Assembly: GCA_002049455.2 (NCBI GenBank)
Contig: KV918764.1
Coordinates: forward strand, 248,001 to 312,000
Reading direction: 5' to 3'
DNA: 64,000 nt
Origin: Porphyra umbilicalis
Lineage: Eukaryota > Rhodophyta > Bangiophyceae > Bangiales > Bangiaceae
Below the pieces are notes generated by a model. It searched no databases. It was not told the DNA's origin and worked only from the letters and a program-made list of their open reading frames with translations. Made by a program: the position numbers and the translations under genes. Position 1 is the first letter of the stretch. The number at the start of each line of letters is the position of its first letter. Positions 1-64,000 of the stretch are shown piece by piece.

Positions 1-85
1 AGCTGGCCACCCGCGAGACGCTCAGCGCGTTTTTGCTGCGAAAGCACCCGCCGGGCTGCGCCGTGTCTGCGTTTGCACCGACGGC

Positions 86-847
86 ATGGAACTGGTGGCA
101 GTCCCCGGGGGGGGGGGGGCGTGGGTGAGGTTGAGGGAAGAAACTTTTGGGGGGCTTCCCGCCGCCAAGGAGCAGCGGGTGGGGCGGAGCGCGGCGTGGC
201 GAGACACGGTGGCGCGGGGCGTGGCGTGGAGGTCGGAGCGGGGGCTTTGGTCACGCTTTAAGGGGTGTGGGCGACAGGCAGGCAGTGACGCATCGAAGCC
301 GCTGCACGAAGCGGCGCGCATCGGCAACAAGGACGTCGGCGAGGTGCTGCTGCGCGCCCACGCGGCGATGGACGCAAAGAGCGATAAATGAGGGACGCCG
401 CTGCACGTGGCGGCGCACCGTGGCAACAAGAAGGTCCCTGAGATGCTGCTGTGCGCGGGCGCGGCGGTCAATGAGCCGGACGGCAACAAGGCGACCCCAC
501 TCCGAGTGGCGACACGCCGCATAAATTCGGAGGTTGTGCGCCTCCTGCTGGAGTGGCACGCCGGCCCAAACAGAATGGGCCCTGACCGTGCTCAAGCAGG
601 CCTGTCCACCACGTCCAAGCAGCTCCGGGACGTGTTTGACGAGGCCGTCCAAATGCCAGAACAGAATCTCGAGTCGGCCAAAGCAACGTAGCGGGCCGCG
701 GCGGACGCGGCCAGCACTAACGCGGCCGCGGCGGATCTGATCGCCCAAGAGCTGGTCGCTCTTCAAGCGGCCTACGACGGTATTGTCGTCGCGCCTGAAA
801 TGCTGTCGGTGAGTGCCCTGGAGGCAGCGCTGACACGGCTCAACTGA
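86..847 (+). pseudogene. Ankyrin-repeat protein relic, copy A
   Basis: One frame runs from an ATG at 86 to a TGA at 845 and encodes about three ankyrin repeats. Diagnostic pieces are KPLHEAARIGNKDVGEVLL, TPLHVAAHRGNKKVPEMLL and TPLRVATRRINSEVVRLLL. An Ala-rich helical tail (ADLIAQELVALQAAYDGIV) follows. The frame is crossed by two in-frame stops, TGA at 389-391 and TAG at 689-691. Sequence before the G run at 109-119 also reads well in another frame (SAFLLRKHPPGCAVSA), so the original protein probably began further left. Ankyrin repeats mediate protein binding; no catalytic domain is seen. It is either a decayed gene or a gene whose stops lie in unrecognised introns. Confidence 0.7.
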
Positions 848-1113
848 AATCAAGTGACTTGCTCTCCGTTTCAGAGGTGGCAGTGTGCATTCATGTCCTC
901 AGGGATCTGAAGGCGTGTCAGTGTTGCAAGTGTCGCGGTGACGCTAAAAGCGAATGGAGTTATGTGGCTGAGAAGGACTGCACCCGCCACAGGCGAGGGC
1001 GTCATTTCCCCAGCGTGTGCCCGAAAATGGGGCCATCACAGGCAACCAAGAGTAGCCTTGGAGGTCGAGGCCGCCCGTGTCGACGTGGGTGGTGAGGGAG
1101 GGGAGCGGGGGGG

Positions 1114-1345
1114 GGGGGGGGTCGCCGTCGCCGCCGCCACCGCCGTTGCCGCCGCCGTCGAAGGCGTCGTCGTTGCCGCCACGACCGCCCTTGCCGCCGC
1201 CATCGGTGCTGTCGTCGCCGTCGCTGCCGCCACCGCCGTTGCCGCCGCCGTTGGGGGCGTTGCCGTTGCCGCCGCCACTGCCATTGCCGCCGCCATCGGA
1301 AATGTCGTCGCCGTCGCCGCCGCCACTGCAGTTGCCGCCGCCGTC
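1114..1345 (+). repeat. GCC/GTC-rich trinucleotide array, copy A
   Basis: This is an imperfect array of GCCGCCGTC / GCCACC type triplets. Read on the plus strand it gives runs of Val-Ala (AVAAATAVAAAV). It lies just after a G run and is shared with copy B at 29794-30025. Confidence 0.85.
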
Positions 1346-1410
1346 ATCGTTTGGAAAGACAAGTGGGGGGTAGAGGGCCCTCCAGCAGTGTTGGTGCTCT
1401 CGGCTTCGTG

Positions 1411-1686
1411 CTATTCATTATTTTCTGCCAGACTGGCAAAGGGGGCGTCCTGCTCCGTCAGACGGAGTCCGGGCAGCTCGCATTCACTCACCACCCTTGT
1501 CCTGCCCCTGTTCACATTGTCAGCCAGCCCACCATACCCCCGAGTGGCGGTAGCGACGTGAGCATCCGTTCTTCGATTGTGGCTGATGAACGTTGCCATG
1601 TCGCCATTGAGCTCTTTGTTGGCGACCATCTCCTTGATCGCGCCTACCTGCAGAGGGGTGATGGGGGTCCTTCGACCTCCCGCCAT
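1411..1686 (-). CDS. Unrecognised 91-residue protein, copy A
   Basis: The frame starts at an ATG at 1684-1686 and reads MAGGRRTPITPLQVGAIKEM onward. It has a balanced, protein-like composition and no obvious low complexity. The stretch TPLQVGAIKEMVANKEL could form helices, and a DNA-binding role is conceivable, but I do not recognise the family. Copy B keeps the frame open with only a couple of substitutions, which mildly supports coding. It may be one exon of a longer minus-strand gene, since another protein-like minus frame lies just upstream at 1856-2092. A competing plus-strand frame (1586-2320) overlaps it and is also open in both copies, so the strand is not settled. Confidence 0.35.
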   Translation of the reverse strand: MAGGRRTPITPLQVGAIKEMVANKELNGDMATFISHNRRTDAHVATATRGYGGLADNVNRGRTRVVSECELPGLRLTEQDAPFASLAENNE

Positions 1687-2320
1687 GATGGTTCTGGTGA
1701 GTTTCTATCCGCTGGTGACAAGCTGGGGGCGCTTCTTCGTAGGTCACTGGCTCAACGCTTCACGCTCAAGTCCCCAGAATGAGGCATATCAGGGCCAGAG
1801 AGGCCGATTATCCAATCTCATTGACGACCGCAATCGCCTTTCCAGGGTGGGCAAATTATATTGGGTACGTACTGTACGTGCCCCCGTGCGCGCTCGCGGC
1901 TATGGAGTCGGCCGGCGTGCCCGGTGTCGATGCGTCGCCAAGCGCGTCACCGCTCTGAAGGCCATTGTATTGCACGCATGTGCCTGGAATGGTGCTTTGG
2001 TCATCACCCTGAGCCCCGTACAGCGCCTGACAAAACGAAAAGTGGAGGTTGACCGACACGTGTTCAGCCGAGTCATCGGCTGTACTGGTCATAATTTATC
2101 CTCATCATCGGCTGTGCTGGTCATGATTCATCCTCGTCATCGGCTGTCGGCTGTACTGGTCACAATGGCCAAAATCGCAAACCAGACCTGGTCCATGGAA
2201 AAAGTGCGCTACGCCAATGCAGACACACAAGTTCCAGCAGACGAGAACAATAAGGAAGATCGTGGAATCGGTTGGATCAGGATGACGCCGCCTGCTTCAA
2301 TGTGGCGCGGATCAAAGTGA
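1586..2320 (+). CDS. Open frame of about 244 codons, copy A, doubtful
   Basis: An ATG at 1586 opens a frame that stays open to 2320 in copy A and over the matching 30266-31000 in copy B. The predicted protein begins MNVAMSPLSSLLATISLIAP, which could be a hydrophobic leader, but the rest resembles no family I know and its composition is not clearly protein-like. It overlaps the minus-strand frame at 1411-1686, and at most one of the two is likely to be real. It is listed because its length is conserved in both copies. Confidence 0.2.
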   Translation: MNVAMSPLSSLLATISLIAPTCRGVMGVLRPPAMMVLVSFYPLVTSWGRFFVGHWLNASRSSPQNEAYQGQRGRLSNLIDDRNRLSRVGKLYWVRTVRAPVRARGYGVGRRARCRCVAKRVTALKAIVLHACAWNGALVITLSPVQRLTKRKVEVDRHVFSRVIGCTGHNLSSSSAVLVMIHPRHRLSAVLVTMAKIANQTWSMEKVRYANADTQVPADENNKEDRGIGWIRMTPPASMWRGSK

Positions 2321-2347
2321 TGTTCACCTACGGACGAAGTCAGAATA

Positions 2348-2506
2348 TTGCAGTCTGCTGAATTTTGCCTGTCTGAGCCGGAACAGAACGCAATCAGGAC
2401 GGAATCCTATTGGCCATCAGGTCGTATCCGGCTGAGTGGATGGCTGAGAGTCTGTCCTGATTGCGTTCTGTCCCGGCCCGGACCGGCAAAATTGAGCAGA
2501 CTGCAA
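2348..2506. mobile_element. 159-bp mariner/Stowaway-type MITE, copy A only
   Basis: The ends are inverted repeats starting TTGCAGTCTGCTGAATTTTG on the left and closing CAGACTGCAA on the right. TA dinucleotides flank both ends (2346-2347 and 2507-2508). Copy B has the empty site with a single TA (AGAATAGCATG near 31025), which proves insertion with TA duplication. Inner sequences also pair (ACAGAACGCAATCAGGACGG against CCTGATTGCGTTCTGT), so the whole element can fold into a hairpin. It has no coding capacity. TA duplication and small size fit a non-autonomous Tc1/mariner element. Confidence 0.9.
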
Positions 2507-2550
2507 TAGCATGTCATAAAGATGAAATCGTAAGTGCATCGTGCACCCAG

Positions 2551-2646
2551 TGATGACGGCGAGATTCGAACTCGCGCCCCACAGGACTAGTGCCTTAAAC
2601 TAGCGCCTTCATGATTTTTGCAGATAGAGCACTCGGCCACGTCACC
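2551..2646 (-). tRNA. tRNA-Leu(AAG) with 16-nt D-loop intron, copy A (damaged)
   Basis: Read on the minus strand, the acceptor GGTGACG pairs with CGTCATC and A73 follows. The D-stem is GCC/GGC. The anticodon arm is CTAGT/ACTAG with loop TTAAGGC, giving anticodon AAG. The T-arm is GCGAG-TTCGAAT-CTCGC. The D-loop is 16 nt too long; removing TCTGCAAAAATCATGA (2609-2624) restores a normal Leu D-loop. In this copy one base of the invariant GG pair is changed (GAGTGC instead of GAGTGG), and the downstream T run present in copy B is broken. Copy A is therefore probably poorly functional or dead. Confidence 0.8.
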
Positions 2647-2976
2647 CTTGCGTTGTAAATGAGGGACTGAAAACTGTTTAAATTTCTCTATCATAGCAGG
2701 GACGGCAGATGCAACGTTGAACGACAGCTGATGAAGTGTCCTGGGCACCAAGCAGCATGCGCATCCAGCCCACATGGAACCATCCTCGCTCGACAGGCCA
2801 CAGCCATGCCCTTTAATGCATGTGAGGGTGCTGTAAGTGGCATTTATGTCGCATGACCCCTAGAAGAGGGACGCTCGTTTGACCCCGAGAGTGACGCGGA
2901 CAAACGCCAACCCTGGCCATATGTCTGCGGCACATCTTTGTTAATCCATACGGATTTCCGTGTTGACAAGGCATTT

Positions 2977-3072
2977 GTAGTCGTTGCTGATCTGGTTCGC
3001 GTAAATACCCTTCGCAGTCACAGCGCGCGCCTCACACGCGTGAGATCGTGGGTTCAAATCCCGCCGACTGCG
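2977..3072 (+). tRNA. tRNA-Val(CAC) with about 22-nt D-loop intron, copy A (intact)
   Basis: The acceptor GTAGTCG (2977-2983) pairs with CGACTGC (3065-3071). The D-stem GCTG/CAGC encloses ATCTGGTT plus extra sequence. Taking 2998-3019 as an intron leaves a normal D-loop. The anticodon arm is CGCGC/GCGTG with loop CTCACAC, giving anticodon CAC. The T-arm is GTGGG-TTCAAAT-CCCGC, a good B box. G73 is followed by genomic CCA and then TTTTT, a pol III terminator. The D-stem differs from copy B by a compensating pair change (G13-C22 here, A-U there), strong support for the fold. Only the exact intron ends are uncertain, by a base or two. Confidence 0.87.
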
Positions 3073-3442
3073 CCACTTTTTGCACAGAAGCCATGCCAAC
3101 GTTCAAATTCATGATTGCTTCGCATTCGAAGAAGGTGGTTTCGTGCCGATTTTCTTTTCGTTCTGTTTTATTGGCTCGAGCAGTTGATACCCCCCAGCCA
3201 TGGTGGCATTCGTGCGTTGGGCCTTGCCCCTTTGGTTTACCTTGCGCGACCGGCGGCGCGGGCGGGGGCTAGCATCGATTTCCGCAGAAGAGGGGGGAAG
3301 TTGTAGGACATGCCCGAGGCGCGCACAAACCTCACGCCGACCAAGACGGACGCGGAGGCGACGGCGGTTGACAGCGGCGCAGGGGAATGGTCTCAGTATT
3401 GTGAACTCACTTCCCACCAATTATGGAAATGAAGCAGCCGTG

Positions 3443-3628
3443 ATTGGAACGCAGCACTCTCATTGGTTCACACGCTTGCGTGCACGCTGAGAGCCCGTCG
3501 TCAAGACGGCCAGCGTCCCATGTGTTGGGAAGATAACTGGTGGTACAAGCCAATGGGAGTGTCCCCTTATCACTATCATCTCCAGCCAATAGAAACGGTG
3601 CGGCTCGGGTGAGTCGGTGTTTAATTGG
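3443..3628. promoter_or_regulatory. Cluster of five CCAAT boxes, copy A
   Basis: CCAAT or its complement ATTGG occurs at 3443-3447, 3462-3466, 3550-3554, 3586-3590 and 3624-3628. Five in 186 bases in a mixed-composition region suggests NF-Y type promoter sequence, but no convincing gene start is seen next to it. The cluster is conserved at 31962-32147 in copy B. Confidence 0.4.
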
Positions 3629-3839
3629 ACCGCATGACATCGCACCAGAGGCGCACGTGGAAAACACGTACGAGAGACGTAGCCCCCATTGTACATGAAT
3701 TCAATCACTATTGACTTCCAAATTGAACCACAACCACCCATAATATGATTCGTTGGGCAGATCACACACGAAGGAAACTGGCGTCCGTGCGAATGGCCCC
3801 GCTGGACGAACGTGCAGCGCAAACGAACGTCTCAGTGTA

Positions 3840-4238
3840 TTGCCGATCCCCGAATTTTGTCCTGATGGACAGAGACTGACTTGCGGACCGACTCTGTTCA
3901 CCAATCAGATGCGCCCCTGGGACTCACTTGGTGCTCTTGATTGCTAACATGTGTCCATTTTGCCTGGATTTTGACATCAGCTCTTCTTTTTTTCTGCACT
4001 TCTGGCGCGGAGACGGTAGAAAATCTCAAGATCTCGCGCGGGCAGCCTGCTCCGTGCCAAGAAAATCTGATCAAGCGGCCACAAATAGTGAGTTCTGCTG
4101 CATGAAAAATCCTGGCACCGAATGGGGGCATTCTATTGGCTTTGTTGCCTTCTTTCTGTCGTTTTAAGCCAATAGAGTGGTGTTATTCACAGTCAGTCTC
4201 TGTCTCAGTCCCCCAGGACAAAATTTGGGGATCAGCAA
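3840..4238. mobile_element. 399-bp TA-flanked MITE (TTGC-GATCCCC family), copy A
   Basis: The inverted ends are TTGCCGATCCCCGAATTTTG on the left and a right end closing GGGGATCAGCAA. TA flanks lie at 3838-3839 and 4239-4240. The same element is in copy B at 32359-32756, so it predates the duplication; relatives lie at 24434-24831 and 6073-6513. It has no protein capacity. The interior carries CCAAT boxes on both strands (CCAATCAGATG, CTATTGGCTT, GCCAATAGAG). TA duplication suggests mobilisation by a Tc1/mariner transposase. Confidence 0.88.
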
Positions 4239-4753
4239 TACGTCTATCGGTGCGCCAAATCGCCAGATCACTGTTCTTGACACTGGTACCAGTTCTCAGC
4301 AACTCCATCTCGTGTGGGAAGTCCACAGTGTTTACATATGAAATCGGGTTCCTGGTGATGCGCCGGAACCGCCTCTGGCGCAGTTCACGCGTTTTTTATA
4401 AAACAACTAAAGAGTTCGGAGCAGTTTGAGTCAAATAAACAAAAACTCATGAGCTCATCAGCTGTCCAACGACGCCTTGTGCACTTCGAACAGAGCACTC
4501 CTGGGCCACAAAAGCCCGTTTTTTACACCTGGAGAGAAAGCAGCGAAAAGTACATGGCTGGATCGCTGCAATTCGGCGTTCATGTAGTCCTTGAGGAGGG
4601 ATATTGAGCGGATCGTCTTGCTTCCCGGTCACCACTGGGGCCGCGGACAAGAGGTCACACGGACGCATTCCAGAGCCCCGTAGTGGCCGTGTGGGTCGGT
4701 TTCGCGGGCAAGGTCGACAAAGAGGTGTGATCAGCACATCTACGGATGCTTCA

Positions 4754-4789
4754 GGCTATAAAGCATCTCAGCTGAGATGCTCCATAGCC
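4754..4789. other. 36-bp near-perfect palindrome, copy A
   Basis: The two 18-base halves pair at 16 of 18 positions around a CAGCTG centre with no loop. Halves begin GGCTATAAAGCATCTCAG. It is conserved at 33273-33308 in copy B. It could be a hairpin or cruciform; no function is assigned. Confidence 0.5.
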
Positions 4790-6072
4790 CGAGGTTGGTG
4801 GTCGCGTTGTTCTGTGCGGGTTTTTCAGGGCTATCCATCGCCCCCCGAACCCCCCGGCCTTCGAGCCATCACAGCGCAACTCTGTACGAGTTCCGTAGGT
4901 ACCAGCACAGCCTTGAACATCATATTTTCATGCAGGTGATAGACACTGCACCCCCCTGCAGCCATCCTCTGCCCTCTCATCCGCCCTTCTTTCTTCCCCA
5001 CGCGATCAACCTCGGTGCCATCGGCTGTTCTCGGCCTGCAGTCTTCCCCCCCCCCCTCCCTCCTGCTGTGTCCTGGCCCTCTGGTCACATGCTGGTTTTC
5101 AGCAACCCTCTGTGTCTCCTGACGCTACGAGAAGTACTCCAACGACTCATGCGCCCCTCCTCTGCGAAGCGTCCTGTGCTGCACAGGCTCCTTGCGCGGT
5201 CCACAAGCACCTTCGTGTGGTAGAAGGCGACACCAGGATGGAAGTCGGGGCTCCCAGATGGCCAAACAATCCGTTCTCAAATAAAACTAATTGCTGTAAT
5301 GTGCGATTCCGACCCGTTCTTGTCTGAGAAATCATTGTGTCAGGCGCAGCACGGCTCGGTGACAGCAGCGGTTGCAGCGGGCCCACTGTCTGTCCGACCG
5401 TGCTTGTCGAAGACGTGAAGCATGCCCTGCTGGATGAGAATTGCCGCACACACCCTGCCGCCGAGTTTATAAAACTAGTGACTACATGCTGAAAAAGAAT
5501 TTCGCCTTCTGTCGAATCAAGTCTGCCCCTGTCCTCCCCAATAACATGGATGCACCTTTCCGCACCGGAACTATTGGTCACCATTCTCGAACTCATCGAG
5601 AATATTTCATATATACTAAAATCTCCGCGGGATGAGTTTTGAAAAAGAGCAGTGCAGGAATAAATGGGGGCTACTCATATTTTGACGTTTGTTCCGACCA
5701 CGTGTGGTCCCTTTGTGGGCCTTCGAGGCTTTATCCAAAGATTCTCTGGGTCTTATTCAAACATGTTTCCGCGTCCCCAACACATGGGCAGGGGGCCGTC
5801 AAGACTGGGCCTGAGTGGCGCCAGTTGTGTGACGTGTGAGAAAGGAGAGAAGGCTGGAGCCCGAGCGTGGAAAAACACTACCAGATCCCGCAGGTGCAAA
5901 TCGGCTTCTGTGCCTGACTCATCCCGCATGTTGAACCGCACCGGACCCTATTGCCCCTCTAAGGCGGTGTCTGAACACGATATCTCTACCCTTTGCAGAG
6001 CCTTGCATCACGCTGGCCACGTTCGAACCCTGCGCACAGGCATCAGATCAGTTCAGTTTAGGCGACTTCATA

Positions 6073-6513
6073 TTGCTGATCCCCCAATTCTGTCCTCGTC
6101 GACCAGGAACGGTTCCTGGCGGTACGGTTCTTGTGGAACTGGCCATCTATTGGTTAAACGCAGCCGTAAACAGCTGCTCAGCACGAATCTGAGGCGTCCT
6201 ATTGGCTCTCCCTCCGCCACTTCCGTGCAGAACCGAGATCCTTCTTTTTCTTGAGATTTTCTTCCGATCCCTTCCGTGTCAAGGGAGCAACCGGCCCGCA
6301 ATCGTTGGGATATCGAGATTTTCTGGGAGATACGCAGAAAAGTGCAGAAAAACGAAGGCGTCGATTGTGCGATTGGGGGCCGTACGGGCACATTCTGTAA
6401 AGATCGGGCCGGACATGCACTGCTGTCGGACTGCTCGACCAATGAGAGATCTGCATTCATGGCCATTCCACTACCGTTCCGGGGCGATGAGGACAGAATT
6501 GGGGGATCAGCAA
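6073..6513. mobile_element. 441-bp TA-flanked MITE, same family, copy A only
   Basis: Its left end TTGCTGATCCCCCAATTCTG and its right end closing GGGGGATCAGCAA match the other members, but the interior is different and longer. Copy B has the empty site with a single TA (CATCATATTTCTGAG near 34591), so this inserted after the duplication. Flanking TA lies at 6071-6072 and 6514-6515. The interior again has CCAAT boxes (ATCTATTGGTTAA, ACCAATGAGAG, CCTATTGGCTC). Confidence 0.9.
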
Positions 6514-6591
6514 TATTTCTGAGCAGAAGCGGCTGTTTATTATAATTTTGAGGCCGAGGTGTCTGACGCCGTCTCATACCCCAACTGACCG

Positions 6592-7722
6592 TGATCATGG
6601 CCTAGTACGACTACGGGACACGGCGGAGGGGGGGGGCTGTTCTTCTACACCATACCGATGCAGAAAGGATAACAACGAAGAGAGGGGGGGGGGGGGGGGG
6701 GGACGCAGGCGAGAGAACAAGAAGAATGCATCGGCGAAAGGAGAAGGACATCGGCCCACAAAGAGAGAGGAAAGAATTCCAACAGGACACAAGCCGGCCG
6801 TTAGGGAGGGTGGGGGGGGGGGGTGGGGGGTGAAGATGAGGGGGGAGCACAGCGGGGCAGGCGGGTGAACGAGGCGGGGGGACCGCTGTGGGCAGCGAGA
6901 AACAGGTGGAGACAGCCCAGAAGACCAGCAGAAGGCAGGCCGGCAGGAGAGGGGGGAGGGGACGGTGGGGAGTGAGGGAAGGAGACTTGGAGACGGCAGG
7001 GCGGGGGGGGGAGTGCACCGTACGAAGAAGGGGGTGGGGAGTGCAAAGTACGAGGGGAGGGCGGGGGGTGCACAGTACGAGGGGGGGGAGTGGAGTGCAC
7101 CGTACGGCAGGTCAGCGAAGGGGGAAGAGAGGGCCGTCTGGGGAACATGCTGGGTGTCGTTTTAAGTCAGGCCGTCACTCGCAGGGCGGGCAATCTTGAA
7201 TCCACGCGCGAATCGGGTCCAGCTGGCCAATGGTGGGAAAGAACGTCACTTCTGTCGCATCCGATCTACGCAGCTATTGGCTCCTACCGTCTCGAAGCAG
7301 CTTGATCGGATCCCGACGAGAAGCGCGCCCAAACCGGTCATTCGCCGATGCCTCGGGCAGATGCCGACCACCCTCTCCATGACACATGCTTCGGTGCAGA
7401 CTCCCAGATCCCATGCTACTCGTTCCCCCCCGCGCCCCTTCCGCCTTCTTCGGCCACCTGCCCTCCAGTGCACTCTCCTCCCGACCCCCCCCCCCCCCCC
7501 CCCGACGGCCGGCCTGCGTCCATCCGTGCTTCCTGTCTGTGCTTGTCGGCCGATGTCCTCCCTACGCTGATGCTATTTGCATCTTCTCTCTCGTCTGCGT
7601 ACCTCCCTTCCCACCCCTCCCCCCCCCCTTTTGTTATCCTTTCTGCATCCGTATGCTCTAGAAGTACAGCCCCGGCCCCCCCGCCGTGTCCCGCAGTCGT
7701 ACTGTACCAGGCCATGATCAGG
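6592..7722. mobile_element. Long-inverted-repeat element, copy A
   Basis: Left arm about 6592-6810 and right arm about 7495-7722 are inverted copies of each other. Both outer ends carry TGATCATGGCC; both arms share GGGACACGGCGG, ATGCAGAAAGGATAACAA, GACATCGGCC and GCCGGCCGT. The arms are G/C-run rich. The centre holds a GTGCACAGTACGAG minisatellite and no recognisable protein. The long arms suggest a foldback-type element, but target duplications were not found. The same structure is in copy B, split by the 892-bp insertion. Confidence 0.65.
7009..7108. repeat. GTGCAC-GTACGAG minisatellite, copy A
   Basis: About four units of GTGCACMGTACGAG are separated by G-rich spacers, with a period near 27 bases. 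The copy B counterpart at 35091-35186 differs in spacer length. Confidence 0.7.
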
Positions 7723-8080
7723 GGCACTTGGGAACGAGGAGGAGGGAAGGCGTCTCGGACTCGAAGCATAGAATTTCGCTTCTCCAAAACCATAAATGAA
7801 GCCTGTCATTGTGAAACCTTTCCCATACGGGAGGAACGAATCCATAGCCATGCATGGTGTCGGGGCTCTCACGCGTGGTCATGGTGACGGGGCTCTCACG
7901 CGTGGTTATTCTGTCGGTCGCGCGATAGCTCCCCACGACTGTGCTGGCCCACAATCTCTAAGATTTGCTGAAGGCTGCCACAGGGGCCATCAGGGGTGGG
8001 CGCTTGCAACATGCGGGATGCGTTTGATTGGTGAAATGTCCGATTTGCACCCTAGAGACGGCGAGTGTTCTACCATGTAC

Positions 8081-11000
8081 GGAACCCAGAGAAGTAGCGC
8101 AGGTGCCGACTGCGACGCCTGCGGTCGCGGCATACGGCGGCGCTGTCCCAGCCCGCCAGGGCGAAGCCGGGCGTACACTGGAAATGAGGATGTTCTGTCA
8201 GTCTCCCTCCACGTCCCACCGTGCGGAAGTATCACGTAGCAGTATGATGGCCACGTTTTGGCTTACAGAAGCCTTGATTGCTCGATCATGGCGACTTGTC
8301 GATCGACCTTCGACAGCGCCTTGCTCGATCGGGACATGGTCCGGGCGGGACAAGGATGGAGACTGACTGTACTGCTCTTGAGCACCTGAGGGCCAATCAC
8401 GTTATTGAGCATTGGTGTTATGGGAACCGGCTTTCCTGTCCTATTCCAGAAGGCTCGTGCTTCACGCCCTTTACGTGATTGGGAAGTCAGGTTTTACAGT
8501 AGGTATTCGATTATAGGGCGCTCCTTCACATGACCCGGGTCATATAAATGAGCCGATCCTAAGCAGAATTATGAGATGTAAGTCAAGATTCTGAAGGACT
8601 CTCATCGATGTGGCGTGCAATTCATTGCAAGGCACGCGGCATGTGCCACCGTCGTCACGCGGTGACGTGACTCGAGTCGCAGCTGTGCACCGCACACCCC
8701 CTCCGACAAGCTAGTCATCACCAGCCCCTACTGGCGGCGCCTTCCCTCCCCTTGATCATCATTTTCCGTTATCCTCTCCCACGCGCCCGATGGTCGGGTC
8801 TACCCCAATCGGCTTTGTGCCTCTTGCGCGCGGTCGATCTCGCGACCGCTGCCACCTCGTCCTTGCAGGCGAGGACGAGAACAAGTGGAGTAGTGAGAGC
8901 ACATTTTTCTCTTTTTTCCCTGTTTGTCATCTCTAGCGCACTTCTTGCTGGTTGTCGAAAGCGCACTTTGCGCGCCGTTCTTCGCACCAGCTGCGCCCAC
9001 CTGTATCGGCTTGAATGGTGGGCTGACCGCACCGGTTCACCTACACTTGTATTGCAAGTACGGGCGAAATGCGCTTGTCAGTGCTCCGATGTCGTCCACA
9101 TTGACGATCAATATATACATTGAAAGCACGCTACTTGAAAGTGGCCTCGGGTCACATAATGGGAACACCACTGTACGTGATCGCATGAACGTTTTTTAAC
9201 TTGATCACTCTTCATTCCCCAGCAAAAAAGGGTGTGAATTGGTGCGTGATCTCATGATATAAATACGCCGCCGACGAGCTTACCATTGCGCAATCCAATG
9301 CACTGGAGACTTTGGCAGGGGCGCCCTGCTGCGGCCCAAGTCAATCAGCCCGCCGGCCGTTGCACGCCGCCCCAAACGCCACGGGGTTGGCCCCCTCCCA
9401 GACTGGTGCCCCACCCATCTTCTCTGCGTCGGAGGCTGCGGCTGCGACGGCCGCTTCTGCTTCTGCAGCTGCCGCGAGTTGACAGCGGCGGTGGTACCGA
9501 GACTGCCCGGCCGCCGTCGTTCGTCCTACTCCGCCCAACTCCCGCCCATAGGAAGAAGCCACGCGTCTTCCTCTTCAACCTGTTTGACATAGATTCGTAC
9601 TTGAAGGATGCCAAGGCAGCCTTCGGTCTATGATTGATTTGTTTTATACAGCCCCAAAGGTGGTCGAAATGATAGCCGCCCGTCTGAAAGGGGTGCTACA
9701 TAATCGCGGAGCAAGTATATTCGAAGACAACGGGTTCTACCTTTTCGTGTTAACGCCCCTAAAGGGGCGTGATTAGGGCGTGATCGGGCGTGATCGGGCG
9801 TGACACGCCCACACGCCCCGGGTTTGGGGACGTGCAATACAAGCCTACTTTGGAGGCCGCGCCAAGCACGCTTTTCGCCCCCCCCCCCTCACCTCGCGGC
9901 GGGATCCTGCACCGCGAGACACGCGAGCACCGCCCCGAGCGCCAGCTGCTGCGATCCCTGCTCGGCACCTTCATGGCCATTCGCCCACCGCACACAGCCG
10001 CCGCGGTCGGCGGCCCGCCGGGTTCCCTCCCACTACTTTCCCCCCCCCCTCCCCCCCCCCAATGCACCACACCCACACCAGTCGCCACGACCCCAAAACC
10101 CGGCCGCTGCGGGTGGCGCCTCTGCGCCCCCGACCTCTCGCGTCAGTCGCGGACCTGCCACCGCCGGGTCGGTGGTACAGGCCCGTGTGACAGCGGCGGC
10201 TTCTTCGGCGGGGGACCTGGAAAGCGCTTTCCTCCTCCAATTGCGCCGCGTACGTGCCCCCCCGAGGAAATGAGGCGCAGGCGCCGCCGCCCGTCGACAT
10301 GCTGCTGACTAGCGCCGCAGTCATGCCTGGCGGCGGAGGGGAGGGGTGCAAAATAGGGGGCGGCCGCAGCGGCGGCGGCCGCGTTGCGGAAAGGGAGCGA
10401 CGAGAAAGCGGCGGTGGCGGCGGTAGCCACCACAGTGGGCGTTGGCCCCACCGACGGCGGTGTCCTACCCGTCACACCAATTCCCCATCCATCTCCGGCG
10501 CCGGCGGGGCAGGGCGGGTGTGCGCCGGTGCGCGCCAAGTGTTCCCTCCACGGTCCCGAACGCGACTCGGCCGCCGGCCGCCGGTTGCGCCCCGCCCCCC
10601 GGTCGGTGTCAGCGATGGTGACGGCGACCACGTCTTCCGGCGCACTACTGGACGCGAGCGGGTCGGGCGCCGTGCCGCCGCCGCCGCCGACGCCGTCGCC
10701 GAGAATTCCCTCTTCGTCGTACTCAGCGCTCGCTGCGGCGGCCGACGAGCAAGCAGCCACTGACGCACGACTTAGAGATAATACCTCCGCCACGTCGGCC
10801 GACGCGGACCTCGGGTCGCACCCTCGCCGCTGCTGGTCGACTGCGTTCCTTCCCCCCCTCGAGCGGCCGCAAGATCATCCGACAGCTCGCCGCGGAGCGG
10901 GACAAAGCGACTTCGGCAAAGGGCACCGACATTGCGGACAGGGCGTCGAAGCCCCGGCTGCCAGGCGGCCGGGGCGGAGGTTACTGCGGCTGTGCGGCGG

Positions 11001-11565
11001 CCGCCGCGGCGGCCGCGGCATTCGCCGCCGCCACCGCCGCCACCGCCCGCCCCGCCGCCACCATCCCCGACCGCACTCTCTCCCATCGACGGTCGGGCCA
11101 CTGGCGTCGCGGCACACCCGCTGTGGCGACCCCGTCCCCGCCGACGTTTGTTCGCTGCCCGCGCCGGCAGTCACCGGCGGCACCGACGAGTGGGCACCCT
11201 CCCAGTCGCGCGGGCGCACGTCCTCGCCGTCGGAGATGTACATCATGGCGCTGCAGGCGCGCGTGGACCGCTTAGGCATCCAGTTTGCCTAATCCAACCG
11301 GCGGTTGGCGGCGGTAGGTGCGGCGGGAAGTGGCCCGAGTGAGCGGCCGGTGCCGTCGTTTCGGAAAGAAGACCGGGTGCGCCTGGGTTCACCGTCGGGA
11401 GCAAGAGACTTTGGACTAGACCGCCAGCCGGCGGCGGTCGCGGCGGCCGCCAACAAGGGACCCGTAGTTGACAATCTATGCCACTTCACCTTCTTTACAG
11501 GTCGTGTATCTTCATGCTCATGACGCACCGGCCCGCTCATCCCCACTCCAGTCTCAGTCGGCCAC
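8081..11565. other. No recognised gene; low-complexity G/C stretches
   Basis: 8081-9285 holds ordinary mixed sequence with a TATA-like TATAAATA at 9258-9265 and no convincing coding frame. 9736-9803 has an eight-base palindrome (GCCCCTAAAGGGGC) and a GGGCGTGATC tandem. 9880-11300 on the plus strand has scattered protein-like pieces (HREHRPERQLLRSLLGTFMA region, EMYIMALQARVDRLGIQF near 11236) among Pro/Gly-rich frames in several phases; it may be a decayed gene but I do not recognise one. Confidence 0.4.
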
Positions 11566-12081
11566 TCATTCCGAGGCCGCATCACCAAAGGCGTTTTCAC
11601 TCCCGGTGCCCAGGCCCACACTGCTTTCAAATGACGCACTCTCCGGGCAGGTGCAGGACGAGCGCAAGCACTTGGCGTGATGAAACTCGTAGTGGTAGCT
11701 GTTGAGCCGCGTGCCCTCATTCTCCAACTTGGCGTCGGGGTGGTGGATCTTGTACGACGCGGTTAGATTCATCATGACCAGATGGGTGATCCTGTGGGCC
11801 ATGAACGCCGCCGGGGACATGTAGGCGAGATGCCCTCGGAGCTTGACCGACAAGGAGTGCTGCACCTCGGCAGCCAGGGTGGCCACGCCGTGAGTGACCG
11901 CCAACGACCCGTCAGGGAAGTACATGCAGGAGCACATGTGGCCCTTGGCGTGCGCGCGGTCCGAACAAAACCGCACGCCGTGGTCCGACAAGATGGTTCG
12001 GACCCGTCGCATGCCGTTTCGGTCCATCTTGCATGTGACATCGTAATCAACGACTCCGGGCAACTTGGGGGAAGCGCTCAA
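11566..12081 (-). CDS. Possible DNA-transposase fragment (KDZ-like), 171 residues
   Basis: The frame reads VVDYDVTCKMDRNGMRRV near its start, then cysteine/histidine pairs in KGHMCSCMYF and HHAKCLRSSCTCP. The combination of a YDV-C-K motif followed by His/Cys-rich segments is reminiscent of Kyakuja-Dileera-Zisupton type transposases, where a YDVAC motif is typical. The match is short and from memory only. The frame is far below transposase length (usually several hundred residues), so this would be a fragment. An unrelated host protein is possible. Confidence 0.3.
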   Translation of the reverse strand: MSASPKLPGVVDYDVTCKMDRNGMRRVRTILSDHGVRFCSDRAHAKGHMCSCMYFPDGSLAVTHGVATLAAEVQHSLSVKLRGHLAYMSPAAFMAHRITHLVMMNLTASYKIHHPDAKLENEGTRLNSYHYEFHHAKCLRSSCTCPESASFESSVGLGTGSENAFGDAASE

Positions 12082-13553
12082 GAATGACGAAGAGCGCGTC
12101 CGGCACGCTCTCCGCCTCGAACATCACCCGAAAGTGTGGTAATAATAACGTTGGTTCAAGTACCTGTGTATTGAGACCGACCGTAGCCAAGCAATAAAGC
12201 GAGTTCTATCGCCGTCGCGGCGAGAAAGGAAGACCTTTTGTTGAAGGGCGTCCGATGGGGAGCCGGGTGGAGCCCACGACGGCGACCCCGAACCCATGGT
12301 GATTTCATATAAACCAGGGCACTTATCGATCGAACGTCCAATCACAAGCGATCGTAATGAGTGCCGGCAGAGAAATAATACAGGCAAGCAAACAAATAAT
12401 ACAAAATGAACAATGCGGAAGTAACCCCCCAAACGGCGTGCCACAGGCCGACTCCCACAATACATGGGCTTTGGCCCGTCAATGGGGCTACTTGCGGCCG
12501 ATTGCCAATTGGGAGCAGAGATATGCTACCTACCTCCAGCGCAAGATTCGAACCGTCCCGGTGAGATCCGAGAATGGTGGAACCCGATTGGATGATCGCG
12601 GACTCTTACGGGCCCGCGCGGGCGTAACCGGCCAGGCGGCAAGAGTCGTGGAGGGGCGCCGCCCGGTCCCGATCGGGGGGAGGTGGCGGTTCGCCATCGC
12701 CGGTCACGACCGTCCGACCACGCACGCGCGTGCGCGTGTGGCGAGCAGCTTGCGCTGCGGGTCAGATCGACGCTTACGCGTAAGCACGCCCGCGCAGGCG
12801 GGTCTGCGTCGGAGTGTGGGCCAAGCAGCCGGGTGCTGGGTGACGAGGGTCGGGGTTCAGACCCGTCGGAGCGCGGGTGCGTCGTGCTGCACGTGCTGGG
12901 GTTACCGTCGTCGGTGCCGGGTGGCGTCTACTTCGTCGGGGTTTGACTACCCTGGCGACAAGGCGAATACCGTGACGCGGGTCCGTGTTACCGAGGGGGG
13001 GTGCGTACCCTGAGGCCGGTTTCCACCGTGTCTGGTGCGGGTCTGAAATTGTCGGCACGGGGCCGTCCCGTGTCGTCGTGCTCGCGCACAGGTTGAGGCC
13101 CAACGGCACTGCTTGAGTTGGGGTGCTCAACCGGGAGGTGGCCAACCGCGAGGTCAAGGACCCGGTGATTGTGGGCCAGGAGTTGGGGGGAGGGCGGCGT
13201 GCCCGGCGGCGGGGCTCAAGGGCGGAACGTCGGCAAGGGCGGCAAGTCCGGCGAGGGCTGCAAGGCCGGTCGTGAGCCCGGCGGCGGCGCGCAAGGGCGC
13301 CAAAGGCGGCAAGGCCGGCGGCGAGGGCGAAGATTCCGTTGGCGCCGGTGGCAAGCCCGGCGGCTCAGCGCAGCGGCGGCAAGGGTGGTATGCCCGAGAG
13401 CAAAGGCGGCAAGGCCGGCGGCGCGGGCGGCAACGGCCGGCGGCGCGGGGGGTTTGCCTTGCGGCGCGGCGACTACGGCCGGCGGCGCGGGGGGTTTGCC
13501 TTGCGGCGCGGCGACTACGGCCGGCGGCGCGGGGTAAGCACCCAGGTACCAGC
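12082..13553. other. No recognised gene; GGC-rich tandem repeat at its end
   Basis: 12082-13110 shows no supported gene. 13110-13553 is Gly/Arg/Ala-rich in every frame and includes two and a half copies of a 42-45 base unit starting GGCCGGCGGCGCGGGGGG (about 13434-13533). It may be the leader or 5' coding part of the gene that follows. Confidence 0.5.
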
Positions 13554-15551
13554 ATGGCGGACCACGCAGCGATGGCGGTGGACGGCGGCAACGCCAACGG
13601 CGAGGCGCCCGTGGCTCACGCCGTGGAGGATGACGGACCCGATGTCGAACGGTCCACCGACCCGGAGATGCTACTTCAGTTCAGGCCTAGCGGCATGTTC
13701 TATGCGCACGTTGGCCCAACCAAGGTGGTTGACGGGGTCCCGTTCATTGCTGACCAAGGTCTGTATGACATTTGCATTCGCAACCGCGCTGCCGCGCACA
13801 CTCGGCGTCTTCACGCGCGGTACGAGGCCCTGCCGGGCTTCGTCGACGTGTTGGCCGAACACATCGCGCCCAGCCATGCCGGTGACCGCGTGGCTGAGGT
13901 CCACGGGGACCTGTTCTTTGGGAACCAGGGGCCACAGCGCCGTATTTACGAGGTCTTGTCGATTTGAAACGAAGTCATCCTGTACCAAGTGCCCTTGCAC
14001 CCATTCCACCGTTTGGTGTACACCAACGCTTTGTTGTTTCCCTTGAGGGGGACCGAGACCTTCGAGGCGGCAGCCAACTCGTTTTGCCGCTTGTTGCGGA
14101 ACTGGCAGAAGGCCGTTTTCCTCGGGCGCTCGGTGGCCACGGACCTCGTGATCCCGATCGGCTACGTTGCCGATTTGGCGGAGTACCTTGATCAGCTTAC
14201 GCTGGTGGCGGCGGAGGAGAACAATGCGGTCGAAGAATATGGAAGCCCTCGCATGAGCGAGCTACCGAACCCCTTTCGGCTGCCGCTGTTCGCGACCGAC
14301 GATCGCCGCGCGGCGGACACACGATTCTTCCACGGCCGCGGTCTATTGCCGACGGAGTGGTCAGCCGGATTCCTCCGGGCTCCGAAGTCATTTGACTTGT
14401 CTCGTTGGCTTCCGTCATTCCCCGACTGGGAGCCCAATACCGATCTTCAAGTGGCGACCCCGGTTGTGGTGTCGTACCTGGCGGACTCGTTGCGAAACGA
14501 ATATAGTTCTGCCTGGCAGATTGTGTACTCGGAGTACTACTGCAATCTGAATGCTGCTTGGGTTCGCACCCTTCAAGAGGACAAGGTCTTTGTCCGTCTG
14601 AACGAGAAGACACTTCGTCACTTTGACGTCCTGTACACGTCCAAACTGCGTAAGGCGCCTGACGGCGAGGCGGCACATACCTTGTATGGCAAGGTGCGCC
14701 GCGCAATGGACGTGTTCCCTTGGGGGGTCGTCCTTAAGGACGTGGTCCGTCGGGACCAAGACACCAACGAGGCGCGACACGTGCGCGTGACGGTCGATGC
14801 GACCAAGGAGTTTGGCTTTTGCCTTTGACACGCGTGTCTGGATTTCGACTGGGCACCTGACCCGAACGCGCCTGCCCATGTGGCACCGGTTCTTCCGAGT
14901 CACCTCGGGGTGTAGCGTTGCGGTCGGCAGACCCGTCCGAAGAGGGATTATGCAATCTGTGGCGATCGTGGTGGTTACCACCGTCCGCGTTCGCCGCGTC
15001 CCGATTGCTCGCGGTCGCCGAGTCTCGATCACTCGCGGTCGATATCGCCGCCACGGGCCATGGAGGCCACTTGGCCGACGCGTGCCTCTTCCTCCGCGGC
15101 GGCTGCCCTGCTTGGGTCGGCGCGCGTGCGCGACGTGCGCGTTCGCGCGCCCCGTGGGGCTGCTGTGTCAGCGGTGGCGCATGCCTGGGTGGGTCAAGTT
15201 ACCGGCTTGCTCTGTGCTGTGAAGCGGGCATACGGGCGGGGGGTTGAGTGGGCCTTGGCCATTATTGGGCAGGCCGTGGCTCGCGCCGTTGATGGCGATG
15301 CCAACTACGAGCGCTTTGCTCAGCACCTCGAGGCTGCTCAGGTGGAAGAGGCGGTAGCGCCGACGCGTTTCAACGCTCAGAGCGTCCTGGGGCCTCGCCC
15401 CCATGCGGACGGGCGGCCGTCAGGCGGGGCCCCGCCGTCGGCACGCAACACGCGTGCGCGTAGCGCTTCCCAGGGGTCGGGGGCCAGCGTTGGCTCTCGC
15501 CACCTTTGCCGTCGCGACTCGCGTCGTAGCGATGAGGACGAAGAGTATTAG
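13554..15551 (+). pseudogene. Unrecognised protein with Arg/Ser-rich tail, interrupted; possibly element-borne
   Basis: From an ATG at 13554 (MADHAAMAVDGG) a single phase gives clearly protein-like sequence to 15551, about 665 codons, interrupted a few times by stops. Recognisable traits are a well-mixed globular middle (YSEYYCNLNAAWVRTLQEDK) and a tail with SR/SP dipeptides (CSRSPSLDHSRSISP) ending in acidic residues. I know no family for it. It converges on the chromovirus pol region, so it may be a structural protein of a mobile element or a captured gene. The RS tail could bind RNA, which is inference only. Confidence 0.45.
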
Positions 15552-16000
15552 GGTTCACTGTTACGTGACTTGCTCGGCTGACCCGGGCGGGAGGGTGTGC
15601 CAATGTCTGGGGCTTACGCCTTTTAAGGTGTTGATGTTTCTTCGTTTCGTGATTGTTTGTCGTTTGACATGTTTGTATCCACTTCCCAGATTTTCTGCTT
15701 ATCATCATAGCGATGGAGCACGTGGCAGGCCAGCATGACCCATGGTCTGGGGTTCGTATCCCTTGCATCTGCTGATAAAAGTACTTCGTACTCGAAGCAT
15801 GCGCGTATGGCGCTTGCGTACCAACTGGTGTTTGTCCATTGAGCGATGACTACGGTCGCTTCCTCGGTGGAGGTCACCAGGCGACGAAGAATTGAATCCA
15901 AGTGCTGTACCGGTGGTACGAGGATCCCGTTGCGAAGCGCTGGGACCGAGAGATCGGATTCGATCAGTGTCGCTTGCACGAATATTGGCCACACATAGGT
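15552..16000. other. Between the unrecognised gene and the chromovirus fossil
   Basis: This holds a minus-strand frame of about 123 codons (15623-15994) that reads protein-like (ALRNGILVPPVQHLDSIL, VVIAQWTNTSWYASAI). It follows the end of the integrase region and may be part of the element. No LTR was identified here. Confidence 0.35.
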
Positions 16001-19000
16001 CTACGGACCGTAAGAACGGTTTAGCCGAGAGAAAAGCCGCAAGGCAAGTTGCGGATCATACGCAAAGTTGCGCGTCATGGTGGGAAGAGTCAACTTAAGC
16101 CTCGCGGCACGAATTACTTTCTTAATTACGGCGGCGGTAGTTAAATCTGTCCACGAGACATTGGCATGGGTAACTCCGTCACCGGTAACTTGGACATGTT
16201 GGATAGTGGGTATCGACGTGGAGTCCCTGACGATGTTGGCCTTGGTTGTGAGCCCGGCTTGTCGGTGACTTCGCCGTGTTGGCGTTAGCCATTCATACCC
16301 TGGTACATGCTTCTTCTTCTGTCGAAGAAAGCGCACAACCAGGTTGCGTGGAAGATTCTCCAGGGGTTCCCAGGTGTCGTCTTTCGACCCGTAGTCGAAC
16401 CAGCGCACCTTAGCGCTATAGCTGTCGCCAGTCTGGCGAACGCCTAGGAGTTTGTCAATCACATACTCGTCGGCAGTTGCCGCGGGTGGCTTTCGTTGGT
16501 CTAGACCATCTACCAGGGGGTGCGGCACCGTGTCCATCGTCGTTGGACGAGGAGCTGGGGTGACATGGTCAATGCTGACACGTTTTTCCTCCCTGTCAAT
16601 GTCAACGACAAACGTGGAGGCATCCGCGTCTGCGTCGATGACCACGAAGGGTCCAATGGCTTCGCTTTGCAGCTTGTTTTGCCGATCGTGGTTGGTCGTG
16701 TATACGTAGTCGCCGATCTTGACGTCCGCATTGCGAGTTGCGACCCGATGGTCGAAGTTACGTTTGTAACGTTGTTGCGTCTTACACGAGGCCACGACTA
16801 CGGTGAGGATCTGCTTGCGCAGGCGGGCCATGAACCCGCGTTTGCGAGCTACGGGTGACCCATCCTTGAGCGTTCCCTTATTGGTCAGCAGAGTGCCCGG
16901 GGGCAAGTTGCGAACCGTGAGGTTGGGGATCCGCTTTGAGAAAAGGAGCTCAAATGGAGCGATACCCATATACCGGTGCGGTTGGCTATTATATGCCATG
17001 GTGATTACCGGGAGTAGCTCGTCCCATCGTGATGGGTCATCAGCGACGCAGTGTCGCAGCTGAGTAGCCATGGTACGATTATATCGTTGAACTTGCCCAT
17101 TGGTTTGGACGTGATACGCCGTGGTGCGAGCCGTTTCAATGCCAAGCATCTTCATCACAGCAATGAAGAAGATCGACATGAATTGAGGCCCTTGGTCCGA
17201 TAGGATCCGGTCCGGTGGCCCGCAGGCGGACACCCACGCGTCGATGATGGCTGACGCCACGGACATGGTCGTAATTCGCCGTAAGGCGACTCCCTTGGTG
17301 AGCTTGGCGAAGCGCTCGGTGATAACAAAGATGAAGCGATTGCCCTTCTTGGAGGCCGGGATGGGCCCAAAGATGTCAACGGACAGCTCCGTGAGAGGCC
17401 CAGTAGCCGGGAGCAGCGTCAAGGGCGTGGTGTGTCGCCGCAAGGCGAGACGGTTTTGGGCACAAGGTTGTGCACATGGTGATGGTGGTGTGGATGTCCG
17501 TTACCATCGAAGGCCAGTAATATGCCTTTCGCATGATCTAATACATCCGGTTCATACCAGGATGGGCTGCCACTGTGGCGTGGTGCTCGAGCGTCAAGAC
17601 GCGTTCCCTTAATGATTTTGGTATGACCAATTGCTTGCCGTAAGGCGTTCCGAGATACAGAGCGTGATGCTCGTTGCGGAAGAAGGCCTTGGCCGTTCCG
17701 CGTTCCACGCGAGTGGACATCTCGACACAGTAGTCGTCTGTTTGTTGTGCTTCGACAACGTCGTCGATCCCCACCGGTTCTGGTGTGTCAGTACCCGTGT
17801 ACCTCCCCGTCCTTAAGCCGTTGGCCGTCTCGGCCAATGCCAGGCAAGGTATATGGTCACGATTATCTTCTGGCGGCGCCACCGTAGAGGCGCGCGACAG
17901 GAAGTCGGGCAAGTGGTGCGATGCACCTGGTTTATAAACCATATCGAATGTGTATTCGGAGAGGCGAAGTCGCCATCGCATCAAGCGTCCGCTTGAGTCG
18001 GTCGTGCTGTAGATCCAGCTAAGTGCTTGGTGATCCGTTCGGATGAGGAACCGTTGCCCGTCGAGGAAGTACCTCAACTTTAGTACAGCCCACACGACGC
18101 CGAGGCATTCGCGCTCCGTGGTGTAGTAGTTTTGCTCTGCAGCAGTGAGTCCTCGGCTCCAATATCCGACAGGATGAAGCACGTCGCCCGGTTCCTCCTG
18201 GAGGAGTGTACAACCGACTTGGTCAGCACATGCGTCAACGTGGACGACGAGCATCAGGTTGGCTTTTGGTAAGGCAAGTACCGGTGGGCACAACAGTGCG
18301 TTGCGAACTTCTTCGAACGCGGCGATGGCCACGTCCGTTGGCGGTGGTAAATTCGGTGGGATCTCGGCCCAAGTCAGGACGTTCAGGGGCTTCGCGCGTT
18401 TGGCAAAGTCCTTCACCAAACGTCGATAGACGTTGCACATGCCCAAGAAGCTTTTCAGCTGGGTCTTCGTCGTTGGGAACTTGGCGTGCTTCAGAGCATC
18501 CACGTTCTTGTTATAAACGTGCAGTTGCCCGGGGCGGACAATGTGTCCGAGGTAATCGACTTCGTCGGAGAACCATGTGCACTTTTCCAAGTGCAGGGCA
18601 ACCCGGCTCCGCGCAGACGGTGCATAACCGTATCAACGTCTCTGAAGTGTTGTTCCGCATTTGCAGAGAAGATGATGACATCGTCTAAGTAGACAAGGCA
18701 TATCCGCCACTTCAAGCCCGAGAGGATGATATCCAACGCACACAGAAAGGTAGCAGGCGCGTTTGTCAAGCCGAAAGGCATAGATAACCAGTGGTATATA
18801 CGACAATGCGTTGTGAACGCCGTCTTCTCTTGGTCGTTCTTGCGTAAGGGCACTTGTCAGTACCCCGCGGTGCATTCAAGAGACGTGAACACCTGGGAAT
18901 CTCCCAAGGAGTCGAGACAGTCCTCCATTCGAGTCAAGGGATAAGCATCCTTCTTGGTGATGTTGTTTAACCGACGATAGTCGACACAAAGTCGGGCTTT

Positions 19001-20470
19001 GCCGTTCTTCTTTGGTACAATCACCACGGGACTCGCCCAAGCACTATGGCTAGCGGAAATGACGTTGAGCTTCAACATCTTGTTGATGTGATCAGCGATA
19101 ATCTGCCGTTTGAACGGCCCGGTCCGGTAGGGTTGAGCCCGTATGGGCAAAGCGTCTGGAGGAGTGACGATGGCGGGCTCCGTAGCACGGATGACGCCAA
19201 GGGTTCCATCCTACACAGACGAATGTGTCTTGAGCATGTATCGAATTTGCTTGTGCAGAAACTTGGGAGCCTCACTGAGGTCGAGGTCCTCGAGTGGGTC
19301 ACGACTCGCGCCGTTCGATGAAGTATCGGTTCCATCTTTTGGATTGTTGTCATCCGAGACGGCGGACAACATCGGCCCTTGGTAGGGCTCTGCAAACCCC
19401 AAGGTTGAGTTCTTGCGAACATTGACCTGGTCCTTTCCAAAGTTGCATAACTTAACTAAGAAGGGTTCGTCAGGCTTGGCGATGGCAAGGCCGCGGGCGA
19501 CCGCCATTGACTTATTTCCATATACCCGAGCGTTCGATGTGATGGTAACCATACCGGGAGTATGACATGTGGCCAAGATCCACTCCTTTTGATGTCCGTC
19601 GACACGTACCTATTTACAGGCTCGCACCCTTGCGGGGTTTTCTTGCCAATGGCGGTACCAGGCACTGTCACTAAGACAAGCTAAGATTGGCGTTGGCCGA
19701 GGCAGTTCCTCCGTGCAGCGCACGTGTTCCTGCCAGACGATCTTACGCAAAAGCGGCAATATCGCCTCGATGATTTGTTTAATGAACTCGGTGCCACGGA
19801 TGCCCGGGACTGACAAGTTGTGGGAAACGAGGAATCGGTCAAATAGACGTACACCACCGGTGTATACATACAGATATATGGCATACTTCGTCATGAGACG
19901 GTTGTTGTTTGCATCGCGGATGCGCGAAAGCTTGGTCAACTTCTCGGCGTAAGCCATCTAGTTCGCAGGGAGAACACTAATTCGCACTATGTTCACCCCG
20001 GCGACCGTGTCAAGTACAGGGCGGCAGCTCCGCATCACACGCATGAACGGGCCAAGCGTGGCGGGGATCTCGTAGTGCCGTAAGGCACGGCGCAACAATC
20101 TTGTCACCATACGCTTTCGCGTTCCGCCGGGCAACCCCAAGTCCGGCACCCGGCCTAGGTGTTTTTCGAGTCCTCAACGGCGTCGGCCGGATGCTCAATC
20201 TAGTCTTCTTCGACGTTACCGCCTGCAATGGCATTAAAGCCGATAGGCAGTTGGCGACGTTCGCGAGGGCGATATCGTCGGCAGCCGCGCCCACCTGCAT
20301 CTGGATGTCATTTTCTGCATCGCACCGCATCTCGAGCGCTGTACACGACATCGGGACGGCTCTCGACGTGCTCCAAGAAATACATGTTTGCACCTTGTCG
20401 TCATTTTCTAGTCCGTAAATGTCATTTCTCTGCTGCAATGTCCTCGGCCGCTACCGGTCGATTCAAAGAC
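16001..20470 (-). mobile_element. Ty3/gypsy-type chromovirus fossil, pol region, broken
   Basis: Read on the minus strand, the parts follow Ty3/gypsy order: a protease-like segment near 19.6-19.9 kb, reverse transcriptase near 18.5-19.2 kb, RNase H near 17.6-18.3 kb, integrase with its core at 16.6-17.4 kb, and a chromodomain near 16.3-16.5 kb. The chromodomain identifies a chromovirus. A gag-like part may lie at 20.0-20.4 kb but is not recognisable. Terminal repeats were not found, so both ends are approximate and no age from LTR divergence is possible. The copy is spread over several frames, roughly four to six breaks, yet long frames survive, so it is degraded but not ancient. Confidence 0.88.
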
Positions 20471-22559
20471 TGAGAGCTTGAGGACTTGGCCGCCAACCTG
20501 ACCTTAGGGCAGTCCATAATGATACCAAAGGCAGGCAAATGCGTGCAACCATCCGGCCATCCGCGGCAACTGTGTCGGCTGAAGTTCTCCAATCCGGTTA
20601 GGACATCATTTCAACTGCATCTCAAGCGTTAGGGTGGGTCCTCAATCCACCCCAGTGCGTCCAGTGGCCCAAGTGAGCGTCGCCGTGCGTGGAAACAAAC
20701 ATGAGGAACGTTATTTGACCACGTGCTGGGGGCCTACAGGAAGTGAATCGAGTCCGTGCAGGACTCATTGCAGATGAATCGTGGGACCTGTGGTCTAACA
20801 ATCGCCAATCACGCAGGTGTGCCTTCTCGACGCCACCAGAGAGACCCACAGCGAGGATGGGCGTCTCTATTGCGCCGAAGATTCTGGATTGATCAGCTAT
20901 CACGGCCAAGAAACTCCCGAATGACTTAGCCTGTGCGCGAGCCTCAGGAAAAGGGCCTTGAGGCCGTCTGAGGGCATTTCCATCACACGCTTGGAAGTGA
21001 TTCAGGACTCTGGTGTGGCAAGGACCCGAAGAGCTTTCACTCGTGGAAGAGGTGTGACGGGTGAGATGTCATTCAATGTCATCCAATGCAGGACAATGTC
21101 AGCAAAAACATGTAGATGCCAACAGCGGTCTCACGGCAAAGACACTGCCGAATGACTTGGGCTGTGCGCGAGCCTGAGAAAAAGGGCCTTTGAGGGCGTC
21201 TGAGAGCATCTGTATCACACGTTTGGCAGTGATTCAGTCTCTGATTTTGGCGCCATCAAGAGCGTCGCCGTCGGGGCCCGCGTCGCCGTCGGCTGCGCTG
21301 CTTCCCCCACTGGCGGCGGTCGAGCCCCCCTCTAGCCAGAACACCCCTGCAGCACGTACGTGAGCACGTGAAGGTCCGCGTCTGCAGGGCGCATCAACCG
21401 CGGCACCCCCCCCCCCCGCCCCTTCCCCCTACCCGCTCACCCCCCCAGGTCATTTTTGTCCGCAATGTCGCCCACGCGCACGGCGGCGACGTGCGGCGGC
21501 AGGTCCGCGTCGGCGGCGGCCACGTCCAGCCGCCCCCTCCAGACAAGTGTGAGCTCCGCGGCGGCAACGGCAGCGACGTGGGCGGCCACCTACCCTGGGA
21601 GGGCGGCCCTGCGGCGGGCCAGCAGCACGTCAATGTGAACGACGAACCGTGCGGGGGGGGGCCGGCAGGGGGGGGGGGAGGCGCCGCCGACGGTGCCGCC
21701 GCCGCCGCCCATGTTGGGTTAGGGGGCAGGGAGCGAGGGGGGGAGGGGGGTAGCGCGCCGCCAAAACCGGAGGGGGGCGGAGGGAGGAAAGGAGGCGTTG
21801 GGGGGGGGGGGCCGGCCAGAGCGGCGGCGACTGTAGGGCAGCGGCGGAATAGGAGGGGGGTTATGCGGGAGCGGGGAGGCGCGGCGGGGTGAGGCGGGGC
21901 GGAAATTGGGGCGAAGGAATGGCGGACAGTCGGGCGGGGGGATGGCGGACAGTGGCGTGGACTGTCGCGACCGTCGCGGGCACACGTGTGTCGTCCCGCC
22001 CACAAGAGTCGCTGTGCCTGACAAACTGTTTGCGACCGCGTCCGTTGCCGCCACCACAGTCTGGACGGCCGCCGCTGCAGCGGTCAAGCACTAGCACGCC
22101 GCAAAGAACTGCCGGAGAGCATTCATAGAATTGATCTCAAGAATAATCAGGTGCTCACAAACTTTCTTGAGAATGTTTCAATTACTAAGCATCCTTGAAT
22201 AATTCGTTTTCAGTATGTACTTCTTCGTGTAACTGGTTTCAATGACCGTTGTGATTGGCCGATGACTCCCACAACTGCACTACCGGAATATTTCTTTTCA
22301 TCTTTGGCGGCTATTTCTCGTTTTCGAATACCGATTTCTGATTCCTGAATGGAAATCGTTCGTCATTTGTACATAAGTGCTCGATGTTGTTTTCTAAATA
22401 GTCCTGTCAACTCTGTGGCGAACTTGAGATCGGGATAAATCTGTACGTCTTGAGGGAGCTCGCGGGATCTCCTCCTCGATCACGGCGAGGAAATGGGGGG
22501 TTGAGCATAGGCCGCCCCCGCTTCTGGCCCTGCACGTGACGTGGCAGCGCTGAGAGGAC
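20471..22559. other. No recognised gene; short repeat and G/C tracts
   Basis: This holds the direct repeat at 20901-21245, C and G tracts in 21400-21900 that give only low-complexity frames, and an A/T-richer stretch 22100-22450 without a gene. Confidence 0.5.
20901..21245. repeat. Direct repeat, two copies about 113 bp, 231 bp apart
   Basis: Copies at 20901-21013 and 21132-21245 share CACGGC-AAGA-ACT-CCGAATGACTT at the left and CATCACACG followed by AGTGATTCAG at the right. They differ at roughly one base in eight. Function unknown. Confidence 0.7.
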
Positions 22560-23140
22560 GGGGGCGGTGGCGAGCGACTCGATAGGCGGCGTCGGCGGCG
22601 ATCTGGTGATCGTCACGCCAGGGGAGGCGGCCCGCGACTCGGTCGGCGGCGCCGACGGCGATCCGGTGGTGGCCGTGGCCGGGGAGGCCTCGAGCGACTC
22701 GACAGGCGTTGCCGGCGGCGATCCGGCGGTTGTCGCGGCGGGGGAGGCGGGTGACTCGGTGGGCGTCGGCGGGTCTGGCGGCGATCCGGTGGTGGTCGCG
22801 CCGGAAAGGGCGGCAGCTGACTCGGTGCGCGGCGCCGGCGGGGCCGGCGGCGATCCAGTGCTTGTCGCGGCGGCGGAGGCGGGTGACTCGGAGGGCGTCG
22901 GCCGGCGGCGCCGGTGGCGATCCGGCGGTAGCCGCGGCGGGGGAGGCTGCGGGTAACTCGGCGGGCGGCGCCGGCGGGGCCGGCGGCGATCCGGTACTGG
23001 TCTCGGCGGCGGAGGTGGCGGGTGACTGGCGGGCGTCGGCGGCCGGCGCCGGCGGCGATCCTGTGGTGGTCCGTGCGGGGGGGGTGGCGATCGCCTCCGC
23101 GGGCGGCGCCTGCGGCGATCCGGTCGTGGTCAAGGCGGGG
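22560..23140. repeat. Minisatellite of about 60-bp units, nine copies
   Basis: Units of 57-70 bases each begin GATCCG or a variant (at about 22599, 22658, 22719, 22782, 22851, 22919, 22988, 23058, 23116) and carry GACTCG plus GCCGGCGGC. Unit length is mostly a multiple of three. On the minus strand it encodes repeated TTGSPPAPPA-type Pro/Ser/Thr sequence, and on the plus strand DSVGGAGGDPVVVA-type repeats, each for several units. It could be the repeat domain of a cell-wall-type protein, but no gene around it is supported. Confidence 0.75.
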
Positions 23141-24433
23141 GTGGAGAGGTGTCAAGCAGGGACTCTGTACGTTCGCGCGGCTGTTGCGGGCCAGTCTTAT
23201 TGCATTACTGTGGCGACTGTAGCATTCCGGTGCCATCTCGACTGCATCTGAGTCTTATGATGTCATATGGACCGCAACTCCTATGCATTGGGGCTCCGTC
23301 ATGACGCCCATATCAGTCCTCAATTCATGTGTCTCCCGACTTTACTTCCCCCCTGCTGACTGCTTGCAACCGCGCAGTTGGTTACGCGATTGGACGTGTG
23401 TGCGGCCGCTGCCGCCGCTGGCGCCGCCGTCGCCGCCGCCGCCTGGGCGTCGGTGTAAGGGGAGGTGGAGGCCGCCCGCGGGTGCGCGTGTGGATTTGGA
23501 GGCGGGGAGAGGGGCGAGGCGTGAGGCCACGGCCTGCCGAGGCGGGGGGGGGGATCGCGACCTGGCGATTCTCGTGATCGCACGAACTGACGCCTCCCCT
23601 GGTCCTTTTTACTTTCCTGCTACTCTTGGTTGCCTGTGATGGTCCCGTTTGTGTGCACGCGATGGGGAAATGATGCTCGCGCCTGTGGCGGATATGTTGA
23701 CGGAGATGCAGTGCAGATGCACTATAAATGCAGTTTGATCTATTCGACTTGGCCCGTTGCCGGCCCCAACTCGCCCGGAGCCCCAGAACCGCAGTTCAGA
23801 AGCAGCGACGGCTGTGCTTCCGGACAAGACAGAGTCAGGGCGGTGGGCGCGGTGTCTGTGACGGTGTGTCTGACCACCCGACACGGGTGCAAGACACAGC
23901 CGGCCGCTGATGTCACGCTGTCAAGTGGCCTGCCTGGAATGCAGCCCGAGTCAAGTGGCGATAATTTTATGCCAGTCACAGGAAGTGGCGGTAAGCTCCA
24001 TCCGTGACGAGATAACCGGCGGATGGCAGAACAAGATTTAGCTAGCCGTCAAAGCTTAAATGAAGTAGGAAATACATGTATCAAGTTATACATCCCCCCG
24101 CCGCACCCGGTTAAACGGATGACATTGCTTTGCAAAGATTCCATGCATCTGGACTCACATATGACGACATCTGCAGGCCTGTCGTGCGAAGCTTTCAAAA
24201 ACGAGATGGTCTGCGAATTGCAGCCAGAGTGCAGTGAGATGCGGCTGAGATGCTGTGCGCGCGGCTGCCGACGATGTGGGGCAGGCCTTTGGATCGGGCA
24301 TGGTGCTGGCTGCAATGAGCCTAGTGTCCGAAAAGATGCGCATGTACGTGCGCTATTTTTGCGGTAGCCGTGTGATTGCCGACCCGGCAGCTCTGCTGCT
24401 TTACCAAGATAGTCCACGTTTGCAGCACTTATA
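23141..24433. other. No recognised gene
   Basis: Mixed-composition sequence with a short GCC-rich patch near 23410-23450. Open frames are short and not protein-like on either strand. Confidence 0.5.
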
Positions 24434-24831
24434 TTGCTGATCCCCGAATATGTCCTGCTGGACAGAGACTGACTTGCTGACCGACTCTCTCCACCAATCA
24501 GATGTGCCCCTGGGACTGACTTGGTGCTCCTGATTGCTTACATGTGCCCATGCAGCCTGGAAATCAACATCAGCTCCTCCTCTTTTCTGCACTTCTGGCG
24601 AGGAGACAGTAGAAAATCTCAAGATCTCGCGTGGGCAGCTTGCTCTGTGCCATGAAAAGCGGATCAAGCGGCGACAAACAGTGAGTTCTGCTCGATGCAA
24701 GGTCCTGGCACAAAATGCGGGCTTTCTATTGGCTTCGATGCCTCCTTACTGTCGTTTTAAACCAATAGAGTGCTCTTATTCAGAGTCAGTCTCTGTCTCT
24801 GTCCCCCAGGACAAAACTCGGGGATCAGCAA
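24434..24831. mobile_element. 398-bp TA-flanked MITE (TTGC-GATCCCC family), unlinked copy
   Basis: This member is outside the duplication. Its left end is TTGCTGATCCCCGAATATG and its right end closes GGGGATCAGCAA, with TA at 24432-24433 and 24832-24833. It is nearly the same length as the duplicated members and clearly alignable with them throughout, including CCAATCAGATG, CTATTGGCTT and ACCAATAGAG. The independent site confirms mobility. Confidence 0.88.
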
Positions 24832-24843
24832 TACATTTATTGC

Positions 24844-27100
24844 TTAGCTTGTGTCGTCAGACCCATCCTTATCCCCTTCAACATCCAGCAGTGATACATT
24901 CGAGTCAAACAACAAAGAAGCTTGAGACCAAGACGCATCGGAGCGGAGCCCAGGTACTACAGGGCGCACCGACGAGGACACAGGGACACCGATGGAGCTA
25001 ATATCATCACGGCCGGGCTCGGGCGCACTCACTAGTTCGTCAGAACGCCGCATGGCTGCTGTCACTTGGCTCACACACAGGGAATGAACCGCCCCTGTAG
25101 TGCCATCGTGGCGCTGGTGGGCAGTGCTGCCACGCGAGGCGCCCGAACGTGGCCCGCTGGAGCTTGGAGGCACGCCCTTTTTGCGGCGACTTGGGGCCGC
25201 TAGTGGACGCGCCCGGCAACGACCAGCCTACTCGCGGGCGGTTAAGCCAGGCGCTGCCGCCTCCCGCCGACGAGCATCGATGCGGCGGGCGCGGTTGGCT
25301 GCTGCATTTGTGCTCTTGTCATCCGCAAGGAGCTGGTCGATCTCAGACTGGCGATCAGCCATGAGGTCAGCTTGGGAGCGCTGAGCCGGCGCAGACGGCA
25401 GTGGTGTGGTCAACGCGGTAACACCACCGACCGCGCGCGTCGACAACAATGAGGTGGGCTCGCTCACGGCCACCGTTTCGAATTTGTGGCACGACACCTC
25501 CTCAAGCGGTGCTGAACGGAGGGTGCGCGCGCGCCCGGCCGTCGCCAGCTGCATCACGATTGAGAAAAAGGCGGAATCCCACGTCCCAACCAGGAGCATG
25601 GAGGCAATAGTGGTGGCCATCGGTGGCTTGAGCGATGGCGCCATGCGGACGACGTCGATGGTATCCGTCAGCTCCTTCACTCTGAAGTACGGCTCCGACT
25701 TGCCCGACTACTGGCGGATGGCGACGCTGATGGCGGTCATGTCGACGCCCACCACCCAGGTCGAAGATTGCGCTCTCCGCAAAGAGTTGAGAACAGCCGC
25801 GGCCGTCGCGGGGATGGGCTTTGTGGGTGGAGATCACGACGGGATGCTCCATGACGGCCACAATTCCTTGAGTAGGGCGCGCACGGGCGCCCAGTCCGTC
25901 TCGACGCTGTTGGCCAGGATCAGCCGCTCCACAGCCAGACCACAGTGAATCCGAGCGAGGCAGACCAAGTCATCCACGTATAGCTTGTGCAGCACATGTT
26001 TGCAATCGTCGCGGTCCTTGATCAGGTCGAGAACACGGGTGACGCTGGCGACCGCCTTGTCGGAAGGCTTGACCATCGGCGGAGGCGTGTCCCGGTCCGT
26101 CGTCGGGGTGGCACCTGCAACCTTCACGAGCGCCGCATCTTGTGCGTCATCAGCAGCAGCAGCGGTGGCGGCAGCGGCGGGAGGAGCGGCCGAGGTAGCC
26201 GCTGCTCCTGGAAGAGCGGCTGATGCGTCTGCGGAAGCACCACCACCAGAGGGGTCGCGTCGAGCATCGACGAGGACCCCACCTTCAGGTAGCTCATCAT
26301 GTCCATGGGAGCTTGGCTGTCTGGCAGCATCGCGACGCACAACGGTACCGCCCACGGGAACGTCGTGGCAGTCCTCGTCGGACACGACCGCCGTCCTCAT
26401 CCCGCCTCTCGACGCCTTGCGCCCGTTGTGCCCGCTGGCACCATCGTGATCGACGACGAGCCCCCCAGCAGGAAACTCATCAGCGCCCGCCAGGTCGCCT
26501 TGTTCGAGCGCTGCTCCCATCGAGTGTTCTCGCCCTAGCGCCGCGCCGTCCAAGCAATCGAGACCGACAGTGGCGCGCGTGCGCTCCGATCTGAGCGCAA
26601 TGGCCTTGGCGGCGGCATCAAGCTCCTTCTGCCGGTACGCGAACGAAAGCCCTCGGTTGACGACGCGGCTCGCGTGCTCGTCTTCGTCCGAGAAGAAGCC
26701 GATCCGGTCGATGATGCGAATCCACCGGTTCTGAGGGGCGTCCATGGCGTTGTCACCCTCGCACATATCTGATGGCAGCGTGCAAGTTGGCTCCAGGTGG
26801 CGACAGATGCTCGTCCAGCTTCATGGCGACCTCATGGAAGGTTTCCAATAGGCGAGCGAGGAAGGCGACCTTGGTGCTGTCCGCAATGCTCAAAGAGCGG
26901 AAGAATTGCATGTACTCCTCGTCCGGCACGGCGGGTACGCCAGGCACGGCAGGCTCGGTGGGCACGTCAGGCACGACGGCGGGAACGGCAGGTACTTCGG
27001 GCTCTCCGACGGGGACGGCGGCGACGGAGGGGACGGCGGGGACGGCGGCGACGGCGGCGACGGCGGCAACGGCGGGCCCTGAGCCGATACCGGACTTCAT
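24844..27100 (-). CDS. Unrecognised minus-strand reading region in several frames
   Basis: From an ATG at 27098-27100 a frame of 115 codons contains a VPAVPAV-type repeat and then a globular piece (EEYMQFFRSLSIADSTKV). It overlaps a second frame (26766-25834) with NRWIRIIDRIGFFSDEDEHA and KHVLHKLYVDDLVCLARIHC. Further pieces follow at 25680-25228 (MATTIASMLLVGTWDSAFF) and 25173-24844. Composition is protein-like in these parts, so a gene or decayed gene is likely, split by introns or frame changes that I cannot place. No family is recognised. The downstream end abuts the MITE at 24434-24831. Confidence 0.35.
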
Positions 27101-28681
27101 TTGCTGTCAGGACAGGGCGAATAGAAAAAGAAGAACAGGATATACGGAAATAGTGTACAGGCAGATCACGTACTAGCGAGGTCAGCGAACAAAGCATAAC
27201 CATGAAGGAGGTACTCAGAGTATGGGCATCCATGGTCACCGCAAGCCCACCCGTCTCGCCAAACAAGACCGACCCGACGCGCCCAGCAGCATCGTCCCCA
27301 ACGCGGTAAAAAAGGCAAGGACCGGGACAACGACGTACACCGTGTACATCGAGCTGGGCTACGGCGGCAAGAAGAACTGCAGGCAGGACCCGTGTGACGA
27401 CCCCCCGTCGAAGGAGTCGGCGGGCCGCGCCATGGCAGTAGACTCGGCAACGACGGCGCGCAGACGACGGCGCGCAGACGTCGGCACGACGACCATGGCG
27501 CAATGGTGGCTGATTGGGACTGTTCTACGGATGACGACCCGGCCCCGGCCCTGTCGAAAAACGCTGCAGATCGGGGCGGTCCAGAAACCAAGTGCCTCGC
27601 GATCCTGCGATCTATTGATTCAGATGCACCAACTGTGAGGCCCATTATAAACGGCACGCTCAGAACGTGCATGCACGCGTGTCCACCAATGAGCGCACGG
27701 CGTTCCAAGCACGCACCCTCTTTCTTGCCTTTTCGCCCTGGAATGGTGTTTCCGTACGCAAAATACTTACCTTCTTGAAAGCGCCCCATTCGAGCGATTC
27801 GAGGCCGTCTTTTTCAGAGTTTCTCTCGCACAAACGCACAGACCGAGCGGCAAGAATCCGGCCCCAGGGCGCTCATTTTGCGGTCCGTGCAAGGTCATTA
27901 TCGTTTATCTCTAAACGGTGTGGTAGATTACAGCTGAAATTCGAAGCCCTGCCAAGCGCATGTGTGTCTTTGTCAAAACCACCGCTTCCCAATGACGATG
28001 CGTTGTCGGACGTATGTCGCTTTTTAACGTCAATTACTTTCACATGCGTGCGTCGTTTAGACAGGGCCGGAGACAGGCCCCAGTGCACGAAGATTTACCT
28101 CGAATCTATCATTCATGGCACCACAGGACGGAAATCAAGCCCACGATTGACGCAATCGAAAACAGCACCCGGCCGCCCCCCGCGGGCGCGCGGAGCGCGC
28201 CCCTTCCCCCCCCCACCCCGGCATTCAGGCGGCATGTTCACGCGAATGTTGCGTGAAAGCTATACGGCGCAATTCCTACCTCATGGTCGACCACGCCACG
28301 CGCAGGCCCCAAGCGGCCTTCCTAGAGGGTGGTGGCATGCTCCCAGCTCTCTGGGCTTGTGGGGGCGCAGTTGCGCCGCCCCCCCCGCCCCCCCCACCGC
28401 TTTTTTTCGCCTCACTCCCCGCCTCCCTGCTTCCCGCGCGCCCCTTCCCCCACGTCCGTGCCCCCCCCAGTCTTTTTTCGCGCCTCTTGTACGTCGCTGC
28501 CCCTTCATCAATCTACTTTGTGACCTAGTTACTCCGCACCGCCACCCCACTGCCCCATCGCGGCGCCTCACATCCCCTGCGTACCTGCCCCCCCCCCTCC
28601 CTTTTCTTCCCCGACCCCCCCCCGCTCCCTCCCCCAACGCAGAGATTGCCTCTGGGTTCCTCAGGACCGACAAACACTACC
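27101..28681. other. No firm gene; upstream part of the ankyrin relic at the right end
   Basis: 27101-27660 has competing frames on both strands, none recognised. 28160-28640 is C-rich. From about 28640 a plus-strand frame resembles coding sequence leading into the ankyrin relic of copy B. Confidence 0.4.
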
Positions 28682-28766
28682 AGCTGGCCACCCGCGAGAC
28701 GCTCAGCGCGTTTTTGCTGCGAAAGCACCCGCCGGGCTGCGCCGTGTCTGCGTGTGCACCGACGGC

Positions 28767-29528
28767 ATGGAACTGGTGGCAGTCCCCGGGGGGGGGGGGC
28801 CTTGGGTGAGGTTGAGGGAAGCAACTTTTGGGGGACTTCCCGCCGCCAAGGAGCAGCGGGTGGGGCGGAGCGGGGCGTGGCGAGACAAGGTGGCGCGGGG
28901 CGTGGCGTGGCGGTCGGAGCGGGGGCTTTGGTCACGCTACAAGGGGTGTGGGCGAAAGGCAGGCAGTGACGCATCGAAGCCGCTGCACGACGCGGCGCGC
29001 ATCTGCAACAAGGACTTCGGCGAGGTGTTGCTGCGCGCCCACGCGGCGATGGACGCAAAGAGCGATAAATGAGGGACGCCGCTGCACGTGGCGGCGCACC
29101 GTGGCAACAAGAAGGTCCCTGAGATGCTGCTGTGCGCGGGCGCGGCGGTCAACGAGCCGGACGGCAACAAGGCGACCCCACTCCGAGTGGCGACACGCCG
29201 CATAAATTCGGAGGTTGTGCGCCTCCTGCTGGAGTGGCACGCCGGCCCAAACAGAATGGGCCCTGACCGTGCTAAAGAAGGCCTGTCCACCACGTCCAAG
29301 CAGCTCCGGGACGTGTTTGACGAGGCCGTCCAAATGCCAGAACAGAATCTCGAGTCGGCCAAAGCAACGTAGCGGGCCGCGGCGGACGCGGCCAGCACTA
29401 ACGCGGCCGCGGCGGATCTGATCGCCCAAGAGCTGGTCGCTCTTCAAGCGGCCTACGACGGTATTGTCGTCGCGCCTGAAACGCTGTCGGTGAGTGCCCT
29501 GGAGGCAGCGCTGACACCGCCCAACTGA
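28767..29528 (+). pseudogene. Ankyrin-repeat protein relic, copy B
   Basis: This is the duplicate of the relic at 86-847. It has the same three ankyrin repeats and the same two in-frame stops, here TGA at 29070-29072 and TAG at 29370-29372. Because both stops are shared, they predate the duplication. More upstream sequence is visible here: the frame before the G run reads EIASGFLRTDKHYQLATRE from about 28640, which looks like coding sequence feeding into this gene. Its function is unknown beyond likely protein binding. Confidence 0.7.
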
Positions 29529-29793
29529 AATCAAGTGACTTGCTCTCCGTTTCAGAGGTGGCAGTCTGCATTCATGTCCTCAGGGATCTGAAGGCGTGTC
29601 AGTGTGGCAAGTGTCGCGATGACGCTAAAAGCGAATGGAGTTATGTGGCTGAGAACACTGCACCCGCCACAGGCGAGGGCGTCATTTCCCCAGCGTGTGC
29701 CCGAAAATGGGGCCATCACAGGCAACCAAGAGTAGCCTTGGAGGGCGAGGCCGCCCGTGTCGACGTGGGTGGTGAGGGAGGGGAGCGGGGGGG

Positions 29794-30025
29794 GGGGGGG
29801 GTCGCCGTCGCCGCCGCCACCGCCGTTGCCGCCGCCGTCAAAGGCGTCGTCGTTGCCGCCACGACCGCCCTTGCCGCCGCCATCGGTGCTGTCGTCGCCG
29901 TCGCTGCCGCCACCGCCGTTGCCGCCGCCGTTGGGGGCGTTGCCGTTGCCGCCGCCACTGCCATTGCCGCCGCCATCGGAAATGTCGTCGCCGTCGCCGC
30001 CGCCACTGCCGTTGCCGCCGCTGTC
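29794..30025 (+). repeat. GCC/GTC-rich trinucleotide array, copy B
   Basis: This duplicate of the array at 1114-1345 has almost the same unit order, so the array has not expanded or shrunk noticeably since the duplication. Confidence 0.85.
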
Positions 30026-30090
30026 ATCGTTTGGAAAGACAAGTGGGGGGTACAGGGCCCTCCAGCAGTGTTGGTGCTCCCGGCATCGTG

Positions 30091-30366
30091 CTATTCATTA
30101 TTTTCTGCCAGACTGGCGAAGGGGGCGTCCTGCTCCGTCAGACGGAGCCCGGCCAGCTCGCATTCACTCACCACCCTTGTCCTGCCCCTGTTCACATTGT
30201 CAGCCAGCCCACCATACCCCCGAGTGGCGGTAGCGACGTGAGCATCCGTTCTTCGATTGTGGCTGATGAACGTTGCCACGTCGCCATTGAGCTCTTTGTT
30301 GGCGACCATCTCCTTGATCGCGCCTACCTGCAGAGGGGTGATGGGGGTCCTTCGACCTCCCGCCAT
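30091..30366 (-). CDS. Unrecognised 91-residue protein, copy B
   Basis: This is the duplicate of the frame at 1411-1686. It is the same length and differs in one early Met-to-Val and one Pro-to-Ala change. It is open from ATG to stop. The family is not recognised. The protein-like upstream frame is also kept here, at 30536-30772. Confidence 0.35.
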   Translation of the reverse strand: MAGGRRTPITPLQVGAIKEMVANKELNGDVATFISHNRRTDAHVATATRGYGGLADNVNRGRTRVVSECELAGLRLTEQDAPFASLAENNE

Positions 30367-31069
30367 GATGGTTCTGGTGAGTTTCTATCCGCTGGTGACA
30401 AGCTGGGGGCTTTTCTTCGTAGGTCACTGGCTCAACGCTTCACGCTCGTGTCCCCAGAATGTGGCAGATCAGGGCCAGAGAGGCCGATTATCCAATCTCA
30501 TTGACGACCGCAATCGCCTTTCTAGGGTGGGCAAATTATATTGGGTACGTACTGTACGTGCCCCCGTGCGCGCTCGCGGCTATGGAGTCGGCCGGCGTGC
30601 CTGGTGTCGATGCGTCGCCAAGCGCGTCACCTCCCTGAAGGCCATTGTATTGCACGCATGTGCCTGGAATGGTGCTTTGGTCATCACCCTGAGCCCCGTA
30701 CAGCGCCTGACAAAACGAAAAGTGGAGGTTGACCGACACGTGTTCAGCCGAGTCATCGGCTGTACTGGTCATAATTTATCCTCATCATCGGCTGTGCTGG
30801 TCATGATTCATCCTCGTCGTCGGCTGTCGGCTGTACTGGTCACAATGGCCAAAATCGCAAACCAGACCTGGTCCATGGAAAAAGTGCGCTACGCCAATGC
30901 AGACACACAAGTTCCAGCAGACGAGAACAATAAGGAAGATCGTGGAATCGGTTGGATCAGGATGACGCCGCCTGCTTCAATGTGGCGCGGATCAAAGTGA
31001 TGTTCACCTACGGACGAAGTCAGAATAGCATGTCAAAAAGATGAAATCGTAAGTGCATCGTGCACCCAG

Positions 31070-31165
31070 TGATGACGGCGAGATTCGAACTCGCGCCCCA
31101 CAGGACTAGTGCCTTAAACTAGCGCCTTCATGATTTTTGCAGATAGACCACTCGGCCACGTCACC
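31070..31165 (-). tRNA. tRNA-Leu(AAG) with 16-nt D-loop intron, copy B (intact)
   Basis: It has the same cloverleaf as the copy at 2551-2646, but the D-loop reads GAGTGGTCTA before the extra sequence, so the invariant GG is present. The 16 extra bases lie at 31128-31143. Without them the D-arm becomes GCCGAGTGGTCTAAGGC, a standard eukaryotic Leu sequence. All four stems pair; the only weak acceptor pair is G2-U71. A TTTTT terminator lies about 35 nt past the 3' end (minus strand, 31034-31038). The intron position in the D-loop, not next to the anticodon, is unusual and is known from Cyanidioschyzon merolae. Confidence 0.88.
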
Positions 31166-31495
31166 CTCTCGTTGCAAATAAGGGACTGAAAACTGTTTAA
31201 ATTTCTGTATTATAGCAGGGACGGCAGATGCAACGTTGAACGACAGCTGATGAAGTGTCCTGGGCACCAAGCAGCATGCGCATCCAGCCCACATGGAACC
31301 ATCCTCGCTCGACAGGCCACAGCCATGCCCTTTAATGCGTGTGAGGGTGCTGTAAGTGGCATTTATGTCGCATTACCACTAGAAGAGAGACGCTCGTTTG
31401 ACCCCGAGAGTGACGCGGACAAACGCCAATCGTGGCCATATGTCTGCGGCACACCCTTGTTAATCCATACGGATTTCCATGGTGACAAGGCATTT

Positions 31496-31591
31496 GCAGT
31501 CGTTGCTAATCTGGTTCGCGTCAATACCTTTCGCAGTCATAGCGCGCGCCTCACACGCGCGAGATCGTGGTTTCAAATCCCGCCGACTGCG
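31496..31591 (+). tRNA. tRNA-Val(CAC) with about 22-nt D-loop intron, copy B (T-arm damaged)
   Basis: This is the duplicate of 2977-3072. The acceptor GCAGTCG/CGACTGC pairs perfectly, the D-stem is GCTA/TAGC, and the anticodon stem CGCGC/GCGCG is perfect with loop CTCACAC. The extra D-loop sequence is 31517-31538. The T-arm reads GTGGT-TTCAAAT-CCCGC, so the conserved G53-C61 pair is lost and the B box is weakened. This copy is probably impaired, the reverse of the Leu gene, where copy B is the sound one. Confidence 0.8.
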
Positions 31592-31961
31592 CCACTTTTT
31601 GCACAGAAGCCATGCCAACGTTCAAATTCATGATTGCTTCGCAGTCGAAGAAGGTGGTTTCGTGCCGATTTTCTTTTCGTTCTGTTTTATTGGCTCGAGC
31701 AGTTGATACCCCCCAGCCATGGTGGCATTCGTGCGTTGGGCCTTGCCCCTTCGGTTTACCTTGCACGACCGGCGGCGCGGGCGGGGGCTAGCATCGATTC
31801 CCGCAGAAGAGGGGGGAAGTTGTAGGACATGCCCGAGGCGCGCACAAACCTCACGCCGACCAAGACGGACGCGGAGGCGACGGCGGTTGACTGCGGCGCA
31901 GGGGAATGGTCTCAGTATTGTGAACTCACTTCCCACCAATTATGGAAATGAAGCAGCCGTG

Positions 31962-32147
31962 ATTGGAACGCAGCACTCTCATTGGTTCACACGCTTGCGT
32001 GCACGCTGAGAGCCCGTCGTCAAGACGGCCAGCGTCCCATGTGTTGCGAAGATAACTGGTGGTACAAGCCAATGGGAGTGTCCCCTTATCACTCTCATCT
32101 CCAGCCAATAGAAACGGTGCGGCTCGGGTGAGTCGGTGTTTAATTGG
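31962..32147. promoter_or_regulatory. Cluster of five CCAAT boxes, copy B
   Basis: This duplicate of the cluster at 3443-3628 keeps all five boxes. No adjacent gene is recognised. Confidence 0.4.
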
Positions 32148-32358
32148 ACCGCATGACATCGCACCAGAGGCGCACGTGGAAAACACGTGCGAGAGACGTA
32201 GCCCCCATTGTACATGAATTCAATCACTATTAACATCCAAATTGAACCACAACCACCCATAATATGATTCGTTGGGCAGATCACACACGAAGGAAACTGG
32301 CGTCCGTGCGAATGGCCCCGCTGGACAAACGAGCAGCGCAAACGAACGTCTCAGTGTA

Positions 32359-32756
32359 TTGCCGATCCCCGAATTTTGTCCTGATGGACAGAGACTGACT
32401 TGCGGACCGACTCTGTTCACCAATCAGATGCGCCCCTGGGACTCACTTGGTGCTCTTGATTGCTAACATGTGTCCATTTAGCCTGGATTTCGACATCAGC
32501 TCTTCTTTTTTTCTGCACTTCTGGCACGGAGACGGTAGAAAATCTCAAGATCTCGCGTGGGCAGCCTGCTCCGTGCCAAGAAAATCTAACCAGCGGCCGC
32601 AAATAGTGAGTTCTGCTGCATGAAAAATCCTGGCACCGAATGGGGGCATTCTATTGGCTTTGTTGCCTTCTTTCTGTCGTTTTAAGCCAATAGAGTGGTG
32701 TTATTCACAGTCAGTCTCTGTCTCAGTCCCCCAGGACAAAATTTGGGGATCAGCAA
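32359..32756. mobile_element. 398-bp TA-flanked MITE (TTGC-GATCCCC family), copy B
   Basis: This is the duplicated partner of 3840-4238, with the same flanks and the same internal CCAAT boxes. TA lies at 32357-32358 and 32757-32758. Confidence 0.88.
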
Positions 32757-33272
32757 TACGTCTATCGGTGCGCCAAATCGCCGGATCACTGTGCTTGGCA
32801 CTGGTACCAGTTCTCAGCAACTCCATCTCGTGTGGGAAGTCCACACTGTTTACATATGAAATCGGGTTCATGGTGATGCGCCGGAACCGCCTATGGCGCA
32901 GTTCACGCGTTTTTTATAAAACAACTAAAGAGTTCGGAGCAGTTTGAGTCAAATAAACAAAAACTCATGAGCTCATCAGCTGTCCAACGATGCCTTGTGC
33001 ACCTCAAACAGAGCACTTCTGGGCCCCAAAAGCCCGTTTCTTACACATGGAGAGAAAGCAGCGAAAAGTACATGGCTGGATCGCTGCAATTCGGCGTTCG
33101 TGTAGTCCTTGGGGAGGGATATTGAGCGGATCGTCTTGCTTCCCGGTCACCACTGGGGCCGCGGACAAGAGGTCACACGGACGCATTCCAGAGCCCCGTA
33201 GTGGCCGTGTGGGTCGGTTTCGCGGGCAAGGTCGACAAAGAGGTGTGATCAGCACATCTACGGATGCTTCAG

Positions 33273-33308
33273 GCTATAAAGCATCTCAGCTGAGATGCTC
33301 CATAGCCC
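33273..33308. other. 36-bp near-perfect palindrome, copy B
   Basis: This is the duplicate of the palindrome at 4754-4789, kept unchanged in copy B. Confidence 0.5.
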
Positions 33309-35090
33309 GAGGTTCGTGGTCGCGTTGTTCTGTGCGGGTTTTTCAGGGCTATCCATCGCCCCCCGAACTCCCCGGCCTTCGAGCCATCACAGCGCAACTC
33401 TGTACGAGTTCCGTAGGTACCAGCACAGCCTTAAACATCATATTTCCATCCAGGTGATAGACCCTGCACCCCCCTGCAGCCATCCTCTCCCCTCTCATCC
33501 GCCCTTATTTCTTCCCCACGCGATCAACCTCCGTGCCATCGGCTGTTCTCGGCCTGCAGTCTTCCCCCCCCCCCTCCCTCCTGCTGTGTCCTGGCCCTCT
33601 GGTCACATGCTGGTTTTCAGCAACCCTCTGTGTCTCCTGACGCTACCAGAAGTACTCCAACGACTCATGCGCCCCTCCTCTGCGAAGCGTCCTGTGCTGC
33701 ACAGGCTCCTTGCGCGGTCCACAAGCACCTTCGTGTGGTAGAAGGCGACACCAGGATGGAAGTCGGGGCTCCCAGATGGCCAAACAATCCGTTCTCAAAT
33801 AAACCTAATTGCTGTAATGTGCGATTCCGACCCGTTCTTGTCTAAGAAATCATTGTGTCAGGCGCAGCACGGCTCGGTGACAGCAGCGGTTGCAGCGGGC
33901 CCACTGTCTGTCCGACCATGCTTGTCGAAGACGTGAAGCATGCCCTGCTGGATGAGAATTGCCGCACACACCCTGCCGCGGAGTTTATCAAACTAGTGAC
34001 TACATAATGCTGAAAAAGAATTTCGCCTTCTGTCGAATCAAGTCTGCCCCTGTCCTCCCCAATATCATGGATGCACCTTTCCGCACCGGAACTATTGGTC
34101 ACCATTCTCGAACTCATCGAGAATATTTCACATATACTGAAATCTCAGCGGGATAAGTTTTGATAAAAAGCAGTGCAGGAATAAATGGGGGCTACTCATA
34201 TTTTGACTTTTGTTCCGACCACGTGTGGTCCCTTTGTGGGCCTTCGAGGCTTTATTCAAAGATTCTCTGGGTCTTATTCAAACATGTTTCCGCGTCCTCA
34301 ACTCATGGGGAGCGGGCCGTCATGACTGGGCCTGAGTGGCGCCAGTTGTGTGACGTGTGAGAAAAGAGAGAGAAGGCTGGAACCCGAGCGTGGAAAAACA
34401 CTACCAGATCCCGCAGGTGCAAATCGGCTTCTGTACCTGACTCATCTCGCATGTTGGACCGCACCGGACCCTATTGCCCCTCTGAGGCGGTGTTTGAACA
34501 CGATATCTCTACCCTTTGCAGAGCCTTGCATCACGCTGGCCACGTTCGAACCCTGCGCACAGGCATCAGATCAGTTCAGTTTAGGCAACATCATATTTCT
34601 GAGCAGAAGTGGCTGTTTATTATAATTTTGAGGCCGAGGTGTCTGACGCCGTCTCATACCCCAACTGACCGTGATCATGGCCTAGTACGACTACGGGACA
34701 CGGCGGAGGGGGGGGGCTGTTCTTCTACACCATACCGATGCAGAAAGGATAACAACGAAGAGAGGGGGGGGGGGGGGGGGGACGCAGGCGAGAGAACAAG
34801 AAGAATGCATCGGCGAAAGGAGAAGGACATCGGCCCACAAAGAGAGAGGAAAGAATTCCAACAGGACACAAGCCGGCCGTCAGGAAGGATGGGGGGGGGG
34901 GGTGGGGGGTGAAGCTGAGGGGGGAGCACAGCGGGGCAGGCGGGTGAACGAGGCGGGGGGACCGCTGTGGGCAGCGAGAAACAGGTGGAGACAGCCCAGA
35001 AGACCAGCAGAAGGCAGGCCGGCAGGAGTCGGGGGAGGGGAAGGTGGGGAGGGAGGGAAGGCGACGTGGAGGCGGCAGGGCGGGGGGGGG

Positions 35091-35186
35091 GAGTGCACAG
35101 TACGAGAAAGGGGGTGGGGAGTGCATAGTACGAGGGGGGGGGGGGAGTGCACAGTACGAGGGGGGGGGAGGGGAGTGCACCGTGCG
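35091..35186. repeat. GTGCAC-GTACGAG minisatellite, copy B
   Basis: This counterpart of 7009-7108 has the same unit, with longer G runs between units. Confidence 0.7.
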
Positions 35187-35434
35187 GCAGGTCAGCGAAG
35201 GGGGCAGAGAGGGCCGTGTGGGGAAACATGCTGGGTGTCGTTTCAAGTCAGGCCGTCACTCGCAGGGCGGGCAATCTTGAATCCATGCGGATCGGGTCCA
35301 GCTGGCCAATGGTGGGAAAGCACGTCACTTCTGTTGCATCCGATCTACGCAGCTATTGGCTCCTACTTCTCGAAGCAGCTTGATCGGATCCCGACGAGAA
35401 GCGCGCCCAAACCGGTCTTTCGCCGATGCCTCAG

Positions 35435-36326
35435 GCCCATTCTTAGCTGCGGCTTCGTTCGTGTGACGCTTCGTGTGACGAGCTCTCAGCTTAGAAAGGT
35501 CGCAGTGGGTCGTCCCTTCGTGTGACAGTGTGAGGCGGAAATATTTCGATGAATTTAACGTAAGTGATTGTCGGTCAAAGGGCTGACTTCGAGCGCTCGG
35601 TTGCTGGGCTCGGCACTGGCGCACACCGATGCTGTAAAACACAGTGGTTCAACATATGCCATGAAGGCGACGCCTTCGTCGCCCTCCCCTCGTTGCCGAC
35701 GCCTCGTTGCCGAGCCAGACAGCTTGAAATTGAACCCTTGGCGCCACTTTCGCGGAACCAGGATAGCCTCCCTGGATGGTCCATGCAGCAGTCTGTGCAC
35801 GGCCGGGGAAGAAGTCCATTTGGGGGCGCAGCTTTGGCCCACCATGATACCCGCAGCGTACGCTCGTATCGCGCTGCGGGCGTACTGAGGAATCCTCGAA
35901 TTTGTGCTGTCGTACAGAAACGGCGACGGAGAGGCGGCCATCTGCCACAGGGCAGCGTAGGGGGCCAGCTGGTCATTTGGACAAGGCTGGGGGGCGTGGG
36001 GCGTCGCCGACGAAGGGGGAAGACGTGGCCCGACTCGACTGTGGCGTCGCTTTCGGCTGCAGCCAGCAGGAGCCGACGGACTCGAATGTCCATCACACCA
36101 GTCGATTTGGAATTGATTGTTTCCAAGTTCGCACTTGAAACCGTTCCGCAAGACCAGCACGCCGCAAGGTCGATGTGATGACATGAAGCAACGTCGGAAA
36201 GTTCTTTTCCGACGTTGCTTCGTGTGATCACATGTGATCACATTGTTACGCGTTGCAGCCAATAGCTGGCCGCCCCACATCGTCACATGAACCGTCACAC
36301 GAACGAAGCCGCAGCTAAGAATGGGC
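35435..36326. mobile_element. 892-bp DNA element with 34-bp inverted ends and CTCAG target duplication
   Basis: The ends are perfect 34-base inverted repeats starting GCCCATTCTTAGCTGCGGCT (35435-35468 and 36293-36326). CTCAG flanks both sides (35430-35434 and 36327-36331). Copy A has the empty site (GATGCCTCGGGCAGATGCC near 7347), so it moved after the duplication. The interior holds a strong hairpin near 36184-36221 (GAAGCAACGTCGGAAA against its complement). Frames of up to 247 codons are open on the minus strand, but no transposase motif is seen. A 5-bp duplication does not fit the Tc1, PIF or hAT families, so the superfamily is left open. Confidence 0.9.
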
Positions 36327-36460
36327 CTCAGTCAGATGCCGCCCACCCTCTCCATGACACATGCTGCGGTGCAGACTCCCAGATCCCTTGCTACTCGTTC
36401 CCCCCCGCGCCCCCCCCGCCCTCTTCGGCCACCTGCCCTCCAGTGCACTCCCCTCCCGCC

Positions 36461-36522
36461 CCCCCCCCCCCCCCCCCCCACCCCCGCCCCCCCCCGCCCC
36501 CCCCCCCCCCCCCCCCCCCCCC
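36461..36522. repeat. Near-pure C tract of about 60 bases
   Basis: This is a run of C broken only by a few A or G. It is shorter at the matching place in copy A (7487-7502), so its length is unstable or badly assembled. Confidence 0.8.
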
Positions 36523-36918
36523 GACGGCCGGCCTGCGTCCATCCGGGCTTCTTGTCTGTGCTTGTCGGCCGATGTCCTCCCTGCGCCGATGCTATTTTCT
36601 TCTTCTCTCTCGTCTGCGTCCCTCCCTTTCCCCCCCTCCCCCCCCCCCCTTTTGTTATCCTTTCTGCATCCGTATGCTCTAGAAGTACAGCCCCGCCCCC
36701 CCGCCGTGTCCCGCAGTCGTACTGTACCAGGCCATGATCAGGGGCACTCGGGAACGAGGAGGAGGGATGGCGCGTCGGACTCGAAGCATTGAATTTCGCT
36801 TCTCCAAATCCATAAATGAAGCCTGTCATTGTGAACCCTTTCCCATACGGGAGGAACGAATCCATAGCCTTGCATGATGTCGGGGCTCTCACGTGTGGTC
36901 ATGGTGTAGGGGCCCTCA

Positions 36919-37470
36919 GGGCATGTCCAGCAATGGAGCCAACGGTCCAACCCAACGGCCACGTGTGGGCAACGTGTGGCCCTGCTACTGGCTCTCCAAC
37001 CGCTGGGCCAAAACTAGGCACATCACGTCTCAATCTTGGGCTGCTGTAGGCGCTCTCAGACGGTGGGCCTCTTTTGTGGCGGCCCAAGCATCCGCCAAGG
37101 TCCCACCCTGGATCTGCTCCGATCACAGAGCATCTCGGGACTGTGTGATCGCCACGGGTCTGCCATCCTATTGGCGTTGGATGGCCACGTTCGGAACCAT
37201 GTTTTGGCGCAGCGCTTCGGAGCGCCGCCAAACGGGCCTGTTTGGACCTCGGTGCCGTTTCGCTGCCGTTGAAGCTCCAAAACTAAGCGATCGCGCGGGC
37301 CCCACACGAGACCGATTAGAAGACTAGAATATGTGAGGAAGGGCTATTTTTGGACCGTCACACCCAAGTTTTGGAGCTCGACCCAGCCACCAGTGCCCGG
37401 TTGGCCAAACGGAGCCACGTTTGGCCACGTTTGGAGTTTTTGACGGTTGGCTCCATTGCTGGACACGCCC
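36919..37470. mobile_element. 552-bp PIF/Harbinger (Tourist-like) MITE, copy B only
   Basis: Inverted ends start GGGCATGTCCAGCAATGGAG on the left and, read inward from the right, GGGCGTGTCCAGCAATGGAG; about 29 bases pair with two mismatches. TCA flanks both sides (36916-36918, 37471-37473). Copy A holds the empty site (GGCTCTCACGCGTGG near 7891). The 3-bp duplication and GGGC start fit PIF/Harbinger MITEs. The interior contains inverted GGCCACGT/CCAAACGG motifs and no protein. Confidence 0.85.
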
Positions 37471-37502
37471 TCACGCGTGGTCATTGTGTCGGTCGCGCGA
37501 TA

Positions 37503-38130
37503 TGGTGCGTGTCCCAAAAATGAGACATGCGCGTTTTCTGAAGGACTGACACATCACTGCACGGGGGCAGGTGGGGTGGGGTACGAGAAAGTTCTCGACT
37601 GGCCTCCATGGAAAGAGCCTCTCCCGACGCGTTCTTGGCTGACAACTCCTTAGTACCCGCCTGTGGGCCCTGTTCTGTGGACCTCTCAGATAGCCCCGAT
37701 CTTGGAGCCAGTCTTTTTCAGGTTCTTGGGGTTACAGGTTTGCAACGCCAAAGCTCATGTGCTAACTGGAGCTTCTATGAGGGGTGTCCCAAATCGTGTT
37801 TTCTTCACAGGGGGCTACATGGGGGTCTTTTTCATGTTTTTATTGGTAAGGTCGTGCCCTTTTCTTCGTGCACGAACTGTCAACACATGCCTGCTCTAGT
37901 ATCCGTGCATTTGATTGGGGCGCGTGATCGTCACCTGTCGAAGCTGCAATGACTGACACTTTCCCCCATGACACGTCAGGAGGTGCCGCCTCTGCTATCA
38001 CTGTCAGGGGACGTTCTGGAAGCACAGTGGGACCGAGTGGGTCACATTACATTATCGGACCGTTGCAGAAGGCCAGTGGGCCGAGAAAAAAAGAAAAAAC
38101 CGCGATGTCTCATTTTTGGGACACGCACCA
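37503..38130. mobile_element. 628-bp TA-flanked mariner-type element, copy B only
   Basis: The left end TGGTGCGTGTCCCAAAAATG is mirrored at the right end (CATTTTTGGGACACGCACCA). TA lies at 37501-37502 and 38131-38132. Copy A shows the uninterrupted site (GCGCGATAGCTCCCC near 7921). The interior is anonymous, with short open frames only. It is likely non-autonomous. Confidence 0.9.
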
Positions 38131-38285
38131 TAGCTCCCCACGACTGTTCTGGCCCACAATCTCTAAGTTTTGCTGAAGGCTGCCACAGGGGCCTTCAGGG
38201 GTGGGCGCGTGCAACATGCGGGATGCGTTTGATTGGTGAAATGGCCGATTTGCACTCTAGAGACGGCGAGTGTTTTACCATGTAC

Positions 38286-38884
38286 CAGTCGCACGTGGTT
38301 TGGCCACACTGCGCAGCAGTTTGGGCCGCTGCAATTGGTCTGCTGGTACCACAAGTAATGTATTGTGTAGCATGCCAATTGCAGGTGCCTTGATTGGAGC
38401 CCGCCGTCCTCAGGACGGACCGGTCCAGCACAAGTTGAGACGTCCAACAGTCCACTATGGTCTTGTGTACACTGACAAGTACTTGGACCGGATCAACGCA
38501 TGAAACCACGGCAAGATTCTTGGTGGAATGGTAATTGGCAGACAGAGCCGGGGCGTACCGAGATCGCAAGAAAAACCCTGCGTGGCGCTGGGCATCGCTC
38601 CAGCGGCTCTGGCAGCGGGGGCCCGCGGGCCACGGGTGCCCCGATATTGCGGCGCGGTGGGTCTTGCTGGAGACCACACGTCCCCAACGATGTGATCGTG
38701 GGCAGCCCACCCCCCTACCCCGCGTGCGGCGCCGCGCCGCCATATCGCCGACCGCCGCCGACCTCCCTGCACCCACGCCGCACCCCCCCCCCCCCCGCAT
38801 CGCCGTCCCCGCCGACGTTGCCCCCCCCCCCCACCTCACTCCCCACCTTCTCCGACTCACACCACCCCACCCCCCACCCCCACC
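38286..38884. other. Upstream region of the 38885 gene
   Basis: Unique sequence after the end of duplication copy B, turning C-rich from about 38700. No other gene is seen. The last bases before the ATG (CCCACCATG) make a favourable start context. Confidence 0.5.
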
Positions 38885-39740
38885 ATGTACGCGTTTGTGG
38901 GTACGTCGGCCGCGGCGCTGTCGCCGGCGCGGACCGCCCCCGCCGTGTGCGTGTCGTCGTTTGCGGGCGCCCGGCTGGCGTCCGCCCCCGCCGTCCGCCC
39001 CGCGCGGATGGTCATGGGCCTCGGTGAGGATGGCCTCGCGGAGGACCTGTCGGCCGCCAAGGATTGCATCGACGAGGGCTGCGAGATCAACGCGGTGCAG
39101 GTACGTGGCCGTGCGTGCTCGTGCGGCCGAGGCGGTGGTGAGGGGGGGGGGGGGGGTCGGGGGGGGAGGGGTGTCCACGAGACGTTGCAAGAGTCTTGTG
39201 GTGAACCGCGCGCCATTGGGTGGGTGAGTGGGGTGGTCGCGGGCGTGGGGCCTTGTGGTTTGGCATTTGGGATGGTCAGACGGGACGTCTGTGGTTTTGG
39301 GCGGATGGCGGCGTGGCAGACAGAGTATCGGTGGTGAGGAGCCGATGTGTGCTTTTTTGCCATGTCCCCATTTTCCCATTTTCTTCTGTGGACCAGGCAC
39401 TGACACTCGCGGATGGGTCGTTGCGTGCTGGGTGTTGGGGGTGGCCCTTTGTCCCGCTCCTCGATCTTTTCCCGAAACCGATGCCGCTTTGGAACCACAG
39501 GACATTCTCTCGCGGTTGGACTCGCGCAAGACGACGCTGATGCGCGAGGTGACCGAGATCAACGTTGTCATGGCTGCCCTGGCCAAGGCCAACGTTGGCA
39601 ATGACCGCGGGATGGTGTCCGAGGCGATGGAGGCGGCCGTCCGCATCTTTTCCAAGGTCGACGACATGTACCCCAAGGTCGGCTCCCCATCGCCGTGGAC
39701 CATGGACAAGCAGAAGAAGAAGAACAAGGGCAAGTTTTAA
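38885..39740 (+). CDS. Plastid-type 151-residue protein, two exons, function unknown
   Basis: Exon 1 is 38885-39100 (ATG in CACCATG context) and exon 2 is 39501-39740. The 400-bp intron has GTACGT at its donor and CACAG at its acceptor, phase 0. The first 40 or so residues (MYAFVGTSAAALSPARTAP) are Ala/Ser/Arg-rich like a plastid transit peptide. The mature part has LSAAKDCIDEGCEINAVQ followed by a long helix with DSRKTTLMREVTEINVVMAA, then DDMYPKVGSPSPWTM and a Lys-rich end. A CxxxxC pair recalls CP12 proteins, but the CP12 core AWDxVEEL is absent, so I do not use that name. It reads as a conserved small soluble plastid protein, probably helical. Confidence 0.8.
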
Positions 39741-40792
39741 GCTCCCCGCCGAGGTGCCCTTCTCAGCTGTTTGTTTTCAATCTTCCTGTGTGTTCCAGTC
39801 TTTCCTTCCCGTCCGTCCTGGTGGTGGTGGTGCCGGCGATTGGGGTGTCCCCTCGAGTTGTGCGTGCGTTGGGAGTCGTGCTTTTTGTGTTGCACGTGAG
39901 GCCGGGGCGCGGCACCCGTAGGTGGGTGGGTGGGGATACGACCCTGTTTTTTATACGCCTTCCCGCCCACGTGGTTCACGCTTGAGGATGTTTGCTTGCT
40001 CAGTGGGTCGGTGCTCAGGGTGGTGTGCTAGACGATTAAGATTTTTTTGCGTTTCTGCTCAGCGGCCCTGCCGTGCGGGTGCTCTTCAGCGTTTGCGTAT
40101 TCGAGCGGCAACGCCGTGTACAGTACTGTCTCAGCAGCTTGCAGTGCGTGGCAGTGCCCCGGACAGCGCTCGCTTCGGTGCCAAACTCCACCACCTTGGT
40201 TGAATGAGCGCTGGCAGCATCATGCGCTCGTTGGCATTGCTGCGCACACGAGTCTGGGGTGCGTCGTCCGGCAAGTTAGGGACTTGGCTCAGACGTTGGG
40301 GAAGGGATCGCTTCTCCAGTCGTGCTGTGCGTTTGGCAGAAACAAAGGCACTGCGACGGCTCGTGCACACCCCGTGCTTGGGGATGCTTGGGGATGCACA
40401 GGTCCCCACTCCTTGTCGACGCACACACGACACACTGACCAACGTCGTCGGGTCACCCATGCCAAGGCCCCCCGTTTCAAGAACCGCCAGCTCGTCTGTA
40501 CCACAGCAAACGAACGCACTAAGAACACCGTCGCAGATGCGCACCGTCTGAAGGGCAACGGCGCGCAGAGACCGGGCCGCACGACAGTCGACGAGGTTGA
40601 TAAAGGGACGAAACAACCAGACCAAGCCTACCGAGCCAGTTCGCCCCTCAGCAGAAAGAACAAGATGTCACCAGGCCCTCCCCATCGGCCCAGGAAACAA
40701 ACCCACAAAAAAGGAGAAAAACATGGTGGCAACGCAAGCAACCCCGTCAAACGCACCCCACGCATACAGACACTCAAATCCCTCACACCACT
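39741..40792. other. 3' flanks between convergent genes
   Basis: This holds the downstream region of the 38885 gene and of the phycoerythrin gamma gene, which face each other. No supported coding frame. Confidence 0.5.
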
Positions 40793-41632
40793 CTAGTTCT
40801 GGTAGTACTGGAACGAAGCGGCCGCAGCGGGGTACGTAGTGCAGAGGCACTCCTCATAGTTGCAGCCGTTGGCCTGCGAGCGTCCAAACGCCGACTGGTT
40901 GTACTTCTGCTGCGCGAGGGTGCCCGCCGACGCCTGCTGCGTGCGGTACGAGGCGTTGAGGGCGGCCACGCGCATCTCCTCAGCCTGGCCCTTGACGGTG
41001 CCATCCGTGCAGCGGGTGAAGACGCCGTACGGCGCCACGGCCTTGAGCATCTGGTCCTGCACCTTGGACGCGATGTAGTTCTCCTCCGTCGACTCGGGCG
41101 TCGCGTAGCGCACGCACTGGCGCATCGCCTCGCGCTGGCCAACCACATACGACGCCGCCGCCTGGGGGTTGTTTACCAGCATCTTCTCCTCCGTGTGGCA
41201 GCCGTGCGCAACCTGGATGGACGCCGAGCGCATCGCGTAGAGGTCGCCATACTTCTGGCTCGGCGTCTTCTGCAGGTCACGGAATGCGCGGGTCTTGGCA
41301 GCGATGCGCTTGTACTCGGCCATGCCGCTGACGGAGCCCTCCGTGCACTGCACATTGTACACACCGCCCGCGGCGGCGACGCGCTTGTACTGCTGGTTGA
41401 TCGTCTGCGCCAGGTACTTGTCGCTCTTCGACGCAATCTGCGCGTACGAGCCGCCCTTGGTGGAGAAGCCGCCGCTGACCTTGCGGACGCGGGCGGCGAG
41501 CAGCATCGTCGGGCCGGCGGGAGTGGCCGCCGCCGCCGCGGGCGCGGGGGTGGTCGACACGAACGAGCTCTTCTGCGCGCCGTAGACGGTCACGCGGGCG
41601 GCCCCGACGGGCACGGCGCTCACAAAGGCCAT
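40793..41632 (-). CDS. Phycoerythrin gamma subunit (phycobilisome linker)
   Basis: The gene encodes 279 residues from an ATG at 41630-41632. Gamma subunits are nuclear-encoded in red algae, imported into the plastid, sit in the central hole of the phycoerythrin hexamer and link it into phycobilisome rods; they also carry bilins. The N-terminal 40-45 residues (MAFVSAVPVGAARVTVYG) look like a transit peptide. The body is a two-fold repeat: GGVYNVQCTEGSVSGMAEYK (from residue 90) matches PYGVFTRCTDGTVKGQAEEM (from 201), and VAHGCHTEEKML matches QANGCNYEECLC. Likely bilin cysteines are C96, C145, C208 and C257, with C173, C262 and C264 extra. No intron is needed. The family call is from memory of the repeat pattern and is firm. 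Confidence 0.88.
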   Translation of the reverse strand: MAFVSAVPVGAARVTVYGAQKSSFVSTTPAPAAAAATPAGPTMLLAARVRKVSGGFSTKGGSYAQIASKSDKYLAQTINQQYKRVAAAGGVYNVQCTEGSVSGMAEYKRIAAKTRAFRDLQKTPSQKYGDLYAMRSASIQVAHGCHTEEKMLVNNPQAAASYVVGQREAMRQCVRYATPESTEENYIASKVQDQMLKAVAPYGVFTRCTDGTVKGQAEEMRVAALNASYRTQQASAGTLAQQKYNQSAFGRSQANGCNYEECLCTTYPAAAASFQYYQN

Positions 41633-42805
41633 GGCTAGGTAGTAGGGGGAAGCGGGAGGGGCGAAAGCGAGAGGCGGTGGTACGGGAAAGCAGGTACGGC
41701 AGTGGGAGCGCGTGTGTGGGTGTGGGGGCGGGAAGCGGGTGGTAGGTGGTGGCGATAGCGATGGCGGCTGCGAGCGGCGGCGGAAGGGCGTCAACAGTGG
41801 TGGACCAAACGAACCGGCACCACTGCAAGCACGCGCGTGAGGCGGCGGGAGGCGGAGTGAGCGGAATTGTTGCGTCAGAAGCGACCCCTGATGGGGGGCC
41901 CACTAGCAGCCACGGGGTGGGGGGGCCCGCGGAGCTCGTTGGCGGGGGAGCACGCGCACAACAAACGGACGGGTCCCCGATTGGGTGGGGTCCGCCGCGG
42001 CCGGCGGGAGGTGGCGTCCTGCCGGCCGGCGGCCGGCGGAACGCCGACGAGGTCGCGAGCCCTCGATCACGGCAACCTGTGCTGACTCGATCTCGGTGCG
42101 GAGGAGCTCAAGGGTTGCGGATGCGTGCCAGGCGGGGCTCTGTGCGGGGGGCGACCCGGAACGCCGCTTGTAGAACTGAGTGTGCTCAAATTGAACTCAA
42201 TCTGCAGCAATCCATGCACGTTGATTGGGCAAGGCTGGGCTATTGAACGTTCAGGCTCTCGGCTACTGAACGTTGAGTGGCCGAGATTTTTTCGTAGCCT
42301 ATGGTCTGACAGAATTGGACTTGTTTGACAAGAAATTGCACTCGGAAGCGACTTCGGGGGCCGTCTTGTCCCGGGAGCCGATTGACACTGCCAACCGTCA
42401 GCCCCTTGTCGTGCCATAGGCTTTCAGTCCAGCGCAACTGGACGTGTGTCGGTGCTCAGTTGTCCTGTGTCAACGGCTATGGTGAATGGCACCACGCGTC
42501 GCCACGGGGACGGGGTGGCACCACGAGCCACGGCGGGGTATCGCGGGTTTTGCCTGACGGCGCGCCTGGCGGCGCCACCCAGCTACACAGCCCCGCCGCC
42601 GTTGATGCACTAGCAGGCCTTCTGGTCGGCCGTCGCTCCGTCCCCGACAACCACAACCACAGCGAGGGCACATAAGACTTTCAGGGTGGTCCGCGGCTGT
42701 CTCACCACCGCTTCAGGCAGCCTTCCGGCGCGCTCTCCCTCCCTACCTGCACCAGTTCCCCCGCCCCCCATTACTTCCCCACCGTACGCCACCGCCCGCT
42801 TGCCC
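41633..42805. other. Divergent promoter region
   Basis: This lies between the phycoerythrin gamma gene and the secreted-protein gene, which are transcribed away from each other. It holds a short inverted pair TTGAACGTTCAGGCTCTCGG / CTACTGAACGTTGAG near 42243-42274 and ATTGG boxes near 42223. No gene is supported. Confidence 0.45.
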
Positions 42806-43468
42806 ATGCAGGCAATGGCACCCCGCACGTCTTCCGGCGGCCGTCTGCTGGCGGCGGTGGCCGCCGCGGCGGCCGTCGCCGCGATCGCTGCCGCCCTCAC
42901 AGCCACCCCCGCCACCGCAGCCACGTGCGCGGCGACTCCCCCCCCCACCCCCTTTGACGCGGCCCTCGTCGGCCAAACGTACGACCTCGCCTTTGGCCCC
43001 GACGATTGTTACCGGCCGCGGGGCAACTTGCGGATGATTGTCCGCGCCGCCGCCCTGGTCGTCACGGCCGAAGACGGCGGGCGCTTGTCGCCGCCGTGCT
43101 CGCAGGACGTCACCGCGCTGCGCTTCTTCCGCGCGTGGGCGCAGCCGTACATCAATGTCAAGCCGGGGATCAACCTCGACGGCAAGTATGATCTGCTCGA
43201 CCGCTTTGACCAGAGCTGCGACCGCATCCGCGCGCACCTCGGCGTCAAGGAGCGGCGGTACGACGTGTGGGGGGGCGCGCGCGCCGCGTTTATCCGCGAG
43301 TTTTGCCGCATCCGGTCGTTGGCGACGCAGCTGCGGGACAAGCGGTGTGTCGACCGCGGGGATGGGGGGAATTTGATTCCCGTGTTCACGCCGCGCCTCG
43401 GCACGCCGTTGGGGACACTCGTGGCGTTCCTCGACATGCTTGCCTACTCATACAACATCTCTGCCTGA
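42806..43468 (+). CDS. Small secreted or lumenal protein, 220 residues, unknown function
   Basis: An ATG at 42806 (MQAMAPRTSSGGRLLAAV) starts a protein with a strongly hydrophobic Ala/Val segment at about residues 14-35 and a likely cleavage after ATPATAA, a classical signal peptide. A second Met three codons later is an alternative start. The mature part has six cysteines (in ATCAAT, DDCYRP, PPCSQD, QSCDRI, EFCRIR, KRCVDR), consistent with three disulfides, and a charged helical centre (KYDLLDRFDQSCDRIRAHL). I know no family. The ER/secretory route or the thylakoid lumen are both possible; the lack of an obvious bipartite transit sequence favours secretion. One uninterrupted frame. Confidence 0.7.
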   Translation: MQAMAPRTSSGGRLLAAVAAAAAVAAIAAALTATPATAATCAATPPPTPFDAALVGQTYDLAFGPDDCYRPRGNLRMIVRAAALVVTAEDGGRLSPPCSQDVTALRFFRAWAQPYINVKPGINLDGKYDLLDRFDQSCDRIRAHLGVKERRYDVWGGARAAFIREFCRIRSLATQLRDKRCVDRGDGGNLIPVFTPRLGTPLGTLVAFLDMLAYSYNISA

Positions 43469-44364
43469 GCAGACGGCGAGGTGGGGGGTTGACGACGAGG
43501 GCGGGGGTGTGACAGGTCGGGTGGGGTACCTATGTGTGAGAGCCAAAAAAAAAAAAAAAAGTCCAGCTCATTTGTGTGCCCGCTCCCGTATCTGGAAGCT
43601 GCATTGGCGCACACGCGCTCGCCTAGTGGCAACGCGGCCGCGTTGCCGTCCACCGACGATGCTTTGTCTGAATTGTATTCCGCATGGGCCATGCTGCATT
43701 GCCCAAGCTTCGAGGTGTGGTGGGCGCTGGCAACAAAGCTGCCGCCAACCGTGGCGCCACAGCCGCGAACGCGACGGCGGCCGCGGGGGCGACTGCGGCG
43801 GTGCTACACGTGCTAGCCGGAATGACCGCACAACGAGGGTGGCGGCGCTGCAGAGCGGTGTGCGCGACGGCGCCACGGCGCTGCGTCCATGTCCCGCCCC
43901 GCCGTGCCCAAAACGCCACGCTCGCAGTGCGATATGAACCACCCACCGCTCCCCTACCTCTTCCTTCCTCTCCCCCCCCAGCTGCGGCGGTGGCCCCCCA
44001 ACGTCCATGACGACCGTCGGGGGCAAGGTCGGCACCCCGCCGCGGGTAGTGCGTCGGGCCGACTGCGGCGGCGGAAGTCGAGCAGCTGTGACGTGGCGGC
44101 TCACCGCGCGCAACGCGCCCCCGCCGAGACGGGTGATAGCGGAGCGGGAGGACGACGACTGCGCCACCAGACGTTGGGCTTGAAGGTTAGTCCGGCCGGC
44201 CCGAAAGAGTATGTTAGATAGAGTACATTGTCACGAGGCTCTGGCACTGCGTCGTGGCCCGTCCACCGTCGAGCGCCACCGCGGCGGGGTCCCACGCCAC
44301 GGTCGAGCATCCCTTCCCCCCCCTCCCCCCCCTGCACCTCACCCGGCACACCGTCGTGCCCACG
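43469..44364. other. No recognised gene; A16 run
   Basis: 3' flank of the secreted-protein gene and downstream side of the kinase. A pure A run lies at 43545-43560. Plus-strand 43684-43860 is Ala/Gly-rich and weakly protein-like but unsupported. Confidence 0.4.
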
Positions 44365-46581
44365 TCACCGGGGTGCCTCTGTGAGCGCAACGAGCAGCTC
44401 TTGCATGGTCGGCCGCACCGCCGGCTCTTCCCGCCAACACGCGTCGAGCAGGTCCACAATCGACGGCGGCACGCCGTCGTCGGCCTCCACCGTCAGCCGC
44501 TGGCCCGTCGACACGCGAAACATGATTTGGATGGGGCGGAGGCCCCGCCACGGCGGCCGCCCCGTGTAGATTTCCCAGAGGATGACGCCAAACGAGTAGG
44601 CGTCGGCGGCTTTGGTGTAGGTGCCCCCGGCAATCACCTCGGGCGCCATCGTCGACGGCGTGCCGACGACGCCCGCGGCGCAGGGGGCGGCCACGCCCGC
44701 CGTGCCCGACTGGACGAGCTGCGACAAGCCGAAATCCGCAATGATGAGCCGCCCGTCGTCGCGCACGAGCACGTTGCGCGCCTTGAGGTCCCCGTGCACC
44801 ATGCCGTGGGCGTGGAGGTAGTGGAGGCCGCGCGCCACGTCGAGCGCCAGCGCCCGCTTGGCAGATGCCGACAGGGGGAGCGCCAGGCCGGGGAGCAGCG
44901 CCAGCGGCGGGGAGGTGAGGCACTCGCCGCCGCCGACGGCGGCGGCGCCGCCCCCACTGTCGCCGTCAACGTCGGCCGACGACCGCCGATGCGGCTCGTG
45001 CAGCAGCTCGTGCAGCGTCCCGTGGGGGTAGTACTCTGAGATGATGCACAGCGGCGCCGGCGGCGCCACGCACGCGCCCATGTAGAGGAGGAGGTTGGGG
45101 TGACGGATTTTGGAGAGGGCGGTGACTTCGCGGAGGCACGCCGCCTCCATCTTGTTCGGCGGCAGTGGCGTGCAGCAGGGGGGGGAGATGGTGCTGCCGC
45201 CAGAGGCGCCGTCGCCCGACGGGGCGGCCGCCTCCGCGTCAGAAGCGGCGGTGGTGTCAGCGCTGCAGGCGGGGCGACCATCACGCGCGCCGGGCGCGCC
45301 GGTCGCGTCGGCCGACGTTGCTCCTGGCGGCCGTGGCGTCGGCAGCAGCGACGGCGGCCCCGCGCCCCACCAGCCGCCCACGGAGCTTGTCAATGCTGCG
45401 GAGCTGGTGCTGCTGGCACCCCGCGCGGTGCCACTGCAGCCGCCGCCGCTGCCGCAACTGCCGCCGCCGCCGCCGTCGCTGCCCGCATCGTCCCGACCGC
45501 CGCCATTGGCTGCCGGCTCGCACGGGCCACCGCCCCCCCCGGCGCCACCGCCGCCAGTACCATTGTCACAGCCAGCGCCGCACGTGGCGCCCCCCCCCCC
45601 CCTCCCCCCCCCCTCCCCGCTCAGATCCACCCCCCCCGTGGACCCCACCGTCGTGCCGCACCACGACGTGGCCGTCGTCTCCCCCACGGCGGTGCCGCTG
45701 CCGCCGTCGTCGAGCGTCCCCCCCCCCCCCCCCACACTGACGGCACCGCCGACGCGAGCGTCGTGCCGTCAGACCCCCGCCGGTGGTCGTGGAACACCTT
45801 GATCGCAACCGGCATCATGAGCCACGTGCCCTTCCACACGGTCGCGTACGCGCCGCGCCCGATCGCCGCCTCAAACGACAGGTCCGCGTGGTCGACGCGG
45901 AAGGCGGTGATTTGGGAGAGCGAGTCGGACCGCCGCGCGGGCTCGTCAATGGGGGCGGCATCGGCGGCGGCGGCGGCGGCGGGGGGGGGGGGGCGCCCTC
46001 ACCGCCGCCGCTGCCGCCGCTGTGGTCGCTGCTGCTGCTGCTGCTGCCGCCGCCGCCGCCGCTGTCGTTGCCGCCGCGCTCGTCGCCCGAGCCGCCGTCA
46101 CTGCCGACGACCGCTTCGGTCGAGGTGGTTGGCAGGGAGCGCGCGACGGCCGCCGCGGGGGCACCCCCGTCACCCGCCCCCGCCCCGACCGCGCGCCCGT
46201 CGCCGCCGGGCCGCCGGCGCCAACAAGCGTGTGCCACGCGTTGAGCGCGTCGTCGACGCGGCCGTCCCCCGTGTCATCCCCCCCGCCGTCGCGCCCGCCG
46301 TCGATGCGGGCACCCTCCTCCTCCACGTCGCCAGCCGCCGACTCGGACGGCACGGGCAAGCACGGGAGGGAGGTGGACGGCAGCGGCGGCCGGCGGCTGC
46401 CGCGGCCACCACCCTTGGTGCCCGCAGCGCCGCCCGGCCGCCGCGGCGGCCGCGGGCGGGGTGGCGCCGGCGGTGGCGCCGTCGCCACCGCCGGCGATCC
46501 GTCGCCGGCGGCTCGTGGCGGGGGCGGCGGCGGCGGCGGCGGCGGCCGCGGCTGCGGCCGCGGCTGCGGCCGCGGCGCCAC
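44365..46581 (-). CDS. TKL/RAF-like protein kinase, N-terminal extent uncertain
   Basis: The catalytic domain is complete. The Gly loop reads FEAAIGRGAYATVWKGTW near 45880-45830 with the beta-3 lysine in VAIKVF. The helix-C glutamate is in CLREVTALSKIRHPN, followed by LLLYMGACV. The catalytic loop is HGDLKARNVL, the metal motif ADFGLS, the activation end TMAPEV, and RPTMQELL closes the domain. HGDLKxxN and the RHPNxxLxMGA motif point to the TKL/RAF-like group, Ser/Thr kinases of signalling. A low-complexity insert of roughly 170-190 residues separates beta-3 from helix C, unusual, and could be an intron. The frame changes at the C run 45720-45732, probably a homopolymer length error, and again in the Ser/Gly-rich N-terminal part. 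The start codon is not fixed; coding may extend beyond 46581. Confidence 0.8.
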
Positions 46582-48861
46582 GCCCTTGGCGGCGGTGGCG
46601 TCAGCAGCGGCGGGGGTGGAGGTGGCGGCTGACGCGCCGCCGGGGCGGCCGGCGCGCCCATCCGGGCGGCTCGGCGGTCGAGCCGCAGACCCCCCCGACC
46701 CGTCCGACGTGCAGCGGGACGTGTCGTCAGCGTCGGCGGTCCACCCGCCCGCCGCGCCCGCCGTCGGGCGCCGCAGGTCACCGCCGACTCCCCCCCCGCC
46801 ACGAGCGCCACCCCCTCACCACCAGCACCAGCACCACCACCACCACCACCAGCACCCCCGTACACGGCACCATCCCCCCCCCCCCCCGCCCCCCCCGCCC
46901 CCCCCCACCCCCGCCAATGCGGAAAAACCGCTGCCGCACCGGGGCGGTTACGCTGCGGCTGACGACGCCCCGGGGCGTTGCGCAGCTGGCGTAGAGGCGC
47001 GCCGCGCCGTCGGCCGACGCGCCCGGCGCGTCGGCGGCGGCACTGGCGGCGGCGGCGGCGGCGGCGGCGGCGGTTGCGAGCGCCACCCCGCCGAGCGGGC
47101 CGACGCTGCCGCGGCGCGCCGTCGCGGGCGCGGCGGCCGCAGCCGCCGGCGGGGGGGGGGGCGTCCGCGCCGGGGACACGGGGCGCCGCCATGGCGACAG
47201 GGCGCCGCCGTTGGGGGCGGGGGGGGGGCAGGTGCCAACGGGGGGGGTTGGTGGGGGGGAAGGGAGGGGGGAGGGGCGCGGAGAGAGCGGCCGCCCCCGA
47301 CAAGGGGCGCACCGGCAGCGGCGGGGCCCGGGATCCAATGGGGCACACCCGTCGAGGCGGCCGTCGGGGACGGGGGGGGGGGAGACGCCGCCACCGCCAC
47401 CACCCCCACCACCGCCGCCGCCGCCGCCCCCGCCGCCGCGCCGCCCCACCGCCACCGCCAATGCACGCGGCGCCGGCGCCGGCGCCGGTGCCGCCGCGGC
47501 ACGCGTGGCAGCCCGCCGCGCACGCGGTCGGGCGGGGGGACGCTGCGCACGCGCCGGCAGCGCCAATGCTGCCGCGGCGATGCACGTGCCGGGGGGGGAG
47601 GGACCGTCGGGGGCGGGACCGGCCGGCCGCCCGCCCGGCCCCCCTCCACCGCCGGTCGGTCGCGCACGGGGTGCCCCCCGATTGGCGCGCCACCGCGCGT
47701 GGCGCGCGCCCGCGTCGGTCTCGGGACGGTCGGTCGGTGCGGCGATGGGAAGGGGGGGGGGGGGGTGGGTGGCGCCCGTCGCACGCGCGACGCGGCGCCC
47801 GCGACGCGTCCCGCCGCCCCCCGCGGCGGGTAGCTCAGCCATCATAGCTGCGGTTGCGTGCGGCCCGCCGGGGGGGCCATGATGGCCCCCCGGCCGGCCG
47901 CACGCAACCGCAGGCGGCGCGGCGGCCCCCGTGCCGGGTGGGGGGCCCCCCCGGCCGGCCGCACGCAACCGCAGGCGCCGCGGCGGCCGGCCGAGACGGC
48001 GGCGGGGCGGCGGGCCGCGGCGTCAAGCCGCCGCGCGGTCGGCGGCCGGGCGCGGCGGCGGGGGGGCAGCCGCCGCCCGGGCGGCGCGTGGCCCGATTGG
48101 CGGGCGGGGTGCGGGGGGACGGCGCCGGTCGGCGCGCCCGCGCGGTGACCGCGCGGGCGCCAGACCGGCCGGCCGGGACGCTGCCGACGGCCGCCCCGTC
48201 CCGACGCGTGGCGCGTGGTGGCGGGGGGGGGGGGGGGGGGGGGGCACGCCGAGGGATGGATCAGCGCGTCACGCACGTGCGGGGTGTGGCCGGGGGGCGC
48301 TCGTGAGCCCCCACCGGTGCCGGTGCTGACCGTCGACGGGGCGGTCTTGGGGGTGGGGCGGGCAGAGCCGCCGCGCGCGACAGTGGACTCGCCGCTCGAC
48401 GGGGAGGGTGGGTGGTGACCGCGGACACCCGCCGGGAGGGGTGGTCCTTGTGGTCTGTCGCGAGCTCCTTGGATACTACCGCAAAGTGCTGGCCGCGTGC
48501 CAAGCTGGTGCGCCCGACTCGCGCTCGTCCGCTGCAAGCGCAGCCGTGTTGTGTGCCAGGAGGCGAGCCAGCTGGTGCTGCCGCGTGCCGCGCCCGACGC
48601 CCAAGGACCGTCAGCACCAACAACCGCCTACGCCGATGCATGGACGCCATTGAACACTGCACGGCGTGCGCCAGAGACGCAGAGAGTGGACGTACGGCGG
48701 TCAACACTGTGTTTGCGGCAGGTCCAGGAGGGCTCAGCGAGCTCCTGGTCAACACAGAGTCACGCCAACAGAAAACGACAAGAGATACAGTCAAGAGACA
48801 CCCCACTATGTACAAGACTACCACTCACCAGCCACCCACACAAACTCAAACACCGTACGTC
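46582..48861. other. Very G/C-rich stretch, possible kinase 5' part, no other gene
   Basis: All frames are Arg/Pro/Gly/Ala-rich because of G/C runs, so open frames of hundreds of codons here are not evidence of genes. The minus strand up to about 46750 reads plausibly as kinase N-terminus (CTSDGSGGSAARP). The palindrome at 47848-47913 is the clearest structure. 48420-48860 is 3' flank of H2B. Confidence 0.45.
47848..47974. repeat. 66-bp palindrome plus a further direct copy of its arm
   Basis: CTGCGGTTGCGTGCGGCC at 47848-47865 is the exact complement of 47896-47913. The interior is itself nearly self-complementary around GGCCATGATGGCC. The arm recurs in direct orientation at 47957-47974. It would form a very stable hairpin. 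Confidence 0.75.
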
Positions 48862-49248
48862 CTAGGCGCTTGAGTACTTGGTGACCGCCTTGGTGCCCTC
48901 CGACACGGCGTGCTTGGCGAGCTCGCCCGGCAGGATGAGTCGCACGGCCGTCTGGATCTCGCGGCTGGTCAGCGTCTTGCTCTTGTTGTACGCACTGAGC
49001 TTGGACGCCTCGGCGGCGAGGCGCTCAAAGAGGTCGGTGACAAACGAGTTCATGATGCTCATGGCCTTGCTCGAAATGCCCGTGTCGGGGTGCACCTGCT
49101 TGACGACCTTGTAGATGTAGATGGAGTAGGACTCGGAGCGCTTCTTGGTGCGCTTCTTCTTGTCCTTTCCGTCCTTGTTGGCGGCGGCCACGCCCTTCTT
49201 GGCGACCTTCTTCTCCGCCATGGGGACGGACTTGCCCTTGGGCGTCAT
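48862..49248 (-). CDS. H2B: Histone H2B
   Basis: The gene encodes 128 residues from an ATG at 49246-49248 ([19 protein letters not shown]). H2B pairs with H2A in the nucleosome core. A Lys-rich N-terminal tail is followed by the histone fold: [37 protein letters not shown], then [20 protein letters not shown] and the classical C-terminus [12 protein letters not shown]. Length and all core motifs are normal. It is divergently arranged with H2A, sharing the 612-bp region 49249-49860. One uninterrupted frame; no intron. Confidence 0.97.
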
Positions 49249-49860
49249 GGGGGCGGGGGGGGGCGGCGGCGACGACGAGGAGGGGGGTGAGCGGGGGGAG
49301 GGAAGGGGAGGGAGCGGGGCGGCGGGGAAGGTGAACGACGGTAACGGTGGTGGACGTGAGATGTGGGTTGCCTGGGAAGGTGGTGTTGACAGACCCGCGG
49401 CCAAAGCCGGCCTTGATAAAGAAGAGCCATTCACAGAAAGGCGGGCAGACGAACGGCGCCGCGCCTGCGGTGGGTCCGAGCCCCGGATTGTAACGGATGC
49501 AATTGATTGGTGGATCCATCATGGTCGCACATGGTTCCGACTGACGTTTCGGATGGCCTTGCGACGTCTTCCTCAATCTACGCTTTCATTGGCTGATCCA
49601 TATGGACAGGGGCCCAGATGTTTGCCGGCTGGGCGGTTTGACTCGGCGGCAGCGCGCCACCCTGTCAGTGCGGTGCGCACATGAGGGCGCCTTCAAAGGG
49701 GCGAGCGCCGACGCCTCGCCCTGAGCCTCTGGTCTTCCCACCCCACCGCCTCACCACCTTCCCCAACATCCGCCGCCCTCACGTCACCCGCCCTTCCCCC
49801 TCCCCTTCACCGACCCTCTGCCGCCTGCACGCCCCCCCCTCCCCCCGCCTCCCCGCAGCC
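49249..49860. promoter_or_regulatory. Shared divergent promoter of H2B and H2A
   Basis: This 612-bp space separates two histone genes pointing away from each other. Inverted CCAAT boxes (ATTGG) lie at 49506-49510 and 49588-49592, near the middle, where AT content rises. A bidirectional histone promoter active in S phase is the expected arrangement; a TATA box is not clear. Confidence 0.65.
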
Positions 49861-50253
49861 ATGTCTCCCAAGCCGGGCGCCGGCGCCGCCAAGGCCAAGT
49901 CCCAGACGCGGTCCGCCAAGGCCGGCCTGCAGTTCCCCGTCGGCCGCATCCACCGCTTCCTCAAGTCGGGCGGCTACTCGGACCGCATCGGCGCCGGCGC
50001 GCCCGTCTACCTCGCGGCGGTCATGGAGTACCTGACGGCGGAGGTGGTCGAGTTGGCGGGCAACGCCGCGCGCGACAACAAGAAGACCCGCATCGTGCCG
50101 CGCCACATCCAGCTGGCCGTGCGCAACGACGATGAGCTGCACAAGCTGCTCGGCAAGGTGACGATTGCATCGGGGGGCGTGCTGCCCTTCATCCACAAGG
50201 ACCTGCTGCCCAAGGTCAAGGGGAAGAAGGGGGAGCAGAGCCAGGAGATTTGA
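49861..50253 (+). CDS. H2A: Histone H2A with H2A.X-type SQ tail
   Basis: The gene encodes 130 residues from the ATG at 49861 ([20 protein letters not shown]). Core motifs are complete: [40 protein letters not shown], the [20 protein letters not shown] segment and [14 protein letters not shown]. The C-terminus ends KGEQSQEI, which fits the SQ-acidic-hydrophobic motif phosphorylated in H2A.X after DNA breaks. The variant therefore probably serves as H2A.X; in some protists the SQ form is the only bulk H2A. It shares a promoter with H2B. No intron. Confidence 0.96.
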
Positions 50254-51620
50254 GGCGCGCCGTGCGCGCCGTGCGCGTCGTTGGACGTGTCCACCTCCAT
50301 TGGTTTGTGTTTATCCTTGGTTTGCCCGCGCGCGGCCTGCGCCTGTACAGAGAAGATGACTATGTTTTATGCTCGAGCCCCACATCTCGACATGCTATTG
50401 CTCGCCCACAGCGTGACACTCTGTTGGTGGTCCGGTCAAGGTGCTCGTCGCCAGCGTCTGAAGGGACGGGTTTGATGTGGAAGCTGCATCTCGCGGCCGG
50501 CAAACCTCGCAGTCCAAGGAGAGCACCTGTGCAGATTGACAGCGCCGTCCGACCACCTCAGGCCGGCAATGGCGGTGACACGGCGTGCCCCGCCTCCCGC
50601 CACGGTGAACGACTGCCGCCGGCGACGCGCCAGGTGACGAGAAAGGCGTCCGCCATGTCGTCGATACCAGCGACCACCGGCGGTCGTTGGCAGCGTGCCA
50701 GCGACCGCATGGTACTCGGCTTGCCGATTCGGGTGCACCCGGCGGCGGCGCCTGCATCGGCGCTCGGCCGGCGGCGGTCTGGGGCGGCAGCGGCAGCGGC
50801 AGCGCCGCATCGGCCACCTCCCCATAGCCAGTCGCGGACGGCGGGAACCCTCGTCCACAAAAACGGTGCTAACCAGAGTCAAGCCATTCATCTGTGTACG
50901 TACGGTCAGGCGCAAGCAGAGGGAGACGGTGCGGCCCTGCAGCCGTGACCGATGCCAACACCCACCGGCACTCGACCTCGTCCGCAGAATGGCGCAAGGC
51001 CGTCTGCTGGTGTCGTTCAAGTACGAGAAGAGTACAGTCTTTCTCCAATGCTGGGCACCCTTTGTGGCATAAAAGTAGCCTCGGTTCTTCGTGCAGAAGC
51101 AAGTCCCTCACGGCACCGCAAAGCTGTCCTGTTAAATACTAGGTACCGTGCCAAAGAAAGGACGTCACAGCAATGGAGAAAATACTGTACAGTCTGTTCA
51201 CCGACTGTCACCAGGAAATTTTCCACACATCGTTGACGTTGACCAATGGATGGCCGCGTCCCCGTTGTATAATAAAAAATACATGCCTTGTCACGCACTG
51301 CGCCTCGTCATCGAGAGAGGGATCCCCCACCCTGGTCTGGATCCCCCACCCTCCCGGGTGGTCTGGTGTATGACTTGGCGCGTTTCTCCCGGGTCGATCG
51401 CTATTGCACGCGCCTCGTTGCATCCCCGCCCCCCCGCCCATGGCGTCGTGGCCGCACCGCCCCCCCCCCCCCCGCTGAGTCGGTGGTCCCCCCCGTCAAC
51501 GCCAGCAACCGACCACCACCGGCGTGCTCACGCGGGCACGGCCGCCGTCGGTCTGCGCCCGACCCCGCCACCCCGCCCGCCGCCGCCGCCGCCGCCGCCG
51601 CCCCCACCCCCCCGGCCGTC
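50254..51620. other. No recognised gene
   Basis: Between H2A and the copine gene. 50254-50400 is the H2A 3' region. The rest is mixed sequence with short frames only; 51430-51620 becomes C-rich in front of the copine start. Confidence 0.5.
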
Positions 51621-53700
51621 ATGGCGAACCCCCCCCCCCCCCCCCCCCACCTCGGGCTACACGCGGCTGCACCTAACCGTCTCCGCCGCCGGCCTCGCCG
51701 GCGCCGACGGCGTCACCCCCCCCGACGCCTTTGCCGCCGTCTACCTCTGCCCCGCGGGCGGCGGCGGCTGGGCGCCGCTCGGCTCGACCGACGTGGTCGA
51801 CGGCGACGGGTCGCCCGCGTGGGCGACCCGCTTTGACGCGCCCTACGAGTTTGGCGCGCCGGGCGCGGTCCGCATCGTTGTGTATGACGCGGCGGCGGGG
51901 CGTGACGCGGGGGGGGGGGGGGGGGGGGAGGGGGGGGGGGCCCACCCCCGGCGCTCCTCGGCGTTGCCGACACGTCCCTCGGCGCGGCGGTGACGGCACG
52001 GGAGCGGACCGTGACCGTCTTTTTGTCGCACGCGGGCGCGCCGGCGGGGGGGGGGGACCTCGGCAGCGTCACCCTGCGGGTCGCGCAGGTGGAGGAGGCG
52101 CGGCAGCACGTGACGCTGCGGTTGGCGGTCTCACACCTGCGTGGGGGGGGGGGGGGGGGGTGGGGGGACGCGCCTGGGGGGGGGGGCCCGCCGGCACCGG
52201 CGACGGCGGCGGCACCGGGGGCGTCGGCCGTGCCGTCGACGCGCTCCGCCCGGGGCATCCGCAGCAGCTCCCTCGGGGGCCTCCTCAACCGTCGGCTTGG
52301 GGCCCCCGCCCCAGGCGGCCCCCCCGGTCCGCGTCGGTGCCGACCCCCCCCCCCCCCCGCCCCCCTCCGCCCGTGGTCACGCTCGAGCGCGCCACCCCCC
52401 ACCCGCCGGCGGCGGCGCCACAACGTGGACGCCCGTCGCCGCCCCCGCCCACACCGTCACCGCCTACACCGACGACGGCCGCGGCGCGCCCTGCGCGCCG
52501 CTGCGCGTGCCCGTGCTGTCCCTCACCGCCGCCCCCGCCGGCAGTGTCGCCGCCGCCCCGTCGACGCGCCACGCGCTCCTGCGGCTGGCCGTCTACTCGG
52601 GGGCGGGGACCGCCGGCGCGCCCGCCGGGTCGCCCGCCGACCTGTCGGCGGCGACGCGCCTCGGGGTCGTCGAGACGACGTGGCCGGCGCTGCGGGGGGT
52701 GGCGGCCGACACCCCACTCCGCGCGTCGCCGGCGGGGGTGGTGACCGTGGGGGGTGTCACCGTCGACGCGGCGCCGTCGCTCCTCGACTGGCTAACCGAC
52801 GGGGTGCTCGACGTGTCGCTCGTCGCCGCCGTGGATTGGACGGTGGCGAATGGGCCGCCGGGCGGCGCCGCGTCGCTCCACCGCCTGCCGTCGCCGCTGC
52901 CGCCGGCGGGGGCGCCGGCGGGGCACGCGCCCCCCGCCAACGTGTACGAGGCGGTGCTCGCGCACGTGGCGTCGACGCTCGCGCCGTACGGGTCGTCGGC
53001 GGCGGTGGCGGCGTACGGGTTTGGGGCGGCGCTCCCGCCCGACGGGCGCGTCTCCCACTGCTTTACGCTCTCGGGGGCGGCGGTGAGTCCGCTGGTCGAC
53101 GGCGCCGCCGGCCTCTGCGCCGCCTACCGCACGGCGGCGGGGGCGGTGACGTTTGCGGGGCCCCCGGTCCTCGCCGAGGTGCTCGACACGGCGGGCGCCG
53201 TCGCGTCGCGGCGCGCGTCGGCGAGCAGCGCGGCCGGCGCGCACGCCAGCGGCGGCGGCAGCGGCGGTGGCGGCGGCGGTGGGGGTGGCGTCGGTGGCAC
53301 CCGCTCCCTCGCCTACACCGTCCTCACGGTCGTGCTGGCGGCCCCCCCCGAGGATTTGCAGGCGGTCAAGGCGGCGCTGCTGCGGCTGGCCACCCTGCCC
53401 CTGTCGGTCGTCCTCGTTGGCGTTGGGGGCGGCGGCCCCGCCTGGGACGCCTTTTGCCGCGAGTTGGACGACGGCTCCCGCCGGCCGCTGCTGCACGGCA
53501 ACGTGCGCGCGGTGCGGCGGGCGGTGGCGGTGGTGCGGGTGGGGGACTTTGGGGGGGGGGGGAGGGGGGGGGGGGGGGGGGACGCGGCGGCGGCCGCCGC
53601 CGCGGCGGCGCTCAACCAGCTGCCGGCGCAGATTGGGGAGTACTGCGCGCTCAATGGGGTGCCGCCGCCGCCCTCGTTTCCGCTGTTTGGGGGGGGGTGA
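51621..53700 (+). CDS. Copine-like protein (C2 domains plus vWA domain), frame changes at G/C runs
   Basis: The ATG at 51621 (MANPPPPP) precedes a C run, after which the first C2 domain follows (TRLHLTVSAAGLAGADG, FAAVYLCPAGGGGWAPLGS, IVVYDAAAG). A second C2 begins near 51990 (TVTVFLSHAGAP, LGSVTLRVAQVEEARQHVTL). The vWA/copine domain runs from about 52800: VSLVAAVDWTVANGPPGG, NVYEAVLAHVASTLAPYG, AAYGFGAALPPDGRVSHCF, and a C-terminal part ending at the TGA 53698-53700. Copines bind membrane phospholipid in response to calcium and recruit partners through vWA. Frame changes fall in the C run 51630-51647, the G run 51911-51940 and C-rich 52340-52370, which looks like length errors rather than decay. 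The metal site reads DWTVA where copines have DFTAS, so the last Ser is Ala. Confidence 0.8.
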
Positions 53701-53879
53701 GGGGGGGGGCGCGGCGGGGGGACACGCGGCGGCGGGGGGGCGTGGCAGAGGTTGGGGGGGGGGTGGGGGGGGGGGTGGCAGGCCGCACCCCGTAAACAGT
53801 TGCTTGCCTTGCCCCGCGGCCGCACCGCTCACCCACGCGCCTGTGCGTGCGTCGGGCTGCGCGACCCCCCCCCCGGTCA

Positions 53880-55253
53880 TGCCGCCGACGGCTCCCCCAC
53901 CCCCCCCCCGGCGGGCGCCACCCCCCCACCCCCCCCCCCGACCGCATCCCCCGCAGCGCTGCCCCCCGCACGAGCAGCCCAAACGGGCGCCCCCCCCCCC
54001 CCCCCCCCCCCCCATCCCTCGGAGCTCCCCCACCACCGCCACCACCCCCACCAGCGGCGGCGCCACGGCGACGACGCGCCCCCACAGCACCCGCGCGGCG
54101 GCGGCGGCGCGCCCCCCCCCCACCGGCCCCGTGTCGAGCACCGCCGCCGCCACGACGCCGACGGCGTCAAAGGTGGCGTCGCCGAGGCGGTCGAGGGTCT
54201 CTGCCAGCGCCACGCCCGTCGCGCCAAACGCGTGCGCGGTGGCCGGCGCGTGGCCGGTCGCCGCCGCGAGGTAGTAGACGCACAGGCGGCGGCGGGTGGC
54301 GGGGGGGACGCACCGCACCGCGGCGGGGGCGGTGACGCTCAGGGCGCCGGTCGTCGGGTCGACGGCGAGCGCCGAGGGGGGGGCGCCGACCCCGTGCACG
54401 AGCAGCGCCTCGCCAATGGCCGCCGCGACGGCCTCGACGTACGCGGGGCGGGTGGTGGGGGGGGGGGGGGAGGGGGGGGGGGGGAGCAGCGACCGCCGCC
54501 GCCGGGGGGGGGGGCGCCACCCCCGCCGGCGGGCGGGCGGCGGCGGCCACCGCCGCCAGCACCGCCTCCACGTCGACGGCCGGCACGGTGGCGGCGGGCG
54601 GTGCCGCCGCCTCCCCCCCCCCCCCCCCCTCCCCCCCCCCCCCCCCACCGGCGGCGGCCCAACACGGCGGCCGCGGCGGCCATGGCGTCTGGGGGAACCC
54701 CCCCCCCCCCACCGCCGCATCCACCAGCGGCGGCAGGCGCGGCCACACCCCCCCCCCCCCCCCACACGCGGAGCCCCCCCCCACCACCGCCGCCACCGCC
54801 CGCCCGTGCGCCGCGTCTGCCGCCAGCCGCCGGGCGTGGCGCGCCGCCGCGCGGCGGGCGGGGGCGCCCCCCCCCCCCCCCCCCCCCCCCCCGGCCGCGG
54901 CGTCGCCCCATCCACCCACGCAAGCCGCCCGAGGGCGGCCGCCCAGGCGGGCGGCACCCCCCCCCCCCCCCCCACACGCCGACCCAGGCGGCGACCGCGT
55001 GTACGCCGCCGCCCGCGCGGCGGGCGGCCGCCGCCACCCCCGCCGCGGCGCGTGCCGACCGGGGGGGGCGCCGCCGCCGCGGCCACGGGCGGGGGGGGCG
55101 GACCGGAGGAGGGCGCGCCCGACGGCGCCCCACACGCGCACCGCGCGGTGGGCGGTCGGCGCGGCGGCGGCGGTGACCGCAGAGGCGGCGTGGAGGGTGA
55201 GCGCCGCGGCGAGCCACGGGTGGCCGCGGCGGCGGCGGCGGCGGCCGCGCCGC

Positions 55254-55288
<35 letters not shown>

Positions 55289-55407
55289 CGCCGCGCGGGT
55301 GAGGGGGGGGGGAGTGCCAGCGTCAAGGCGGCGAGTGCGGCGGCGCGGGCGGCGGTGGCGGTGGCGGCGGCGACGAGGCGCGCAGCGGCGGCCAGGCGCC
55401 ACCGCAT
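53880..55407 (-). CDS. Unrecognised protein, frames broken by G/C runs
   Basis: An ATG at 55405-55407 (MRWRLAAAARLVAAATATAA) starts a protein with an Ala-rich hydrophobic leader, possibly a signal or membrane anchor. Protein-like pieces follow in changing frames: HPWLAAALTLHAASAVTAAA, VHAVAAWVGVW, PAWAAALGRLAWVDGATP, then a good block near 54430-54000 (YVEAVAAAIGEALLVHGVG, RRRLCVYYLAAATGHAPATA, ALAETLDRLGDATFDAVGVV). Between them are runs of C of 10 to 24 bases where the phase shifts. The stop cannot be fixed; the gene converges tail to tail with the copine. No family is recognised. Confidence 0.5.
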
Positions 55408-57797
55408 GGCGGGTGGGGGGGACCGGGGCTGGGGGTGGGCGGTGTGGGGCGGCGGCCGACGCGGAGGGGGGGATGGGGGGCTGCCAGGGGGGGGGGGGGA
55501 GGGGGGCAAGACGCGGTTGACGGGGGGGAGATGGGGGGGGCGCCGCCAGGGGCGATGGGGGGGGACGCACACCGGGGCGGGGGTGCAGGGGGTGTGCCTG
55601 CGCACAGATGGACGCCGCGCCGGCGGAGAAAACGGCGCCGGTGCGTGGCGCAGCTGGGGAGGCCGAGGACGACAACACGATAAAGTGGATGCATTGATAC
55701 ATCCCCTTTTTTTGTGATACTGTACGAATCAAAACTTTCTTGAAGAAAGCCAGTCGCTTGCATTTCCTCGGGTTTTTCAAAGATCCAGAATTCACCTGCC
55801 GCGCCTGGGGTACGCCCAGTTAAGGGCGGACATCAGGATTAAGACACGTTGCTGCCTTACAGCCGCCACGTAAGAATATCCACACGTGCCCGGCGCAATC
55901 GATCTTCTTGCCCCTGCTACGAACGTTGGTCTTGCTCCTGCCCCACCGTCGTCACCGACCCCGCCGGATCCCAGAATTTGTACTGCTGAGACCGCAGTGT
56001 GTGCTTCTTCCTATTTCTGTTGCGCTGGTGGAGTTTCTGTGGCTTCCTCCCGTCGTATCATGTCGTCGTCGTCCGCCGGCGCCCCCGCCCCGCCGATGGG
56101 CGCGCAATTGTTCATACACATGGCTCTGAACCAAGCGTGAACCAGAACGTACTTTTACGGTCGTTTATGCCATCGTATGGAGCTTTTCACGCTCATCAAT
56201 GCTACACGGTTTGCTACGCGATTCTGACACCTCTGGGTGGGGCACGGCGTGAAGTAGGTAGCCAAAGTTTTTACTTTTTTCTGGCAGGGCGAGGGAATAT
56301 CAGGGGAGAAAAAACTGTTGCTTACGGTACACAAAGTGCCCCACTGAGCCCGTCCACCGCTGGTCAATAATTCGCCATGGGCGCCGGGTAGTGCACGCGG
56401 GTGGTGATTAGACACTCGTGCTTTGCTACCGCTATTTCTTTTTCCAGAGAAGCCGCATGTTGGGCACTGTGCCCCCCACCGACTGCCGCCCGGACAAGAA
56501 CATGTGGTGATGCGGTGTGTCCCGATCAAGCGCCAGCGCGGAGACGACTCGGACATGCGATTGGTTGCGTCGGCTGTCTTTCTTTTTCTGAATGAGGCGG
56601 ACGGTGCAAGAGACCCCGAAAAAAGGGGCTCCCACAAGATGTGATATGGCCTCCTCAGGTGGGATTCTGAGACACGAGAGCTAACTGTTAGACACGACGA
56701 AAAATATGCTTGACACGCACTCCAAAGCAGAGAAACACGTTGGAAACTGCTTACAGAAGCCTATGTAACCAATAGATGTGCCGGAATCCTGATGTCCGCA
56801 TCTGACCCGTCTTAACTGGGCGTGGGGGATACACGCGGCGTCGAGCGGGTATCCGCCTGTGCCGCGTCGGCCACGACGAGGGCGATGGCGGGGGCGTGAC
56901 CCCATGTTTTCCTTGCCATGGCACTTCGGCACCCCCACTGGCTGGTTCTTGAGCCTGGAATGCCAGCGTCACGACTTGCAGGGTGGCTACCGCGGGGCAC
57001 CGACTGCTGGGCATGCACACCGTGACTACTGTACCGTGCGCCGCGTTCCACAGTGGAACTCCCTCGTGCGTGCCCGTGACGATTGCGCGCGGCATCCGCC
57101 GCGGCCACTAGACAAGAGTCCCGCGCAGCCGTGGCAAACCCGCTGAATCCGGCCTGTGGCGGGTGCTGGAGAGGGCGGGGGCAGGGGCTGGGGGTCGCGA
57201 TCCCTCATAGTCTCCAAGGCGCGGCGGTGCGATCCCATGAGCGTTGCTGCATCGCGTGCATTTGGACGCACGGCCTCGTCAGAAACCACGAGAACACCCC
57301 TTGGCGGGGACTGGACGTGGGCCGAGGAGGGCTCGCAAGACAAAACAATGCGTAAAGAAAGTCAAAAATATTTTGGGGTGAACAGTGAATCAAAAAACAC
57401 CCACAGTTTTTTCCCCTTTTTCGATGCGTGGGCGACTTTGCTGCGCGACCCCCCCCGCCCCTTTCCAGCGTGGCGCGCGTGCGGCCGTGGCTGCGAGTGC
57501 CGGCGACGCACCGTGACGGGGCTCGCGCCGCCGGCACGCAGGCGGCAGACGCGTGCGCGCTACAACAGCGGCTTGTTCAGGCCTCGCCCGATATTTTGAC
57601 AGAAACTAGCGCATCGTGCCCCGCGTTGGCGGCGCCGAGCCACGCGCGTGCGCCGACTTGGCGCCCGCACGCGGGTTCATTGGTAAAAAAAAGAAAAAAG
57701 GCGGTCAAGACGTGAGTGGAGCGCTTGGATCCCTGTGCAAAAAAGTCCTCCCCTCAACCCCAAAAACGGACGCGCGACCCACGCCCCGTCGGTCGCC
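55408..57797. other. Mostly no gene; inverted-repeat element 55807-56828
   Basis: 55408-55700 is G-rich upstream sequence of the gene before it. From 55680 the base composition drops to near 50% GC, unlike its neighbours, and contains the inverted-repeat element. 56830-57797 is mixed with no recognised gene. Confidence 0.5.
55807..56828. mobile_element. Possible 1.0-kb DNA element with imperfect inverted ends
   Basis: 55807-55840 (GGGGTACGCCCAGTTAAG then GCGGACATCAGGATT) is the complement of 56785-56828 with an extra eight bases in the right arm. The inside is clearly less GC-rich than flanking DNA and has only short open frames, one reading MPGAIDLLAPATNVGLAPAP. Target duplications were not seen. 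It is probably an old non-autonomous element. Confidence 0.45.
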
Positions 57798-57806
57798 TCA
57801 CGCGCG

Positions 57807-57872
<66 letters not shown>

Positions 57873-59431
57873 GCCTTCCCCCCCCCCCCCCTCTGGCAGG
57901 CGACACATGGCGCCATCCTCCCCACACGGCGCCGCCCGCGCGCCCGGGTGGTCGGCCCACACGCGGGGCACGAGCCCCCCCCCAGAGGCGTGGAAGAGCG
58001 CCCACTCCAAGCGGCGGAAGGCGCGGCTGCCGTCGAGCAGCCGGTTGCACACGCCCGAAAAGCCGCAATAGCCGCCCGCCGTGACGGCGCGTCGGGGCCC
58101 CGCCCGGTCGGCGCCGACCACCGCCGCCGCCGCCGCCGCCGCCGCCGCGCAGGTGCACGGGGGCGGCGGCGGCGGCGGGGCACGCGGCCGCAGGCGCGGC
58201 CACGGGCGCGCCGGCGGCGGCGCCGCGCGGCACGCCCCGCAGCGCGCGGCGGCCGTGGCGGCGGTGGTCGTGGCGCCCGCGCCCGGGGCGGCAGCGGCGG
58301 CGGCCGCCGACGCCGACGCCGCCGCCGCCGCCGCGCCGACCGCCTCGACGGCGGCGGCCACGATCGCATCGGGTGGCGGGCGGCGGCTGAGGAGCCCCCA
58401 CCGCTGCAGCGCGCGCACCGGGGCGGGCGGGCGGGGCATGGCCGTCCACTTGGCAATGGCGGGGAGGAGGGAGACAAAGGTGGCGGTGTAGACCGAAAAG
58501 GTGTGGAGGGCGAGCGCCTGCGGCGGGCACACCTTGAGGGCGAGGAGGAAGGGCGTCACCGCCGCCGTGTTGCCGGCGACGGTGGAGAAAAAGTTGTCTT
58601 CGGCGGGGGGGGGGGGGACGCCCCGTCGGCCCCGCCCCCCCCGTCGGCCGTCGCGCGCGGGCGCGCCGCCGTCTCCCCTGCGGCCGCCGTCGTTGGCGTC
58701 GCCGGCGGCGTCGACGCCCGTGCTGCCGCGGGCGGCGGCGCCTCCGCCGCCCCCCGCTGCCCCGTCGTGGCCCACTGCCACAGCTGCACGAGGGCGGGGG
58801 TGGCGCCCCCCCCCCCCCCGCCCCCGTAATTCACCGACGCCCACACGAGGAGCCCCGACAGCGCGTCGGCGGCAATGGCGGCGGCCACGACGCCCGCGCC
58901 CGCCGCCACCGCGTCGGGCACCGTCCGGATGCGGGCGACGACGTCGAGGACGATCAAGTCGCACGCAATGTCCGCCGCAATGACCACGACCGTGGCGGCG
59001 GCGCGGCGGCGGGCCTGCTCGGGCGTCAGCGGGGTGGCGGGGGGGTCCCGACGGAGGCTGATGGGCAAGAGTTGTACCGCCGCCGCCGCGTCGGCCGTCG
59101 GCCCCGCCGTGGCGGCGGGCGCACCGCGCGCGTCGGCCGTCGCCGCCCCGCGGTGCACGTCAGGCCCGAGCACCGTCGGCTCCCCCGCCGTCCCGTCGGG
59201 GCGCTGCTCCCACCACAGAAGGTCCGTCACCCACGCACACAGGCCCCCGTCGGGCGCCCGCGGCGGGGGGCCGGCGGCCACCGCTACGGCCCGCCGCCGG
59301 CGGGCGGGCGCCACCGCCACCGCACCGCCCGCGCGGCGAGAGAGCGGTGGCGCGGCGCGCCCGCGCCGGCGCGCCCCCGCCAGTGGGGCGGGCGACACAA
59401 ACGCGGCGGCGGTGGCGCGGCGGGGGACCAT
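57798..59431 (-). CDS. FAD4/Kua (PEDS1)-family protein lacking histidine motifs
   Basis: The ATG at 59429-59431 (MVPRRATAAAFVSPAPLAGA) begins an Arg/Ala-rich leader like a plastid transit peptide. Blocks match plant FAD4 in order: AADALSGLLVWASVNYG (FAD4 ADLGSGVYHWAIDNYG), EDNFFSTVAGNTAAVTPFLL, LHTFSVYTATFVSLLPAIAK, VRALQRWGLLSRR (FAD4 ALQDMGLLVSRR) and GGYCGFSGVCNRLLDGS with WALFH. FAD4 makes trans-3-hexadecenoic acid on plastid phosphatidylglycerol; Kua/PEDS1 makes plasmalogens. The metal-binding histidines of the family (YHW, GHH, FHAWAH, HxxHH) are missing: the same places read LVWAS, no GHH, IAKWTAM and RRPPPDA. A 100-residue Ala-rich insert precedes the last block. The phase changes at the G run 58603-58617. 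The protein ends in a proline tract encoded by the GGC repeat 57807-57870. Confidence 0.72.
57807..57870. repeat. GGC trinucleotide repeat, about 21 units
   Basis: This is a nearly pure (GGC)n array with one GGT. It lies at the 3' end of the FAD4-like gene and encodes polyproline or polyalanine depending on phase; length errors are likely here. Confidence 0.85.
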
Positions 59432-61466
59432 GGTCGCAGGGGAGGGGCCGGCGCGGCCGACGCCCCCGTCGGTGTCGTTGAGGGAGCGACGGCGGGGAGG
59501 GGGGGGAAGGGGGGGGCGGCACGACGCAGATGCCCACGCCGTCCCGGCAGCCGTCACGGCGCGGTGCGTTTGCGCGGCGGCGGCTGCGCGCGTCGGTCCC
59601 AACGGCCGACGCACGGCGGTTGGGGGCGCGCGGCGGCCTGCCCCGCCGCTCCGGGCACGGCCCAAGTGGCGCGCGCGCGCCGCGGGCGGGCGCCCCAGCG
59701 TGGGCGGCGCGCCGCCATGCAGCGCCGGGGCGTCTGCTTCCCCCCCCCCCCCCCCCCCCCCCGCCAGCGGCCGTTGGGGCGACACCCGCCGCCGCCGGCG
59801 GCGGCGTCGACCTGCTGGCGCCCGCCGCGCGGACGCAATTTGGCGGCTGCCGCGCCGCCCCCCCGGCCGGCCGCCGATTGGTCGGCCGGGGCTTCCACCC
59901 CGCGCGACCCGCCCCGTGCGTCGGCGGTCGCCGCGTCTTCTACGGGCGTGCCGTGCCGTGGGGCGGGGGGGGGGAAAGGGCGCGGACGGTGCGCCGGCCG
60001 ACTGGCGGCGGGCGGCGGGCGGCCGGGGTCTTGCCACGCCGCCGCGCGGAAACGGTCAGCGGGGGGGCGGGGGATGGGGCAACCGCAACGCGGTCGGGGG
60101 TACCCGCGCGTCGCGCGGGCCGCGGGCGTCGAGCCACTGCGTTGAGTTGTATTGCCAAGGCAACCCTTTCCCCCCCCCGCTGCCGTCCCCTTTTGCCGTG
60201 GCAGCCGACACCGCCTCGCCGGCACCGACGGTCGGCGGCACTGAGAGACAGGTTCCACGCGCACAGGCACCGCCCCAACAGCGCGGCGGCGGGGGGGGGG
60301 GGGGGGCGGCGGCAGACACTGACCCGCCCGCCACCGCCGCGCGGCGGCGTGTCGGGGGTGGCGCCACCGGCGGCGGCGGTGTGCCGCGCACACTGCCGTT
60401 CGCCCGCCGCACTAGAGTGGAAGATGGGGCTCGGTACATCCTGTACGCTGCTCGTACTATGTATTGGTTCCTACAACGGATGGGAGATTTTTTCGGTTGG
60501 TTGGGTAGCCATTACAGAAGAAACGCGAATCCATTGCTGGTGCGTGCGGCACTCGCGTGCCTCGCCGCTGCGTCGATGGCCCGACCGTGGCGTCTGGAGA
60601 GGGCGCAGCACGTCACACGGCTGTCACCAGACTGCATCGACGGTCCCGCCGGCCGAGGCGCAACGAGGACCCCGTGGCAAACAGCACAGCCGTGACCGCG
60701 GCGCCGCGGCTCTTCGGCGGAGCGAGACCGCGTGCCTGTGTTTCCTCGCCACAGCCGTCTGGTAGCGTACTCGTGCGGCCGGCGTGGATCGGCGCGGCGA
60801 CCACGTCGCGCGTTGGGTTTCTTTCGTCGACGCCCCTACCTTGCAGGTCCGTTGTGAGGCACCCACCTGCCACGCTGGGCCGCTCGCCCGCCGGTGGGCC
60901 GCGCTGCCGTCGCGGAGAGTGTCATGCGCCGTCCCCATTGACATTGCCGCGGCATTGGTTGGCAGCAAGGTCGGCCAGAGGGACGACCGTCACGGCGCTC
61001 CCTCGTGCGGCCGACGGCCATCTGGTGGGGTCGGCATGCAGCCTTGACAGGGTTCCGGCCAACAGCCACGCGCCGCGCTGGTGGGGACCCCATTGGCGTC
61101 AGACTGCGAAAGTGCTGGCGCAGCTGAGCGCGACGGTGCTGACAGTCATGGGTGTCGAGGGTGAAACCGTACCCGCTGGACCGGCGCTCGTGGGCACTCC
61201 TCGTGGGGGTGAATACAGGCGCGGGGCACACCGTCTGACCGGCGGCCGTTGGGGCGAGCGGGCAGGGAAAAAGGTCACGGAGGGCAATTGCTTGCTGTTT
61301 CTCCATGAACGCGGCTCCAGACATCAAGAGGCGTCGCCTCCAGACGCGGGCGAGGCGCTCCCGTCTGCCCCAGGAGCGCAAAAAAGCTTGCAATGCCATA
61401 AACACGGCGCCCACCATCGCACCTCATCCGCCGCCACCGCCACTACACCCCGCCCCGCCACGTCGG
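59432..61466. other. No recognised gene; G/C-rich upstream and downstream flanks
   Basis: Upstream region of the FAD4-like gene and 3' flank of the methylesterase gene. Long open frames here are Arg/Pro/Gly-rich by-products of base composition. A short unbiased patch at 60410-60560 (GGTTCCTACAACGG) holds no gene. Confidence 0.5.
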
Positions 61467-62988
61467 CTAGACCCGCCGCGGCACCACCGGGCGGCGCTGT
61501 TGGAAAATGGCCGGCACGCTCGTCCCGTCGTCCCCCCCCGCGCCGATAAACAAGTTGCGCCGCAGGAAGCCGACGATCGCCCCCGCCGTCGCAAACGGCT
61601 CGTCCTCGTGCACCGCGTGGCCGGCCGACGGGATCATGACGGTTTGGAACTTGCCCTGCATCTGCGCAATCATCAACTCCCGGTCGAGGCGGTCCACGCC
61701 GGCAAGGACGAGCACCTTGGCCACGTTGCAGTGGAGGAAGGCGGCGCTGAGGCCGACAAACCAGCCCCGCCAAAACACCTCGGACTTTTCCAACTGCGTG
61801 CGCCACATCCACCGGGGGCGGCGGTGGGGGCGCCCGCCCCCGTCCGCCGCATCCGCGTCGGGCGCGCCGCCGCCGCCGTCCGGCGGCTGCACCAACACAA
61901 GCTGTGGCGGCACGGAGATGCGCGCGGAGAGCGCGCGCCGCACGTGCCCCGCATTGACCACGTAGCGGATGCCGCGGGGCATGCTCGCAAACGAGCGGGA
62001 GCGGGAGCGGAGCCAGGTGCGCATGTACGGCAGCGCCTGCACGGCGGTTCCTTCCACAACGTCAATGACCACCAGCCCGAGGACGTTGGGCAGGCGCCCC
62101 GACGCGACGAGGCGCGTCGCAATCGCCCCCCCCATCGAGTGGCCGACAATGACCAGCGGCGGGACGGGTGGCCCGCCCGCCGCCTCCCCCCCCCCGTACA
62201 GGGCGGTGACGACGCCGACGGCGTCGTCGACCTGCTGCTCCGCCGATAGCTCGTACTCCCGCGCCGGGTCCGCCGTCACCGAATGCCCGTGCGCGCGCGC
62301 GTCATAGGCCACGACGCGCACCGCGTCGGGGCCCGCCTCGGCCATCACCGCTTCGGCGGTGCGGGCCCAGGAGAGGGCGCAGTGGCCGCCCCCGTGGAGG
62401 AGGAGGATGACCACCTCGGCCGCCACCGACCCGACCGCGTACACCCGGAACGTGTCGGCGCCGACGCGCACGTCGTGGCGCTCGGCAAAGCACGTGTCCC
62501 ACGGGAGGGGGTCCCACTCGCCGCCGACACCGCCGTCGCCAGCCTCCCCGTCATCGCCATCGAGCTGCGTCTCCAATTCCCCAAAGGAGAATGACCCACC
62601 CGACGGCGAGGGGGGGGGGAGCGCCGCGCTGTTGGCGCCGGCGGCGAGAGCGGGGGGGGGAGGGGGGCGCCCGCCCCGGGGGGGGGGCGCCCCCCGCCGC
62701 CAGCGCACGCGCGCGCACCACCTCCCGCGGTGATTTCTCGTCGCCGGGCGTCGGGGGAGCGGGCGGGCGACCGCCCAAGCCGGGTCGCCGCAGCGCCCCC
62801 ATCAAGCCCGACACGGGCGGCCGGGCGGGGGCGCTGCCGCCGCCGCTGCCGCCGCCGTCGCTGCCGCTGCCAACTTCCATCCGATCGCCAAAGGCGCGCC
62901 GCACGCCACTATCTTTGGGTACGGCAGGCAGGCCGCCCCCCATCGGGTCGTCGTCGTCAGGACAGCTTCCATCGCCTTGAGACTGCAT
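61467..62988 (-). CDS. PPME1: Protein phosphatase methylesterase 1
   Basis: PPME1 removes the methyl ester from the C-terminal leucine of the PP2A catalytic subunit. The start is the ATG at 62986-62988 (MQSQGDGSCPDDDDPMGG); the N-terminus has SGLMGALRRPGLGGRPP, like the family's LGRLPSRPP leader. The alpha/beta-hydrolase body is textbook: DTFRVYAVGS, VILLLHGGGHCALSWA, VAYDARAHGHS, nucleophile in VGHSMGGAIA (Ser at 62136-62138), VVIDVVEGTAVQAL with the acid Asp, WRGWFVGLSAAFL, VLAGVDRLDRELMIAQMQGK and the catalytic His in AGHAVHED. Between leader and body, near the G/C runs at 62640-62700, the phase changes, which I take as a run-length error. An acidic linker (ETQLDGDDGEAGDGG) is specific to this protein. 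Confidence 0.93.
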
Positions 62989-64000
62989 GACGGGGAGACA
63001 GCGGGATGGGGGAGGCAAACAACCGAGCAAAGTGCAGTTGGGGGGTGGTAACAAACAGAGGAATCGGAGGCACCGGATGCTAAGCACCAAGGCAAGGAAA
63101 ACAAACGACCACCGAGCAAGTGGCGAGACGCGGGTGACAGCGCAGCAATAGAGGCGGCACGGCTCCCACAACAGGTACCGCGGCAGCACGAGGCTCCCCA
63201 ACCGACGATAAAAAGAAGGAATGGATGTCCTCAAAAACACAAGCACGGTGGGTCAAGGTGAAAGAGAGCACCCAAAGACACGGAGCAGGTGCGACGTCGA
63301 CAGCAGCGCGCACTGCCGTGTCGTTGCCAGTGTCGGGTCGTCGGAGGCTCTCGGAACGGAGACACCCAGTGCTTGATGCAACCGAATTGGCCGTCGGGCG
63401 GCATTTCCACGTGTGCAGGGCACGTGTCAAGCAAGGGATTGATCCGGGTTGATCCCGCATGAAAAGAAGGGTTGGCGCGAGAGCTTGGGACGGTGGGCAG
63501 AGAACAAGCAAAAAAGCACAGCAGCGGCAGTGCCACGTCACGTGTCGGCGGCTGATGCATGAACTCCTGCAACGGCATGCATCCCGGTATGTGCGCACAT
63601 CAGCAGCAAGAGTGAACGCGATGGCAGTTGATGATGCTGTAGACCCACGCGGTGGCTGAAATTCTGCTGTACAAGCTGGCCACGCCGCCGCTTTCAGCAA
63701 GGTGCACGTGCTAACCACCTCGGCCGCAGCAGTTCTGGTGAACGAGGACGTCACAGAGGACGATGAAAAGACGAAAGCTCGGTTGGAGTGCTCGTGTAAA
63801 TTGTGCAGGGCCGAACCCCTTGAGCGTAGAAAGACCTGCTTCTTTCCCTGCGCGTCTTTCTGGGGTGGCAAGCTGCGAGCGTGTCCGTTGCGCTTCTTGC
63901 CTTCTTCAATGCGGTGGGGCTGGGGGGGGTGGGCGTGGGCGTGACGAACAGAGCGTGGGGGGCGGCTCGAGTGGACCTGACCAATACAGTGGCGTTGCGC
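62989..64000. other. Upstream region of the methylesterase gene; no gene seen
   Basis: Less GC-rich than the coding DNA. A long minus-strand frame (63871-63080) is open, but its Cys/Arg/Ser-rich translation has no protein-like block, so I do not call it. Promoter elements are not distinct. Confidence 0.45.

Follow-up and report, generated by a model that had tools for sequence, protein, structure and literature searches.

Can a nuclear tRNA gene be interrupted inside its D-loop and still give rise to an ordinary tRNA? The question is raised by four loci in the window, a stretch of 64,000 nucleotides from Porphyra umbilicalis that corresponds to positions 248001-312000 of contig C4 in an assembly of 83.8 Mb and 665 contigs (cited below by their C-numbers). 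A sequence-only reading of the window had described two tRNA-Leu(AAG) and two tRNA-Val(CAC) genes whose cloverleaf is complete only if 16 and about 22 nt, respectively, are taken out of the D-loop. Our cloverleaf parser returned exactly these coordinates and stems (Table 1): the Leu genes have a D-loop of 27 nt on a D-stem of 3 bp and the Val genes one of 31 nt on a D-stem of 4 bp, with full acceptor, anticodon and T stems at all four loci save for one T-stem pair in the second Val copy. The two genes of each Leu-Val pair lie on opposite strands with 330 bp between them. The length and flanks of the putative intron in the first Leu copy were modelled on the D-loop of intron-free Leu(CAG), GAGCGGTCTAA, and on relatives from C34, C64 and C93; the predicted spliced D-loop of the first Val copy has 9 nt, as in the intron-free Val(AAC) genes and the Val(CAC) exons of C47 and C349.

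Table 1. Positions within the window of the interrupted tRNA genes, their putative introns and the duplicated units
Feature	Position	Strand	Basis
tRNA-Leu(AAG) copy 1, 96 bp including the putative D-loop intron	2551..2646	-	parser; Rfam 45.8 bits; ARAGORN after removal
Putative D-loop intron of Leu copy 1, 16 nt	2609..2624 (2610-2625 gives the same product)	-	modelled
tRNA-Val(CAC) copy 1, 96 bp including the putative D-loop intron	2977..3072	+	parser; ARAGORN after removal; T-run
Putative D-loop intron of Val copy 1, 22 nt	2998..3019	+	comparison of spliced D-loop
tRNA-Leu(AAG) copy 2, G18G19 intact	31070..31165	-	parser; pattern match; ARAGORN after removal
Putative D-loop intron of Leu copy 2, 16 nt	31128..31143 (31129-31144 equivalent)	-	parser; removal
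tRNA-Val(CAC) copy 2, T53 breaks the 53-61 pair	31496..31591	+	parser (T-stem 4/5 pairs); ARAGORN after removal
Putative D-loop intron of Val copy 2, 22 nt	31517..31538	+	parser; removal
Segmental duplication unit 1 with Leu-Val pair, aligned in pieces	1..7898	.	self-BLAST, 94-98% to pieces of 28682-36918
Segmental duplication unit 2	28682..36918	.	self-BLAST

The first 7.9 kb of the window recur in pieces at 28.7-36.9 kb, which gives two copies of the Leu-Val pair. Given this tandem segmental duplication, the two window copies are not independent of each other, and independence is supplied by the other contigs. Two further features were noted in this region: a MITE-like insertion of 157 bp with terminal inverted repeats at 2348-2504, ~46 bp downstream of the Leu gene, which is missing from the duplicate and from a third C4 copy and has a 4-bp overlap at the empty site; and, by eye only, coding fragments resembling ankyrin repeats at 280-700.

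With the insertions in place, ARAGORN called no tRNA in the whole window (0/4 loci); after deletion of the 16 nt (Leu) or 22 nt (Val), which leaves tRNAs of 80 and 74 nt, it named Leu(aag) and Val(cac) at 4/4. As a control, removal of a block of equal length elsewhere in the four genes gave some tRNA call in 7, 4, 3 and 2 of 127 placements each. Rfam reported the Leu gene at 2551 and lost that at 31070, and it shortened both Val genes to 59-nt matches (32.1 and 33.2 bits) whose start falls within the insertion. Across 25 genes with D-loop insertions, ARAGORN returned the expected anticodon after removal in 23, the misses being Leu C83, which is truncated at its 5' end, and Asp C36:124, which is without a matching 5' acceptor strand. 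Before removal, some call was made in 6/25, with the right anticodon in one (Glu C448:9896). Removals elsewhere in these genes gave some tRNA call in 470/2859 cases, a figure in which the identity of the call was not compared and to which several genes already miscalled before any removal contribute. In a second set of nine genes (seven with D-loop introns and two with T-loop introns alone), all nine were correctly named after removal; beforehand one was right (Cys C409), two were misnamed and six were uncalled.

Taken at face value, the Rfam matches would make the Val loci genes for a short, D-armless tRNA starting at 3014 and 31533. Such a tRNA has scarcely any chance of being the true product: the matches start in the insertion because its GCAGTC copies the 5' strand of the acceptor, and pair 13-22 of the D-stem covaries. 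This is the compensating pair that had been noticed between the two window copies (GCTG/CAGC versus GCTA/TAGC), and it is real: it is G-C in copy 1, A-T in copy 2 and, in a third state, C-G in a diverged copy on C34, in a stem that spans the insertion. We reject the short tRNA in view of the Val(CAC) genes on C47, C236 and C349, which are without the acceptor-like piece and keep the full cloverleaf.

While the structure of the four loci had been described correctly, damaging substitutions in one Leu and one Val copy had been overlooked. In the Leu gene at 2551, position 19 is a C and the 60 nt that follow the gene contain no run of four T; such a run lies at +31 of the second Leu copy and at +5 of both Val copies. 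The C19 and the absent T-run in this Leu gene, and the T53 of the Val gene at 31496, are expected to impair the respective genes: the latter is perhaps decaying, whereas the Leu gene at 31070 looks sound. Compared with other Val(CAC) exons, those of the C4 Val genes carry differences at 11-14 of 74 sites, positions 9, 15 and 73 among them, and the stems are still paired in the first Val copy and in a third C4 Val copy; these genes may still function as variants or may be decaying slowly. Between C4 and C34, the Val exon (85% identical) is conserved no better than its flanks (88.8%). These substitutions at invariant sites, the poorly conserved Val exon and the segmental duplication of the Leu-Val unit are what one might see if the loci were pseudogenes or tRNA-derived repeats, silent next to normal genes. 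The Leu exon, however, is 97.5% identical in the same C4-C34 comparison, and the compensating changes preserve the Val D-stem. The census of the assembly bears further on this reading.

A search of the assembly with A-box and B-box patterns, together with the Rfam tRNA model, recovered the D-loop insertion in at least 44 copies with at least 14 anticodons, the site being modelled directly before A21 in nearly all; the sequence-only reading was right about the two affected tRNAs it named and understated the scope. Both numbers are lower bounds because the patterns need intact boxes, and also from their scope, with 100 of 142 places listed in one pattern search and 63 of 1261 candidates scored by Rfam. 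Many of the 44 are not independent, being segmental or tandem copies. Among the matches outside the plastid contig, every copy is interrupted of Leu(AAG) (6/6, one of them truncated, on C83), Val(CAC) (7/7), Asn(GTT) (1/1), Arg(TCG) (1/1), Arg(CCG) (1/1), Trp(CCA) (3/3), Phe(GAA) (3/3), Gln(CTG) (1/1) and Asp(GTC) (13/13). Other sets are mixed, the interrupted copies among the matches being one of four for Lys(CTT), three of four for Cys(GCA), one of three for Pro(CGG), two of five for Glu(CTC) and one of two for Leu(TAG); the uninterrupted Leu(TAG) gene, on C115, is AT-rich and adjoins an organelle-like Ser gene. For Val(CAC), Leu(AAG), Phe, Trp, Asn and Asp, all non-plastid pattern matches carry the insertion; the same patterns do return insertion-free Lys, Pro, Glu and Val(AAC) genes. 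Two side observations are added here. Most of the 100 places listed of 142 matches in one pattern search belong to an interspersed tRNA-like repeat (TAGCCTAGTGGGAAGTAGGCACCC...GGGGGTTCGAACCC), which occurs on C2, C8, C10, C12, C13, C29, C127 and many other contigs, often paired ~4.8 kb apart, and which may be a repeat with a Pol III promoter or the termini of a retroelement. Phycobilisome proteins are encoded on the plastid contig, C665; the rod-core linker among them shares 96% identity with the Pyropia yezoensis cluster, other relatives reaching at most 79% among the best 120 of 4084, and a bangialean red alga is therefore the most likely host.

Introns at the classical 37/38 position also exist in this genome, in Thr(AGT), Thr(TGT), Ser(CGA), Glu(TTC) and Glu(CTC) and, on visual inspection of the matched letters, in Gly(GCC) and Gly(TCC). 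Genes for Cys, Val(TAC) and Gln(CTG) have putative T-loop introns; these measure 14-23 nt in those tested (Cys C26 copies 1 and 2, Cys C409, Val-TAC C409 and Gln C64:49890-50040), and in Gln and on C26, which holds three Cys genes, they are found together with a D-loop intron. Some T-loop insertions begin with CC and so keep a B-box-like sequence intact, in a search that itself demanded a B box. The D-loop insertions are 10-25 nt long. Self-splicing group I and group II introns have a catalytic RNA core of well over 100 nt and are ruled out at this size. Permuted genes were likewise set aside, as every parsed gene runs 5' to 3' in a parser and patterns that are blind to permuted genes. In Arg(CCG) the best fit puts the junction inside the D-stem (22/23); in Trp(CCA), with two copies on C147 and one on C320, the modelled junction leaves A12-C23 and A13-C22 mismatches in the D-stem of both gene types. 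Two C-to-U edits would mend the Trp(CCA) D-stem.

Paralogues with and without the insertion allow a direct comparison. Without its 15 nt, Lys C163 is identical to Lys C425 (73/73 nt) and matches two C216 genes at 72/73; Glu C448:15938, without its D-loop intron of 10 nt and its 37/38 intron of 14 nt, is identical to Glu C86 (72/72), the other interrupted copy, Glu C448:9896, matching at 69/72; and Pro C196 minus 13 nt equals the intron-free Pro genes over the 54/54 nt compared. The junction can be placed in a single way in Pro and Cys, at T20|A21, and in two ways in Lys. The insertions themselves appear to turn over. The Val(CAC) genes of C47 and C349 have identical exons of 74 nt with introns whose alignment is equalled by 18% of shuffles; the C236 insertion has some similarity to those of C349 and C34; and insertion lengths of 15, 16, 17 and 22 nt are seen in Val copies whose exons are identical or almost so. 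In the two Phe genes on C120, intron length differs only within the loop of a CGGT/ACCG hairpin. Junk insertions are disfavoured by the insertion-free paralogues, by the occurrence of unrelated insertions within identical exons and by the lack of insertion-free Leu(AAG) and Val(CAC) copies among the matches.

Extra length is best tolerated in a loop, and the insertions might be retained in tRNAs that work with long D-loops of about 18-33 nt. We consider this most unlikely, given the insertion-free paralogues with identical exons and the variation in length and sequence among copies whose exons are the same or nearly so; moreover, most copies have a standard A21, G18G19 and D-stem, and Glu C448:15938 additionally has a classical 37/38 intron. 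As for silent pseudogenes or repeats, the Asp set adds a point in their favour: among seven Asp copies read, five have no matching 5' acceptor strand (C36:124, C24:261285, C271:11985, C394:20284 and C628:13574), and the acceptor is intact in C438 and C36:23933. In the five, the 5' acceptor is replaced by a related stretch that ends in GATAAAC, with an inverted repeat (TTTAT...ATAAA) seen by eye in 4/5. Nevertheless, none of the non-plastid matches for Val(CAC), Leu(AAG), Phe, Trp, Asn and Asp is free of an insertion, and we hold a silent state of the loci to be highly improbable. Phe, Asp, Asn and Trp tRNAs are indispensable to cells; with no uninterrupted nuclear gene for them among the matches, the interrupted genes would be needed. 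A tRNA-derived SINE was rejected as well: each tRNA has between 1 and 7 copies, most of them with full stems, the unclear case being Asp with its 13 copies and 5/7 read without the 5' acceptor strand. Thus, the extra bases are very probably D-loop introns of nuclear tRNA genes, presumably cut out by the tRNA splicing endonuclease, as had been proposed for this bangiophyte from the window; the insertion-free paralogues and the unrelated insertions in identical exons, both read from the DNA, support that proposal.

How might such a junction be recognized? Provided that the D-stem forms, the intron bases lying 3 before its 3' strand (four bases) often pair with the D-loop around positions 16-19. 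A helix with a 3-base bulge was found in 11/17 first introns versus 5.6 in shuffles (p ~0.005, score >=7), a bulge size that was picked after looking as the best of nine, narrowly by counts (11 vs 10 for 4 bases). Introns found later, which had already been judged by eye, had the helix in 4/4 (p 0.009). In a set of 14 introns including Asp and Glu, the summed helix score exceeded that of shuffles (p 0.0008), as it did in the eight less related ones (p 0.0004); 13/14 pass a threshold of 6, chosen after many Asp introns had been seen to pair over 3 bp, and 8/14 pass the threshold of 7 used for the first set. Summed scores for bulges of 2 versus 3 bases are 99 vs 95 (14 introns) and 61 vs 63 (8 introns). 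These tests excluded Arg(CCG), and one relative stood in for the first Val copy of the window and for repeated copies. The helix is absent or weak in 6/17 first introns (Leu C93, with a 5-base bulge, Asn, Arg(TCG), Cys C26a and both Phe genes of C120), and a helix with a 3-base bulge is absent in Asp C457. The strict two-bulge BHB motif could not be demonstrated, nor could the second bulge and inner helix across the introns in general; with the D-stem forced, the D-arm folding energy was no better than that of shuffled introns (z -1.8 to 1.7); and several precursors did not adopt a cloverleaf when folded without constraints. Classical 37/38 introns have a helix beside a 3-base bulge at the 3' junction. 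The D-loop introns resemble them in this respect and differ in their site and in the pairing partner, which is the D-loop around 16-19 rather than the anticodon loop.

Two stop-free PF01974 (tRNA_int_endo) domains are encoded in the assembly, at C104:58676-58921 (66.6 bits; KFGADFLAY...FHAG...QKR) and C7:139005-139304 (37 bits; KYGVDWVLY...HAHASF...KNVAKTLLY). By eye, both keep what we take to be the expected context of the Y, H and K residues, and they presumably correspond to Sen34 and Sen2, respectively, which they resemble. These two predicted catalytic domains, the position of the insertion, the exon identity to intron-free paralogues in three tRNAs and the pairing tendency, all read from the sequence, are consistent with the following route. 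RNA polymerase III would transcribe the entire interrupted gene. In the precursor the D-stem would form, and bases near the 3' end of the intron would pair with the D-loop around positions 16-19, so that the 3' junction would come to lie in a bulge of ~3 bases (two intron bases and A21) adjoining the D-stem, a geometry resembling that used by the tRNA splicing endonuclease at 37/38. A two-headed endonuclease of the Sen2/Sen34 type would then cleave both junctions, and a tRNA ligase would join the halves. The site lies just 3' of the A box (positions 8-19) and leaves it intact, which may plausibly be the reason why introns are found there.

Introns of this kind have precedents. Soma, in 2007 and 2013, is said to have described ectopic and multiple tRNA introns in Cyanidioschyzon merolae, and Kawach, in 2005, reportedly found non-canonical ones in the Guillardia theta nucleomorph. 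In C. merolae, more than 62% of nuclear tRNA genes have introns, Ile(UAU) having three (PMC9602550); junctions 20/21 and 59/60 occur in permuted genes, 20/21 in a permuted Leu gene and 59/60 in others, and Arg(CCT) has a 14/15 intron (PMC3978253). The likeness to the present case lies in nuclear red-algal tRNA genes with introns in the D-, anticodon and T-arms and several per gene; as there, removal restores a standard tRNA, the site is other than 37/38 and endonuclease domains are present. In contrast to C. merolae, this alga belongs to the Bangiales, has an 84-Mb assembly and one dominant D-loop site, and intron-bearing and intron-free paralogues coexist in it. Nucleomorphs, Guillardia theta above all, likewise have a nucleus derived from a red alga, with tRNA insertions of 3-24 nt that include the D- and T-arms and, in G. 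theta, 9 non-canonical genes with excision confirmed by RT-PCR (PMC4090602). Unlike the genome studied here, theirs is a reduced relic, and many of its introns are without a defined BHB (PMC3978253). PMC4090602 also cautions that a D- or T-arm insertion is usually read as the mark of a pseudogene when it affects one gene among many synonymous ones; here, in contrast, whole isoacceptor sets are interrupted. Among the matches listed from the open-access literature, no title or abstract on D-loop introns in Bangiales was found. The kind of intron is hence already known from C. merolae and nucleomorphs, and the lineage and breadth appear to be new.

We consider it somewhat probable that the D-loop site before A21 is a second standard nuclear tRNA splice site in Bangiales, used for at least 14 anticodons, with introns being gained, lost or replaced fast enough for unrelated introns to sit in identical tRNAs and with selection keeping little beyond a short complement of the D-loop near the 3' end of the intron. 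In genomes of this sort, standard tRNA finders can overlook or misname tRNAs. How tRNA introns arise and disappear can be tested directly on the paralogues in which the exons are identical and the intron is present, absent or unrelated. Finally, these genes extend D-loop tRNA introns from the hot-spring Cyanidiophyceae and the nucleomorphs to a seaweed lineage with a large genome, suggesting that relaxed tRNA splicing may be an ancient trait of red algae rather than a by-product of genome reduction or heat.
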